Below, in pieces: positions 1 through 41,695 of a DNA stretch of 41,695 nucleotides (positions are counted from its first letter, which is position 1; the number at the start of each line of letters is the position of its first letter). The position numbers and the translations under genes were made by a program. The stretch is from a virus, in the IMG/VR virus record IMGVR_UViG_3300021512_000007, positions 1-41,695 of that record. The stretch is one strand, 5' to 3'. The notes beneath the pieces were generated by a model that saw nothing but the letters and a program-made list of their open reading frames with translations, had not been told where the DNA came from and ran no database searches.

Positions 1-18
1 CGACATCTTGCCCCGCAC

Positions 19-35
19 TTGGCACGGGTTTTGCA
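19..35 (+). promoter_or_regulatory. sigma-54 (RpoN) promoter core, copy 1
   Basis: TTGGCACGGGTTTTGCA matches the RpoN consensus YTGGCACG-N4-TTGCW at every fixed position. It points rightward, toward the DnaA boxes and the 8-bp repeats, and no rightward gene follows within 9 kb. Sigma-54 promoters are documented in the related phage YuA, where they drive late genes. The transcript made here is unknown; an untranslated RNA or origin-activating transcription is inference. Confidence 0.6.
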
Positions 36-48
36 GGAGCCTGTACCC

Positions 49-93
49 TGTGGATAAGTCTGTGGATAAGTCTGTGGATAAGTCTGCGGATAA
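49..93. repeat. four tandem DnaA-type boxes
   Basis: TGTGGATAA occurs at 49-57, 61-69 and 73-81 and TGCGGATAA at 85-93, all with a 12-bp period. The first three are exact reverse complements of the high-affinity DnaA box TTATCCACA; the fourth has one change. Same-orientation boxes at near-helical spacing suggest host DnaA binding, either as part of an origin or as a DnaA-titrating or regulatory element. The array sits between two sigma-54 promoter matches. Confidence 0.6.
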
Positions 94-108
94 GTCTGTG
101 ATCGCGGG

Positions 109-125
109 TTGGCACGATCTTTGCA
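109..125 (+). promoter_or_regulatory. sigma-54 (RpoN) promoter core, copy 2
   Basis: TTGGCACGATCTTTGCA is a second exact match to YTGGCACG-N4-TTGCW, in the same direction as copy 1 and 90 bp downstream of it. Initiation would fall near 137, just before the 8-bp repeat array. Two exact matches this close together are unlikely by chance, but no downstream gene on this strand supports a conventional role. Confidence 0.6.
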
Positions 126-140
126 TACCAGAGGCTAGAG

Positions 141-291
141 GACAAGAGGACAAGAGGACAAGAGGACAAGAGGACAAGAGGACAAGAGGACAAGAGGACA
201 AGAGGACAAGAGGCCAGGAGGCCAGGAGGCTATGGGGCTATGGGGCTATGGGGCTATGGGGCTATGGGGCTATGGGGCTATGGGGCTATGG
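141..291. repeat. 8-bp-period tandem repeat array
   Basis: The stretch keeps one uninterrupted 8-bp register while the unit changes: GACAAGAG nine times (141-212), GCCAGGAG twice (213-228), then GCTATGGG about seven times with a partial last unit (229-291). One strand is strongly purine-rich in the first half. Open frames across it only reflect the repeat and are not called as genes. Related 8-bp units recur at 329-352 and, on the opposite strand, near 3493-3524. Confidence 0.9.
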
Positions 292-300
292 ATCACCCAT

Positions 301-326
301 TAAAAAGCCCGCTGATTAGCGGGCTT
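301..326 (-). terminator. rho-independent terminator of the leftmost leftward operon
   Basis: AAGCCCGC (305-312) pairs with GCGGGCTT (319-326) around a 6-nt loop. On the minus strand the stem is followed by TTTTTA. It lies about 115 bp past the stop of the leftward gene at 442-1152, so it plausibly ends that operon. The gap 353-441 shows no other signal. Confidence 0.75.
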
Positions 327-328
327 GA

Positions 329-352
329 GGGTTACAGGGTTACAGGGTCACA
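329..352. repeat. three 8-bp GGGTTACA repeats
   Basis: GGGTTACA, GGGTTACA and GGGTCACA follow each other without gaps. The unit length is the same as in the array at 141-291, although the sequence differs. No function is evident. Confidence 0.8.
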
Positions 353-441
353 ACTTATATTGTTAGCTACATAATAGATACAGTGACACAGCAACAATCA
401 GCACAACAAAATCAAATAGAATTAAAGACCCGCTTTTTTGC

Positions 442-1152
442 TCACTCATACGCCAAACCTCTCAATGCAACAACCCTGGACAAAATGGGCGCGTGTGCCT
501 TTATCAGCGACTTCAATTTATCAAAATATTTAGCTTTATTGTCTCTATATTCGCCCAGCGTGTGGTCAATCAGTAACGCGTGAATGTTTTTCTCAATGTC
601 GATATAGTCGGGTTCCGAATTATTAAATAAATTGCCCGAATCAATTTTATACTCGCCCGCTTCTTCATCGAGATACATATCTAAACAGTATTTGCCCTTA
701 GTTTGCCCCTGGTGCTCCCAATCATCCCGGCCTGGATTTTTGTCAAAACTGTATTTCAAGCATTTGGCTATTGTTGCGCTAAAACGCGCTCCAGTTGACT
801 CGTAAAACTCGCAATCTTTACCATCTATATCTATAAAATGCTTAAAAAATCGCATATCTTCGAACGCTGTTTTTATATAGTCATATATGCCACTTTCCAT
901 TCCTGCATCGTGCGCAGCGTTTATAATCCAGCGTTTATCATAATCTTCAGAATTTTCCAGCGTTTTTCTTAAATCAATATTGTTTTCTTTTTCGATTTTG
1001 TCCAATGCGTTTTCCAATTCGTCCGCATACCACTCGACGTTCGCCACGTTGGTGTTAGTACAACCATATTCCCAGATCGCACAACCAATCACATCGTCAT
1101 ATTTTGGGCAAAAATACGGAATTACATCTTTAAATTCAATTATGAATTTCAT
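442..1152 (-). CDS. hypothetical protein, 236 aa
   Basis: Unrecognised protein, acidic and rich in Asp, Glu, Tyr and aromatic residues, with no signal peptide or membrane segment. The ATG at 1152 is preceded by a purine-rich AAAAGGGG stretch at suitable distance. It is the last gene of the leftward left-end operon and is followed by the terminator at 301-326. No catalytic motif is visible; small early genes of this kind are often host-takeover functions, which is only contextual inference here. Confidence 0.7.
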   Translation of the reverse strand: MKFIIEFKDVIPYFCPKYDDVIGCAIWEYGCTNTNVANVEWYADELENALDKIEKENNIDLRKTLENSEDYDKRWIINAAHDAGMESGIYDYIKTAFEDMRFFKHFIDIDGKDCEFYESTGARFSATIAKCLKYSFDKNPGRDDWEHQGQTKGKYCLDMYLDEEAGEYKIDSGNLFNNSEPDYIDIEKNIHALLIDHTLGEYRDNKAKYFDKLKSLIKAHAPILSRVVALRGLAYE

Positions 1153-1166
1153 TTCTCTACCCCTTT

Positions 1167-1589
1167 TTAGATTTTGTGTGGTGTTCTTTGTGCCAGTGTT
1201 TCACACGTCTTTTTAGTGATGAATCCCAGGTGTTGTAATTGGTGAATTATTTCATAATTAGTATGAAAAACCATATCCATTCCACATCCATTTATTCTAA
1301 AATAGTCACTATCGCGTACCGGGCTATACCCCATCACTTGAAAAAACACATAAAAATTCAACACCTGATGTCTACCTGTTTTCGTGTTGCTTTTCAGCTC
1401 CAGAAACTTCATTGTTCGAGACATTCCGCTTTTAGATACGCTATCGATAGAGCAGAGCATCCGCGCCTCTTTTGTCGCTTTTATGTACCGTTCCGCGTCA
1501 TTCACAAAAGCATCAAATTTAACGATGGCATAACCAATTTTACCGCTATTATGCTTTTTCAAATGTTCTTCAATTCGTTTAATATTCAT
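1167..1589 (-). CDS. hypothetical phage protein with SKSGMSR motif, 140 aa
   Basis: A soluble 140-residue protein. Around residues 52-58 it has SKSGMSR followed by a hydrophobic strand, a pattern common in small uncharacterised phage proteins. The start ATG shares four bases (ATGA) with the stop of the upstream gene, indicating translational coupling. Function unknown; it forms part of a run of ATGA-coupled genes from 2893 leftward. Confidence 0.7.
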   Translation of the reverse strand: MNIKRIEEHLKKHNSGKIGYAIVKFDAFVNDAERYIKATKEARMLCSIDSVSKSGMSRTMKFLELKSNTKTGRHQVLNFYVFFQVMGYSPVRDSDYFRINGCGMDMVFHTNYEIIHQLQHLGFITKKTCETLAQRTPHKI

Positions 1590-2071
1590 AGTTTCAATTC
1601 CTGTTTTTGTTTGCTTGATTTATTCATTCGTCGGATTAGTTGTGAAAATGCGACCAGTTGCGGGTGACTTGCACAAGCTCGAGCTTGTGCTTTTGGCTGC
1701 ATCTCGGTATATATTCTCGACGCTTCATCGTAATACTTGCGAAGCGTCGACCATTTTTTAAAATTAGACACTACAGCTATACAGGCCCGCTCATATTCAA
1801 TATTTCTAGCGCTTGTATATTTGGGTATGAATTTTCCATTGACCAAACGGTTAACCGCTTTATGTATATGTGCCCTTGCCGCATTGCCTTCGTGTGCGTT
1901 AGCGCCATCTATTATCCCGCTCAAATGTTTCATTTGCAGTTTGTATGAGTGTAGGCGGAACAATTCCCTTTCTATATTGTATAAAGTGCCGCGTGTGAAT
2001 GTCTCGCTGACATTCACACGCCTGGAACCGTCCTGGTGTTGAACTAGCCATTTTTGCTTTTTAGTATTCAT
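1586..2071 (-). CDS. hypothetical protein, 161 aa, basic
   Basis: Very basic helical protein, rich in Lys, Arg and His, ending in a Lys/Gln-rich tail. The composition would fit nucleic-acid binding, but no recognisable domain is seen. Its start overlaps the preceding stop by ATGA, as does its own stop with the next start, so it sits inside a translationally coupled chain. Confidence 0.65.
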   Translation of the reverse strand: MNTKKQKWLVQHQDGSRRVNVSETFTRGTLYNIERELFRLHSYKLQMKHLSGIIDGANAHEGNAARAHIHKAVNRLVNGKFIPKYTSARNIEYERACIAVVSNFKKWSTLRKYYDEASRIYTEMQPKAQARACASHPQLVAFSQLIRRMNKSSKQKQELKL

Positions 2072-2295
2072 GGTGCCACTTCGCTCATTGCAATTGTAGT
2101 TTCTACAACATCACGATCTAACACTATCTGACCGCATACCTGGTGGGCCGTTATGTATCGCTGTTTTACAATAGACCCTGCGTTGTTGTAGGTGGTACCA
2201 TAGTCTACAACGGTTCGAATAACTCTGTTTTTCTTGCCTCGTGGAATAAACCTAGTCCCTATTGAAAATTTATAGTTTGGAGTTGGATGGTTCAT
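2068..2295 (-). CDS. hypothetical protein, 75 aa
   Basis: Small protein with several predicted beta-strands (GTRFIPRGKK, QRYITAHQV), giving the look of a small beta-barrel, but no family is recognised. It is linked to both neighbours by 4-bp ATGA overlaps, which supports it as a real gene despite its size. Confidence 0.6.
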   Translation of the reverse strand: MNHPTPNYKFSIGTRFIPRGKKNRVIRTVVDYGTTYNNAGSIVKQRYITAHQVCGQIVLDRDVVETTIAMSEVAP

Positions 2296-2612
2296 AGCAT
2301 ATCAACCAATAGTTGAACGTTTTTATCAACGATCATTTTTTTATATGTCATAATCGCGTCGTATATTTTGCAGCACTCTTCGATTGTCACACACTCAATT
2401 CTGACCAGCTCATCAGAATTGAGCGGAATATCGGCCGGGTGGATCTCGACAGAATAGCCACCTTGCGGGTGCATGTTAAGCGTAAACGAGTCTGTGCCAC
2501 GCTCTTCAGCTGACACGAAAATTATTGATTCGCGGTCTCTGTCTGACTCGACAACCCTAATACCGCACAATTTGTAGATTTTCTCGACAACTGTTTTAGT
2601 GTTCACATTCAT
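2292..2612 (-). CDS. hypothetical protein, 106 aa, acidic
   Basis: Acidic alpha/beta protein of unknown family. It starts at an ATG overlapping the upstream stop (ATGA) and ends in an overlap with the next gene. No membrane segment, Cys cluster or catalytic motif is visible. Confidence 0.65.
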   Translation of the reverse strand: MNVNTKTVVEKIYKLCGIRVVESDRDRESIIFVSAEERGTDSFTLNMHPQGGYSVEIHPADIPLNSDELVRIECVTIEECCKIYDAIMTYKKMIVDKNVQLLVDML

Positions 2613-2893
2613 GATTTAACCCTCTTTTGTTGCTGGGTTATCGCAGCCGCTTTATTGATTCGTGCGTCAATCCGTGCAATCTCTCTACCGCATTTCGCAA
2701 TGATTGCACGATGTCGGTTGAATCGTTGAAATGCTGCGCGTTTTAAAATGTTACAGTTGCGCTCGTTGGCTGCAATCAAAACGTTAGATGACAAAAACTT
2801 TCGATCGTGTTCCAGTGCTATTTTTTGCAGAATTGTAAAACGCAACTGAGCGTTTAAACCTATGATTTTTTGAATGTTTGCGGTGTTATTCAT
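2609..2893 (-). CDS. hypothetical protein, 94 aa, helical and basic
   Basis: Predominantly helical basic protein (many Ala, Lys, Arg, Ile). It is the first gene of the ATGA-coupled chain, with a Shine-Dalgarno-like AGGA just upstream of its ATG. The 65-bp gap upstream (2894-2958) contains the dyad ATCAACT-ataa-AGTTGAT at 2930-2947, a possible operator or RNA hairpin. Confidence 0.65.
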   Translation of the reverse strand: MNNTANIQKIIGLNAQLRFTILQKIALEHDRKFLSSNVLIAANERNCNILKRAAFQRFNRHRAIIAKCGREIARIDARINKAAAITQQQKRVKS

Positions 2894-2929
2894 TTTCCTA
2901 ATTCCTGTTCTCTAAAAGATGTAACTGTT

Positions 2930-2947
2930 ATCAACTATAAAGTTGAT
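2930..2947. promoter_or_regulatory. 7-bp dyad in the intergenic gap
   Basis: ATCAACT and AGTTGAT flank a 4-nt AT loop, between two leftward genes. No U-tract follows it, so an operator or mRNA hairpin is more likely than a terminator. Confidence 0.35.
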
Positions 2948-2958
2948 TAACTACTCTT

Positions 2959-3402
2959 TTAAAATTCTTTAATTAATTTGGACTGCTGATATGAGCCGCT
3001 GTAACCACACTCAACATAATATTCACTTTTGTGCTTCGCTGTACTGTACGTCACGTTACACCAGCCGGCTGCTTTCAACTCGTTCATTATAACAACACCG
3101 TCTTTTGTTATAGCGCCTTTTTTGATCATAGCTTTATGCGCATTGACTATTTCATCATGTTGCGATTGTGCTATAAAATTCAGATCGTCTTTATTATTCA
3201 AATTAGGCTTATAAATTGTAAAGTATGTCTCGTATCTGAAAAACACGTCACCTTCGGAAATTTGCGCATCATCTTCAAAATAGAACCAACCGTGCTCTAC
3301 CATTTTATCAATGTATCGCTTGCGTGCTGCTCCCACTCTACTTACATTTTTTAAACAATCATGCGCATTAGCTACCGTTATACGTTTTCGTAACACTCTC
3401 AT
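2959..3402 (-). CDS. hypothetical protein, 147 aa
   Basis: First gene behind the promoter at 3437-3465. The ATG at 3402 has CAGGAT about ten bases upstream and is preferred over an in-frame TTG at 3444, which would overlap the promoter -10 box. The product is a soluble mixed alpha/beta protein with a basic N-terminus and aromatic segments; it is not recognised. It is probably co-transcribed with the genes down to 442. Confidence 0.65.
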   Translation of the reverse strand: MRVLRKRITVANAHDCLKNVSRVGAARKRYIDKMVEHGWFYFEDDAQISEGDVFFRYETYFTIYKPNLNNKDDLNFIAQSQHDEIVNAHKAMIKKGAITKDGVVIMNELKAAGWCNVTYSTAKHKSEYYVECGYSGSYQQSKLIKEF

Positions 3403-3436
3403 TTTATCAATCCTGTTTTGCTCAAAAGAAGTGGTT

Positions 3437-3465
3437 ATTATCAAGTGTCACGTTGATCGCGTCAA
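3437..3465 (-). promoter_or_regulatory. sigma-70 promoter of the left-end leftward operon
   Basis: On the minus strand TTGACG (3465-3460) and GATAAT (3442-3437) are 17 bp apart. The octamer ACACTTGA occurs twice here, once over the -35 box and once at the -10 box, a possible regulator site. The first start codon lies 35 bp downstream. Confidence 0.6.
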
Positions 3466-3492
3466 GTGTTTTGTTGATTACCTCTACTTCCA

Positions 3493-3524
3493 CCTCTTCC
3501 TGGTCTCCTGGCCTCCTGGCCTAC
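3493..3524. repeat. 8-bp repeats inverted relative to the left-edge array
   Basis: Four 8-bp units related to TGGCCTCC. The minus strand reads as GCCAGGAG-type units, the same unit found on the plus strand at 213-228. The left-end operon is therefore bounded by inverted copies of one repeat family. Confidence 0.7.
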
Positions 3525-3533
3525 TGCCTCCTT

Positions 3534-3629
3534 AAAGGGATTTTCGTAAGTCATTGATTTTAAAGGGATTTTCGTAAGTCATTGATTTTAAAGGGATTTT
3601 CGTAAGTCATTGATTTCAAAGGGATTTTC
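3534..3629. repeat. 28-bp iterons, three and a half copies
   Basis: The unit starts AAAGGGATTTTCGTAAGTCA and is repeated at 3534, 3562 and 3590, with a 12-bp partial copy at 3618. The first two copies are identical; the third differs at its last base. Tandem repeats of 20-30 bp just upstream of an operon resemble replication iterons or a multi-site operator. They are not a CRISPR array because there are no spacers. Part of the unit (TTGATTTTAAAGG) recurs once at 6145-6157. Confidence 0.85.
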
Positions 3630-3960
3630 AAATCGACGTTTTAAACCCTCATTCCACAGGGCGAAAATCATCGAAAACGCTTCCCCTTAAGGGTCGATGG
3701 AGGAAAAATTTTTAAAAATTATTATAATTTAGAGAAATATTATTGGGGTGAAAATAAAGATGGAGGAGGTGTTCTATGGAGATGAAAAGGGGTGATGGGT
3801 GAGGGCTGTCGATTAGTCGATTGACCGATTCAGAAGAGCAGGTGGTTAATTGACCACCTGGATTAGACTTACAACTCGATAAACCAATTAAGTAAGGTTG
3901 TCGTACCTGCTGCAATGGCGATTAAACCTTCTTTTCTTCTCTCTGACGATGCGTTCTACA
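3630..3960. other. non-coding stretch with a hairpin and a start-less coding remnant
   Basis: No convincing gene. There is a hairpin at 3839-3860 (CAGGTGGT/ACCACCTG, 6-nt loop) without a U-tract. On the minus strand, about 27 codons ending in TAA at 3869 read as a charged segment followed by a hydrophobic stretch that looks protein-like (ending NWFIEL), but an in-frame TAG precedes it and there is no start codon. It may be the tail of a decayed gene. The rest is AT-rich. Confidence 0.45.
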
Positions 3961-4464
3961 TTATCCTGTCGCATGGGCGGTCTTGTTGAAGAGTCGAGCT
4001 TCAGCAGCCTTTCTCGCAGCGGCAGCTTTGGCTTTACACTTGAACATACCTAGCTCATATCGAATCTTTTTGTGTGTAATTCGAGCAACCCATTTTTGAC
4101 GATTCTTCGAGAAGAACACCCCGATTGTACCAGAAGTGTTTCGACTAGATGTTCGCTCTCTCAATCCATCAATCCGTCTATCGGTTGGTACGAGGTTGCT
4201 GTATTTATCATTTGTGTTAGCGCCATCTTCGTGAAGTATCTCGGCTTTCGGGTGTTTGCCTGTTATGTACAAAACCGCCAGGTGGCTCGATTGATAAACC
4301 CGTCCGTCGATAAATATAACTCGGTGCGGGTTATTCCCTGTGCTCATTGTGCCAGGACGACACCCTAGCTTGACCCCTTGACGAGGTGCGATGCTAATGA
4401 ATATACCTGTGTGAGGATCGTAATGAAGTAGATCTTGCAGTCTCGATTGAGTTATTAATTCCAC
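3961..4464 (-). CDS. HNH homing-type endonuclease with AP2-like DNA-binding domain
   Basis: Free-standing HNH endonuclease, a selfish DNA-cutting gene common in phages. From the GTG at 4464 it is 167 aa. The core at about residues 55-90 reads HLAVLYITGKHP then HEDGANTNDKYSNL, the usual His plus DGxxxNxxxxNL layout. The C-terminal part (about 113-160) has an AP2-like pattern (GVFF...KWVARI...LGMF). Two further in-frame GTG starts (4488, 4512) lie in tandem 24-bp repeats, each with its own GGGAG; the longest form adds octapeptide copies. It follows the dUTPase gene on the same strand. Confidence 0.85.
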   Translation of the reverse strand: MELITQSRLQDLLHYDPHTGIFISIAPRQGVKLGCRPGTMSTGNNPHRVIFIDGRVYQSSHLAVLYITGKHPKAEILHEDGANTNDKYSNLVPTDRRIDGLRERTSSRNTSGTIGVFFSKNRQKWVARITHKKIRYELGMFKCKAKAAAARKAAEARLFNKTAHATG

Positions 4465-4531
4465 ATTTTTCTCCCCATGATAATCCACATTTTTCTCCCT
4501 GTGATAATCCACATTTTTCTCCCTGTGATAT
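4460..4531. repeat. three 24-bp repeats duplicating an initiation region
   Basis: Units at 4460-4483, 4484-4507 and 4508-4531. On the minus strand each has GGGAG, a short A-rich spacer and a GTG codon, all in the reading frame of the HNH gene. This gives up to three consecutive ribosome-loading sites. Each unit also carries TGTGGA, part of a DnaA-box-like string, probably by chance. Confidence 0.85.
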
Positions 4532-4555
4532 TTGGATTGGGGTATGTTTAGTTGG

Positions 4556-4576
4556 GTGGTTGCTTACGCCAACCAC
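4556..4576. other. hairpin upstream of the HNH gene
   Basis: GTGGTTG and CAACCAC form a 7-bp stem with a 7-nt loop in the gap 4532-4706. No U-tract follows on either strand, so termination is not supported. The rest of the gap shows no gene. Confidence 0.4.
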
Positions 4577-4706
4577 TCGACCGTCGCCAGCGGGGAGAAA
4601 CAAAACTCACTCCGACGGTTGTCAGTGTTTTTCAGAAATAGCCCACCGCTGACTGGGACTATCTGCTTAACGGCACAGAAGGCCGACGGTAGCAGCAACC
4701 GCTTGC

Positions 4707-5159
4707 TTATTTTGTACCGGTTGACCCTACACCCTTGGTTCCTCGAGCAGTGACGGGTAACTCCTCCACAACTTCGATCCCGTTGTAGTTTACATGAGGG
4801 ACAATAACCAACTGAGCGATGCGCTCAAGCTCCCTAACAATAACAGGTTTTTTCGTCGTGTTGTGCAATGCAACCAGTAGCTCACCGCGATAATCGCTAT
4901 CGATAACACCCGCCCCATTAGCCAGCATGAGACCTCGCTTAATACCAACACTCGATCTCACCATCAGCAGACCGACATGTTTGGTGGGTATTGCTACACT
5001 GACGCCGCACGGGATGACCGTATTCCTTCCAGGAGCTATCGTCACAGACTCTCCCCAAGTACACGCTCTGAGGTCAATCCCCGCCGAACCCGATGTTTCG
5101 ATCTTAGGCGCGTTATCGCTGGTGATACGAATATCTTCGATTTTAAATTGGATTTTCAT
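4707..5159 (-). CDS. dut: dUTP diphosphatase (dUTPase)
   Basis: Hydrolyses dUTP to dUMP and pyrophosphate, limiting uracil incorporation and supplying dTMP synthesis; trimeric in this family. At 150 aa it has the usual length, with all five motifs: SAGIDLRA (25-32), RSSVGIKRG (68-76), NGAGVIDSDYRGE (81-93, with Asp87 and Tyr90), RELERIAQLV (109-118) and a C-terminal RGTKGVGSTG (139-148). In motif 5 the usual Phe of GFGSTG is Val, which may weaken stacking on the uracil. The start overlaps the upstream stop (ATGA), the last link of a four-gene coupled operon. Confidence 0.95.
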   Translation of the reverse strand: MKIQFKIEDIRITSDNAPKIETSGSAGIDLRACTWGESVTIAPGRNTVIPCGVSVAIPTKHVGLLMVRSSVGIKRGLMLANGAGVIDSDYRGELLVALHNTTKKPVIVRELERIAQLVIVPHVNYNGIEVVEELPVTARGTKGVGSTGTK

Positions 5160-5383
5160 CGGTTGGTGCGACCTCGTTTGCGTGAAGAAGTGGGTTTGGG
5201 TTGAGTCTCGATGTGTTCAGGTTTGGCTTGCCCGTGCGAGCAGAAGTCGTCACCAAACACAAACGGTCTTGTAAAATCACTCTCATGCAACCCCGCACGC
5301 ACAGCGATAGGTGTTGGCGGGTTTAAATGACACCTGTTTTCAGTTTCGAACACGCATTCCTCACAACAAATTAAATTGCTCAT
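5156..5383 (-). CDS. small Cys-rich protein, 75 aa
   Basis: Unrecognised protein with an N-terminal CCEEC-x7-C cluster and a later Cys-His pair, which could hold a zinc ion, and a basic C-terminus (KPTSSRKRGRTNR). It is ATGA-coupled to both the HTH gene upstream and dut downstream. A nucleic-acid or protein adaptor role is conceivable but not shown by the sequence. Confidence 0.6.
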   Translation of the reverse strand: MSNLICCEECVFETENRCHLNPPTPIAVRAGLHESDFTRPFVFGDDFCSHGQAKPEHIETQPKPTSSRKRGRTNR

Positions 5384-5673
5384 TTACACCTTCCCTTATC
5401 ATCCATTCCCAATTTCAAAAAAGAGATTAGATCTAGCTCGAACACGTCCGCCAGCTCCTCAATGCTATTGAGTTTGTTAACACCGTTGATCCTGATGTAT
5501 GAAGCATACGCTCGCGTCACACCCAACTTTTCAGCAAGCATTTTTTGAGGCATAACCTGGCCACCGTACGCGGAGTCATGGTCGCAGTTATTTTTCGCAC
5601 CGTAGACCAGCATCGCTCGACGGATAGCCAGACCCATATTCACTCGACCTTGCGTTTTAACACTCACGTTCAT
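5380..5673 (-). CDS. helix-turn-helix (XRE-like) regulator, 97 aa
   Basis: Residues about 41-83 form an XRE/Cro-type HTH: MPQKMLAEKLGVTRAYAS, then NKLNSIEELADVFELDLISFL, a typical later-helix pattern. It has an extra N-terminal helix and no other domain. It sits between the DUF6378-like gene and the Cys-rich protein with ATGA overlaps on both sides. It is a candidate binder for the dyads in the shared promoters or the repeats at 6119-6415; no direct evidence links them. Confidence 0.75.
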   Translation of the reverse strand: MNVSVKTQGRVNMGLAIRRAMLVYGAKNNCDHDSAYGGQVMPQKMLAEKLGVTRAYASYIRINGVNKLNSIEELADVFELDLISFLKLGMDDKGRCK

Positions 5674-5972
5674 TTCACCGCTCCCGCTCTAACTGCACTC
5701 TCGCCGGAAAGCGCAAAATATGCTCCACCGTCCACATATGAGTCTGCTTTTTTAACTTCACCCTGCTCTGATCGAACTAGCTTCAGACAGACCATGAATT
5801 TCCACCCCTGCTCTTCGGTTAGTTTGTAACCACTCATCGCGTTAAACATCGTCACAGTGGCTCTCATCGAACGCTCCCCGCCAGGGGTGTCGTATTCAAC
5901 CTCGCGGGCGGTCATCTCGTTGACGCCTTGTTCAAGGAAATCTACTGCGGATATAGGAAAATCACTTGCCAT
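5670..5972 (-). CDS. DUF6378-like phage protein, 100 aa
   Basis: Matches the DUF6378 pattern as remembered: a helical region with Y-D-x-P-x-G-E-R, then NAMSGYKLTEEQGW, a conserved LKLVRS segment and DSYVDGGAYFALS near the C-terminus. This family occurs in many phages next to nucleotide-metabolism genes; its role is not known. The ATG at 5972 has GCAGG just upstream. The longer frame starting at 6086 adds 38 hydrophobic residues without a ribosome site and is rejected. First gene of the coupled operon down to dut. Confidence 0.65.
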   Translation of the reverse strand: MASDFPISAVDFLEQGVNEMTAREVEYDTPGGERSMRATVTMFNAMSGYKLTEEQGWKFMVCLKLVRSEQGEVKKADSYVDGGAYFALSGESAVRAGAVK

Positions 5973-6118
5973 TTGAACCTGCGCCTCAGTTTGAGTAATC
6001 AACAATACCGTTGAATTGATAATCGAACTATAACAAGCCTTCGCCAGTGCTACAAGTGCCTTGTTGTATATTTTATGGGACGCCATAAGGTGTTGATTTC
6101 GCTATCATTTATGCGCTG

Positions 6119-6415
6119 GTGTCCCGGTGTCCCACTCTAAGTTGTTGATTTTAAAGGAGTTGGGTCACCGGGACACGGGACACCAGCTTCTAACCTTTTT
6201 TCCTATAGAGTTCATATAGAGTTAAATTTAGTTAAAATATAATATACCTATAGACCTATTTATTAATATCTAGTGTCCCAGTGTCCCATTATACAATATA
6301 CCATAAGTTAAAATTAACATATAAAGTAATATCAATAACTTAGAAGAGTTAAAATTTTAAAAATAACGGGACACCAGTGGGACACCACCATAAATGGGTC
6401 AGCAAGCGGTGTCCC
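6119..6415. repeat. nine GTGTCCC heptamers in alternating pairs
   Basis: GTGTCCC is found on the plus strand at 6119, 6127, 6273, 6281 and 6409, and on the minus strand (GGGACAC) at 6170, 6177, 6368 and 6379. Orientation runs forward pair, reverse pair, forward pair, reverse pair, single, with 7-11 bp steps within pairs. Nine copies of a heptamer in 300 bp point to specific binding by a replication initiator or repressor. The region is non-coding, between the DUF6378-like and primase genes. Confidence 0.8.
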
Positions 6416-6540
6416 AATAGTTAATTTTAACTAAAACACATCAATTTCTGGCGAAAGTTAAATTTAGTTAAAATTACGAAAAGTTAAATTTAGTTAAAAT
6501 CAATATTGGTAAAGCGGGAAAAGTTAAATTTAGTTAAAAT
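6221..6540. repeat. 18-bp AT-rich repeats (candidate DNA-unwinding element)
   Basis: GTTAAATTTAGTTAAAAT occurs exactly at 6221-6238, 6457-6474, 6483-6500 and 6523-6540, with a partial inverted copy near 6423-6437. The region is markedly AT-rich compared with its neighbours. AT-rich repeats beside the heptamer array and next to a primase-helicase gene suggest a replication origin; this is inference. Confidence 0.8.
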
Positions 6541-6640
6541 GACAAATTGTGGGTCACTAGAAAATAACACTCAGAAGCATTATTTATTGGAATCACACCC
6601 GGCGGGGCCAGCGAAAAGCCAATATTCACACCCCGCAGAC

Positions 6641-6667
6641 AAAATAAAACCGCCACTGCGGGCGGTT
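6641..6667 (-). terminator. rho-independent terminator of the primase operon
   Basis: AACCGCC (6648-6654) pairs with GGCGGTT (6661-6667) around a 6-nt loop, followed on the minus strand by TTTTATTTT. It lies about 50 bp past the primase-helicase stop codon. Confidence 0.8.
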
Positions 6668-6677
6668 CGGCGGGTAA

Positions 6678-6703
6678 TTGATTGGCTCAATTGAGCCAAT
6701 CAA
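6678..6703. repeat. 26-bp perfect palindrome
   Basis: A perfect palindrome centred on CAATTG, between 6690 and 6691, in the short space between the primase stop and its terminator. It could be a dimeric protein site or a cruciform-forming element; it lacks a loop or T-tract suited to termination. Confidence 0.8.
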
Positions 6704-6716
6704 GCCGTTCTCATTG

Positions 6717-9683
6717 TTAATCGACACCCCCGCTCATCTTCTCCAGTAGCACCTCTGGTGACGCCCGCAAGCGCAACCCACTGAACCCTCTTCTCGAATG
6801 GTAGCCGGGTATATGACGAATACGCTTGAAGCCCTTACTTATTATCTTTTTGCTGAGCGTTGATCCATACCTAATTAGCTGATCCCCGTTTGCTGCTGCG
6901 AACCGACAATATGACGCCCATAAATCCTCATTCGCGGCATAGTATTTATCGTCCGGGCCAACTTCGCATTCCGAAGCGAACCAATCGGCAATCACATCCA
7001 TATCCTCACGATAGGCGTCTGTCGAGTCAACAACACTCTTTGGCGGGACTAGCCCTTTCGCATAATACTGCGTCACACCTTCGAGGCACCAATTCAGCAC
7101 GCCAGAAAGCTCGTTGTCCAGTATTCGCTGCTTCAACCCGGTGTCGAGACCATCCCGCCCTTTTTCAGCGAGAAAATCCCTATTAAATTGGAAGTGTAAG
7201 ATCCTTCGCCAGGTACCTTCGTCTACAGAGCGAATATCTGGCGCATGGTTGGTTGCTATCCAGCTAACGAACGTCGCATCAAAGTCAAAAACATTACCGT
7301 ATAGATGTCTTGCTGTGATTGTATCTGATCCAGAGAGCGATTTGACGATAGACTCGTCCAACCTGTCACCCTCCCTTGTCTCCGTGATAACAGCCATCCG
7401 TAGCCCTTGTAAGCGGGCCAACGCTGGAGTCGCTGCCTGGCCACCCCCACCATCTCGTTTACTCATAAGGACGCTCTTATCCACAGTGGCCTTATATCCG
7501 CCAAACACCTTTTCCAACACGCCTATTATCGTGCTTTTACCATTACTCCCGTTCCCAACGAAGAAGGCCATCACCTCGTGAACCGGTCGCCCCAACATTG
7601 TATAGCCTGCAAATATTTGAAAGAAGTCAATCAAGTCCTGGTCATAGTCGAAAATATCTTGGAGAGCTTGTTCCCACTCTGGACAACCCGCCTGACCGTC
7701 ATAATCGACAGCTGATCCCTTTGTGCTAAAGATCGACCTGTCTGGCGGCATGAAACCTTTAATGAGACAAGCGCTATCATCACCGACACCCTGGTCGTCC
7801 ACCTGACGTAAATCAATATAACCGTTCCCCACGGTAAAAACGTAATCGGGTATCTCCAACTCGTCTTTCCTCACAATGATGTCTTGTGATCTGGACGCCA
7901 AGCGGATCACAGCTCCGAGACTATTTACACTCCCGCTGATTTTGACCCACTTGCGATACGAGTCTGTATCCTGCCTTTGATTGGCTTCGAGCGTCATTAC
8001 AGCAACCATCTCCTGGGCCGCCGCGTGCTCCTCATTCGACTCGCACTTATTCCATAGATAACCGTCCCACCAAAACCAAGCGTCTAACAGGGGGACGAAC
8101 CTCAACAGTGACCTAAATGTTGTGCAAAACCGCTGGGTATTACCCATATCGGTCTCGGTAAACTCTGGCGCCACACCATGGAGTGTGCCGAACTCGGTAA
8201 AATCCCTGCTCCTTGTGGCCAGCCGCTTGAACTCGTCATAGGCGGAAACAGGGAACCTGGGTCGAGGGGCTGGTGGTGTAGGGGTAAGAGAAGAGACAGA
8301 TGACTTTGGTGGAGGAGGGGTTGGTGGAGGAGGGGTTGGTGGAGGAGGGGGTGGAGTCGGCGCACTGGTAGTCGATCGATTGACTAACGCGCTCCCCGGC
8401 AGCGACTCCACGCATTTCTCATCAGGAGAATCGTCAACGCCCTCCCCGCAAGAATCTTCAAATAGCGACTGCACGTTTGTGAATTTATAATTAATGTTGG
8501 TACCCACGTCATACATGAAAGGGTGACAACCGTCCTCCTTACTTAAATAAGCTGCCCAAGAGAAGCTGTCCGGTCTGAACACCGCCTGGCAGCGCACACG
8601 GTCAGCGTCACCATCAACGAACTCCTGCATTGTCATAGTGCCTGTATAACCGGTTATATCATCCTTGTATGTGATCTCGACATCGGGTGTGAGATCTGCC
8701 ACATTGACGATTTTGACTCGGCCTTTATTATCGACATCAAACTCGAGGCCGATTTTTCGTTGCTCATCTTTGCTGGGCATTTGGAGCAGCCGGGTACTAA
8801 CTCGCTGTCGTTCGCCTGTGTGGATTGTAATGTTGCTAGGCGAAACATGGAGTCGAGGGTCGTCACTAATCATAGGCGAACCGTCGAAAAACATACGCTC
8901 CCTGCTGAATGTGGTCGGGTCATATAGCGTCCAGGGGCGATTGCCGATTACCTCACCGGTGCTCCCGCTTGTGATTGGTCGCATGAACCCATAGCCGCGA
9001 TCAAAGGAATGAACCATCCCCGCCTTACCGAATCGCTCGGTGTCATTGGCTTCTTCGGCCTGCATATAAACGTGAGCGTTGGAGTGTGCAACCGCCACCC
9101 CGTCAATCTCAACCCTGCAGCTGGCTGAATTGATCGCCACATAATCTCGTTCGGCGATTACCGGTAGAAAGTCGCACATCATCTCCCACCAGCGATCGAA
9201 CGATGCGTCTGGCTCAAGCTCAGCAGGCATACCATCAACGGTATCCCGGTCGAACCCGAACCAGGTTGACGCATGAAACATGCGTTTAGTCCTGGTAGCG
9301 AACTTGCGATCGTCAACGATAATCGGCCTGGCTGCGAATCTATCCAGCTTAACCTTGTTGGTTTCTGCGAATAGTTTAAAATCGGCATCGGACATCACGC
9401 GGTAAGGCTCACCGCTCTCTGTACCCGCTATGAAGCCAAGCACCAGCGCAGAGGTTATGCTGGTTGAAATTGACTCGATTAGCGCTGCGAAAGCATTGGC
9501 GTCAGGAACGTAATGCGTCACCGCCCAACCATTGGCGGCGTTGGCAGCTGGCGTCTTAACAACTTCGCCGCTCGCCGCGTCAATCGCGTAATGCTTTCCT
9601 GTAGGCTTGTCCATGGTTAAAATTGTAACGTAGTCGCACGTCAGCTTGGGGACAGTGGCGGCAGAGGTGTTATTTTCTTGCAT
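6717..9683 (-). CDS. primase / SF3 (D5-type) replicative helicase
   Basis: Replication protein of 988 aa from the ATG at 9683; an in-frame GTG at 9749 lacks a ribosome site. The C-terminal half is a D5_N/SF3 helicase: a D5_N-like region, Walker A GNGSNGKST at about 708-717, Walker B-like MAVITE, and the sensor region SWIATNHAP followed by the GTWRRI arginine-finger region. The N-terminal half has FDRDTVD, SNAHVYM and a FSRERMFFDG segment that resemble archaeo-eukaryotic primase motifs I-III, so a primase is likely but less certain. A proline-rich linker (about 444-470) separates the halves. It sits next to the repeat-rich candidate origin. Confidence 0.88.
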   Translation of the reverse strand: MQENNTSAATVPKLTCDYVTILTMDKPTGKHYAIDAASGEVVKTPAANAANGWAVTHYVPDANAFAALIESISTSITSALVLGFIAGTESGEPYRVMSDADFKLFAETNKVKLDRFAARPIIVDDRKFATRTKRMFHASTWFGFDRDTVDGMPAELEPDASFDRWWEMMCDFLPVIAERDYVAINSASCRVEIDGVAVAHSNAHVYMQAEEANDTERFGKAGMVHSFDRGYGFMRPITSGSTGEVIGNRPWTLYDPTTFSRERMFFDGSPMISDDPRLHVSPSNITIHTGERQRVSTRLLQMPSKDEQRKIGLEFDVDNKGRVKIVNVADLTPDVEITYKDDITGYTGTMTMQEFVDGDADRVRCQAVFRPDSFSWAAYLSKEDGCHPFMYDVGTNINYKFTNVQSLFEDSCGEGVDDSPDEKCVESLPGSALVNRSTTSAPTPPPPPPTPPPPTPPPPKSSVSSLTPTPPAPRPRFPVSAYDEFKRLATRSRDFTEFGTLHGVAPEFTETDMGNTQRFCTTFRSLLRFVPLLDAWFWWDGYLWNKCESNEEHAAAQEMVAVMTLEANQRQDTDSYRKWVKISGSVNSLGAVIRLASRSQDIIVRKDELEIPDYVFTVGNGYIDLRQVDDQGVGDDSACLIKGFMPPDRSIFSTKGSAVDYDGQAGCPEWEQALQDIFDYDQDLIDFFQIFAGYTMLGRPVHEVMAFFVGNGSNGKSTIIGVLEKVFGGYKATVDKSVLMSKRDGGGGQAATPALARLQGLRMAVITETREGDRLDESIVKSLSGSDTITARHLYGNVFDFDATFVSWIATNHAPDIRSVDEGTWRRILHFQFNRDFLAEKGRDGLDTGLKQRILDNELSGVLNWCLEGVTQYYAKGLVPPKSVVDSTDAYREDMDVIADWFASECEVGPDDKYYAANEDLWASYCRFAAANGDQLIRYGSTLSKKIISKGFKRIRHIPGYHSRRGFSGLRLRASPEVLLEKMSGGVD

Positions 9684-9705
9684 TGTTGTGCTTCTCTTAT
9701 TTTGA

Positions 9706-9852
9706 TTATTGTGTTCTTGAGCGGGGAGTTGGTATGCTCCGGGTGTCACTAATGGCCCTATTCACTAAGGTTAGCATTGAAGTATATGCGCTGAGCTTCA
9801 TCATTAAATTCGATCTTTCTACCATGAGACATTCTTCTGCAGCATTGCTCAT
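9706..9852 (-). CDS. small hypothetical protein, 48 aa
   Basis: An ATG at 9852 has GAGG nine bases upstream and gives 48 residues beginning MSNAAEECLMVERSNLMM, stopping 22 bp before the primase ATG. A longer start at 9879 has no ribosome site. Position directly ahead of the primase gene suggests a leader or regulatory peptide. No family recognised, and composition gives only modest support. Confidence 0.45.
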   Translation of the reverse strand: MSNAAEECLMVERSNLMMKLSAYTSMLTLVNRAISDTRSIPTPRSRTQ

Positions 9853-10010
9853 CTTTAAAATCCTCTCATCTTGTTTCATTTCAATTCAGTAAACCAAACA
9901 CTATCATATAAAAATAAATAAATAAATATAAAAATAAATAAAGATAACTGTTTACTTCACTTCCCCTGACCTGTACAGTTCGCAACATAACGATTGACCG
10001 GAGCAATATT
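9853..10010. other. divergent intergenic region, AT-rich
   Basis: Separates leftward primase and rightward replication genes. It contains a run of AAAT/TAAA repeats (about 9911-9945) and TATGAT on the minus strand as a possible -10 box for the primase operon, but no clear -35. The rightward promoter is listed separately. Confidence 0.5.
9951..9979 (+). promoter_or_regulatory. probable sigma-70 promoter of the rightward replication operon
   Basis: TTTACT (9951-9956) and TACAGT (9974-9979) are 17 bp apart and lie 32 bp upstream of the first start codon. The -10 equals that of the promoter at 22294; the -35 is weaker than in the other rightward promoters. Confidence 0.5.
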
Positions 10011-10232
10011 GTGGAACCTAGATCTCAAGACGAAAAGAGCGCCGAATTGCAAGATAAGGTTCTCTATAGTGTGCAAATCACACGAGGTAAGCGGGACGCC
10101 TTGTTAAAAAAATGTCCCGAAACATACGGTATGAAAACTGCCGATTTTATGCGATTGGTAATCGATGCGATTGTTGATGATCGCATAAATATCCAAAAGC
10201 CAACTGATAAAAAGGAAATATATAATGATTGA
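10011..10232 (+). CDS. small ribbon-helix-helix-like protein, 73 aa
   Basis: Starts at GTG with CGGAG eight bases upstream. Residues about 18-60 have a short strand (VLYSVQITRG), a helix (KRDALLKKCPETYG), a turn and a second helix (KTADFMRLVIDAIVDDRI), as in Arc/CopG-type ribbon-helix-helix DNA-binding proteins. It is the first gene of the replication operon and may be its autoregulator. The assignment rests on pattern only. Confidence 0.6.
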   Translation: MEPRSQDEKSAELQDKVLYSVQITRGKRDALLKKCPETYGMKTADFMRLVIDAIVDDRINIQKPTDKKEIYND

Positions 10233-10815
10233 ATGTGAGATCAAAGCGTTAACTGAAGCGATTGTCGAATTGAACACAACCTTTAAAGGGTATTGTGAAA
10301 TTGCCGCGAAAGCACCCGCCGCGAAAAAGACGCGGCGCACAAAAGCTGAGATTGCTGCTGACAAGGCTGCTGAGATTGCCGCGAAAGCAGCCACCGTTAT
10401 TCTTGAAGTCGATGGGGATGCACCTCCACCGCCGCCTGATGCTGATAATAGTTCCGCATTACCTGTGATCGGCGATGAGCGCATTGTTAGCGGATACACG
10501 ATCCCAGGATATGTGGCTGCTGGTGACGAGGCTGACTATATAGCAAGTGTTGTTGGCGAACGGAAGTTTAAGGATGACGAGAAAGCCGTTAAAGAGAAAG
10601 CCGATGCGGCGTGCGCGGTTGACCCGATAGCTGCCGCAGCAGCCGAACCGATCTCGCTTGAAGAGTTTAATGAGCAGCTTGCTGTATTTGCACAGAAAAA
10701 AGGCTTCTTGGTTGTCAGTAACGTGATCGAGCAAGCGGGTTGTCCTGTCGCAGAAATTGACCCTCAAGAGTATGACAATATGCTCGCTCAATTGCGCAAC
10801 GCCCCAGACGCTTAG
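10225..10815 (+). CDS. hypothetical protein, 196 aa, Ala-rich
   Basis: Overlaps the preceding gene by 8 bp and has AAGGA upstream of its ATG. The N-terminal third is a short coiled segment followed by a Lys/Ala/Glu-rich helix with AAKK and TRRTKAEIAADKAAE; then an acidic PPPPP spacer (about 72-76) and a C-terminal alpha/beta part. No known domain. Location ahead of the DUF2800 and DUF2815 genes suggests a replication accessory role. Confidence 0.65.
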   Translation: MIECEIKALTEAIVELNTTFKGYCEIAAKAPAAKKTRRTKAEIAADKAAEIAAKAATVILEVDGDAPPPPPDADNSSALPVIGDERIVSGYTIPGYVAAGDEADYIASVVGERKFKDDEKAVKEKADAACAVDPIAAAAAEPISLEEFNEQLAVFAQKKGFLVVSNVIEQAGCPVAEIDPQEYDNMLAQLRNAPDA

Positions 10816-10833
10816 AGCAAAAGGACACAAGCG

Positions 10834-12216
10834 ATGAAAACACCAGACTCACTCAACGTATTTGACAATGGTCATTGTGTCCTTAGCCCATCCGGTTGGT
10901 CGATGTGGTCAAAATGTTCTGGTTCAATGCTTGGCCTGAACGACGCCAGGAAAACATCCGGTGACAATCAGGCCAGCATTGAGGGGACGACTGCTCACTA
11001 CCTACTTGAGGTGGCGCTCCAGCGATGGATCAGCCCGATGGATGTGGATTGTGACGATGTTGATCGCCATGTCGTAGATGACGCGCTAAGTTGGTGGACG
11101 AAGATCAAACTCAATCCGAACAACACCCAGGAGGTAAAAGATTATGCGACTAAATGCCGCGAGTGGATTGAGAGCGGAACATTCCCCCACGACATGAGGG
11201 TCGAGGTAGAGAAATGCTACCTTAGACTACTTGCGTATAAGAACGACGGTTGGACTGTTTACCCTGAGCAGAAGGTGTCACTCAAAGCGTTTTTCGGTCA
11301 CGAACATTGTGACGGCACTAGCGATGTCGTCATGCACAAAGGGAACAAATTCAAGATAGCCGACCTCAAGTACGGGAAGGGTATTGAGGTTTCCCCGGTG
11401 AACAGTGGTCAACTCAGACTGTACGGCCTCGGCGGTATCATCAGAGCGGTTGGCGCATCGTTCGCACCAGACAAACCGATCCCGTTCACGGACATCGAGC
11501 TTGTTATCATGCAGCCGCGAATCAACAATGGTGTGTGGAAAACATGGCGAGTCGAGTACGACAGCGGGGAAAACAGTCTACTGAAGTTCGCGCAAGAAAC
11601 AAAACGTAAAGCTGCGTCTGCGATTTCTGTTTTGCAGGGCGACACGAAGAATATCATCTTCGCTCCGTCTGAATCTAGTTGCGCTTGGTGCCATCGTAAG
11701 CGCAACTGCAAAGCCCGCTTGGATAAGGCCACGGAAGATATTCGAGGGCTATTTGCTGCGACAGGAATGATACCAGGCGAGCTGAATGTCAGTGCGTCAG
11801 AGATTGATAACAAAACGCTCGGTGAGATGCTGACGCAAATCCCTTTTATCGTTAGTTTCGCCAACGATATGATTGTTGAGGCCGAAACAAGAGCTAGAAA
11901 AGGTCAAACGATCCCTGGGCGAAAGCTGGTTAAAGGTCGCGCCAGTCGAAAGTGTAGCGATGAGGATGGTCTGATGGGCGCGTTAATCCGACTTGGATTG
12001 AATGAGAATGATTGCAACACCACCAAGATCAAATCGCCAGCTCAGTTCGATAAAATGAAGCTGACCCTTTTGCAAAAGGAGGCCGTAAAACATTACAGCA
12101 ACAAGTCGTTTGGGAAGCCAGCGTTAGTTCCGAATAGCGACCCTCGCTCGGCACTTGTAGTAAACCCAATTCAACTGTTCGAAGTTGATCAACAAACTAA
12201 ACATAAAGGTAAATAA
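10834..12216 (+). CDS. DUF2800 family, Cas4/RecB-like PD-(D/E)XK exonuclease
   Basis: A 460-aa protein of the DUF2800 type found in phage replication modules. The nuclease core is visible as DGTSD (Asp164) followed by ADLKYGKG with Asp177-x-Lys179, the PD-(D/E)XK signature. Four cysteines, Cys28 and CAWC-x5-C (283, 286, 292), match the iron-sulfur arrangement of AddB/Cas4 nucleases, with one Cys far from the other three. Predicted to resect DNA ends for recombination or replication. Its gene directly precedes the DUF2815 ssDNA-binding protein, the usual pairing. Confidence 0.85.
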   Translation: MKTPDSLNVFDNGHCVLSPSGWSMWSKCSGSMLGLNDARKTSGDNQASIEGTTAHYLLEVALQRWISPMDVDCDDVDRHVVDDALSWWTKIKLNPNNTQEVKDYATKCREWIESGTFPHDMRVEVEKCYLRLLAYKNDGWTVYPEQKVSLKAFFGHEHCDGTSDVVMHKGNKFKIADLKYGKGIEVSPVNSGQLRLYGLGGIIRAVGASFAPDKPIPFTDIELVIMQPRINNGVWKTWRVEYDSGENSLLKFAQETKRKAASAISVLQGDTKNIIFAPSESSCAWCHRKRNCKARLDKATEDIRGLFAATGMIPGELNVSASEIDNKTLGEMLTQIPFIVSFANDMIVEAETRARKGQTIPGRKLVKGRASRKCSDEDGLMGALIRLGLNENDCNTTKIKSPAQFDKMKLTLLQKEAVKHYSNKSFGKPALVPNSDPRSALVVNPIQLFEVDQQTKHKGK

Positions 12217-12217
12217 A

Positions 12218-13102
12218 ATGAGCAGTTCAGATAACATGATAACACCAGAATCCACTTTCTCTTTCGTCAAAGTGTGGGTAGCAGAGGCGTATCGAGATAA
12301 AGCGGGTAATGTTGGTGACACGAAGAAATATCAATGCACGTTCATTATCCCGAAAAGTGCAGATGTGAGCTTGATCGAAGCCGCATACGCGCAAGTTCTC
12401 GCTGCCGATTTCCCAGATGGATTACCAAAAGGGGCGCTCCCTGGTGGACTCAAAGATGGAGCAACGGAATACCCGACTGACCCGTTCTATGCCGACAAGT
12501 GGGTGTTATCTGCGTCACAGACAGAAGACCGATTTAGCCACACTAACATCGTGGACAGTAAGATGCAGCAAATCCTCGACAAGTCACAAGTTTATTCGGG
12601 CGCGATAGGAAAGGGTGCTGTTAGCTTTTACGGCTATTTTGGTGGTAAACAGGGTATCGGCTGCTCTCTTCACGGGATCATGAAGATGCGAGATGGGGAA
12701 TCATTGGGTGGCGGAGCAGTGGACGCTGTGGCGATTTTCGGTGGAGCATCGGGTGCCGCGACCACCGCTCCGGCGACTCCTGAAGTTGGTGCTACTGTTC
12801 CACCTGCAATCGCGATGACGGCAGCTGCAGGCGGTACAACCTATGAGGCGTATGTCGCAGCGGGTTGGAGTGATGATCAGCTGATCAATGAGGGGTTGAT
12901 GGAACCTACTGCTCCGGCGACTCCCGAGGTCACTGCTCCACCTAAACCTACTGCCCCACCTAAACCTACTGCTCCACCTAAACCTACTGTTCCACCTGCA
13001 ATCGCGATGACGGCAGCTGCAGGCGGTACAACCTATGAGGCGTATGTCGCAGCGGGTTGGAGTGATGATCAGCTGATCAATGAGGGGTTGATGGAAGGCT
13101 AG
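12218..13102 (+). CDS. DUF2815 ssDNA-binding protein with duplicated C-terminal module
   Basis: Single-stranded DNA-binding protein of the DUF2815 family (gp2.5-like OB fold). The ATG at 12218 follows AAAGG and begins just after the previous stop. Residues 1-170 hold the core (TPESTFSFVKVWV, YQCTFIIPK, PFYADKW, KGAVSFYGYFGGKQGIGCSL). The tail carries two identical copies of a roughly 30-residue unit containing GTTYEAYVAAGWSDDQLI, separated by APPKPT repeats. Similar short units end other phage proteins and may act as docking modules. The usual acidic tail is weak here. Confidence 0.82.
   Translation: MSSSDNMITPESTFSFVKVWVAEAYRDKAGNVGDTKKYQCTFIIPKSADVSLIEAAYAQVLAADFPDGLPKGALPGGLKDGATEYPTDPFYADKWVLSASQTEDRFSHTNIVDSKMQQILDKSQVYSGAIGKGAVSFYGYFGGKQGIGCSLHGIMKMRDGESLGGGAVDAVAIFGGASGAATTAPATPEVGATVPPAIAMTAAAGGTTYEAYVAAGWSDDQLINEGLMEPTAPATPEVTAPPKPTAPPKPTAPPKPTVPPAIAMTAAAGGTTYEAYVAAGWSDDQLINEGLMEG
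12792..13096 (+). repeat. 113-bp direct duplication inside the ssDNA-binding protein gene
   Basis: Bases 12792-12904 and 12984-13096 are identical, 192 bp apart, with a proline-rich CCACCTAAACCTACT-type repeat between. Absence of any difference points to a recent duplication or gene conversion. Confidence 0.9.
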
Positions 13103-13129
13103 TTACATAGCTGTAGATTTTAAAGCACT

Positions 13130-13156
13130 GCGACCGACGACCTGTCGGTCGCTTTT
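13130..13156 (+). terminator. rho-independent (possibly leaky) terminator before polB
   Basis: A 9-bp perfect GC-rich stem (GCGACCGAC/GTCGGTCGC), 5-nt loop and TTTT. It ends 16 bp before the polymerase ATG, with the polymerase ribosome site just after it and no promoter between. It is likely to lower polymerase expression relative to the abundant ssDNA-binding protein. Confidence 0.8.
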
Positions 13157-13172
13157 GGAGAAACAACTAACC

Positions 13173-15236
13173 ATGGTTACGCAACTCCGCCTCACCTGTG
13201 ACATTGAATGTTTACCTAACTATTTTCTGATCCTTTTTCGTAATGTCGATACGGGCAAGACGATTAAATACTCAATGTACAACGATCAATATTCGAGACC
13301 TGAAATATTGAGCCTCGTCCAGGCGACACTATCCTCGGCACTTATTATCACATTTAACGGCAATAGCTTCGACCTGCCGCTGATCGCATTATTTTTACGA
13401 GGGGCAGGCAATCTCCAGTTGAAAAAAGCATCGAACGACATCATCGCCAATCGGCTAATGCCGTGGGATTTTGAGCGGAAATACGGGGTGACTGTACCAG
13501 ATCATTGGGATCACATCGACCTCATTAACGTGGCGTTCGGCACAGCCTCGCTCAAAATCTATATGGGGCGATTGGGCTGCAAGAAGATGCAGGAAATGCC
13601 TATTGATCATTTTTGTTTTCTGATACCGAGCGATGTGGCCATCATCGATAGCTATTGTGTGAACGATAACGAGGGGACAGCAGAGCTGTTCTTCGAGCTT
13701 GAAGAAGCCATCGTGCTACGCGAAACAATGTCGAAAGAGTACGGGATCGATCTTCGTTCCAAGTCTGATGCGCAGATTGCAGAGCATGTGATTAAATCGG
13801 AATACCTGCGGTTGAAGCAGGTCAAGCTACCGAAACCAACGAGCAAAAAATCATATAAATACATGGCTCCAAACTTTGTATCGTTCCAGGGGGAGCAGTT
13901 GAATCGCCTTTTCGATCTTTGCGCGAGTGTCGATTTCAACATTAGCAAGAAGGGCGCGGTGCTCATGCCAACGAACGGTGTTGTGTGTAGCGAGATAATG
14001 TTACCGCCAGCGATCCATCGAAAGCGAATTGACCCGGTGCTCGTCCAGTCGATTCGAGCTGGCAACCTTTCGAAAAAGGATCTGAAGGTCGCCGGGATAA
14101 CACCGTCTATCGAGAAGATAATTATCGAGGAGCGTAAGGATGGGGCTTCATCGGAGGTAAAAGGTAAGGAAGTCGATCAGACTGCACAATTCGTCTATCG
14201 AGAGGGGGGTATATCGTCGGTCATCACGATTGCGGATAAGCCGTACAAGATGGGGATAGGTGGACTGCACTCGGTCGATACGCCAGGGTCGTATTATACG
14301 GACGACGAGTACCAGCTACTCGACATTGATGTTGCGTCATACTACCCGAACATAATTCTCAACGCGGGACTAGAGCCAATCCACATCGGGCCGATATTCA
14401 CGACTATTTACCGCGACATATTGCAGCGAAGGATGGACGCCAAACGATCGGGTGATAAAACTGGCGCTGACTCTCTGAAAATTGTTGTGAATGGTCTGTT
14501 TGGTAAGTTCGGCAATCGATATTCTGCTGTTTATTCGCCCGATTTGATGTTTCACACCACGATCACTGGTCAACTCTGTTTATTTATGTTAATCGAACAA
14601 TTCGAGCAATGGTCGATCCAAGTGGTGTCGGCAAACACAGATGGTATAACGCTCAAGGTAAAGAAATCATTACTCGAGGACCAGTTTCAGTCGATTGTCG
14701 AGTGGTGGGAGCAATGGACTGGGTTCAAAATGGAGTGTGTGTATTACGAGTCGGTACATTATCGAGATGTCAACAACTACCTGGCGGTCGATCAGGGCTC
14801 AAGGAAGGTCAAGGGTAAAGGGATTTTTGCAGACTCAGGTATTCGTAAAAATCCAGCCCACGCCATTGTCCGTGACGCCGTGTTCGCATTCGTTACGCAC
14901 GGTACTCCTCCCGCTGAGACAATCTTCGCATCAACAGACATTACACTGTTCCTTGAGGTGCGGAAAGTGGCAGGAGGGGCAGTCAAGGACGGGCAATCGC
15001 TCGGTGGCACGGTCAGGTGGTATATCAGCAATGCGACCGACACAGCGATCAATTACGCGAAAAACGGCAACCAGGTCGCCAGTAGTGAGCACGCTATGCC
15101 GATGATGGATCTACCTGATGACGGCTCAATGCCTGCTGATCTGGACTATCACTATTACATCGAGAAAGCGGTAGCGCTGATGACTTTAATGAAGATTAGA
15201 CCGGCTCAACAACCAACAAAACAGTTGACAGTGTAA
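13173..15236 (+). CDS. family B DNA polymerase with 3'-5' exonuclease
   Basis: Replicative polymerase of 687 aa. Exonuclease motifs: CDIEC at about 10 (Exo I), TFNGNSFDLP at about 60-66 (Exo II), YCVND at about 160-165 (Exo III, Yx3D). Polymerase motifs: A DIDVASYYPNI (about 383), B KIVVNGLFGKFG (about 435), C SANTDGITL (about 485). Motif C has Asn-Thr-Asp instead of the usual DTD; the Asp kept is the metal-binding one in well-studied family B enzymes. The enzyme is compact. ATG at 13173 is preceded by GGAG at a long spacing; an in-frame TTG at 13155 is less likely. The stop codon lies inside the next promoter. Confidence 0.92.
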   Translation: MVTQLRLTCDIECLPNYFLILFRNVDTGKTIKYSMYNDQYSRPEILSLVQATLSSALIITFNGNSFDLPLIALFLRGAGNLQLKKASNDIIANRLMPWDFERKYGVTVPDHWDHIDLINVAFGTASLKIYMGRLGCKKMQEMPIDHFCFLIPSDVAIIDSYCVNDNEGTAELFFELEEAIVLRETMSKEYGIDLRSKSDAQIAEHVIKSEYLRLKQVKLPKPTSKKSYKYMAPNFVSFQGEQLNRLFDLCASVDFNISKKGAVLMPTNGVVCSEIMLPPAIHRKRIDPVLVQSIRAGNLSKKDLKVAGITPSIEKIIIEERKDGASSEVKGKEVDQTAQFVYREGGISSVITIADKPYKMGIGGLHSVDTPGSYYTDDEYQLLDIDVASYYPNIILNAGLEPIHIGPIFTTIYRDILQRRMDAKRSGDKTGADSLKIVVNGLFGKFGNRYSAVYSPDLMFHTTITGQLCLFMLIEQFEQWSIQVVSANTDGITLKVKKSLLEDQFQSIVEWWEQWTGFKMECVYYESVHYRDVNNYLAVDQGSRKVKGKGIFADSGIRKNPAHAIVRDAVFAFVTHGTPPAETIFASTDITLFLEVRKVAGGAVKDGQSLGGTVRWYISNATDTAINYAKNGNQVASSEHAMPMMDLPDDGSMPADLDYHYYIEKAVALMTLMKIRPAQQPTKQLTV

Positions 15237-15253
15237 AGTTGTTTGTTTATAGT
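15225..15253 (+). promoter_or_regulatory. sigma-70 promoter reading into the cassette array
   Basis: TTGACA (15225-15230), 17-bp spacer, TATAGT (15248-15253). The spacer starts GTGTAAAG, the same left half-dyad as in the promoters at 18853 and 22294, so common regulation is likely. The -35 overlaps the end of the polymerase gene. The first half-attC begins 29 bp past the -10, so it could act like an integron cassette promoter. Confidence 0.8.
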
Positions 15254-15281
15254 GGGTCTTCTTTAGATGAGATTAATTAAT

Positions 15282-15318
15282 ACAGTCCGAACGAAGTGAC
15301 TTAATGTGATTGTTATGT
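15282..15318 (+). other. half attC site at the left end of the cassette array
   Basis: ACAGTCCGA and, ten bases on, CTTAATGTGATTGTTA are both shared with the right half of the attC at 17631-17702. It ends in the R'-like core GTTATGT (15312-15318). The left half is missing and replaced by phage promoter sequence, so the array was joined to the phage through a truncated attC. Confidence 0.7.
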
Positions 15319-15468
15319 GATTTTAATTTAGGAGTATAAGTATGTGTGAGGTACCAAACAGCATAAATGCGGCGGGGCGCGTTGATACAAATATAACGAC
15401 TTGCATAACTGGTGTGGAACGAAGCGAAGCGAAGCGCACCACTTTACCGCGTCACCTGGATTTACTTG
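15313..15468 (+). other. cassette 0, very short, with a truncated reading frame
   Basis: About 156 bp between two R' cleavage points. It has a strong ribosome site (TTTAGGAG) and an ATG at 15342, but the frame runs without a stop through its own attC and into the frame of the next cassette gene. A fused 133-aa product is possible. More likely the cassette lost its coding body and is a leader remnant. Confidence 0.55.
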
Positions 15469-15474
15469 TTAGGC
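15391..15474 (+). other. attC site 1
   Basis: R'' ATATAAC (15391-15397), R' GTTAGGC (15468-15474), 84 bp, with an inner stem GGTG/CACC around a GAAGC-repeat loop. R'' is one base off the ACATAAC expected from the cassette's start TTATGT. Confidence 0.65.
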
Positions 15475-15509
15475 GTGAACGAAGCCTACTTAAACTGAGG
15501 ACTGATAGA

Positions 15510-15743
15510 ATGGATTTTAAACCACCAAAAGCTTCTGATGCCATAGAAGCCATTCAGAAACTGATCGATGAAAATGGAGATTTGCCAATTGCTCTTGATG
15601 ACCCAGATACAGGGTGGACTATGCCGATTGGCGTAGAGGTACAATCCCTAGACGGTGAAAAGTTAATCATGATTACTAGCGCATATCATGGTGAACCAGA
15701 TGGCTGTATTGGCGAATACACGGAGAGGGATTCAGACGCCTAA
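15510..15743 (+). CDS. cassette 1 protein, 77 aa
   Basis: Hypothetical acidic protein. ATG at 15510 is preceded by GAGG and lies 41 bp into the cassette. The sequence (SDAIEAIQKLIDENGDLPIALDDPDTG, then a GVEVQSLDGEKLIMI strand) resembles small proteins in which a helix is followed by a beta sheet, but no function is known. Its TAA is part of the attC core GCCTAAC, typical of cassette genes. The same frame is open upstream to 15342 across an attC. Confidence 0.7.
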   Translation: MDFKPPKASDAIEAIQKLIDENGDLPIALDDPDTGWTMPIGVEVQSLDGEKLIMITSAYHGEPDGCIGEYTERDSDA

Positions 15744-15798
15744 CGCTCGCATAAACTGCGAAGCGCCAGCGGAGTCAGAATTAATGCGATTGTTATGC
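15738..15798 (+). other. attC site 2
   Basis: 61 bp. R'' GCCTAAC (15738-15744) is the exact complement of the cassette's own start GTTAGGC at 15468. R' GTTATGC (15792-15798). CGCATAA pairs with TTAATGCG with one extra base, the extrahelical base expected in attC hairpins. Confidence 0.85.
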
Positions 15799-15827
15799 TT
15801 TTAAACCATATAAATAAGGGTATTAAA

Positions 15828-15992
15828 ATGGAAAACGAAATATTAAAAGACATTATTAACTACGCTACCAAGAAATTAAATGCGGCCTACGGGTATTGTG
15901 GTGTGGCAGAAGGCCCAAAAATGGCCTTCCTTAACTCAGATGACGGTAACTGCAATGATATTAAGATAAAAATAACTCTGGAAAAAGAGTAG
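15828..15992 (+). CDS. cassette 2 protein a, 54 aa
   Basis: Small hypothetical protein beginning MENEILKDIINYATKKLN, an N-terminal amphipathic helix followed by a loop and strand. ATG with AAGGG upstream. Its stop is 4 bp before the next ATG, so the two genes form a pair inside one cassette, the arrangement seen in some toxin-antitoxin or two-gene cassettes; no toxin family is recognised. Confidence 0.6.
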   Translation: MENEILKDIINYATKKLNAAYGYCGVAEGPKMAFLNSDDGNCNDIKIKITLEKE

Positions 15993-15996
15993 AAAC

Positions 15997-16281
15997 ATGA
16001 AAGAGAGAGCTGAGAAATTTGTTGTTGAATGGCTAAAAAATAACATAGATGCAAATGTGCTTGATGCTGTGTTTATTGATGAATTCGTAAACGCTACTGG
16101 ATGCACATTCTCGGTGACAACGTTGGGAGCAAATAAATGCAATTACGCCGGCAGAACGTTAAGTCGAATGTTTGGGGAAAACACATTAAAAAGATTTGCT
16201 GTCGGCTTGGGTAGCAACTATCAAGCTGGTTTTCCGAAATGGGTGTATAGCTATACTTTAAACGTATACCACCCTGCATGA
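15997..16281 (+). CDS. cassette 2 protein b, 94 aa
   Basis: Hypothetical protein with an N-terminal helix (MKERAEKFVVEWLKNNIDAN) and a basic C-terminal part (NYAGRTLSRMFGENTLKRFAVG). The layout suggests a small winged-helix-like or nucleic-acid-contacting fold, but no family is recognised. Its TGA lies in GCATGAC (16276-16282), one base from the GCATAAC expected for this cassette's R'' core. Confidence 0.6.
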   Translation: MKERAEKFVVEWLKNNIDANVLDAVFIDEFVNATGCTFSVTTLGANKCNYAGRTLSRMFGENTLKRFAVGLGSNYQAGFPKWVYSYTLNVYHPA

Positions 16282-16282
16282 C
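16276..16282 (+). other. degenerate attC R'' core
   Basis: GCATGAC overlaps the stop codon of the gene ending at 16281 and differs by one base from GCATAAC, the complement of this cassette's start GTTATGC at 15792. No matching R' follows, so an attC appears to have been deleted, merging two cassettes. Confidence 0.5.
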
Positions 16283-16320
16283 ATGTGAGCGGGAACAACA
16301 CACTGAACAAGGAGAACATC

Positions 16321-16677
16321 GTGGAAAACAGCGAACATAAAGAACCAGAAACCAGTGGTGAAGTAGCGAATCCAGTTGATGCAATTGTTAGTCAGAAGCC
16401 AAAATTCACAGCGGCCTGTAATAACTGTGGTTTATGCTGCAAAACTCAACTTTGTGATGTGGCAATAATGGCTTATGGGGAAGGATGTAGCGCGCCGTGC
16501 CCAATTCTGCTGGCTAATAACTTATGCGGAATTGTTGTGGCGGAAAAAGAAGCTGACTGCGGGATGGTTTCTAAAATGCTTGGAATAGGTTGTGGTTGCA
16601 GCATGCCAGATGAGCTAACTACGGATGAAGAAATCATTAAATTTGACACGAAAAGTTATATTAATATTTATGCCTAA
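16321..16677 (+). CDS. Cys-rich cassette protein, YkgJ-like metal-cluster type, 118 aa
   Basis: GTG start chosen because AAGGAG lies seven bases upstream. The sequence has ACNNCGLCCKTQLC, then CSAPC, CGIV, DCGM and GIGCGCSMPD, a dense Cys pattern like the YkgJ-type zinc/iron cluster family (CxxCGxCC). Biochemical role unknown; metal binding is likely. TAA lies inside the next attC core GCCTAAC. Confidence 0.7.
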   Translation: MENSEHKEPETSGEVANPVDAIVSQKPKFTAACNNCGLCCKTQLCDVAIMAYGEGCSAPCPILLANNLCGIVVAEKEADCGMVSKMLGIGCGCSMPDELTTDEEIIKFDTKSYINIYA

Positions 16678-16758
16678 CGTTGTTTTTAACTTGCGCCACC
16701 ACTGAACTTTAAATAAAACCGCAAGGCTTTCAGCGTCAAGTTGAAAGCCTTGTTATAC
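16672..16758 (+). other. attC site 3
   Basis: 87 bp. R'' GCCTAAC (16672-16678), R' GTTATAC (16752-16758). Near the ends AACTTGCGC pairs with GCGTCAAGTT with one extra base, with 9-nt spacers on both sides. A further 10-bp stem (AAGGCTTTCA/TGAAAGCCTT) lies in its right half. R'' is not the complement of the 15792 core, consistent with a lost cassette boundary. Confidence 0.8.
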
Positions 16759-16776
16759 GTTTTCGGAGCGACGACC

Positions 16777-17094
16777 ATGAAAAAAGAGATAAAAGTTAAC
16801 GTGTATCAAACACATGCGGAATGGGACTTGCCCACAAAGGCGGCGGACTTCCTGGCTTTTTGGAAGGGGAAGCTAGCACTAATCCCTGATGGTCATCGCG
16901 CAAATGCACAGATAGAGGTTGAAGCAATTACATCATACGATCAGGCTCTATTAGAAGTGACCGTAGGTTACACGCGGCTAGAAACGGATGAGGAGGAAAC
17001 GCATCGCGAAAAAAATGCGCAGGCAAGAGCTGATAATGCGGAGCAAAGAGAGCGATCTGAATTGGATCGCCTAAAGAGAAAGTATGGCGTATAA
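16777..17094 (+). CDS. cassette 3 protein, 105 aa
   Basis: Hypothetical protein; ATG with CGGAG nine bases upstream. The first two-thirds is alpha/beta (KVNVYQTHAEWDLP, ALLEVTVGYTRLE); the C-terminal third is a highly charged helix (ETHREKNAQARADNAEQRER), probably coiled. Its TAA lies in the attC core GTATAAC. No family recognised. Confidence 0.7.
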   Translation: MKKEIKVNVYQTHAEWDLPTKAADFLAFWKGKLALIPDGHRANAQIEVEAITSYDQALLEVTVGYTRLETDEEETHREKNAQARADNAEQRERSELDRLKRKYGV

Positions 17095-17175
17095 CGATTA
17101 CAATAAATTGCGACACTGAGAAGCTAAAATAGAAGCGGTGAGTTTGCTGCGTCAATTTGATTTTGCTTGTTAGGC
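17089..17175 (+). other. attC site 4
   Basis: 87 bp. R'' GTATAAC (17089-17095) is the exact complement of the cassette start GTTATAC at 16752. R' GTTAGGC (17169-17175). AAATTGCG pairs with CGTCAATTT with one extra base, as in site 3. Confidence 0.85.
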
Positions 17176-17195
17176 ATCGCTACGGAGCAATGAAG

Positions 17196-17399
17196 ATGAA
17201 TATTGAAAAGGGCTGTTTAGCTTTGATAGTAAAATCTACAACTGGGAATACCGGTACTTGTGTCGAGGTTGGGGCATTTATTGGTGCTGTGCCGTTTTTT
17301 GGTGGAGAGAATAGGTGGGAAGTAGACCCGCCAATACTAGCTAAGTACGGCGAACCTGTTAATCATGCTGACGAGTCCCAGTTAATAAGGAGATACTAA
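17196..17399 (+). CDS. cassette 4 protein a, 67 aa
   Basis: Hypothetical protein with Gly-rich beta-strands (MNIEKGCLALIVKSTTGNTG, then EVGAFIGAVPFFGGENRWEV), an SH3-like small-barrel appearance. GGAG fits the ATG at 17196 better than the one at 17190. Its stop is 1 bp before the next ATG. No function assigned. Confidence 0.65.
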   Translation: MNIEKGCLALIVKSTTGNTGTCVEVGAFIGAVPFFGGENRWEVDPPILAKYGEPVNHADESQLIRRY

Positions 17400-17400
17400 T

Positions 17401-17628
17401 ATGAAACTATTCGCCTGGCAGCCAAGCGGTCACGGGCAGCTCAGCTTCTTCATTGCAGCGGAGAACGAGAAGCAAGCCAGGGCAGCTGTTGATAAGTATA
17501 TTGATGCTCAGTTAAGCGAAGATACAATGACTTCTTTCGGTAGTTACGATGTTCTTGGGTGGGGGACTGATTATTATCAGCTAACAGAGTTAGATCCTGG
17601 GCAGGTTGCTATTAACAGCAATGACTAG
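17401..17628 (+). CDS. cassette 4 protein b, 75 aa
   Basis: Hypothetical protein, ATG with AAGGAG upstream. Compact alpha/beta pattern: strand KLFAWQ, strand LSFFIAA, helix NEKQARAAVDKYIDA, then aromatic strands. Forms a pair with the gene just upstream in the same cassette. Stop three bases before the attC core. Confidence 0.65.
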   Translation: MKLFAWQPSGHGQLSFFIAAENEKQARAAVDKYIDAQLSEDTMTSFGSYDVLGWGTDYYQLTELDPGQVAINSND

Positions 17629-17630
17629 CA

Positions 17631-17702
17631 ACCTAACGCCCACATAAGCGGCTGGCGCGTCAGCGACAGTCCGAGTGGAGCGGCTTAATGTGATTGTTAG
17701 AT
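17631..17702 (+). other. attC site 5
   Basis: 72 bp. R'' ACCTAAC (17631-17637) is one base off the GCCTAAC expected. R' GTTAGAT (17696-17702). CACATAAGC pairs with GCTTAATGTG with one extra base, the extrahelical base typical of attC. Confidence 0.85.
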
Positions 17703-17728
17703 TTGATTTTACTTTATGGGGAGACAGC

Positions 17729-17950
17729 ATGATCATAAAAGACAGCTTTCTAAGAACATCAGCTAGGTTTGCTTTAATCGTGTTATTTTGGCTTCCACCC
17801 TTTTTTGCTCTTTTCCATGAGATTAGTCGAGCGTGGTTTAATTCATGCCTGTTAAACCAAGTCAAATCTGAATATCGCGCATGGTGGGCCGCTTTAAACG
17901 ATACAAAAAACTACTTGGCAAAAGAGAAGGTTGATAAATTACATAAGTAA
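17729..17950 (+). CDS. cassette 5 small membrane protein, 73 aa
   Basis: ATG preceded by GGGGAG. The N-terminal part has one membrane segment (about 13-30, FALIVLFWLPPFFALF); the rest is a charged helix ending KEKVDKLHK. Function unknown. The half-attC core ATCTAAC begins right after its stop codon. Confidence 0.65.
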   Translation: MIIKDSFLRTSARFALIVLFWLPPFFALFHEISRAWFNSCLLNQVKSEYRAWWAALNDTKNYLAKEKVDKLHK

Positions 17951-17952
17951 GA

Positions 17953-17959
17953 ATCTAAC
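17953..17959 (+). other. half attC core at the right end of the array
   Basis: ATCTAAC is the exact complement of the cassette start GTTAGAT at 17696. No R' or inner stem follows; phage-type sequence resumes, with the next ribosome site at 17990. Confidence 0.7.
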
Positions 17960-18001
17960 ACTGGACTATACCGACTAAACAAAGTCGTAGGAGCAAAATC
18001 A

Positions 18002-18217
18002 ATGAGTTACAGAGCAACGACAAAAAGGAAGAAGCTCTGGTCTGAGCGAGCCAACATCAAAAAAGCGATGTTGAGAGGGGAAAGGGTTGCTCGGGAATCT
18101 GGAAAGATCAATGTGACCCTAAGAATAACGGTCGAGCGCCCGGGAACTGGAGAGACAGCCATCTTTGAATGTTCCGAGGGCGATCGTATCGATAACTACT
18201 GTGTATTGCAATGGTAA
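18002..18217 (+). CDS. hypothetical protein, 71 aa, basic
   Basis: ATG with AGGAG nine bases upstream. Very basic N-terminal helix (RATTKRKKLWSERANIKKAM), then beta-strands (KINVTLRITVE, ETAIFECSEGD). First gene past the cassette array. Not recognised. Confidence 0.6.
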   Translation: MSYRATTKRKKLWSERANIKKAMLRGERVARESGKINVTLRITVERPGTGETAIFECSEGDRIDNYCVLQW

Positions 18218-18308
18218 GTATCAAGGTATACAAAGTGTCACAACTATCACAAATAATCTGAGAAAGGCGCTGCCATCTTTTGGTTTTGCGTAACTATAGG
18301 AGAACGAC

Positions 18309-18407
18309 ATGACACTAATAATAGCGGTAATGCTCATTTACGGGTTGAACCTTGAGCCAATGTTGTACCCTTTTGTAACAGCTGTGTTTTTCGTCCCCTG
18401 GGAGTGA
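18309..18407 (+). CDS. tiny hydrophobic protein, 32 aa
   Basis: ATG with TAGGAG upstream; 32 residues (MTLIIAVMLIYGLNLEPM then a second hydrophobic stretch) ending seven bases before the VRR-NUC start. Probably a single-pass membrane peptide. The ribosome site and tight spacing support it, but shortness leaves doubt. Confidence 0.5.
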   Translation: MTLIIAVMLIYGLNLEPMLYPFVTAVFFVPWE

Positions 18408-18413
18408 GCCACT

Positions 18414-18833
18414 ATGACGACTACTGAGCACCGCCAGAACGATCTATTTGTCCCGCCTGTCGTCAAGGGTGTAGCCAAGTCAACACTGGAGAAGGATGTC
18501 GAGGCGAAATTGATCCGTAGGGTACGGGCCGCAGGAGGCATCAGCTGGAAATTCGTATCGCCGAATAATCGCGGTGTGAGCGACAGAGTTGTGCTGATCG
18601 ATGGTAGAGCTATCTTTGTCGAACTCAAGCGCGACGGGGGCAAAATGACACCTTTGCAACAGGTCTTTCGGGAAAAGGTTGAATCCAACGGCGGGGAGTT
18701 CGCATTGGTTGTAGGGATGGATGGTGTGGAGGGGTTTATAGCAAAGATCAAAGCCGAGCAACCCATGTGGCGAACATTCTATAGGGCGATCTGGAGCATG
18801 ATCGGTAAGTTTAGCGGCAAGACGAGTCCATAA
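18414..18833 (+). CDS. VRR-NUC domain nuclease, 139 aa
   Basis: Stand-alone VRR-NUC nuclease, a PD-(D/E)XK relative of the FAN1/Holliday junction resolvase group that cuts branched DNA. Catalytic pattern: an early Glu (E26 or E30), RGVSDR with Asp57, and FVELK with Glu70-x-Lys72, followed by Gln82. The usual Pro of GVPDR is Ser. Likely trims branched replication or recombination intermediates before packaging. Its start has GGGAG upstream. Confidence 0.9.
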   Translation: MTTTEHRQNDLFVPPVVKGVAKSTLEKDVEAKLIRRVRAAGGISWKFVSPNNRGVSDRVVLIDGRAIFVELKRDGGKMTPLQQVFREKVESNGGEFALVVGMDGVEGFIAKIKAEQPMWRTFYRAIWSMIGKFSGKTSP

Positions 18834-18852
18834 GACCATATCAATAAAAAGC

Positions 18853-18881
18853 TTGACGGTGTGAAGTGTTCGCTTTACACT
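18853..18881 (+). promoter_or_regulatory. sigma-70 promoter with operator dyad
   Basis: TTGACG (18853-18858), 17-bp spacer, TACACT (18876-18881). GTGTGAAG and CTTTACAC (18859-18880) form the inverted repeat that is present, with changes, in the promoters at 15225 and 22294. It serves the genes from 18927. Confidence 0.75.
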
Positions 18882-18926
18882 TGTGGTTCTTGAACGCTAA
18901 CAATTAACCGGAAAGGAGAAATAAAA

Positions 18927-19145
18927 ATGATGATAAATAAGATGGAAAGCTTTATGTTCGAGCGAGTGATACCCGTACTGATAACCATAGTGACGCTTTG
19001 CGTGGTGTACCTGGTAATCTGCGTCCTGCCCGCGCACTTACTCGCCGAACAAGAATGCTTGAAGAACGGCTACCCTGAAACTCACACCACAATGCTCTTG
19101 CAGAGCTACTGTGCGAAACCAGGCGAGGAGTTATTATTCATATGA
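18927..19145 (+). CDS. small membrane protein, 72 aa, C...YP...YC family
   Basis: ATG with AAGGAG upstream. One membrane segment (about 14-37), then a short outside-type region ECLKNGYP...LLQSYCAK. The same layout (membrane segment, Cys, YP, YC) is seen in the protein at 22563-22793, so they are paralogues. The two cysteines may form a disulfide in the periplasm. Possible superinfection exclusion or envelope role is speculation. Confidence 0.65.
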   Translation: MMINKMESFMFERVIPVLITIVTLCVVYLVICVLPAHLLAEQECLKNGYPETHTTMLLQSYCAKPGEELLFI

Positions 19146-19594
19146 GTATCGCCGCAAGAAAAGTAAACACCTCAAAATATACCCTGGAAAACGTGCTCGA
19201 AATGCTAGCTGAACGGGAGACCGGAGTAACCTATGCGAATCTAGCTTTAAAATGGAACTGCAGCAAAACGCACATGCGGGAAATGCTTACCGGGAGCAGA
19301 GGCCCATTGAAGCCTAGAGTGGGTATTCAAATTCCTAAGAAAGGGGCTAATACCCGAGCAAAAGCCCAAGCTCTATTTAAAGACGGTCACACTAAAAAAG
19401 AGATTGCCACCAGGCTAAATATATCCGAAGGTCATTGCGCCACGCTGATTGTCACCAAAGAACACGAGAAGCGACTAGGCAAAGATGCACCGTTTCACGG
19501 GGAAAATGAGCCTAATTGGCCCCACGAACTATCCGCCACTTGGCTAAGTAAGCGGCTCGGGAGTGGCAATGATGCTCAGGTTGCAGCGGTATGA
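19142..19594 (+). CDS. putative DNA-binding protein with two HTH segments, 150 aa
   Basis: Overlaps the previous stop by ATGA. Two helix-turn-helix-like segments: ERETGVTYANLALKWNCSKT (about 22-42) and DGHTKKEIATRLNISEGH (about 81-98), both of the resolvase/Sigma-like type. Probable DNA-binding regulator; partner sites not known. Confidence 0.65.
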   Translation: MSIAARKVNTSKYTLENVLEMLAERETGVTYANLALKWNCSKTHMREMLTGSRGPLKPRVGIQIPKKGANTRAKAQALFKDGHTKKEIATRLNISEGHCATLIVTKEHEKRLGKDAPFHGENEPNWPHELSATWLSKRLGSGNDAQVAAV

Positions 19595-19599
19595 ATGAG

Positions 19600-19629
19600 T
19601 ATTCTAACGAGAGGTATTAGCAATGAGCG
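19600..19629 (+). repeat. 30-bp duplicated leader, copy 1
   Basis: Identical to 20132-20161. Contains TAACGAGAGGTATTAGCAATG: it spans the ribosome site, ATG and the first codons of the gene at 19623. The copies lead unrelated genes, so a translation-initiation cassette has been duplicated. Confidence 0.9.
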
Positions 19630-19814
19630 AAGAAGCGTATAAACCCATGGGAATCGGCGAGTTAAAACAGCTACTCGAGTCGTTCGCAAACGATAACCCG
19701 ACCCCTGTTTTCATGGAAGTGGACGGTGCCTTTGGTGTGATTAGATCGCTTAAAGTGCTCGCACCGCTCAAGCGAGGTTCTGAGGAAAGGCTTGTGTTGA
19801 CAAGTCGAATTTAA
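19623..19814 (+). CDS. hypothetical protein, 63 aa
   Basis: Begins in the duplicated leader. Helix (IGELKQLLESFANDN) followed by strands (TPVFMEVDGAFGVIRSLKVLAPL, EERLVLTSR), a small alpha/beta fold often seen in phage accessory proteins. Not recognised. Confidence 0.65.
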   Translation: MSEEAYKPMGIGELKQLLESFANDNPTPVFMEVDGAFGVIRSLKVLAPLKRGSEERLVLTSRI

Positions 19815-19831
19815 CATAAAGGATTGAGATT

Positions 19832-20095
19832 ATGATTAGCATCTGGAAGTACGATTTACAGACGATAGGTAAACAAACCATACACATGCCAGCAAGAGCT
19901 GAAATATTAACCGTGCAAACGCAGAAGGGTGAGCCTCGTTTGTGGGCCAAGGTTGATACAAATTTACCCGAGGAGCCTAGGGTAATTACAACACACGGAA
20001 CGGGACAACCCTTGCCGCCCGAAGCAGAGAGATACATCGCCACGTATAAAGTCTCAGGTGACAATTTAGTTTTTCATGTGTTTGAGTCTTTGTAA
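19832..20095 (+). CDS. DUF7352-like protein, 87 aa
   Basis: Pattern IWKYDLQTIGKQTIHMPARA, ILTVQTQKGEPRLWAKVD, THGTGQPLP fits a small family common in phages (DUF7352 as remembered). Mostly beta, role unknown. ATG with AAAGGA upstream. Confidence 0.7.
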   Translation: MISIWKYDLQTIGKQTIHMPARAEILTVQTQKGEPRLWAKVDTNLPEEPRVITTHGTGQPLPPEAERYIATYKVSGDNLVFHVFESL

Positions 20096-20113
20096 TGCGA
20101 CACTTAGGTCGCA

Positions 20114-20220
20114 GCAGTAAAACCAAACAAATATTCTAACGAGAGGTATTAGCAATGAGCGGAGAAGTATTATGTGTGGTGTTTTCAGCGGTACTTGCGG
20201 TCGATGTTTGGTTTTACTGC
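20114..20220 (+). repeat. 16-bp inverted repeat spanning a start region
   Basis: GCAGTAAAACCAAACA (20114-20129) is the exact reverse complement of 20205-20220. In mRNA the arms would pair and enclose the second leader copy, its ribosome site and ATG. A regulatory hairpin is possible. Confidence 0.6.
20132..20161 (+). repeat. 30-bp duplicated leader, copy 2
   Basis: Identical to 19600-19629 through the ribosome site, ATG and the first codons (MSG/MSE). Precedes the 51-aa protein at 20155. Confidence 0.9.
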
Positions 20221-20310
20221 AGAGTACCGTGCCCAGAACGATTATCGAGCTGGCGCTACAAGTTGCCCGGAGGGGGGATTGCGGCATACCTTAAATTTAA
20301 GAAGAAATAA
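20155..20310 (+). CDS. small membrane protein, 51 aa
   Basis: Begins in the duplicated leader. N-terminal hydrophobic segment (VLCVVFSAVLAVDVWFY), then Cys-x3-Cys and a basic C-terminus (LKFKKK), predicted to be a single-pass membrane protein with the basic end in the cytoplasm. Ends 37 bp before the SNF2 gene. Function unknown. Confidence 0.55.
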   Translation: MSGEVLCVVFSAVLAVDVWFYCRVPCPERLSSWRYKLPGGGIAAYLKFKKK

Positions 20311-20347
20311 CCCTTAAATCACTCGTCAAATCAACGGATCATAATTA

Positions 20348-22288
20348 ATGAAAAAGCGACTCGCACTCAGCGATCTGCACAATTACCAGAATGAATCTGT
20401 CGATCATATTGTGGCTCAACCTGAATCAATGTTGTGGTTAGGGGTCGGGCTGGGCAAAAGCATAACAACCCTCACAGCGTTCAATTTTCTGCGCAAAATA
20501 GGTCAGTCGTCTGCAATGCTGATAGTGGCCCCGCTGCGAGTATGCCAGCTAACATGGCGGCAAGAAGCTGAGAAGTGGGCTCACACCAACCATCTGACCT
20601 TTAGCCTCATGTGCGGGAGCGAGAAGAAACGCCAACGCGCCTTGTTTAGAAAAGCTGACATTTATCTTGTGAACTATGAGTCGTTGACCTGGTTGGCAAC
20701 TCAACTTGCTCACTATTTTATCGACGCTGGTCATCCGATGCCGTTCGACATGTTGGTGTTTGATGAGGTGTCGAAGGTCAAGCGCGAGGACTCAAAGCGG
20801 TTCGCGGCTTTCGCCCCCATTGCACCAAAGTTCTCGCGCAGAGTAGGTTTGACCGCATCACCCTGCTCGAACGGGATGCAGGATGTTTGGGGTCAATTCT
20901 TTATGCTGGACGGCGGAAGGCGCCTTCATCAGAAGTTTAAAGCGTTCCAATCGGCATTCTTTTACCAGGGTAACGGCGCCTACGCCAAATGGATACCATA
21001 CGACGATACCAAAGAGATGATCGTTAATCGGATTAGTGACATGACAATCGAGTTGTCTGCCGCAGATGCCGGGCTGGACATTCCTGCGTTGACTGTAATC
21101 GACACCTGGATAGAGTTTTCGCCACGGTTAATGAAGCAGTATAAGGAGCTTGAGACTCAGTTCTTCATCGAACTCGACGAGGGCGGTCGAATCGAAGTGT
21201 TTAACCGGGCTGCATTGTGCAACAAGTTACTGCAGTTTGGAAACGGGCGTGTTTACAGCTACCCAGATGAGCTAAATCCTGACGTGTGTATCGTCGAGAA
21301 AGTCCACGATCAAAAATATGACGCTCTGGCCGAAATTGTAGAAGGCTCTGGCGACGACCCGATCCTACTGGCGTATAGCTTTACCAGCGAGAGGGAGCGC
21401 ATCATGGAGATTTACCCTGATGCGGAATGCCTAACTGGTGTGAGCGAAGAGGAGGCCATCGGCATCATGGATCGATTTAACAGAGGTGAGACCAAGTTGC
21501 TGATTGCCCATCCGCTGTGCTTAGAGGGTGAGACTGAAGTTTTAACCGAGAGTCGAGGGTGGGTTGAAATTACAGAAATTCGACGCTGCGAACGGGTATT
21601 CGATGGCGTCGAATTTGTCAATCATAGTGGCTGCTCTTACTCGGGATACGCTGATGTGATCGACAGGCTCGGTCTCGGTATGACACCAGCACACCGTATG
21701 AAAATCAACGGTAAATGGATCAGGGGGAACGATGTTCGAGATAATAGAAGTACTCGACAGGAAGCACTCTACACCTACAAGGGGGATGACGCTTATCTTG
21801 GGGAAATGTGTGCGGTGCGAGAGGGTAAGCACGCTGATACTGCAAAACGCAATGAGGCACAACCGCAAAAAGCACACGTTTACGACATAGTGGATTGTGG
21901 TGAACGTAATCAGTTTGCGGTTAGAAACAAGCAGGGTGAAATATTTATTTCGCATAATTCGGCAGGACATGGTTTAAACCTACAGTACGCATGTAACATC
22001 GTCGTATGGTTTGGTCTTAATTATAACCTTGAGTTGTACGAGCAGTTCATCGGGCGAATCCATCGCCAGGGTCAGCGCGATGCTGTGCAATGTTTTAGGG
22101 TCGTAGCAAGAGGTACGATGGATGAAGCTGTAATGTCCGCGTTGCTAAGCAAAGACGCCACCCAGAGTGCAATGAAAGCGGCGATAAACGAGTATCGAGG
22201 TGTAGAATGCTCAGGTGAGATCGATATGGTGTTCGAAGAGCAACTGGCTCCACCTCCACCTCCACCTCCACCTCCACCTCCTCAATAA
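20348..22288 (+). CDS. SNF2-type DEAD-like helicase containing a mini-intein
   Basis: ATP-dependent DNA translocase/helicase of the SNF2 group, common in phage replication modules. Motif I GVGLGKS (Lys37), motif II FDEVSK (139-140), motif III LTASP (168-172), motif V split by an intein, motif VI QFIGRIHRQGQR (about 566-577). Residues 391-537 are the intein; excision joins IAHPL to SAGHGLN and leaves 499 aa. The C-terminus is a run of prolines encoded by CCACCT repeats. The ribosome site is weak. It lies between small genes and the promoter at 22294. Confidence 0.92.
   Translation: MKKRLALSDLHNYQNESVDHIVAQPESMLWLGVGLGKSITTLTAFNFLRKIGQSSAMLIVAPLRVCQLTWRQEAEKWAHTNHLTFSLMCGSEKKRQRALFRKADIYLVNYESLTWLATQLAHYFIDAGHPMPFDMLVFDEVSKVKREDSKRFAAFAPIAPKFSRRVGLTASPCSNGMQDVWGQFFMLDGGRRLHQKFKAFQSAFFYQGNGAYAKWIPYDDTKEMIVNRISDMTIELSAADAGLDIPALTVIDTWIEFSPRLMKQYKELETQFFIELDEGGRIEVFNRAALCNKLLQFGNGRVYSYPDELNPDVCIVEKVHDQKYDALAEIVEGSGDDPILLAYSFTSERERIMEIYPDAECLTGVSEEEAIGIMDRFNRGETKLLIAHPLCLEGETEVLTESRGWVEITEIRRCERVFDGVEFVNHSGCSYSGYADVIDRLGLGMTPAHRMKINGKWIRGNDVRDNRSTRQEALYTYKGDDAYLGEMCAVREGKHADTAKRNEAQPQKAHVYDIVDCGERNQFAVRNKQGEIFISHNSAGHGLNLQYACNIVVWFGLNYNLELYEQFIGRIHRQGQRDAVQCFRVVARGTMDEAVMSALLSKDATQSAMKAAINEYRGVECSGEIDMVFEEQLAPPPPPPPPPPPQ
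21518..21958 (+). other. mini-intein, 147 aa
   Basis: Starts Cys391 (CLEGETEVLTESRGWVEI, block A), block B TPAH with Thr446 and His449, block F VYDIVDCGERNQFAV, block G ending in His-Asn, with Ser538 as the +1 nucleophile. There is no homing endonuclease domain, so it is a splicing-only form. It sits between L and SAGHGLN in helicase motif V, the conserved-active-site location inteins favour. Confidence 0.92.
22249..22283 (+). repeat. CCACCT microsatellite encoding a proline tail
   Basis: About five CCACCT units give a run of prolines at the end of the SNF2 protein. Hexamer slippage would change only tail length. Confidence 0.85.
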
Positions 22289-22293
22289 ACAAG

Positions 22294-22322
22294 TTGACAC
22301 TGTAAAGCGCATGGCTTACAGT
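22294..22322 (+). promoter_or_regulatory. sigma-70 promoter with operator dyad
   Basis: TTGACA (22294-22299), 17-bp spacer, TACAGT (22317-22322). CTGTAAAGC and GCTTACAG inside the promoter form an inverted repeat related to that at 18859. Serves 22370-23297. Confidence 0.8.
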
Positions 22323-22369
22323 AGGATCTCTTTAACACGTAAACGAACGAGCACCGGAGAGAACTTATA

Positions 22370-22513
22370 ATGGATGAATTTGGAGACTTCGTAACCTTCC
22401 TTATAGCTAAACACCAATTCGTATTAGGACTAATGGTCGAAGGCCGATCCAAAGACGCAAAGGAGCAGTTACATAAAACCGTTTGCGTCCACGCAAACGG
22501 AAAGGCGCTCTAA
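22370..22513 (+). CDS. small hypothetical protein, 47 aa
   Basis: ATG with CGGAGAG upstream and a start 48 bp past the promoter -10. Acidic N-terminal half (MDEFGDFVTFLIAKHQFVLG), basic-polar C-terminus encoded by the first hairpin. Its TAA lies within the long hairpin at 22506. Function unknown; could be a leader peptide for the following hairpin-controlled gene. Confidence 0.6.
   Translation: MDEFGDFVTFLIAKHQFVLGLMVEGRSKDAKEQLHKTVCVHANGKAL
22479..22500 (+). other. hairpin inside the small ORF
   Basis: CCGTTTGCGT and ACGCAAACGG, perfect 10-bp arms separated by two bases, so the closing pairs probably open. It directly precedes the longer hairpin. Confidence 0.6.
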
Positions 22514-22558
22514 GGTCAGTGCTCATTGAAAGACCTAATGAGCACTGACCTTAGAGCG
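22506..22558 (+). other. 22-bp perfect hairpin between two small genes
   Basis: Arms 22506-22527 and 22537-22558 are perfect reverse complements with a 9-nt loop. It contains the stop of the gene ending at 22513 and ends four bases before the ATG of the next gene, which has no free ribosome site. No U-tract follows, so it is not a simple terminator. Candidate RNA switch, processing site or antitermination element. Confidence 0.75.
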
Positions 22559-22562
22559 TTGT

Positions 22563-22793
22563 ATGAACTTAACAAAAAGGTCACGGATAGGCGCAGAAAC
22601 CCTGGGCCGAAAGAACATGCTTAAACAGAGCGGGATGATAGCGGGCACGGTAGTGGCACTAGCCTATGCGATATCATACTTCCATACCCAGCAAACGTGT
22701 TTGGAAAGCGAATACCCAGGTTATACTGTCACCTGGCAACTGAACGGATACTGTATTGCCAGCAAAGGCGCTACGGTAATACATCTGGATTAG
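22563..22793 (+). CDS. small membrane protein, 76 aa, paralogue of 18927-19145
   Basis: One membrane segment (about 25-40), then CLESEYP...WQLNGYC, the same C...YP...YC pattern as the 72-aa protein at 18927. ATG at 22563 lies right after the hairpin; an internal ATG at 22617 is an alternative start. Function unknown; an envelope role is inferred from topology only. Confidence 0.6.
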   Translation: MNLTKRSRIGAETLGRKNMLKQSGMIAGTVVALAYAISYFHTQQTCLESEYPGYTVTWQLNGYCIASKGATVIHLD

Positions 22794-22809
22794 ATCAGGA
22801 AACTAAATA

Positions 22810-23055
22810 ATGAAGCCGTTCAAGTACAACATAGGCGAAAAACTTTATATCGGTGGACTCAGCAAAGGATATAAATTGGCAAACCCCTTTATTGTCGGTA
22901 AGCGCAAAAGGGAGACCATAAAACTCCTGGTTGACGGCGAGATCGTAGAGTCTGAGTACCGTGTATATTCGCCTGATCCCGACGAGTTTTCCCAAGTTTG
23001 GTATGGTGAGGAAGCATTGACAAAAAACGTGGAATCAGGAGATCAAAGACGATGA
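22810..23055 (+). CDS. hypothetical protein, 81 aa
   Basis: Beta-rich small protein: KYNIGEKLYIGG, FIVGKRKRETIKLLVDGEIVESEYRVYS, an SH3/KOW-like appearance. ATG with AGGAAA upstream. Not recognised. Overlaps the next gene by ATGA. Confidence 0.65.
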   Translation: MKPFKYNIGEKLYIGGLSKGYKLANPFIVGKRKRETIKLLVDGEIVESEYRVYSPDPDEFSQVWYGEEALTKNVESGDQRR

Positions 23056-23297
23056 GAGTACGACCAGACCTTAATCCGAACGAACCTTTGTTCAAGTACG
23101 CTAAATTCGTAAACGAAGAAAATCCCATTCTCGCCAGTAAGCAAGGTAAGATTGCAGGTATTGTCGTCAAAGATCCGCTAGGATGGATACTGCTGGCGGG
23201 CGCTCAAGGAAAAGGAGCAACTGACCACTACATCACCCTATCAGAATGTATCTCCGCTGGCGAGGATGCCGGGTATAAATTCTACCAGGACGAGTAG
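23052..23297 (+). CDS. hypothetical protein, 81 aa
   Basis: ATGA-coupled to the previous gene; last rightward gene. Ends 16 bp from the convergent tail gene, and no terminator is seen in the gap. Contains KQGKIAGIVVKDPLGWILLAGAQGKG. No family recognised. Confidence 0.6.
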   Translation: MRVRPDLNPNEPLFKYAKFVNEENPILASKQGKIAGIVVKDPLGWILLAGAQGKGATDHYITLSECISAGEDAGYKFYQDE

Positions 23298-23313
23298 CCA
23301 ACAATACAAAGAC

Positions 23314-25620
23314 CTAAATCACAACGTCGGCCCCTTGTGTGATGCTTGGGGCCAGGCTCACAATCTCACCAGTCCGAATATAGTATTTAGCACCGACTGT
23401 CCCAGTCCCCCTCACACGAACAACCCCGCCATCCAGCATTGTCATTAACGATGTAACACCATCTGTCGATGTTAGCGTTGCGACGAGCATAGGATCTTTC
23501 GGCAAAATCTCAGTAAAAGCGACCCATGCGTTCGGCGTCGTTTCACCGATAGTTAGCGTTTGCCAAACTTCAACCGGGCTTACCGTAATACTCACCGAGT
23601 TAACAATCCCTTTAATACCTGTTCCGTCAACAGTTGTTTCCAGCAGCTCCCCAATGTCGAGGAGCGGCACAGTGGTCGCATCCATGAATGTTTTCACACT
23701 CTTGATCGTAGGTTGAGGGGCTTGAGCCGCAAGCTGACGCTCTCCCAGTGCGCGTATGGCGATTATGTCAGTCATCAGTGCGTTATTAAGGGTTGGCATC
23801 AGGCGGTCGCCAGCGGTGCCATTTAGTCGTACTAAGGCCAGCTCCCCGCCAATCTCGTCCCCGTGAATATAGATCCCGTTGCCCTGGTAACTCGATACAG
23901 GCTCTTCGCTTAATTCGATGACTGCTGCATCAGGTAGAATGACATCCGCAGCAGTTGCAGCAAAGTTCCAAGGGAGTACCGGGTAGCGAGGTTTAAACTC
24001 AATCGACTGAGTTGTGCGACTTGGCACAATCATTGCACCAATATCGTCAGCTATCCCTTTTAGCGCCTCCATGGGCGTCTTGTTATTGTAGCTGTACGCC
24101 CCACCATCGACGTTCCATGTGACGGTTGACCATACGTTCGTCCAGCCAACAGGGATAATCAGATCGGCGAGCTGCTGTACGGTCTGAAGCGAACCGTAGT
24201 TGACGCTCTCGGCCTGACGGTACGGCTTGGTTAGCAGGGCATTAAGCCCTCTACCAGATACAGAAACAGACTCCTCTGCGAACTTCCGGTTGGTTGAAAT
24301 TTTCTCAACGATAACGTGCCAAACATAGGTGTTGATTGTGATATGCAGAACGATAGGGGCCCCGTTCGGTAGCTGTTTAACGAGGCCAATGTCCGATGGG
24401 TTTAGCAGGTCGCCAGCAAATTTCCAGGCGAAGCTATCCGCGTCCAGGGCGAGCGTGATTTTGCTCATTTGGATCTCGGTCAGATCATCGTCCAGCGTCA
24501 CGCTAATTGAATTTTTCATCGTATAAACATCCTGAATCGGTATTATTGTTGTGGCGCCCGAAGGTGGATCTGGGTCTACCGGGTCGCGGGGCAAGTCTAT
24601 CCACGGTGTTACTCCTCGATCAGGCTGTTTTGTTTCTTCAACAGGAGCGCACCGCTTGAACTCGTTAAATGGTGTTGCGATTTGAAACGAGCTACAAAGC
24701 TTCTCTGAAACAAGACCTAGCGAATGGCTTACCGACAGAAACACTTCTGTACCGCGAATCAACCTAAGATCTGTGGCCGGGTCGTATGCGGTCTGCGATA
24801 AGGAAAATTCGCCTGTCGGCGTGTATTCTATTGCAGGAGGGAGAATCAGGCTACGCAAGAAGTCGTGTTGAATCTCCCGCAAATCAACCGAGTCGAATGT
24901 GATTTTATCGGGGTTCGTGACTGTCGCTTGCTCGTATGGAAATTGCACGGTAGCCGGTATAGGGATTGTCGATTCGAGATTCCCGCAGCGGCTTATCTCG
25001 ATAGGTGTCGCCTGCTCCCATACGAAAGCGACTTCCCCGTACAGCGCGATAGCTCGATCCTGCACGCATAATGTGGCCAGCGGGACGGGTGTTGCATTCT
25101 CAACCGCGAAGCACGATGTATCGGTGATAGATTGCGCGGCTTGCACGACCGCATCTACCTTGACATTAGTGACTGTCCCGTTAGATACAGGGAGACAGGT
25201 TTCCACACCTGGCGTCGTCGTCGCATCTTCCACAACACCCTTACTTAGGCTGGTTATGAAGCGGGTAACGTTTGGATCGTAATTCCCTATTGCGCCAGCA
25301 ACCATATCGTCAAGCGTTGCAGCGAGAACTCCCAGGTTTTGAACATTCTTCCCAGTAACATTCGACGATAGTCCATCAAGCGCCGGTGAGATGGTCGCAC
25401 GAAGCGGGTTATCGCCAACGATGTCCGTCGATAACCCGTCGAATGCTACAGAGACAGTCGCACGAAGAGGGAGATCGCCGATGATGTTCGACGATAGCCC
25501 GTCAAGCGTTACAACCAGCGAACCTTGGTTGAGCGTTGGGCCAACGAGGAAATCCCCATTTGGCGTGTAGCTATCCCGATAAGCTGGCGATAATGTCGTA
25601 CTGGGACTATAGGCGCTCAT
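23314..25620 (-). CDS. large tail-tip / hub-like protein, 768 aa
   Basis: Last gene of the leftward tail operon. The N-terminal part has 21-aa tandem repeats (DGLSSNIIGDLPLRATVSVA-type, about residues 38-90). The central and C-terminal parts (IPIQDVYTMKNSISVTLDDDLTEIQMSKI, then VSVSGRGLNALLTKPYRQAE, a KGIADDIGAM segment and a beta-rich tail) look like the central baseplate/hub proteins of YuA-like phages. Likely sits at the distal tail and contacts the host. No clear ribosome site; 12 bp past the previous stop. Confidence 0.75.
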   Translation of the reverse strand: MSAYSPSTTLSPAYRDSYTPNGDFLVGPTLNQGSLVVTLDGLSSNIIGDLPLRATVSVAFDGLSTDIVGDNPLRATISPALDGLSSNVTGKNVQNLGVLAATLDDMVAGAIGNYDPNVTRFITSLSKGVVEDATTTPGVETCLPVSNGTVTNVKVDAVVQAAQSITDTSCFAVENATPVPLATLCVQDRAIALYGEVAFVWEQATPIEISRCGNLESTIPIPATVQFPYEQATVTNPDKITFDSVDLREIQHDFLRSLILPPAIEYTPTGEFSLSQTAYDPATDLRLIRGTEVFLSVSHSLGLVSEKLCSSFQIATPFNEFKRCAPVEETKQPDRGVTPWIDLPRDPVDPDPPSGATTIIPIQDVYTMKNSISVTLDDDLTEIQMSKITLALDADSFAWKFAGDLLNPSDIGLVKQLPNGAPIVLHITINTYVWHVIVEKISTNRKFAEESVSVSGRGLNALLTKPYRQAESVNYGSLQTVQQLADLIIPVGWTNVWSTVTWNVDGGAYSYNNKTPMEALKGIADDIGAMIVPSRTTQSIEFKPRYPVLPWNFAATAADVILPDAAVIELSEEPVSSYQGNGIYIHGDEIGGELALVRLNGTAGDRLMPTLNNALMTDIIAIRALGERQLAAQAPQPTIKSVKTFMDATTVPLLDIGELLETTVDGTGIKGIVNSVSITVSPVEVWQTLTIGETTPNAWVAFTEILPKDPMLVATLTSTDGVTSLMTMLDGGVVRVRGTGTVGAKYYIRTGEIVSLAPSITQGADVVI

Positions 25621-25632
25621 TTACTGGCGACA

Positions 25633-26760
25633 TCACACAACGAGCTGCGGGATCAGCGGCGCCTGGGCTTCAGGTTTAATCAGGCGCTCAACAAACGTCC
25701 ATGCAACCGTGCCGTCCGTCACTGTGCCAGCGCTGGTCGGCCATACGGGTTCTGACGCAGCAGTTGTCCCAGGGGTTGTGCATTTATAGTAATAGGGTGT
25801 TGCAGCAGGATCGGTCGGGTAGACCTGTTCGGTGGCAATATAACCGCCCTCTTTCCATTTGGTGGCATCAACCCGCGCTGTCAAAATCACCGGCTCGCTG
25901 TTCGCAAACTCCATCGTGTATGCTGTCGAGGCCGCAGTATTAACCTCTGTATCGGCCACATATTCACCTGTATCGTACTTGTTGGCGTAAACCTTAAACT
26001 TCTCTCCGGCAACACTCTCGGTTATCGCACCATCGATTTTGCGTCTGACGAGGGAGATGTTTAGTTCTTCGTGGTCGTGAATACTGGTGTCGCCGTATGC
26101 AGGGTAGTCGCGGATAATCGGTACATCGACAATCGTATCTCCTGCAGCATTCCAGCGGGCAAGCCTAATGCTGTTTGTTTGACTCTCGTATGACCATTTG
26201 TCGTTGGTATCAATAACGACTTTAATGGTGTCCTGGTCGATCCGCATTGCAATCTGAAGGCTACCCCCGCTCTCATTTGCCAAGTATGATGGTCGTAGTC
26301 TTATAATTGTTACACCTGCCGCAGACCTGCATCTGGCGCTAATCAACCTAGTGTCATCGCTGCTATAGCTCTCTCTGCCCGCAGCTCTAAATTGAATACC
26401 AAGTGACGCACCGTTCGCTGGTGTGACAATGTAGTAGTGATTAGCGTCACCGTCCACGCCGCTTATTGTATGCTCACCCGTCGGTGTTGCAGCAGGATCA
26501 CTAATATCAAAATGGAAGCAACCATCTCTCCCAACCCCAATCTTATTGGTGAACGCATACTCAGAATTGTAAAAGTGACCGAGTGTTGTGACTTCGGTCA
26601 TCCCTGTCAGATCAAACACCACGTCCGATCCTGAGTCAGAGACTCCCAGCGCGGTTGCCCACGCAAGGTACGCCTCGTCGGGTGTCTGGGTTGTCGTGAC
26701 GAACTCCCAACTAATCGAGTGATTGACCGGGCTATAGAGCGGTGTTTCGGTCAGCGCCAT
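25633..26760 (-). CDS. tail-tip protein with C-terminal carbohydrate-binding-like module, 375 aa
   Basis: Beta-rich structural protein. The last 50 residues (YYYKCTTPGTTAASEPVWP, then a DGTVAWTFVERL segment) match a small module frequent at the ends of phage tail proteins, commonly thought to bind glycans. The start shares one base (TGATG) with the previous stop. Placed in the tail-tip cluster. Confidence 0.7.
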   Translation of the reverse strand: MALTETPLYSPVNHSISWEFVTTTQTPDEAYLAWATALGVSDSGSDVVFDLTGMTEVTTLGHFYNSEYAFTNKIGVGRDGCFHFDISDPAATPTGEHTISGVDGDANHYYIVTPANGASLGIQFRAAGRESYSSDDTRLISARCRSAAGVTIIRLRPSYLANESGGSLQIAMRIDQDTIKVVIDTNDKWSYESQTNSIRLARWNAAGDTIVDVPIIRDYPAYGDTSIHDHEELNISLVRRKIDGAITESVAGEKFKVYANKYDTGEYVADTEVNTAASTAYTMEFANSEPVILTARVDATKWKEGGYIATEQVYPTDPAATPYYYKCTTPGTTAASEPVWPTSAGTVTDGTVAWTFVERLIKPEAQAPLIPQLVV

Positions 26761-27179
26761 CAGATGTTCCCCTCAGTGAAGCTCCCACTGAGAACCTGAA
26801 CAACCCCACCAACTCTGGCGGTCAGCGTGTTAAAAATAATATCTTCGCCGCTACCGGTAATGCCGCAACCCGCATCCATGACGAACCCGCCATCTTTGTC
26901 GAGGAACCTGGCCCACTCGATGTCCTCGTCAGCATCGGCAGACACATCATCACTCACAGTATCGAGCGTGAGCACGCCTGTTGTGATCGTCCCGCTTGGC
27001 GCAGACATATCGAGCGTCCCGATTAACGTTTGATCGGTTATCGCTGCGCCGGTTGCGGGTCGCCCGACACCAGCCCCATAAAACTTGATTGTCGCGTTTG
27101 CTCCCGCCCCCGTGTCGAGCGCATCAAGAATAATTTGCATTCTCGCGTTCCTGGTCACAGTCGGCATTCCAATACTCAT
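26760..27179 (-). CDS. tail-tip protein, 139 aa
   Basis: Small beta-rich protein (NATIKFYGAGVGRPATGAAI, then TLIGTLDMSAPSGTITTGVLTLD) as in YuA-like tail clusters. ATG with GAGGAG upstream. Specific role unknown; likely a tail-tip subunit. Confidence 0.65.
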   Translation of the reverse strand: MSIGMPTVTRNARMQIILDALDTGAGANATIKFYGAGVGRPATGAAITDQTLIGTLDMSAPSGTITTGVLTLDTVSDDVSADADEDIEWARFLDKDGGFVMDAGCGITGSGEDIIFNTLTARVGGVVQVLSGSFTEGNI

Positions 27180-27203
27180 GTTAGTTCAGCTCCTCAATTC
27201 TTA

Positions 27204-30200
27204 TCACGGGGTATCGATGTCACCACGCACTTCTATGCAGAACGTGAAGTCATCGTCAGTTGCATCACCTTGGCCAATCGATTGGATGATCCAAAGCGGG
27301 CTGTTGGCGGCAATCGTGTTAAACCTTATCAGGTTGCCAGCAGCCCAACCGCTCCCCCAGCCGCCGAGCGGTATTGTGAAGTACGGTTGGCTGGTGTTGG
27401 GGTTAACCGGCGCAATGTCTGCTGCTATCGCAACACCCGTTAAAATTTGACCTGTGTTTTCACCAATGACGTTCACCAGGGTCGCCGATGTGAACAGTAT
27501 CATCCATCGTTCCTGAATCCCACTGGCGTTGTCAATGGTAATCGGGTACTGGGAGTTATTGTACTGCGCTGCGACAGCGGAACCAATGAGAATATCACTC
27601 CATGCCCCTGTCCACGTCTGCTGGTCAAATGGAATGCTGGTGTGAGCAAAGAGATCTCCGTAGACAACAGCGTTTGCAACGAGAGTGTCGGCTATCGGGA
27701 AGTCGTGTGTTAGCGGCTGAGTGAGAGACAACTTACCTGTGATTTGAACATCACTCAGCAGAGCCATATCCTCGATCCGATCTATGATGGTTAGCGGTTG
27801 AGCAACCCCCGATAAATCCACCCAGTCGATTGTTCCCACGTCAAGGTCAGCTGTGTAGCGGGTATTGAGAATCTCTTGTCCTGCGCTATCTTTGACGTTC
27901 AACTTCGCCAGTCGACCTCGACCCAAATCGGTCTGTGTTGCATCAACATACGTCCCGCTCGTGGTCTGGTTGTTCAATATAACAACGACATCGCCTGGTC
28001 TGTAGATCGGCACACGGCCATCTTGAGGGAGCCGAACAGGATCAAGACCTAGCTTATCGGCATCTAACGGTAAGAACGTCTGACTGATGGCGTTGTAGAG
28101 CATGGTGTCAGCCCACACGCGACTGCTTACAAAAATCTCACCGTTGGGGTCGATCAGATCCACATCGTACCAATCTTCACCCTCGTTACCTGCTGCGATT
28201 GTCCACGAGCCGAACTCAACGTCGATGACGCCTGTTGAATAGTTACACCACCCTTGGGCGTCTGCTGTGTTGATATAGCCAGACGAGTCAGGGGTTATTG
28301 TGATATTCGATCCGTCCTCAAGCTGCGCTCGAAGTTGCACGCTATCGACCTTTACCGGAGCGTTAGGTATGCGAAATGCAACTTCGGCCACTGGCTCTTT
28401 GCCAGCTTCGGTTGTCAGAGACTCGAGCGAAATACTGTTTGCGGCACCCTCTGGGATGGACGTTAAAGTAATTTTACCTGTGGTGTAGTCGATTGTCCCA
28501 GAGTCGATGCCTGCGTTTGTTGCCCCGTCTATGTTCGAGTACAACCTTCCCTCGCGGTCAACGTAAATATCGCCGCCGAGTGTAAATCTCACCGACCCTG
28601 GAACAATTGCCTCGTCGAACTGATTTGTGAGATCGACCTCGGTGCTGGATGTTGCGATCAAATCCTGCTGAGCAGGTGGAGAAGGGGGCGCAACCTCGTC
28701 AACCTTGTATAGCACTGTTACCGAGCCATCGTTGGGTATTTTACCGTTTAGATTGGTGTTAGTGTACCCCGATACCGACCTCGGGGTTTTCTTTGCCCAA
28801 GCCGTCGATTGGTCATAGACAGTCGCCCCATATCTATTGCTCATAAAGCCGCCACGTCGCAACCTTCGAAGTGTCTTCGGTGGTATTGTATCAACAGGTC
28901 TTTTAAGAGTTATCGCCTGCTCGGTGTTGAGCGTTATCGACCCGGTGGCGTAGTTGACTGTGCTCCCTGCAGCAGGGCTTGTGATCCCGCCGCTACCGTT
29001 GTCCCTTGCCTGAGCTGTCGCATTGAACGAGGTGTTGGCGTTAAGTAGCTCAAGTTCATAGCCTGTCTCAGGCGGCTGGACATTCCACTGTAGCTCGATG
29101 CTACCGGGCGTTAGGTCTGTATCAGAAACTAAGAGTGTGACGGTTGACCCTGTAACGACAGGCGAATTGAATGTTTGCGATTTACCGGCACTCGCGCCAC
29201 CCGTTATGATTCCATAGGTGTAGTCGGCTGTGAGCACCTGCCCGTCGAGCGGAATAATGTTCGGTTTAATCTCAACGTAACCTGTGTTGTGACGAAGAAT
29301 ACCTGTCGCGTCACCCGTGATTATCCCGTCAGCATCGGCAGAAGCAGTCCGAGCAGTCCCATCATTCCATGTGAGGACAAGCGTGGCAGGTGTGACGGGC
29401 AGTTGCGTGAGCGTGGCCTTGATAACCACGGCACCGGGTGTGAAGTCTGAGCGATTGAAGTATCGAGCCTGCTTACCTGATGTAAATATGATCGCGCTAT
29501 CTGTGTCGGGTAGAGCTAGTGTTGTAAGCGTAACAGTACCGGTGGCGTAGTTGACCGTACCTGAGCCGACCCCTTCTTCAAGAGCATGTAGTCCGCCAGT
29601 TGCATCGTCGTATAGCGTGTACCACTCGCCCAGCGCCATGAATGATACTCGCGTTGAGCCTGGTAGCGGGACAGGGGAGAGTGTTGTGATCCATGTGCTA
29701 TCTCTATTGGCGTCGGTCACTTCGAGCATGGCTGTGTCGGCGATCTTGACCGGGGTAGCAGCGGGGCGGAAGACTAAGTTACCGTAGTTGGAGCCTATAA
29801 CTATCGCACCCCAAGCGCTATCTGTTATATCTATCGTCAGAATCCCCTGCGCATAGTCAATCGCGCCGATTACGCTAGAGTCAATTGACAGCGTCCCGTC
29901 CACATCGACGCATATCCCCACATGCGTTGGCATCGACAACGAACCAGGCAGACAGGCCGACCCTAAGTAGATCGCATATTGCTCGTTGGTGTAGAATGCT
30001 GTTCCATTGCCAAGATGCTCACCGAACGACACCAAACCCTGCGCCGAATCAATTATCGGCGAACAGACCCCGTTCATGTCTGCGTCAGCAATGAATATTG
30101 ATGTTGATGCGCTCGGGATGATTTGACTGTACACCGAGTCAACCTTTATTGACGTGTCCGCTGTCACCCCAGCCGTTATGAGAGGTCGAGCCGAGTAGTA

Positions 30201-30887
30201 TTTGGCGGCGTTGGCGACTGTGGTTGTGTCGATCAGTGCGTCACGATCAGTAGGCTCATACCTTGTCGCGTTCCCCCCTACGAAATCAAATAATAGGGGT
30301 TGCGATATTGTAAGCGTTACGATTGTGCGGGTGTAGTCGTAGCTCACGTTACCGACTACATCTGTGAACGGTGTATCTATCATGCTAACTTCAGTAATGC
30401 GAATGTACTGAAACTCAGTGCCAGCGACATTGCTAAGGTATAACACATCGCCGACGCCTGGTACTTCTGCCTCCGTTCGCTGATATATCCTGACAATCTG
30501 ACCGTCTTTCCACTGAGTCCCATATAGGTGGCCGTGGTACGCAGCACCTCTGGCCCTATAGTTCTCAACTCGAGACTGCGCAACAGGTCGGCGATCAAAC
30601 CAGTTGTCGGTATTGAACAAATTCACACCAATCTGTGCATCGCCTGGTAGTTTTGAGATTATAACGTGCGCACCGAAGTATTTATCTTGCGTTTGGATTT
30701 TAACCGCTGGGAACACCTTGCGCATGTGAACCGCACCATAAACCCGATCCAAAGCGTTAATATCTTCAAAAATGTTGTTGCTGACGCCATCGGCGATTAC
30801 AGTACCGGTCATTGCCCCGCCACCCTGGGCGGTGTCATCCATCGTATCGCATTCTAATAATTTAATGTCGCCGGTTTGGATCGGCAT
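27204..30887 (-). CDS. giant tail-tip protein, 1227 aa
   Basis: A very large beta-rich protein with many short repeated phrases such as SGTVNYATGTVTLTT, AGSTVNYATGSITLN, AGIDSGTIDYTTGKITLTS, i.e. several copies of a (TV/TI)(N/D)Y(A/T)TG-I/V-T-L-T motif about every 90-130 residues, consistent with repeated Ig-like or beta-sandwich domains. Known YuA-like phages carry a similarly sized structural protein at this location. ATG with TAGGAG upstream. Likely part of the tail tip that reaches host receptors. Confidence 0.75.
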   Translation of the reverse strand: MPIQTGDIKLLECDTMDDTAQGGGAMTGTVIADGVSNNIFEDINALDRVYGAVHMRKVFPAVKIQTQDKYFGAHVIISKLPGDAQIGVNLFNTDNWFDRRPVAQSRVENYRARGAAYHGHLYGTQWKDGQIVRIYQRTEAEVPGVGDVLYLSNVAGTEFQYIRITEVSMIDTPFTDVVGNVSYDYTRTIVTLTISQPLLFDFVGGNATRYEPTDRDALIDTTTVANAAKYYSARPLITAGVTADTSIKVDSVYSQIIPSASTSIFIADADMNGVCSPIIDSAQGLVSFGEHLGNGTAFYTNEQYAIYLGSACLPGSLSMPTHVGICVDVDGTLSIDSSVIGAIDYAQGILTIDITDSAWGAIVIGSNYGNLVFRPAATPVKIADTAMLEVTDANRDSTWITTLSPVPLPGSTRVSFMALGEWYTLYDDATGGLHALEEGVGSGTVNYATGTVTLTTLALPDTDSAIIFTSGKQARYFNRSDFTPGAVVIKATLTQLPVTPATLVLTWNDGTARTASADADGIITGDATGILRHNTGYVEIKPNIIPLDGQVLTADYTYGIITGGASAGKSQTFNSPVVTGSTVTLLVSDTDLTPGSIELQWNVQPPETGYELELLNANTSFNATAQARDNGSGGITSPAAGSTVNYATGSITLNTEQAITLKRPVDTIPPKTLRRLRRGGFMSNRYGATVYDQSTAWAKKTPRSVSGYTNTNLNGKIPNDGSVTVLYKVDEVAPPSPPAQQDLIATSSTEVDLTNQFDEAIVPGSVRFTLGGDIYVDREGRLYSNIDGATNAGIDSGTIDYTTGKITLTSIPEGAANSISLESLTTEAGKEPVAEVAFRIPNAPVKVDSVQLRAQLEDGSNITITPDSSGYINTADAQGWCNYSTGVIDVEFGSWTIAAGNEGEDWYDVDLIDPNGEIFVSSRVWADTMLYNAISQTFLPLDADKLGLDPVRLPQDGRVPIYRPGDVVVILNNQTTSGTYVDATQTDLGRGRLAKLNVKDSAGQEILNTRYTADLDVGTIDWVDLSGVAQPLTIIDRIEDMALLSDVQITGKLSLTQPLTHDFPIADTLVANAVVYGDLFAHTSIPFDQQTWTGAWSDILIGSAVAAQYNNSQYPITIDNASGIQERWMILFTSATLVNVIGENTGQILTGVAIAADIAPVNPNTSQPYFTIPLGGWGSGWAAGNLIRFNTIAANSPLWIIQSIGQGDATDDDFTFCIEVRGDIDTP

Positions 30888-30897
30888 AGGTAATCTC

Positions 30898-31284
30898 CTA
30901 AACTTCTATGAATTTCAATTCGAGGCTGTAGATGTGATCTGCTGTTGGATCGGACAACGGAAAGACGCCTTTCGCAGCGACCCCTCCCCCGCGTCCGCTG
31001 CGGTCGAACATCACAGTGTAGGCTGTACTGTTGTGTGTGAGCGTCATCTGCAGATCGCCAATAATCAGTTTGGCGCGGATCAGATCCAACGTGGCCTTAT
31101 CGACCCATGCCGATTCAACATCACCTTTCAGTGTGATCGGGCGACCTTTTATCTGAACACCCTCTTGAACAATCAAAGCGCCTGTTACCGACTCTTTAAC
31201 CTTCTGCGAGACAGGTGCCCATGAGTACTCATCAACCCATATCAGGTCTTCGGGTAACGCTATCGCATCTAATGTGATCGTCAC
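30898..31284 (-). CDS. distal-tail-like protein, 128 aa
   Basis: Follows the tape measure gene directly, where tail-tip initiators sit. Sequence (ITLDAIALPEDLIWVDEYSW, then LTLTHNSTAYTVMFDRSGRG) is mostly beta and fits a small distal tail protein; family not certain. GTG start overlaps the tape measure stop by one base (TAGTG). Confidence 0.65.
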   Translation of the reverse strand: MTITLDAIALPEDLIWVDEYSWAPVSQKVKESVTGALIVQEGVQIKGRPITLKGDVESAWVDKATLDLIRAKLIIGDLQMTLTHNSTAYTVMFDRSGRGGGVAAKGVFPLSDPTADHIYSLELKFIEV

Positions 31285-34200
31285 TATGTTGTTGCTCCGG
31301 CCAAACGTAGCTCCTCAAGGAGGCTTATTGTATCGTCATTTTTAATAAATGTCCCTCTGGATGTCACATCGCCTACTTTAAGATCTACGGTTATTGTTTC
31401 GCCAGCCTCGTTAGTGCTAATCCCACTAACTGTCTCAGCTGTCGCACCGATGTTAGTTAGGAAGTTCTCGAGCGCACCGAGCCGACCTACTCCTGCTGCA
31501 ACCGCGTTCACAATGTCCGATGCAGACGTGACGTTACTAGAACCACCTGGCGCTCTGACTGTCGGCGGTTTGGCTGCCACTGGTTCCACCTGTTTGGTTT
31601 GAGACACTACATCAGGCGCTTTAGTTTGAGACACCACATCAGGCGCTTCGGGGGTCGCAGCTGCTTCGCGCTCCTTGCGATCATCCTCCCTATTCTTACG
31701 CTGGACATCGCCGATCTGACCTAAGACCAGCAGGGCGTTTTCATAGGCGCTCGCCTGCGCAATATTACCTTCGGCCTGGGCCTCTGCCAACTTAACCTGC
31801 ATGTCTAAAATTCGCTGCTTGTGCCTCAGCTCGGCAGCGGCAGCGTCGTTCCCCTGCGCAGACAGCAGCTCAACCTGTAGGGATGCCACCTCGCTGGTTG
31901 CGCTCTCTGCAGCACTGCGCATTTGATCTATTTTCGAAGTGACCCTATCCAGCGCACTCGCGGCGGCTTGCCCATATTCATTCGACTCTTTCGCTGCACG
32001 ACGCAACGTGGCTGCATATTTCTCAAGCTCCGATATTGACGCGCTCGTACCATCGACCAGCCGCTCAGTAGTTGAGTTGACATCGGCAATGGCCTTCTGC
32101 ATCTTCTCATATTCAACGACAGCTCGCTCACCGGCTAGTGTTGCAGTCCGCCACGCTTCGGCCCAAAGCCGAGTATACATTCGCGGCTCCATCCCGTTAA
32201 CCCAGTCGAACTGTTTCTTCCCTTCGGCGAACGATTTGTTGAACGCTTCGCCTGCTCGCTTGGCTGCTTCGCCCGATGTGTTGAACATCTTTGCGAATGT
32301 GAACGTCACAGTACGGACGTTGTTCGATTGGTTGGCGACCTTTTTCAGTTTACGCTCAACCTCACTAAGCGCACTCTCGTATTCGTTGGACGATATGATC
32401 CCTTGCTCAAACGCGATCGATGCTGCGACCTTGACCTTATTGAGCATCGTCACCGTTTGATTAGTCGTTGGTGCTTTGTCAGCGAGGTCAATAGCGTCCC
32501 TTATGTCACCGGCCCCTTTAATATCAGGGCTATTCGTTTCGGGAGTACCAGGAGTACCAGGAGTACCAGGAGTAGGTGGAGGAGGAGCACCGAGACCCGA
32601 TATGCGCTCGAACGCTTCTGCAATTCGCTCGGCAGCGTCTACACCCTCATGACCAAGAGCCCTAATTCTCTTTTGTAGCGCCTTAATGCCCTTGACCGTG
32701 CTCACTTTCGACAAAGCTGCCTTGAACGACTCATAGATCACATCGGCAGACTGTTGACCAGTAAGACCCGCTTCAGCGATACTCTCGACAATCTTGTCAA
32801 AGCTATCAATGACCTCTCTGCCTGTGTCGCTAATCCCGGTTATCGCCGCCGCGATGCTGATACCAAGAGCATCAAGTGCGTCCGATAGATCGTCACCAAT
32901 GTCTACCAGTCTGCCATCTACATTTTCCATTTCGAGGGCGAGCTTGACGAAGAGACCTGTGAGCCGTTCCTGGGCAAGTCCCGTCTTACCTACCATCTTA
33001 GAAAGGGCAGCCCATATGGCCTCAACACCCTTAACGGTCTCAACACTATCGATGGCGTTCTCAAACGCCTTACCTATTATTTCAGACGACTGCTTGGCGT
33101 CCTTTCCAAGTTTAGCGAGACTCGCCTCGCTTGCATTGCTCAGTGTCTCGATGGCTGCGATGGCGGTTTTGCCAGCATCGCTATAACCCTTCCCGAAACT
33201 CGCAACATCCACACCAAGGGTTTTGACCGCCTTGGCTAAATCTTTTGCTGAGCTGATTGCCTCGGGCATCTGAGCTGTGACAGCCGACATCATTGCCGCA
33301 GCAGCCACACCGCTAATCTGGAGGGATGATTCAAGGCGCGTAATGGTGGCGGTTAAAGCCTGTAACCCTGCGCGGTTTTTCGTGTTATTGAGCGCGGCAT
33401 CAAACGCCAACCTGATATTCTCAGCAGATTGTTGCCCGTCGTCTGCTATTGCCTCGAACGCTTCGAGCGATGTTTTCTGAAGCTTTTTGATCACCATGGC
33501 TGCTTTTTCAGCCGAGTCGTCGATCTCCGCTACTTTCTTGGCTGCACTCGATGCCTCAACACCAAGCGATTTATATGCGTCAGCAACAACCTTAGCGGCT
33601 TCCTTCTGCTTCTCAAGCTTATCTTCCAGGCTCGCGTAGTTCTCTTTGATCGCCTGCGCATTATCCAGTCGCTTCTGAGCGTCTATTTTTTCTTGTGCTG
33701 CGATCGCTTTCTGTTTTACAGCGTATTCTTTTGCAGATAAATTGAGCTTATCCCATACGTCGCCTACCCATTTACCAACGCTCTTTGCCACTTTACCAAG
33801 ATCGAAAAACGCATTGGCAATCTCGTAGATTATGTAAAGTGAAATGCCAATCGGCCCGGTCAGGAGTACCCAAAAGCGACCGACCATTGTGCCAGCGAAT
33901 CTCAGCGCACGAGCTGTGACACCGAGCGTGACCGCATAGGCACCTTGAGCCTTCGCTGCAGTAGCAGTCGCAAAGGTGGCCTCCCTGGTTCGCTTAATAC
34001 TTGTTATCGCAGCGGCATTCGCTACAGTTGTCGCTGCGGCGAGCTTACCCCTTGCGACAGACAAAGCTGTGGTACTGGCAACCAGCGACTTGGTGGCCAC
34101 ATCGGTGACTTTCTTGGCTGCAGTAACTCTTGCTTCGGAGGCAGCTATCGCTGTTGCGGATTGAGTGGACTGTCGCATCGCAGCAAGACCGCTCGCGGCA

Positions 34201-35336
34201 ATGTGTTCGCTAACCTGTGCGCTGGCGAGTTTAGATTTTAACAGCACACCTTCTGCGCGAATTGCGGCGACAGCGTTTACGGCAGCGCTCTTTGCTAATG
34301 CGGCTTCCGACGCGGCCCTGCGAGCTTGACCAACGACCACTGCAGCGCGAACGCTGGCGAGCTGTTGCTCTTTGAGAATTAACGCGTCTTTCGCTTTTGC
34401 TTGTCTCAATACCGTAAGAGCGTTTGCCTTATTTGCGGCTGCATCGGCGAGGGTACTGGTGATTTTATTTTTAATGTGGGCAATCGCCTTGACGCCCCAG
34501 ATGACACTAATTACACCCGTCAAACGTCCCACTGTGGCGATCAAGCGGTCGAAATTGTCAGCAATAGAGTTTATAAATTTCGCAACTTTACCGTTGCCAT
34601 CTTTCAGTGTTGCGAAATAAATGAGCGCAGCACTGTTGACGTTTTGCCACGCTCGACCGATTGTTTGCGGCAGTTCGGCGTGCATTTCCGCAATAGCTTC
34701 TGTCTGGGTTTTCAGCCCATCGACAACAACCTTTGCCGTGAGCACCCCCTCTTTCGACATTGCCCTCAGCTCACCGATGCTGACCCCGAGCGCATCGCTC
34801 AACGCCTTCATCAGTACAGGGCTGTTCTCCATCAGCGCGTTAAATTCTTCTCCGCGAAGAATGCCACTGGCCATCGCCTGACTGAACTGTCTGACTGTAC
34901 TAGCCGACTCTTGCTGCGACGCGCCACTCAATCGCAATGACTGGGCGAGTATTCGAGTTAAATCTATTGCGGTGCTGGTTTCCTCACCCATTGCACGCAA
35001 CGCAGGGTTTATCCGCGTGAACAGTGTGATATTTTCACCGAGAGCTGAACCGGTCTCTCTTGATAACGCCGCTAACTCTTTCGAAGCAAAAGCGAAATCC
35101 CTCACCCCAGATGTCATTATCTTGAGTTTGGCGTCAAGCTCAACGGCTTTATCGGATAACCTGGCGAGACCCAACAGGGCATTCGCGCCGATGTTTAGCC
35201 CGACGAACCCCATCATCGTTGTTTGGACACGCTGAATTGTTCTATCGAACGCATTGAGCTTGTTTTGGGCCGAACGCATACCTCTCGTCGTGTTGTCCAC
35301 GGTCTCGATGATTATGCGTTCTTTTTGGTCTGCCAT
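31284..35336 (-). CDS. tail tape measure protein, 1350 aa
   Basis: Sets tail length and occupies the tail tube before DNA ejection. N-terminal about 75-270 matches the tape-measure N-terminal domain (LARLSDKAVELDAKL..., FSQAMASGILRGEEFNALME, GVSIGELRAMSKEGVLTAKVV). Then long Ala-rich coiled coil, a membrane-like segment (about 484-508, WVLLTGPIGISLYIIYEI), repeated helical units around ADDGQQSAENI/GLTGQQSADVI/KDAKQSSEII, and a TPGTPGTPGTP linker at about 922. 1350 aa predicts a tail of roughly 200 nm (1.5 A per residue rule). Preceded by the chaperone frameshift pair. Confidence 0.93.
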   Translation of the reverse strand: MADQKERIIIETVDNTTRGMRSAQNKLNAFDRTIQRVQTTMMGFVGLNIGANALLGLARLSDKAVELDAKLKIMTSGVRDFAFASKELAALSRETGSALGENITLFTRINPALRAMGEETSTAIDLTRILAQSLRLSGASQQESASTVRQFSQAMASGILRGEEFNALMENSPVLMKALSDALGVSIGELRAMSKEGVLTAKVVVDGLKTQTEAIAEMHAELPQTIGRAWQNVNSAALIYFATLKDGNGKVAKFINSIADNFDRLIATVGRLTGVISVIWGVKAIAHIKNKITSTLADAAANKANALTVLRQAKAKDALILKEQQLASVRAAVVVGQARRAASEAALAKSAAVNAVAAIRAEGVLLKSKLASAQVSEHIAASGLAAMRQSTQSATAIAASEARVTAAKKVTDVATKSLVASTTALSVARGKLAAATTVANAAAITSIKRTREATFATATAAKAQGAYAVTLGVTARALRFAGTMVGRFWVLLTGPIGISLYIIYEIANAFFDLGKVAKSVGKWVGDVWDKLNLSAKEYAVKQKAIAAQEKIDAQKRLDNAQAIKENYASLEDKLEKQKEAAKVVADAYKSLGVEASSAAKKVAEIDDSAEKAAMVIKKLQKTSLEAFEAIADDGQQSAENIRLAFDAALNNTKNRAGLQALTATITRLESSLQISGVAAAAMMSAVTAQMPEAISSAKDLAKAVKTLGVDVASFGKGYSDAGKTAIAAIETLSNASEASLAKLGKDAKQSSEIIGKAFENAIDSVETVKGVEAIWAALSKMVGKTGLAQERLTGLFVKLALEMENVDGRLVDIGDDLSDALDALGISIAAAITGISDTGREVIDSFDKIVESIAEAGLTGQQSADVIYESFKAALSKVSTVKGIKALQKRIRALGHEGVDAAERIAEAFERISGLGAPPPPTPGTPGTPGTPETNSPDIKGAGDIRDAIDLADKAPTTNQTVTMLNKVKVAASIAFEQGIISSNEYESALSEVERKLKKVANQSNNVRTVTFTFAKMFNTSGEAAKRAGEAFNKSFAEGKKQFDWVNGMEPRMYTRLWAEAWRTATLAGERAVVEYEKMQKAIADVNSTTERLVDGTSASISELEKYAATLRRAAKESNEYGQAAASALDRVTSKIDQMRSAAESATSEVASLQVELLSAQGNDAAAAELRHKQRILDMQVKLAEAQAEGNIAQASAYENALLVLGQIGDVQRKNREDDRKEREAAATPEAPDVVSQTKAPDVVSQTKQVEPVAAKPPTVRAPGGSSNVTSASDIVNAVAAGVGRLGALENFLTNIGATAETVSGISTNEAGETITVDLKVGDVTSRGTFIKNDDTISLLEELRLAGATT

Positions 35337-35338
35337 CT

Positions 35339-35817
35339 TCAGTCCCTTTTAATGCTGCGCTCAATGTAGCTCATCATGCCACTGTAAAACGACCAGCTGT
35401 AGTCTAACGGGTTTTTATGACCCCGCTCAATCAGCAGACCGATTGAATCGATAATCCCTTGTACCGCTACTCCCCCATCTCTTCGCTTGCTGCGACGATG
35501 TGCCTTGGACGGATCATTTCCGAGACCAGCGGGAGAAAAAGTGGTGTCGCTTCCATGAATGGTTCGTGGAGCGCTTCAATTTCGTCAGTTAAACTTTCAA
35601 TCGGCTGCCCATCAGAGCGGATCACAAACGGGCGCAGCGTATCCAGTAAAAACTTCCGATGTTTAATAACAATTTCACCCAACGCTTGTCGATCACCCTC
35701 TTCCGGCTCATCCGAAAACAACTCCGGTAGATTAGTTATGATAGATATGATCGCCCGGACTGTCAGCTCTTTCAGCGTAACATGAAACCCGTCGAACTCG
35801 ACTACTCGCTCAATCAT
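35339..35817 (-). CDS. tail assembly chaperone long form by -1 frameshift (gpGT-like)
   Basis: At 35478-35470 the zero frame reads ATG GGG GAG followed by TAG. Slipping back one base gives GGA GTA GCG and 44 codons of open frame ending in TGA at 35339, three bases before the tape measure ATG. The extension (GVAVQGIIDSIGLLIERG, then NPLDYSWSFYSGMMSYIE) is protein-like and typical of the T domain. Matches the conserved G/GT programmed frameshift upstream of tape measure genes in long-tailed phages. The run of five G plus A is the likely slip site. Confidence 0.8.
35467..35817 (-). CDS. tail assembly chaperone short form (gpG-like), 116 aa
   Basis: Acidic helical protein that, by homology of position, loads onto the tape measure during tail assembly. 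It ends at TAG just after the slip site. Sequence ERVVEFDGFHVTLKELTVRA, then RHIVAASEEMGE. Lies between the tube protein and tape measure genes. Confidence 0.8.
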   Translation of the reverse strand: MIERVVEFDGFHVTLKELTVRAIISIITNLPELFSDEPEEGDRQALGEIVIKHRKFLLDTLRPFVIRSDGQPIESLTDEIEALHEPFMEATPLFLPLVSEMIRPRHIVAASEEMGE

Positions 35818-35833
35818 TTATCCTTCTCCCAAT

Positions 35834-35865
35834 TAAAAATACGGGCAGAAGATTCTGCCCGTATT
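35834..35865 (-). terminator. rho-independent terminator after the tube protein gene
   Basis: 13-bp perfect arms 35838-35850 and 35853-35865, with a two-base separation (effective stem about 11-12), followed on the minus strand by TTTTTAATT. Located 28 bp past the tube protein stop and 17 bp before the chaperone ATG, so it probably keeps tube protein expression high relative to downstream genes. Confidence 0.85.
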
Positions 35866-35892
35866 AGATGTCTCGCTCAAACCTGAGCTCGC

Positions 35893-36642
35893 TTAGGTGT
35901 AAACGATACTGGTATCAACCTCATACGCGCTGGTCTTGCCTGTCGGCGTATTTAGCGTACCGTTCAACTCGAGAACTGCATAATCCTCTGCCAGGAAATC
36001 AACACCGGTTTGAGGAGTTAGCACCGCTTCCCAAACATTAACCTGAGACTCAGATTGATCGGCGAAGTTTTCACCGTCCAGCAGCAATGCCACTTTGACC
36101 GATGGGCTTGTTCCGCCTTTAACCCTGTCGCCCGCCACTGTTGCGTGGGTGTAGTTAATGTGAAGCACATCACCTGATGAGATGGCTGCTCCAGCGATGA
36201 TCTCGATAAGACCTAGTGTTGCGCTCAGAATGTTATAGTCTGTCCCCAGCACATAGGTTGTGGTATCGGTCACATCTTTAACGACAACAGCAGAAACCTT
36301 GCCGTACACAAGCCTCAGCGACTTACCTTCTTGGGCGGTTTGCGGCTCGGCTGTGGCGCTTGCGCCGGTAACGGCAATCGTACTCACATCACCCAAGAAC
36401 GCCAGCGCCAGGTTATCCTTATCCAGGTCGTCGAGGCTGATAGCGATCTCTGCGGCGTCTTTAAGACCGACTGAATCTTTGATCTGACCGTAATCAGATT
36501 TACCACGAGACTTCCGCTCTTTGATCGTCGCATTTTCTTTAATTTCAAATTTAGTAGCGTTACCGAAACGCAACCACCCTTGACTCACCCCACTGACAAC
36601 GCGGTTGTAGTAGAGATCGCCTGATCCCAAAAATCCACTCAT
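35893..36642 (-). CDS. major tail tube protein, 249 aa
   Basis: Placed directly before the chaperones and tape measure, and the terminator after it fits a highly expressed gene. Beta-rich: GDLYYNRVVSGVSQGWLRFG, a middle segment with DVTDTTTYVLGTDYNIL and SGDVLHINYTHATV like an inserted Ig-type domain, then a C-terminal VAL/LDGENF core. ATG with CAGGAG upstream. Confidence 0.8.
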   Translation of the reverse strand: MSGFLGSGDLYYNRVVSGVSQGWLRFGNATKFEIKENATIKERKSRGKSDYGQIKDSVGLKDAAEIAISLDDLDKDNLALAFLGDVSTIAVTGASATAEPQTAQEGKSLRLVYGKVSAVVVKDVTDTTTYVLGTDYNILSATLGLIEIIAGAAISSGDVLHINYTHATVAGDRVKGGTSPSVKVALLLDGENFADQSESQVNVWEAVLTPQTGVDFLAEDYAVLELNGTLNTPTGKTSAYEVDTSIVYT

Positions 36643-36700
36643 ACAATACTCCTGGTTACATTAAATTGCTTTTGCGCGATGCGAGCAAGCGACACCAGCG

Positions 36701-36898
36701 TTAGATTACGCCGTTCTCTCGCATATAAGTGATCGAGCTTGAGTGCGCTTTCAGCTCGTCAATGGGTGTTCCCTTCTTATAGAAAACGCCAGCGTGGGTG
36801 TGGTCGACCTTCAACACTTTTCCCATCGCTGCGCCGTCGACTACTTCTTCCGAAACGCTTACGCCGGGCGCTTCGTTTACAATCGTTTTACCGCCCAT
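36701..36898 (-). CDS. small DUF7210-like phage protein, 65 aa
   Basis: Contains VLKVDHTHAGVFYKKGTPIDE, the small His-Gly-rich barrel pattern of a family found between tail-terminator and tube genes in phages. Role unknown. ATG with ACGGAG upstream; 17 bp past the previous stop. Confidence 0.65.
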   Translation of the reverse strand: MGGKTIVNEAPGVSVSEEVVDGAAMGKVLKVDHTHAGVFYKKGTPIDELKAHSSSITYMRENGVI

Positions 36899-36915
36899 AA
36901 CACTACTCCGTTCGA

Positions 36916-37356
36916 TTATATAACTGTTGACACCATGAACATTGTCGGTAAATAAACAAGATCTTGCACAAAGTCTGGCCGATTAAAGCCTCGCTCGTCG
37001 TCCACAACCTCCATAGTACCTATTTCTGGGGACACGCGCCAACCTTTGAGAAGCTGGATTACTTCCATCAGCTTTACGCCACCGTTTATCTTATACAGCG
37101 CTCTCGGGCAGACGACTGCCACTTCCCATAGGGTCTTGAGTTTCTGCTTCTTGTTGGCGCCGAATAACGGGTCTGCACGAAAGCCCGCATTGAGGACAAG
37201 TGCCGCAACTCTATCCCCGTCACAATCTTTTTCTGTGAAAGTCTCGATACCCAGTGTTTGCGACTCGGCTTCGATGAAGACCATATTGCTACCGAATAGC
37301 GGGGTAATCTTATCGACGATTAGCTGCTCAGTATCATAAAGATTTGAAATTGTCAT
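36916..37356 (-). CDS. tail terminator-like protein, 146 aa
   Basis: Alpha/beta protein with the layout of Mu gp37/lambda gpU-type tail terminators: N-terminal helix (TISNLYDTEQLIVDKITPLFG), central strands (LKTLWEVAVVCPRALY), helix (GGVKLMEVIQLLKGWRV), and the final strand LVYLPTMFMVSTVI. Located just before the tube protein gene, as usual. ATGA-coupled to the gene upstream. Confidence 0.72.
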   Translation of the reverse strand: MTISNLYDTEQLIVDKITPLFGSNMVFIEAESQTLGIETFTEKDCDGDRVAALVLNAGFRADPLFGANKKQKLKTLWEVAVVCPRALYKINGGVKLMEVIQLLKGWRVSPEIGTMEVVDDERGFNRPDFVQDLVYLPTMFMVSTVI

Positions 37357-37880
37357 TTCCGTTTTCTCCGTTCGTGCTCAAGGTTCTTTTGTAACAACTC
37401 GCTTATCCGTGATCTGGATTTTCCAGCAGCAGCGATCACTTCCGCGTGCGCTTGAGGTAGATTGACATACTGCTCTTCGAGTTTACCCTGGTCGTTACGC
37501 TTAAATATACCATCGTACCCACTCTTGAATTTGGCAACAAATGCGTTCTCGAAAAAATATTGACCTGCAAATGCTCCACCGAATGTTTCCGAGTCACGCA
37601 TTCGACCGGCGTACCGGGCTGCAATTCTACGAGTGCCAAGCCACACGATGCCGCGAGTGAGCCGTTTATTAGCCTTCGGTGGCCGCTTCTTCGCTCGAAC
37701 ACGTCGATACCCAAGAATGCTGACTCCCGCTGTACGGGGGATTTTACCACCAAGCTCTTTGTGCAGCTCGTTTGTAATCTGTCTGACCGTTCGCCGCGAT
37801 GCTCTGCGAATCTCTTTCGGGAAAGCGCGAAACGATTGTGCAATCTCACCCCGACCCTCGACCCGCAACCTAAGCTTCAC
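37353..37880 (-). CDS. minor tail / tail completion protein (HK97 gp10 or gpZ-like), 175 aa
   Basis: Very basic protein with the HK97 gp10-type N-terminus (LRVEGRGEIAQSFRAFPKEIRRASRRTVRQITNEL). Also RRVRAKKRPPKANKRLTRG and a FFENAFVAK segment. Predicted to connect the head-tail junction to the tail. ATGA coupling with both neighbours. Confidence 0.75.
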   Translation of the reverse strand: MKLRLRVEGRGEIAQSFRAFPKEIRRASRRTVRQITNELHKELGGKIPRTAGVSILGYRRVRAKKRPPKANKRLTRGIVWLGTRRIAARYAGRMRDSETFGGAFAGQYFFENAFVAKFKSGYDGIFKRNDQGKLEEQYVNLPQAHAEVIAAAGKSRSRISELLQKNLEHERRKRK

Positions 37881-38176
37881 GACTTGAGAATGATCCGCGT
37901 CTTACCTGGCGATACTGGGTATTTTCGCAGCACCCCGAAGACTGTCGAGCCGACTTTAATTTTTGATCGCGTCTTAACACCCATCGCGTCAGAATCGTTA
38001 AGCTCGATCATCGGGTAGATTACATCGAGCTGTCCGCCCAACTCTTCGTCCAGGTACTTGCGCTCAAACTCACCCTTGAATGATTCAGACCCGCCGCCCG
38101 GTTTGATGTGGATAATGTCATCACCCAACAGCTCAAGTATTTCCGAGTCGGGGAACGAATCTGCAAACCCGCTCAT
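37877..38176 (-). CDS. head-tail joining / head closure-like protein, 99 aa
   Basis: Acidic beta-rich protein, SKIKVGSTVFGVLRKYPVSPGKTRIILKS, resembling the small head-closure proteins of gpFII type that lie before the gp10-like gene. No catalytic motif. ATGA-coupled to both neighbours. Assignment by location and pattern. Confidence 0.55.
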   Translation of the reverse strand: MSGFADSFPDSEILELLGDDIIHIKPGGGSESFKGEFERKYLDEELGGQLDVIYPMIELNDSDAMGVKTRSKIKVGSTVFGVLRKYPVSPGKTRIILKS

Positions 38177-38631
38177 TTGTTTCGCCCGTCGTCATCGCGG
38201 TATTCGATTTCGAGATCTCCGGCGATTGCGGCGTCAATTAGCAGCGGATACAGCTTTTTGTACGCATTGCGGCTACTTGTTATCATGGACTTCCCGCCTG
38301 GGCGAGTATATGATTCGCCGACCAGCAGGCATCCTGATGTGTCTTTCGCTGTGTTGCCTGTGTGAATGAGAATGTCCGTGAAGCCTGCAACACCCTGTAC
38401 ATGAAGCATCCCTTTGTGCATGGTGCCGTACCGCTTCAGGTATTTCTCGTGAAGCCGTCCATGACACTTGACCCCAAGAGCATACTTGCCCGCAGGGATT
38501 CGTGTTTTACCGGGCACTTTGGTTTCTCGACGTATGTCTTCGAGCGTGAAACAATTAAAACCGCCATCTAAATACAGTATTCCGATTGTTGCCTCGCCGT
38601 CTGACACAACCCGGCTAACGATAATTTCCAT
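38173..38631 (-). CDS. DUF5675 family protein, 152 aa
   Basis: Matches DUF5675: GILYLDGGFNCFTLED, then KTRIPAGKYALGVKC, then HVQGVAGFTDILIHTGNTAKDTSGCLLVG. The HxGN...D..GC segment recalls L,D-transpeptidase-like active sites, but enzyme activity has not been shown for the family here. Possible cell-wall-related role of a virion protein. Starts at ATG just at the previous gene's stop. Confidence 0.8.
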   Translation of the reverse strand: MEIIVSRVVSDGEATIGILYLDGGFNCFTLEDIRRETKVPGKTRIPAGKYALGVKCHGRLHEKYLKRYGTMHKGMLHVQGVAGFTDILIHTGNTAKDTSGCLLVGESYTRPGGKSMITSSRNAYKKLYPLLIDAAIAGDLEIEYRDDDGRNK

Positions 38632-38957
38632 TACGCGATGTTACCTTTGCGAATTAATAACTCGGCAGTCCAGGTGAGCTTACCTCCATCGTTAACCTGA
38701 ACTTCCAATAGTGCTGCCCCATGCTCGGTTATCGCTAGCGTCTGAGCTTCAGTGAATGCGACAATAACAAGGCTTTCTGCCAGGTTGGTGCCTGTTGCGT
38801 TGAGATTGACTGTAACCTCGGGGCTGATCGTCGCAGACCTATCTAGCGACGTTAGAACCGCACTCACGGTTGCACCGCCACCGATTGTAAATGTTGCACC
38901 GTCCTTCTTCATTCGGAACGGGATTTGCGGGTCGTCCCCTGTTGTGATTATTGCCAC
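38631..38957 (-). CDS. small beta-rich structural protein, 108 aa
   Basis: Ig-like/BppU-N-terminal-like pattern: DDPQIPFRMKKDGATFTIGG, VSAVLTSLDRSATISPEVTV, ALLEVQVNDGGKLTWTAELL. Probable virion decoration or baseplate-related protein. Starts 12 bp past the previous stop and overlaps the DUF5675 gene by one base. Confidence 0.6.
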   Translation of the reverse strand: MAIITTGDDPQIPFRMKKDGATFTIGGGATVSAVLTSLDRSATISPEVTVNLNATGTNLAESLVIVAFTEAQTLAITEHGAALLEVQVNDGGKLTWTAELLIRKGNIA

Positions 38958-38969
38958 AAAACGTCCTCT

Positions 38970-39233
38970 CTACTCGGTGTATGCCGACAGCACTACTTCA
39001 ATCGTAGCGGATCGAACAGTATCAATAAACGCGGTTAAACTGGCAGCATTGCTAGTCTCTGCGCTCAGGGCGACACCTGTGTTGGCAGCCAGTGCTAACT
39101 CCGCTTCTGCAGCAAGATGTGGGCCGACATAAACCGTTCCTGAACCCTGCTCTACAGACAGGAAATGCGCTCTTGCGGTATTTCCTGCAGCTAAAGAACT
39201 CAAGTTTAGCATTCTTTGCCTTGCTGTTGTCAT
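38970..39233 (-). CDS. small virion-associated protein, 87 aa, Ala-rich
   Basis: Helical/Ala-rich protein (TTARQRMLNLSSLAAGNTAR, then EAELALAANTGVALSAETSN). ATGA overlap with the large LamG gene upstream. Role unknown, but part of the virion gene block. Confidence 0.55.
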   Translation of the reverse strand: MTTARQRMLNLSSLAAGNTARAHFLSVEQGSGTVYVGPHLAAEAELALAANTGVALSAETSNAASLTAFIDTVRSATIEVVLSAYTE

Positions 39234-41128
39234 AGTATCTCATCCCAAACCGCATCTGGTATCAAATCTATTTTTGCGGACAAGGCATTAATTGCATCTA
39301 GCAGTTCTTGATTAGTGGGTTGACCACTTATGACCAGTGCCATTACCGCAGATGCGCTTATACCAAAATTCGCTAACCCTGTGAAAAAATCATTAGCGTA
39401 GAACTCGGCGGATGGCGATAAATCAAACCCTACGTCACCTTCGATACTCTGTATGCCACCAAGAACTAATAGTGCATTCGGTATCGCAGCAAAAGACACA
39501 GAACCTTCGAGTTTATATACCGTGTTAATTTCACTAGCTATGCCTATCGCAAAATCCACCACACCGCTGATACGCTGTATCAGCTGCACCTGTGACAAGG
39601 GCGATAGATCCATAGTGATCGCGCCGGTTGTGCGCTGTATCGTTGTAATATCAGAGCCAACCAACTGCGACAGCAATGCGCTGCCCAGTAGACGCTGTGT
39701 GGTGTTAAACCCTGCGTTGGTGGTTAGATTTAAGGTTACATCACCATTAATTATCTGCTCTGCACCCAGCGCAATAATCGCATTTGCAGCTAAATCTAAA
39801 GTCACATTACCTGTGAGTAGCTGTGAGAGTGTGGTTCCGCTGGAGACACCTAATGCGAAGGCTGTATCTCCTGTGACTTTTTGACCAAGTATGATCTGTG
39901 CAGCTGACGATAGATCCGCAGAGATAGACCCAACAATGTACTGAGTTAATGTGCTAACGAAATCAGTAGATAGCGTAAAAGCTATATTGCCCAATTTATA
40001 TTGCGACAGTGCGAACCCAGAATCTATTGCCTGTGGAAAAAGTACACTACCTATTATCGCTTGTATGCCACCGAATGCTGCGTGGGGTGCGAGATCTACC
40101 GATATATCTCCAGATATTTTATCTGATAATACGATGTTAGCGGAAGCGGATAAGTCGTAAGGCACTGTGCCTGTTAATCTGCATATGGTCGATATAAGGG
40201 ACTCTGGCGTAAGGTTTAGCGACACATCGCCAGATATTTTTGAAGCTAAATTTATTATGGACTGTGACACAAGCGGTAAATCTGCTTGCATTATTGCACG
40301 CTGTACTGTGCTTAGTTGTGCCTGTGCTTGCTGGCCGAACGTGACTTGCCCTGTTAATGCTTGAAATCCCCCACCCACATCAGCACTAGGCAGCATGAAA
40401 TAGGTTTTACGGGGCTTTAGGATCTGGTAGGGGGCTTCTGATAGGCTTTTTAGCTCGTCATCACTCCTCTCGCTGTTGTAGATAGAAAGAAGAGCGATTT
40501 TTGAGGTACCGCCGTAAAGGAAGCCATCCTCGTTAGTCCTGCCAACCTGCGCAAATAACTCGCTTGTTGCTAACGCCCCTCCACTGCCGGAGAGCGCCAA
40601 CACCTGCTTCTCTCCATCCAGATACGCGACAGATGTTGTAGCCCCTGTGATCGTCCAGGCGATTGTTACGGTTTTGTTTAACTCAACGACTCCGTTTGTG
40701 TCAAAAGTTCGTCTTGCGCCTGGGCCACCCGACCCTCCGTCCCCGTATGACAGCGTTACCTTGTTGTCAGATTTTACTTGCAACCACACCCCGTGATAAT
40801 CGCCGCTGGCACTGCTTTTATAGAGCCTATTCCAAACCCCGATTTTTGTGGGGGTGAACGTCATCACCAGAGTAAACGGGACAGTAAATCCAGCAGGGGT
40901 GTGCGGCTTACCTAAATCAGCATAATCATCTACCTCGTCGCCAATAACTACGGCCGCTTCCCTATATTCCGCGCCGTTGTGCAGGGTTGCCAGTGTGCCG
41001 TCGTGCAAGTCCCGCAATCCATCAAAAACCGCAACGACATCTCTATTAATATCGTTTGACAGGGCAAGCTCACGATGCTGAGGTTTCTCGGTAGCAAACT
41101 CCTTCTTGCGAGGTATGAAAATAGCCAT
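39230..41128 (-). CDS. LamG (concanavalin-like) virion protein with tandem repeats, 632 aa
   Basis: N-terminal about 60-235 is a concanavalin/LamG-type beta-sandwich (FTLVMTFTPTKIGVWNRLYK, KTVTIAWTITGATTSVAYLD, then KIALLSIYNSERSDDELKSL, and the ...QILKPRKTYFMLP ending common in phage LamG proteins). After residue about 260 come roughly 13 degenerate repeats of 22-25 aa of the form G-(D/N)-V-x3-L-x5-A-x3-L-x(Q/L). The final part has a short helix (LLDAINALSAKIDLIPDAVW). Likely a glycan-binding decoration on head or tail. The repeats could form an extended beta stalk. Confidence 0.75.
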   Translation of the reverse strand: MAIFIPRKKEFATEKPQHRELALSNDINRDVVAVFDGLRDLHDGTLATLHNGAEYREAAVVIGDEVDDYADLGKPHTPAGFTVPFTLVMTFTPTKIGVWNRLYKSSASGDYHGVWLQVKSDNKVTLSYGDGGSGGPGARRTFDTNGVVELNKTVTIAWTITGATTSVAYLDGEKQVLALSGSGGALATSELFAQVGRTNEDGFLYGGTSKIALLSIYNSERSDDELKSLSEAPYQILKPRKTYFMLPSADVGGGFQALTGQVTFGQQAQAQLSTVQRAIMQADLPLVSQSIINLASKISGDVSLNLTPESLISTICRLTGTVPYDLSASANIVLSDKISGDISVDLAPHAAFGGIQAIIGSVLFPQAIDSGFALSQYKLGNIAFTLSTDFVSTLTQYIVGSISADLSSAAQIILGQKVTGDTAFALGVSSGTTLSQLLTGNVTLDLAANAIIALGAEQIINGDVTLNLTTNAGFNTTQRLLGSALLSQLVGSDITTIQRTTGAITMDLSPLSQVQLIQRISGVVDFAIGIASEINTVYKLEGSVSFAAIPNALLVLGGIQSIEGDVGFDLSPSAEFYANDFFTGLANFGISASAVMALVISGQPTNQELLDAINALSAKIDLIPDAVWDEIL

Positions 41129-41132
41129 ACTA

Positions 41133-41630
41133 CTAAGTCGCTTGACCTTGAATCGGCACTGGCGTTAACGAGAACCCATGATCTGTAGCTGTCGCACTCA
41201 GCGCATCGGCTGTATTATTGAAAAAGACAGGGCATCCGTGTCGGTGCTTATGCTCCAGTGTACCGCTGGCTACAAAAACCGGAGCTGTGCTGGCTTCGTC
41301 AATAGTAATGCTCCCCAAAGGCAGCAGGTTCTTCAGCTTGTCTTCAGCACTGAGCGCAATATCGCCCGTACCATCGTCATTATCAGGGTTCGTGCCGTCA
41401 GACGTTTTCCAATAAACCTGTATACGCTCACCAACAACCGGAGCTGTTGCCATTTTCACCCATGCTCTCCATACATAATCAGGGGAGAATGCAGCTGCGC
41501 CAAAATCATGCAGCGCACCTTGTCGGCCTGCTCCGGCAGCAACAGAGGTCAGGGTTAGCAGTTCATTACCGCCAGAACTTTTCCACTCTATTGCCGCTTC
41601 AGGCAGGATATATGCTGTACTTGTAGCCAC
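41133..41630 (-). CDS. virion-associated protein, 165 aa
   Basis: Beta-rich protein of a kind seen next to LamG genes in phages (SPDYVWRAWVKMATAPVVGER, FVASGTLEHKHRHGCPVFF). GTG start overlaps the previous stop (TAGTG). No known function; structural role inferred from context. Confidence 0.6.
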   Translation of the reverse strand: MATSTAYILPEAAIEWKSSGGNELLTLTSVAAGAGRQGALHDFGAAAFSPDYVWRAWVKMATAPVVGERIQVYWKTSDGTNPDNDDGTGDIALSAEDKLKNLLPLGSITIDEASTAPVFVASGTLEHKHRHGCPVFFNNTADALSATATDHGFSLTPVPIQGQAT

Positions 41631-41695
41631 TAGATAGCCCTCGCTTGTTGTACGTGACCAGGTTTGACGGCACGAATGCCTAGCTCTTGAGCGCG
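41630..41695 (-). CDS. partial CDS, C-terminal 21 codons of the next upstream gene
   Basis: The frame at the right edge ends ...KPGHVQQARAI then TAG at 41632-41630, sharing a base with the next GTG. Only 21 residues are visible, so the product is unknown. It shows that the leftward virion operon continues past the window. Confidence 0.6.
   Translation of the reverse strand, partial: RAQELGIRAVKPGHVQQARAI

Follow-up and report, generated by a model that had tools for sequence, protein, structure and literature searches.

How does an array of integron-type gene cassettes come to stand in a phage genome that carries no integrase, and how could it be maintained there? The question was raised by the 41,695-nt viral stretch IMGVR_UViG_3300021512_000007, analysed at its full length and referred to here as the window, where 15391–17702 contains five hairpins bearing the features of integron attC sites. 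The array is flanked on either side by phage genes for replication and structure (polymerase, SSB, endonuclease, helicase, tail and tape measure), with a DNA polymerase at 13155–15236 (plus strand; phrog_1252, E=3e-169) as the left neighbour and a VRR-NUC type endonuclease at 18414–18833 (plus strand; phrog_93, E=4e-24) as the right one. The initial annotation had placed the block among phage genes, had read its small genes as rightward and had noted no integrase, and all three statements were confirmed: every credible gene of the block is on the plus strand, and searches of the contig for the Phage_integrase domain and for an integron integrase found neither, nor any tyrosine recombinase. Where the polymerase gene gives way to the array, a promoter-like TTGACA-17-TATAGT (15225–15253, plus strand) matches 11 of 12 consensus bases, and the relative L022 carries TTGACA-17-TATAAT at the equivalent position. 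Relatives were found in IMG/VR with a DNA polymerase alignment as query, while the polymerase as a single-protein query returned none.

The attC sites were evaluated by motif, structure and covariance model. The bipartite motif RYNTAACAA[GT]-(55-130 nt)-CGTTA[GT]RY has five occurrences in the window, always within the array block and on the minus strand, as against a single one in 1.91 million strand-bases from other phage loci. A covariance model built from 37 bacterial attCs matched two minus-strand stretches, 15738–15798 (31.3 bits, E=1.1e-5; only 8.8 bits on the plus strand) and 17636–17697 (23.2 bits, E=0.0013), and on 46 related phage loci (624 kb) gave nothing below E=1. Taken alone, the strand that the model prefers is not independent evidence, because the training attCs were chosen with R'' followed by AA; the polarity was checked independently by class 1 integron attCs, by arrays adjacent to intI and by the extrahelical base. 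The sites at 16672–16758 and 17089–17175 (both minus strand) were missed by the model, yet each carries the bipartite motif, pairs fully in the inner stem (9 of 9) and has one extrahelical base in the L'' arm (shuffle P<0.001 each). The site at 17631–17702 forms 8 of 9 inner pairs, while the one at 15391–15474, also with the bipartite motif, is structurally the weakest with 4 of 9. Summed over the five, 36 inner pairs are formed, compared with a mean of 19 and a maximum of 29 in shuffles (P=0.0003). Thus two or more attCs with R'', L'', L', R' and the extrahelical base, the feature of array membership, are present, four of the five sites being individually supported and 15391 weakly. The five attC-type sites of the initial annotation and their spacing are upheld, although the model check succeeded at only two of them, and the claim of one extrahelical base in the inner stems holds for 16672 and 17089. 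A loose R-box scan, which failed to separate attCs from background, gave way to the model and the polarity motif; an Rfam search matched no family, and an occurrence of the pattern GCTTAATGTGATTGTTA in phage locus L088 was set aside as a chance match within a coding gene.

Near-identical attC segments (88–92% over 49–77 bp) were found in a second phage, G255 (IMGVR_UViG_3300021512_000003), which is 82 kb long and unrelated to the window phage. In detail, the attCs at 17631–17702 and 15738–15798 share 88% over 77 bp and 91% over 57 bp with G255 attCs, and a sixth, half attC at 15281–15318 (minus strand; R''-L'' half, the L'-R' half being absent) shares 92% over 49 bp with a G255 attC and 86–87% with chromosomal attCs. 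The attC type, with a TAACAATCRCATTAAG arm, is found mostly in Alteromonadaceae, whose chromosomal attCs are 86–100% identical over 20–40 bp, and 8 of the 9 genomes of likely donor hosts carry an integron integrase over the cut-off.

All attCs of the window are canonical on the minus strand, judged against class 1 integron attCs and arrays beside chromosomal intI, which read in one common sense. The R'' and R' labels given initially were thus swapped and the array had been read backwards. Delimited by R-box cut points in this polarity, six cassettes (C6 to C1, minus strand) were resolved. In C6 (17637–17958) the start core GTTAGAT matches the complement of the cassette's own R'' (ATCTAAC) at every base, and the cassette holds a 73 aa ORF (17729–17950) with an ATG and an upstream GGGGAG. 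C5 (17095–17636; one mismatch at its ends) holds C5a (69 aa, 17190–17399; weak phrog_2529 match, E=0.0012) and C5b (75 aa, 17401–17628; ATG with GGAG). C4 (16678–17094; ends exactly complementary) holds a 105 aa ORF (16777–17094) with an ATG and a stop within the core. C3 (15744–16677; one mismatch) holds three: C3a (54 aa, 15828–15992), recognized as an ORF only; C3b (94 aa, 15997–16281), phage-type by phrog_24457 (E=2.3e-16); and the Cys-rich C3c (118 aa, 16321–16677), 47.6% identical to a Janthinobacterium plasmid protein. C2 (15397–15743; ends exactly complementary) holds a 77 aa ORF (15510–15743) whose frame also has an ATG further upstream, at 15342, and C1 (15281–15396), ending in the half attC, has no convincing ORF of its own. 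All these ORFs lie on the plus strand, reversed relative to their attCs. The complementarity of cassette ends asserted initially held up in permutation, with three mismatches over the six cassettes against nine expected (P=0.014; P=5e-5 when pooled with G255). The cassette proteins were also searched against Pfam, NCBIfam and PHROGs; among plasmids and phages relatives were found for C3b and C3c only, among 9 genomes, and then among 247 of the Alteromonas family, there were none (three matches below 18 bits were set aside), the genome contig collection held no relative of C5b, and the array DNA found nothing in named phages.

At the right edge, where the array starts in attC polarity, the initial annotation had reported no attI, which probably does not hold. 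An attI-like site lies at 17953–17999 (minus strand), consisting of a lone core G|TTAGAT (17953–17959, G at 17959) adjoining a conserved stretch of 40 bases (17960–17999); its pattern is GTAGTCNGTATAGTCCAGTGTTA, and G255 carries four further copies. When the five were aligned, 29 of the 40 bases before the core and the GTTA were invariant, as against 0 of 53 after position 7; each copy opens a cassette array, with conservation running to G|TT and divergence beyond. Beside the site, a small plus-strand gene (18002–18217) has a G255 homologue of 97 aa (79% aa identity over 68 aa), and 17948–18320 of the window shares 79% DNA identity over 378 bp with G255. The site is common to these two phages only: it was found neither in named phages nor in Pseudoalteromonas phage PH101, and among 395 genomes of the order and 369 of the class the motif gave one 3-mismatch match, taken as chance, compared with five for a reversed control pattern. 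There is no visible match to attI regions adjacent to intI, and the resemblance to attI lies in position and conservation, which mark the array edge as holding a candidate attI. An earlier reading of this edge as a broken attC was dropped once the minus polarity was settled.

The repeated sequence could instead be a phage promoter or leader placed before some genes, whose GTT was entered by cassettes as a secondary site. In the window, and at one of the G255 copies, a ribosome-binding site and a gene do follow it, and secondary attG sites, at which insertion occurs at G|TT outside classical attI as proposed here, are known (Loot et al., 2024, cited in PMC12901181). Unlike at attG sites, the flank here is a conserved repeat and not arbitrary DNA. 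However, in the window phage and G255 all copies with up to five mismatches stand at array starts and none elsewhere; three of the four G255 copies have no small gene following; and no sigma-70-like promoter was scored in the sequence. We regard this explanation as unlikely.

The initial annotation had proposed a captured integron array. Integron-type cassettes in an integrase-less phage are indeed present, but their one-time capture as a block, through homologous or illegitimate recombination within attCs of a bacterial array and with no recombination in the phage, is the weaker account. The ragged left edge, a half attC, is as expected from a break within an array, the attCs resemble chromosomal ones, and off-target homologous or illegitimate recombination was suggested as the origin of phage CALINs by Qi et al. 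(2023; PMC9892861). A block from a bacterial array should nevertheless carry mostly forward ORFs, since cassette ORFs in Alteromonadaceae arrays are 35:3 same to reversed relative to attC, whereas all five ORF-bearing cassettes of the window are reversed, which at that rate has a probability of about 3e-6; with G255 included, the ratio is 1:11 (Fisher P=1.1e-7). Moreover, the right edge is a clean core common to four G255 array starts rather than a ragged end, and phage-type genes occur among the cassettes (C3b, and phrog_67 and phrog_1934 in G255), so that block capture appears quite improbable. A role of the hairpins as terminators or regulatory repeats of the phage, with no more than a resemblance to attC, is very improbable, for although 16721–16753 taken alone looks terminator-like and the fold energies are modest, the covariance-model matches, the polarity motif and the R-box complementarity across cassettes argue against it, and sites of similar kind in PH101 recombine with IntI1 (PMC9892861).

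G255 carries at least 16 attC sites and mostly reversed cassettes (8:1), the cassette at 4910–5236 being forward, and no tyrosine recombinase was found in it. Its reversed cassettes include phage-type genes, namely a DNA methyltransferase (phrog_67, E=3e-73) and phrog_1934 (E=1e-49).

Phage carriage of integron cassettes, described in the initial annotation as rarely reported, had already been published for CALINs such as those of PH101 and Tetrasphaera phage TJE1, which like the window have attC cassettes without intI in lytic-type phages, and the attCs of the lytic PH101 were shown to recombine with IntI1 (Qi et al., 2023; PMC9892861). The annotated genes of PH101 are antisense to the attCs that we located, as in the window, while the cassettes of TJE1 are forward. 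An attI-like site at the array start, in two phages and with four copies in one, and the polarity contrast were not found in that text, and no description of a shared attI-like site or of reversed polarity in phages was found in the literature. The window thus shows the attCs, the end complementarity and the lack of integrase of a CALIN, without the intI of a complete integron and without the usual, though not strictly defining, agreement of ORF and attC polarity. Sedentary chromosomal integrons of Alteromonadaceae share its attC type, but have their own intI, a different attI and forward ORFs; class 1 integron cassettes on plasmids share the R''-L''-L'-R' layout and polarity, but have forward genes, resistance cargo and intI1 in the family.

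Judged from sequence, these phages probably carry an integrase-less integron platform, made of an attI-like site and reversed cassettes and served by host IntI in trans. The site (17953–17999) and the cassettes (15281–17958) would form part of a phage operon, with the polymerase gene on one side and the endonuclease gene on the other, and IntI supplied by the host during infection could act at the attI-like G|TT and at attCs to insert or exchange cassettes. Transcription would enter from the polymerase side, cross the array and the attI-like site and continue into the phage genes that follow, in the direction in which the ORFs are observed to read; because the ORFs are backwards relative to attC, the cassettes would be readable by phage transcription, and because forward cassettes would be silent at this locus, selection may keep the reversed ones. 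As the attI-like sequence, the attC segments and the neighbouring small gene are common to the unrelated G255, cassettes and platform may move between phages with common hosts.

Since an unrelated phage has the same landing site and some of the same cassette ends, it is quite possible, though slightly less likely than not, that aquatic gammaproteobacterial phages run a dedicated cassette trade with their own attI, phage-adapted reversed cassettes and the host integrase, in which methyltransferase-type phage genes circulate between unrelated phages. The analysis supplies a defined attI-like sequence and a rule of polarity with which to test it, and because phage-type genes occur as cassettes, the finding bears on cassette origin. 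If true, phages would possess a site-specific means of swapping accessory genes that is parasitic on the host integron integrase, which would account for mosaicism in small-gene regions and would connect the cassette pools of phages and bacteria.

The window record is a linear IMG/VR virus sequence of 41,695 bases without a terminal repeat, and its phage genes include those for an exonuclease, an ssDNA-binding protein, a DNA polymerase (phrog_1252, E = 3e-169), a VRR-NUC type endonuclease, a helicase, and tail and tape-measure proteins. The gene order polymerase, small gene(s), endonuclease and helicase is kept in distant relatives; in the nearest one, phage locus L022 (polymerase 56%, helicase 66%), 57 bases separate the polymerase stop from the endonuclease start, and a TTGACA-17-TATAAT lies in that gap. 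In the window, a promoter-like TTGACA-17-TATAGT (15225-15253) spans the end of the polymerase gene, and the cassette block (15281-17958) comes next, with a lower G+C (0.427 vs. 0.488).

A search of 84,980 prokaryote species with a 21-base pattern drawn from three window sites gave 49 matching stretches, mainly in Alteromonadaceae and with many in Alteromonas confluentis; the sequences around the bacterial matches were full attC sites. A covariance model built from 37 bacterial attCs recovered 48 sites across eleven loci of bacteria or plasmids, and on the window minus strand matched 15738-15798 (cassette C3; E = 1.1e-5) and 17636-17697 (cassette C6, site 17631-17702; E = 0.0013); related phages, 624 kb in all, gave no match at E<1. 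The C4 (16672-16758) and C5 (17089-17175) sites were missed by the model, probably owing to their base composition, and each has 9/9 inner pairs, arranged canonically as 3 pairs, an extrahelical base and 6 pairs. The C2 site (15391-15474) is weak. Further, the end cores across cassettes match as expected of circular units. These window sites are attCs. One arm of the C4 attC (16721-16753) also folds as a hairpin of 14 pairs with a T-rich stretch after it, which resembles a terminator in the gene direction.

Elsewhere, a chromosomal attC of Pseudomonas abyssi (L135 3577-3655) showed 86% identity over 43 bp to the truncated C1 site (15281-15318), extending beyond the core into the cassette, and this lineage is a possible donor. 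Two attC-like sites were also present on the minus strand of IMGVR_UViG_641228507_000005 (L162 2954-3730), a viral contig derived from an isolate genome.

Scanning two attC patterns against IMG/VR retrieved L163, a part of a second phage, G255 (IMGVR_UViG_3300021512_000003; 81,888 bases with 127-base end repeats), which encodes a tail sheath and has numerous relatives in Pseudoalteromonas phage PH101. At least 16 attC model matches were found in G255, all on the plus strand, with cassette ORFs mostly on the minus strand, including a DNA methyltransferase (in a reversed cassette, the ORF opposing its attC) and a DUF3268 protein. Between the two phages, attC segments 49-77 bp long match at 88-92%. 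Two further minus-strand genes (window 1149-2075) are common to these otherwise unrelated phages, 1149-1612 at 83% and 1704-2075 at 70% DNA identity to G255 64871-66730. These attC segments and the two genes elsewhere suggest that the phages have a host in common. Searching IMG/VR with patterns later derived from the shared attCs recovered G255 alone; therefore, the attC and cassette pool seems rare there or fast-diverging.

In class 1 cassettes and arrays beside chromosomal intI, AA follows R″, the extrahelical base lies in the L″ arm, and the gene is on the same strand. Based on these marks, every window site was assigned to the minus strand, and the cassette genes lie on the plus strand. 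Within C3, C3b (15997-16281) has a PHROG match (E = 2e-16) and C3c (16321-16677) a relative at 48%, and start signals are good in the remaining cassette genes. Among cassettes with a dominant ORF, those of Alteromonadaceae were 35 forward and 3 reversed vs. 1 forward and 11 reversed in the window and G255 by the same rule (Fisher P = 1.1e-7, an optimistic value because cassettes within an array are not wholly independent of each other). The reading frame from a C1 ATG that has a good ribosome-binding site runs on through the attC into the C2 gene (15342-15743), a possible 133-aa fusion.

The initial annotation had reported no attI, and an attI-like site was located at 17953-17999 (minus strand). 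The sequence immediately past the lone core 17953-17959 is ACTGGACTATACCGACTAAACAAAGTCG, and G255 carries four copies with 3-4 changes each, all joined to a GTTA core and all at an array start in attC polarity (L209-L213; at least 16 attC sites in these arrays). Aligning the five, 29/40 bases before the core were invariant, followed by GTTA, and 0/53 past it, the conserved edge falling at G|TT; an attI with differing first cassettes should look like this. Between the R″ of the first cassette and the attI-side core, there was no mismatch in the window or in 2/4 G255 arrays, and a single mismatch in the remaining 2/4. Because the adjoining small gene (18002-18217) is 79% identical to its G255 counterpart and DNA similarity spans 17948 to 18320, site and gene may travel together. 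Within the region 18002-18320, the gene encodes 71 aa in the window vs. 97 aa in G255; the window copy may have been shortened by a frameshift, which a 2-base difference close to its end introduces.

Phage CALINs (attC cassette clusters without integrase) are already known, with IntI1 activity shown for attCs of PH101, TJE1 and P12002L (Qi et al., 2023); no discussion of phage attI or of gene polarity vs. attC was found in the main text of that paper, nor any closer system in literature searches that covered a minority of subscription journals and preprints. As in the window, annotated genes of the published PH101 array (L207 25919-27987; NC_029094 75919-77987) are antisense to its four attCs by the covariance model used here, whereas the one scorable ORF of Tetrasphaera phage TJE1 is forward.

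Neither an integron integrase nor any Phage_integrase domain occurs in the window phage or G255, therefore the enzyme must come from elsewhere; an integron integrase above the curated cut-off was found in 8/9 genomes with similar attCs. Inversion of an array can place its recombinogenic strand on the lagging-strand template, an arrangement that increases recombination in Vibrio cholerae (PMC11023631); phage arrays might gain likewise, depending on the phage fork direction. We propose that host IntI would insert cassettes at the attI-like site, that reversed ORFs would be read by phage transcription, and that forward cassettes would be silent and hence lost. The forward cassette of G255 (4910-5236) lies beside an attI-like site and is perhaps a recent arrival.
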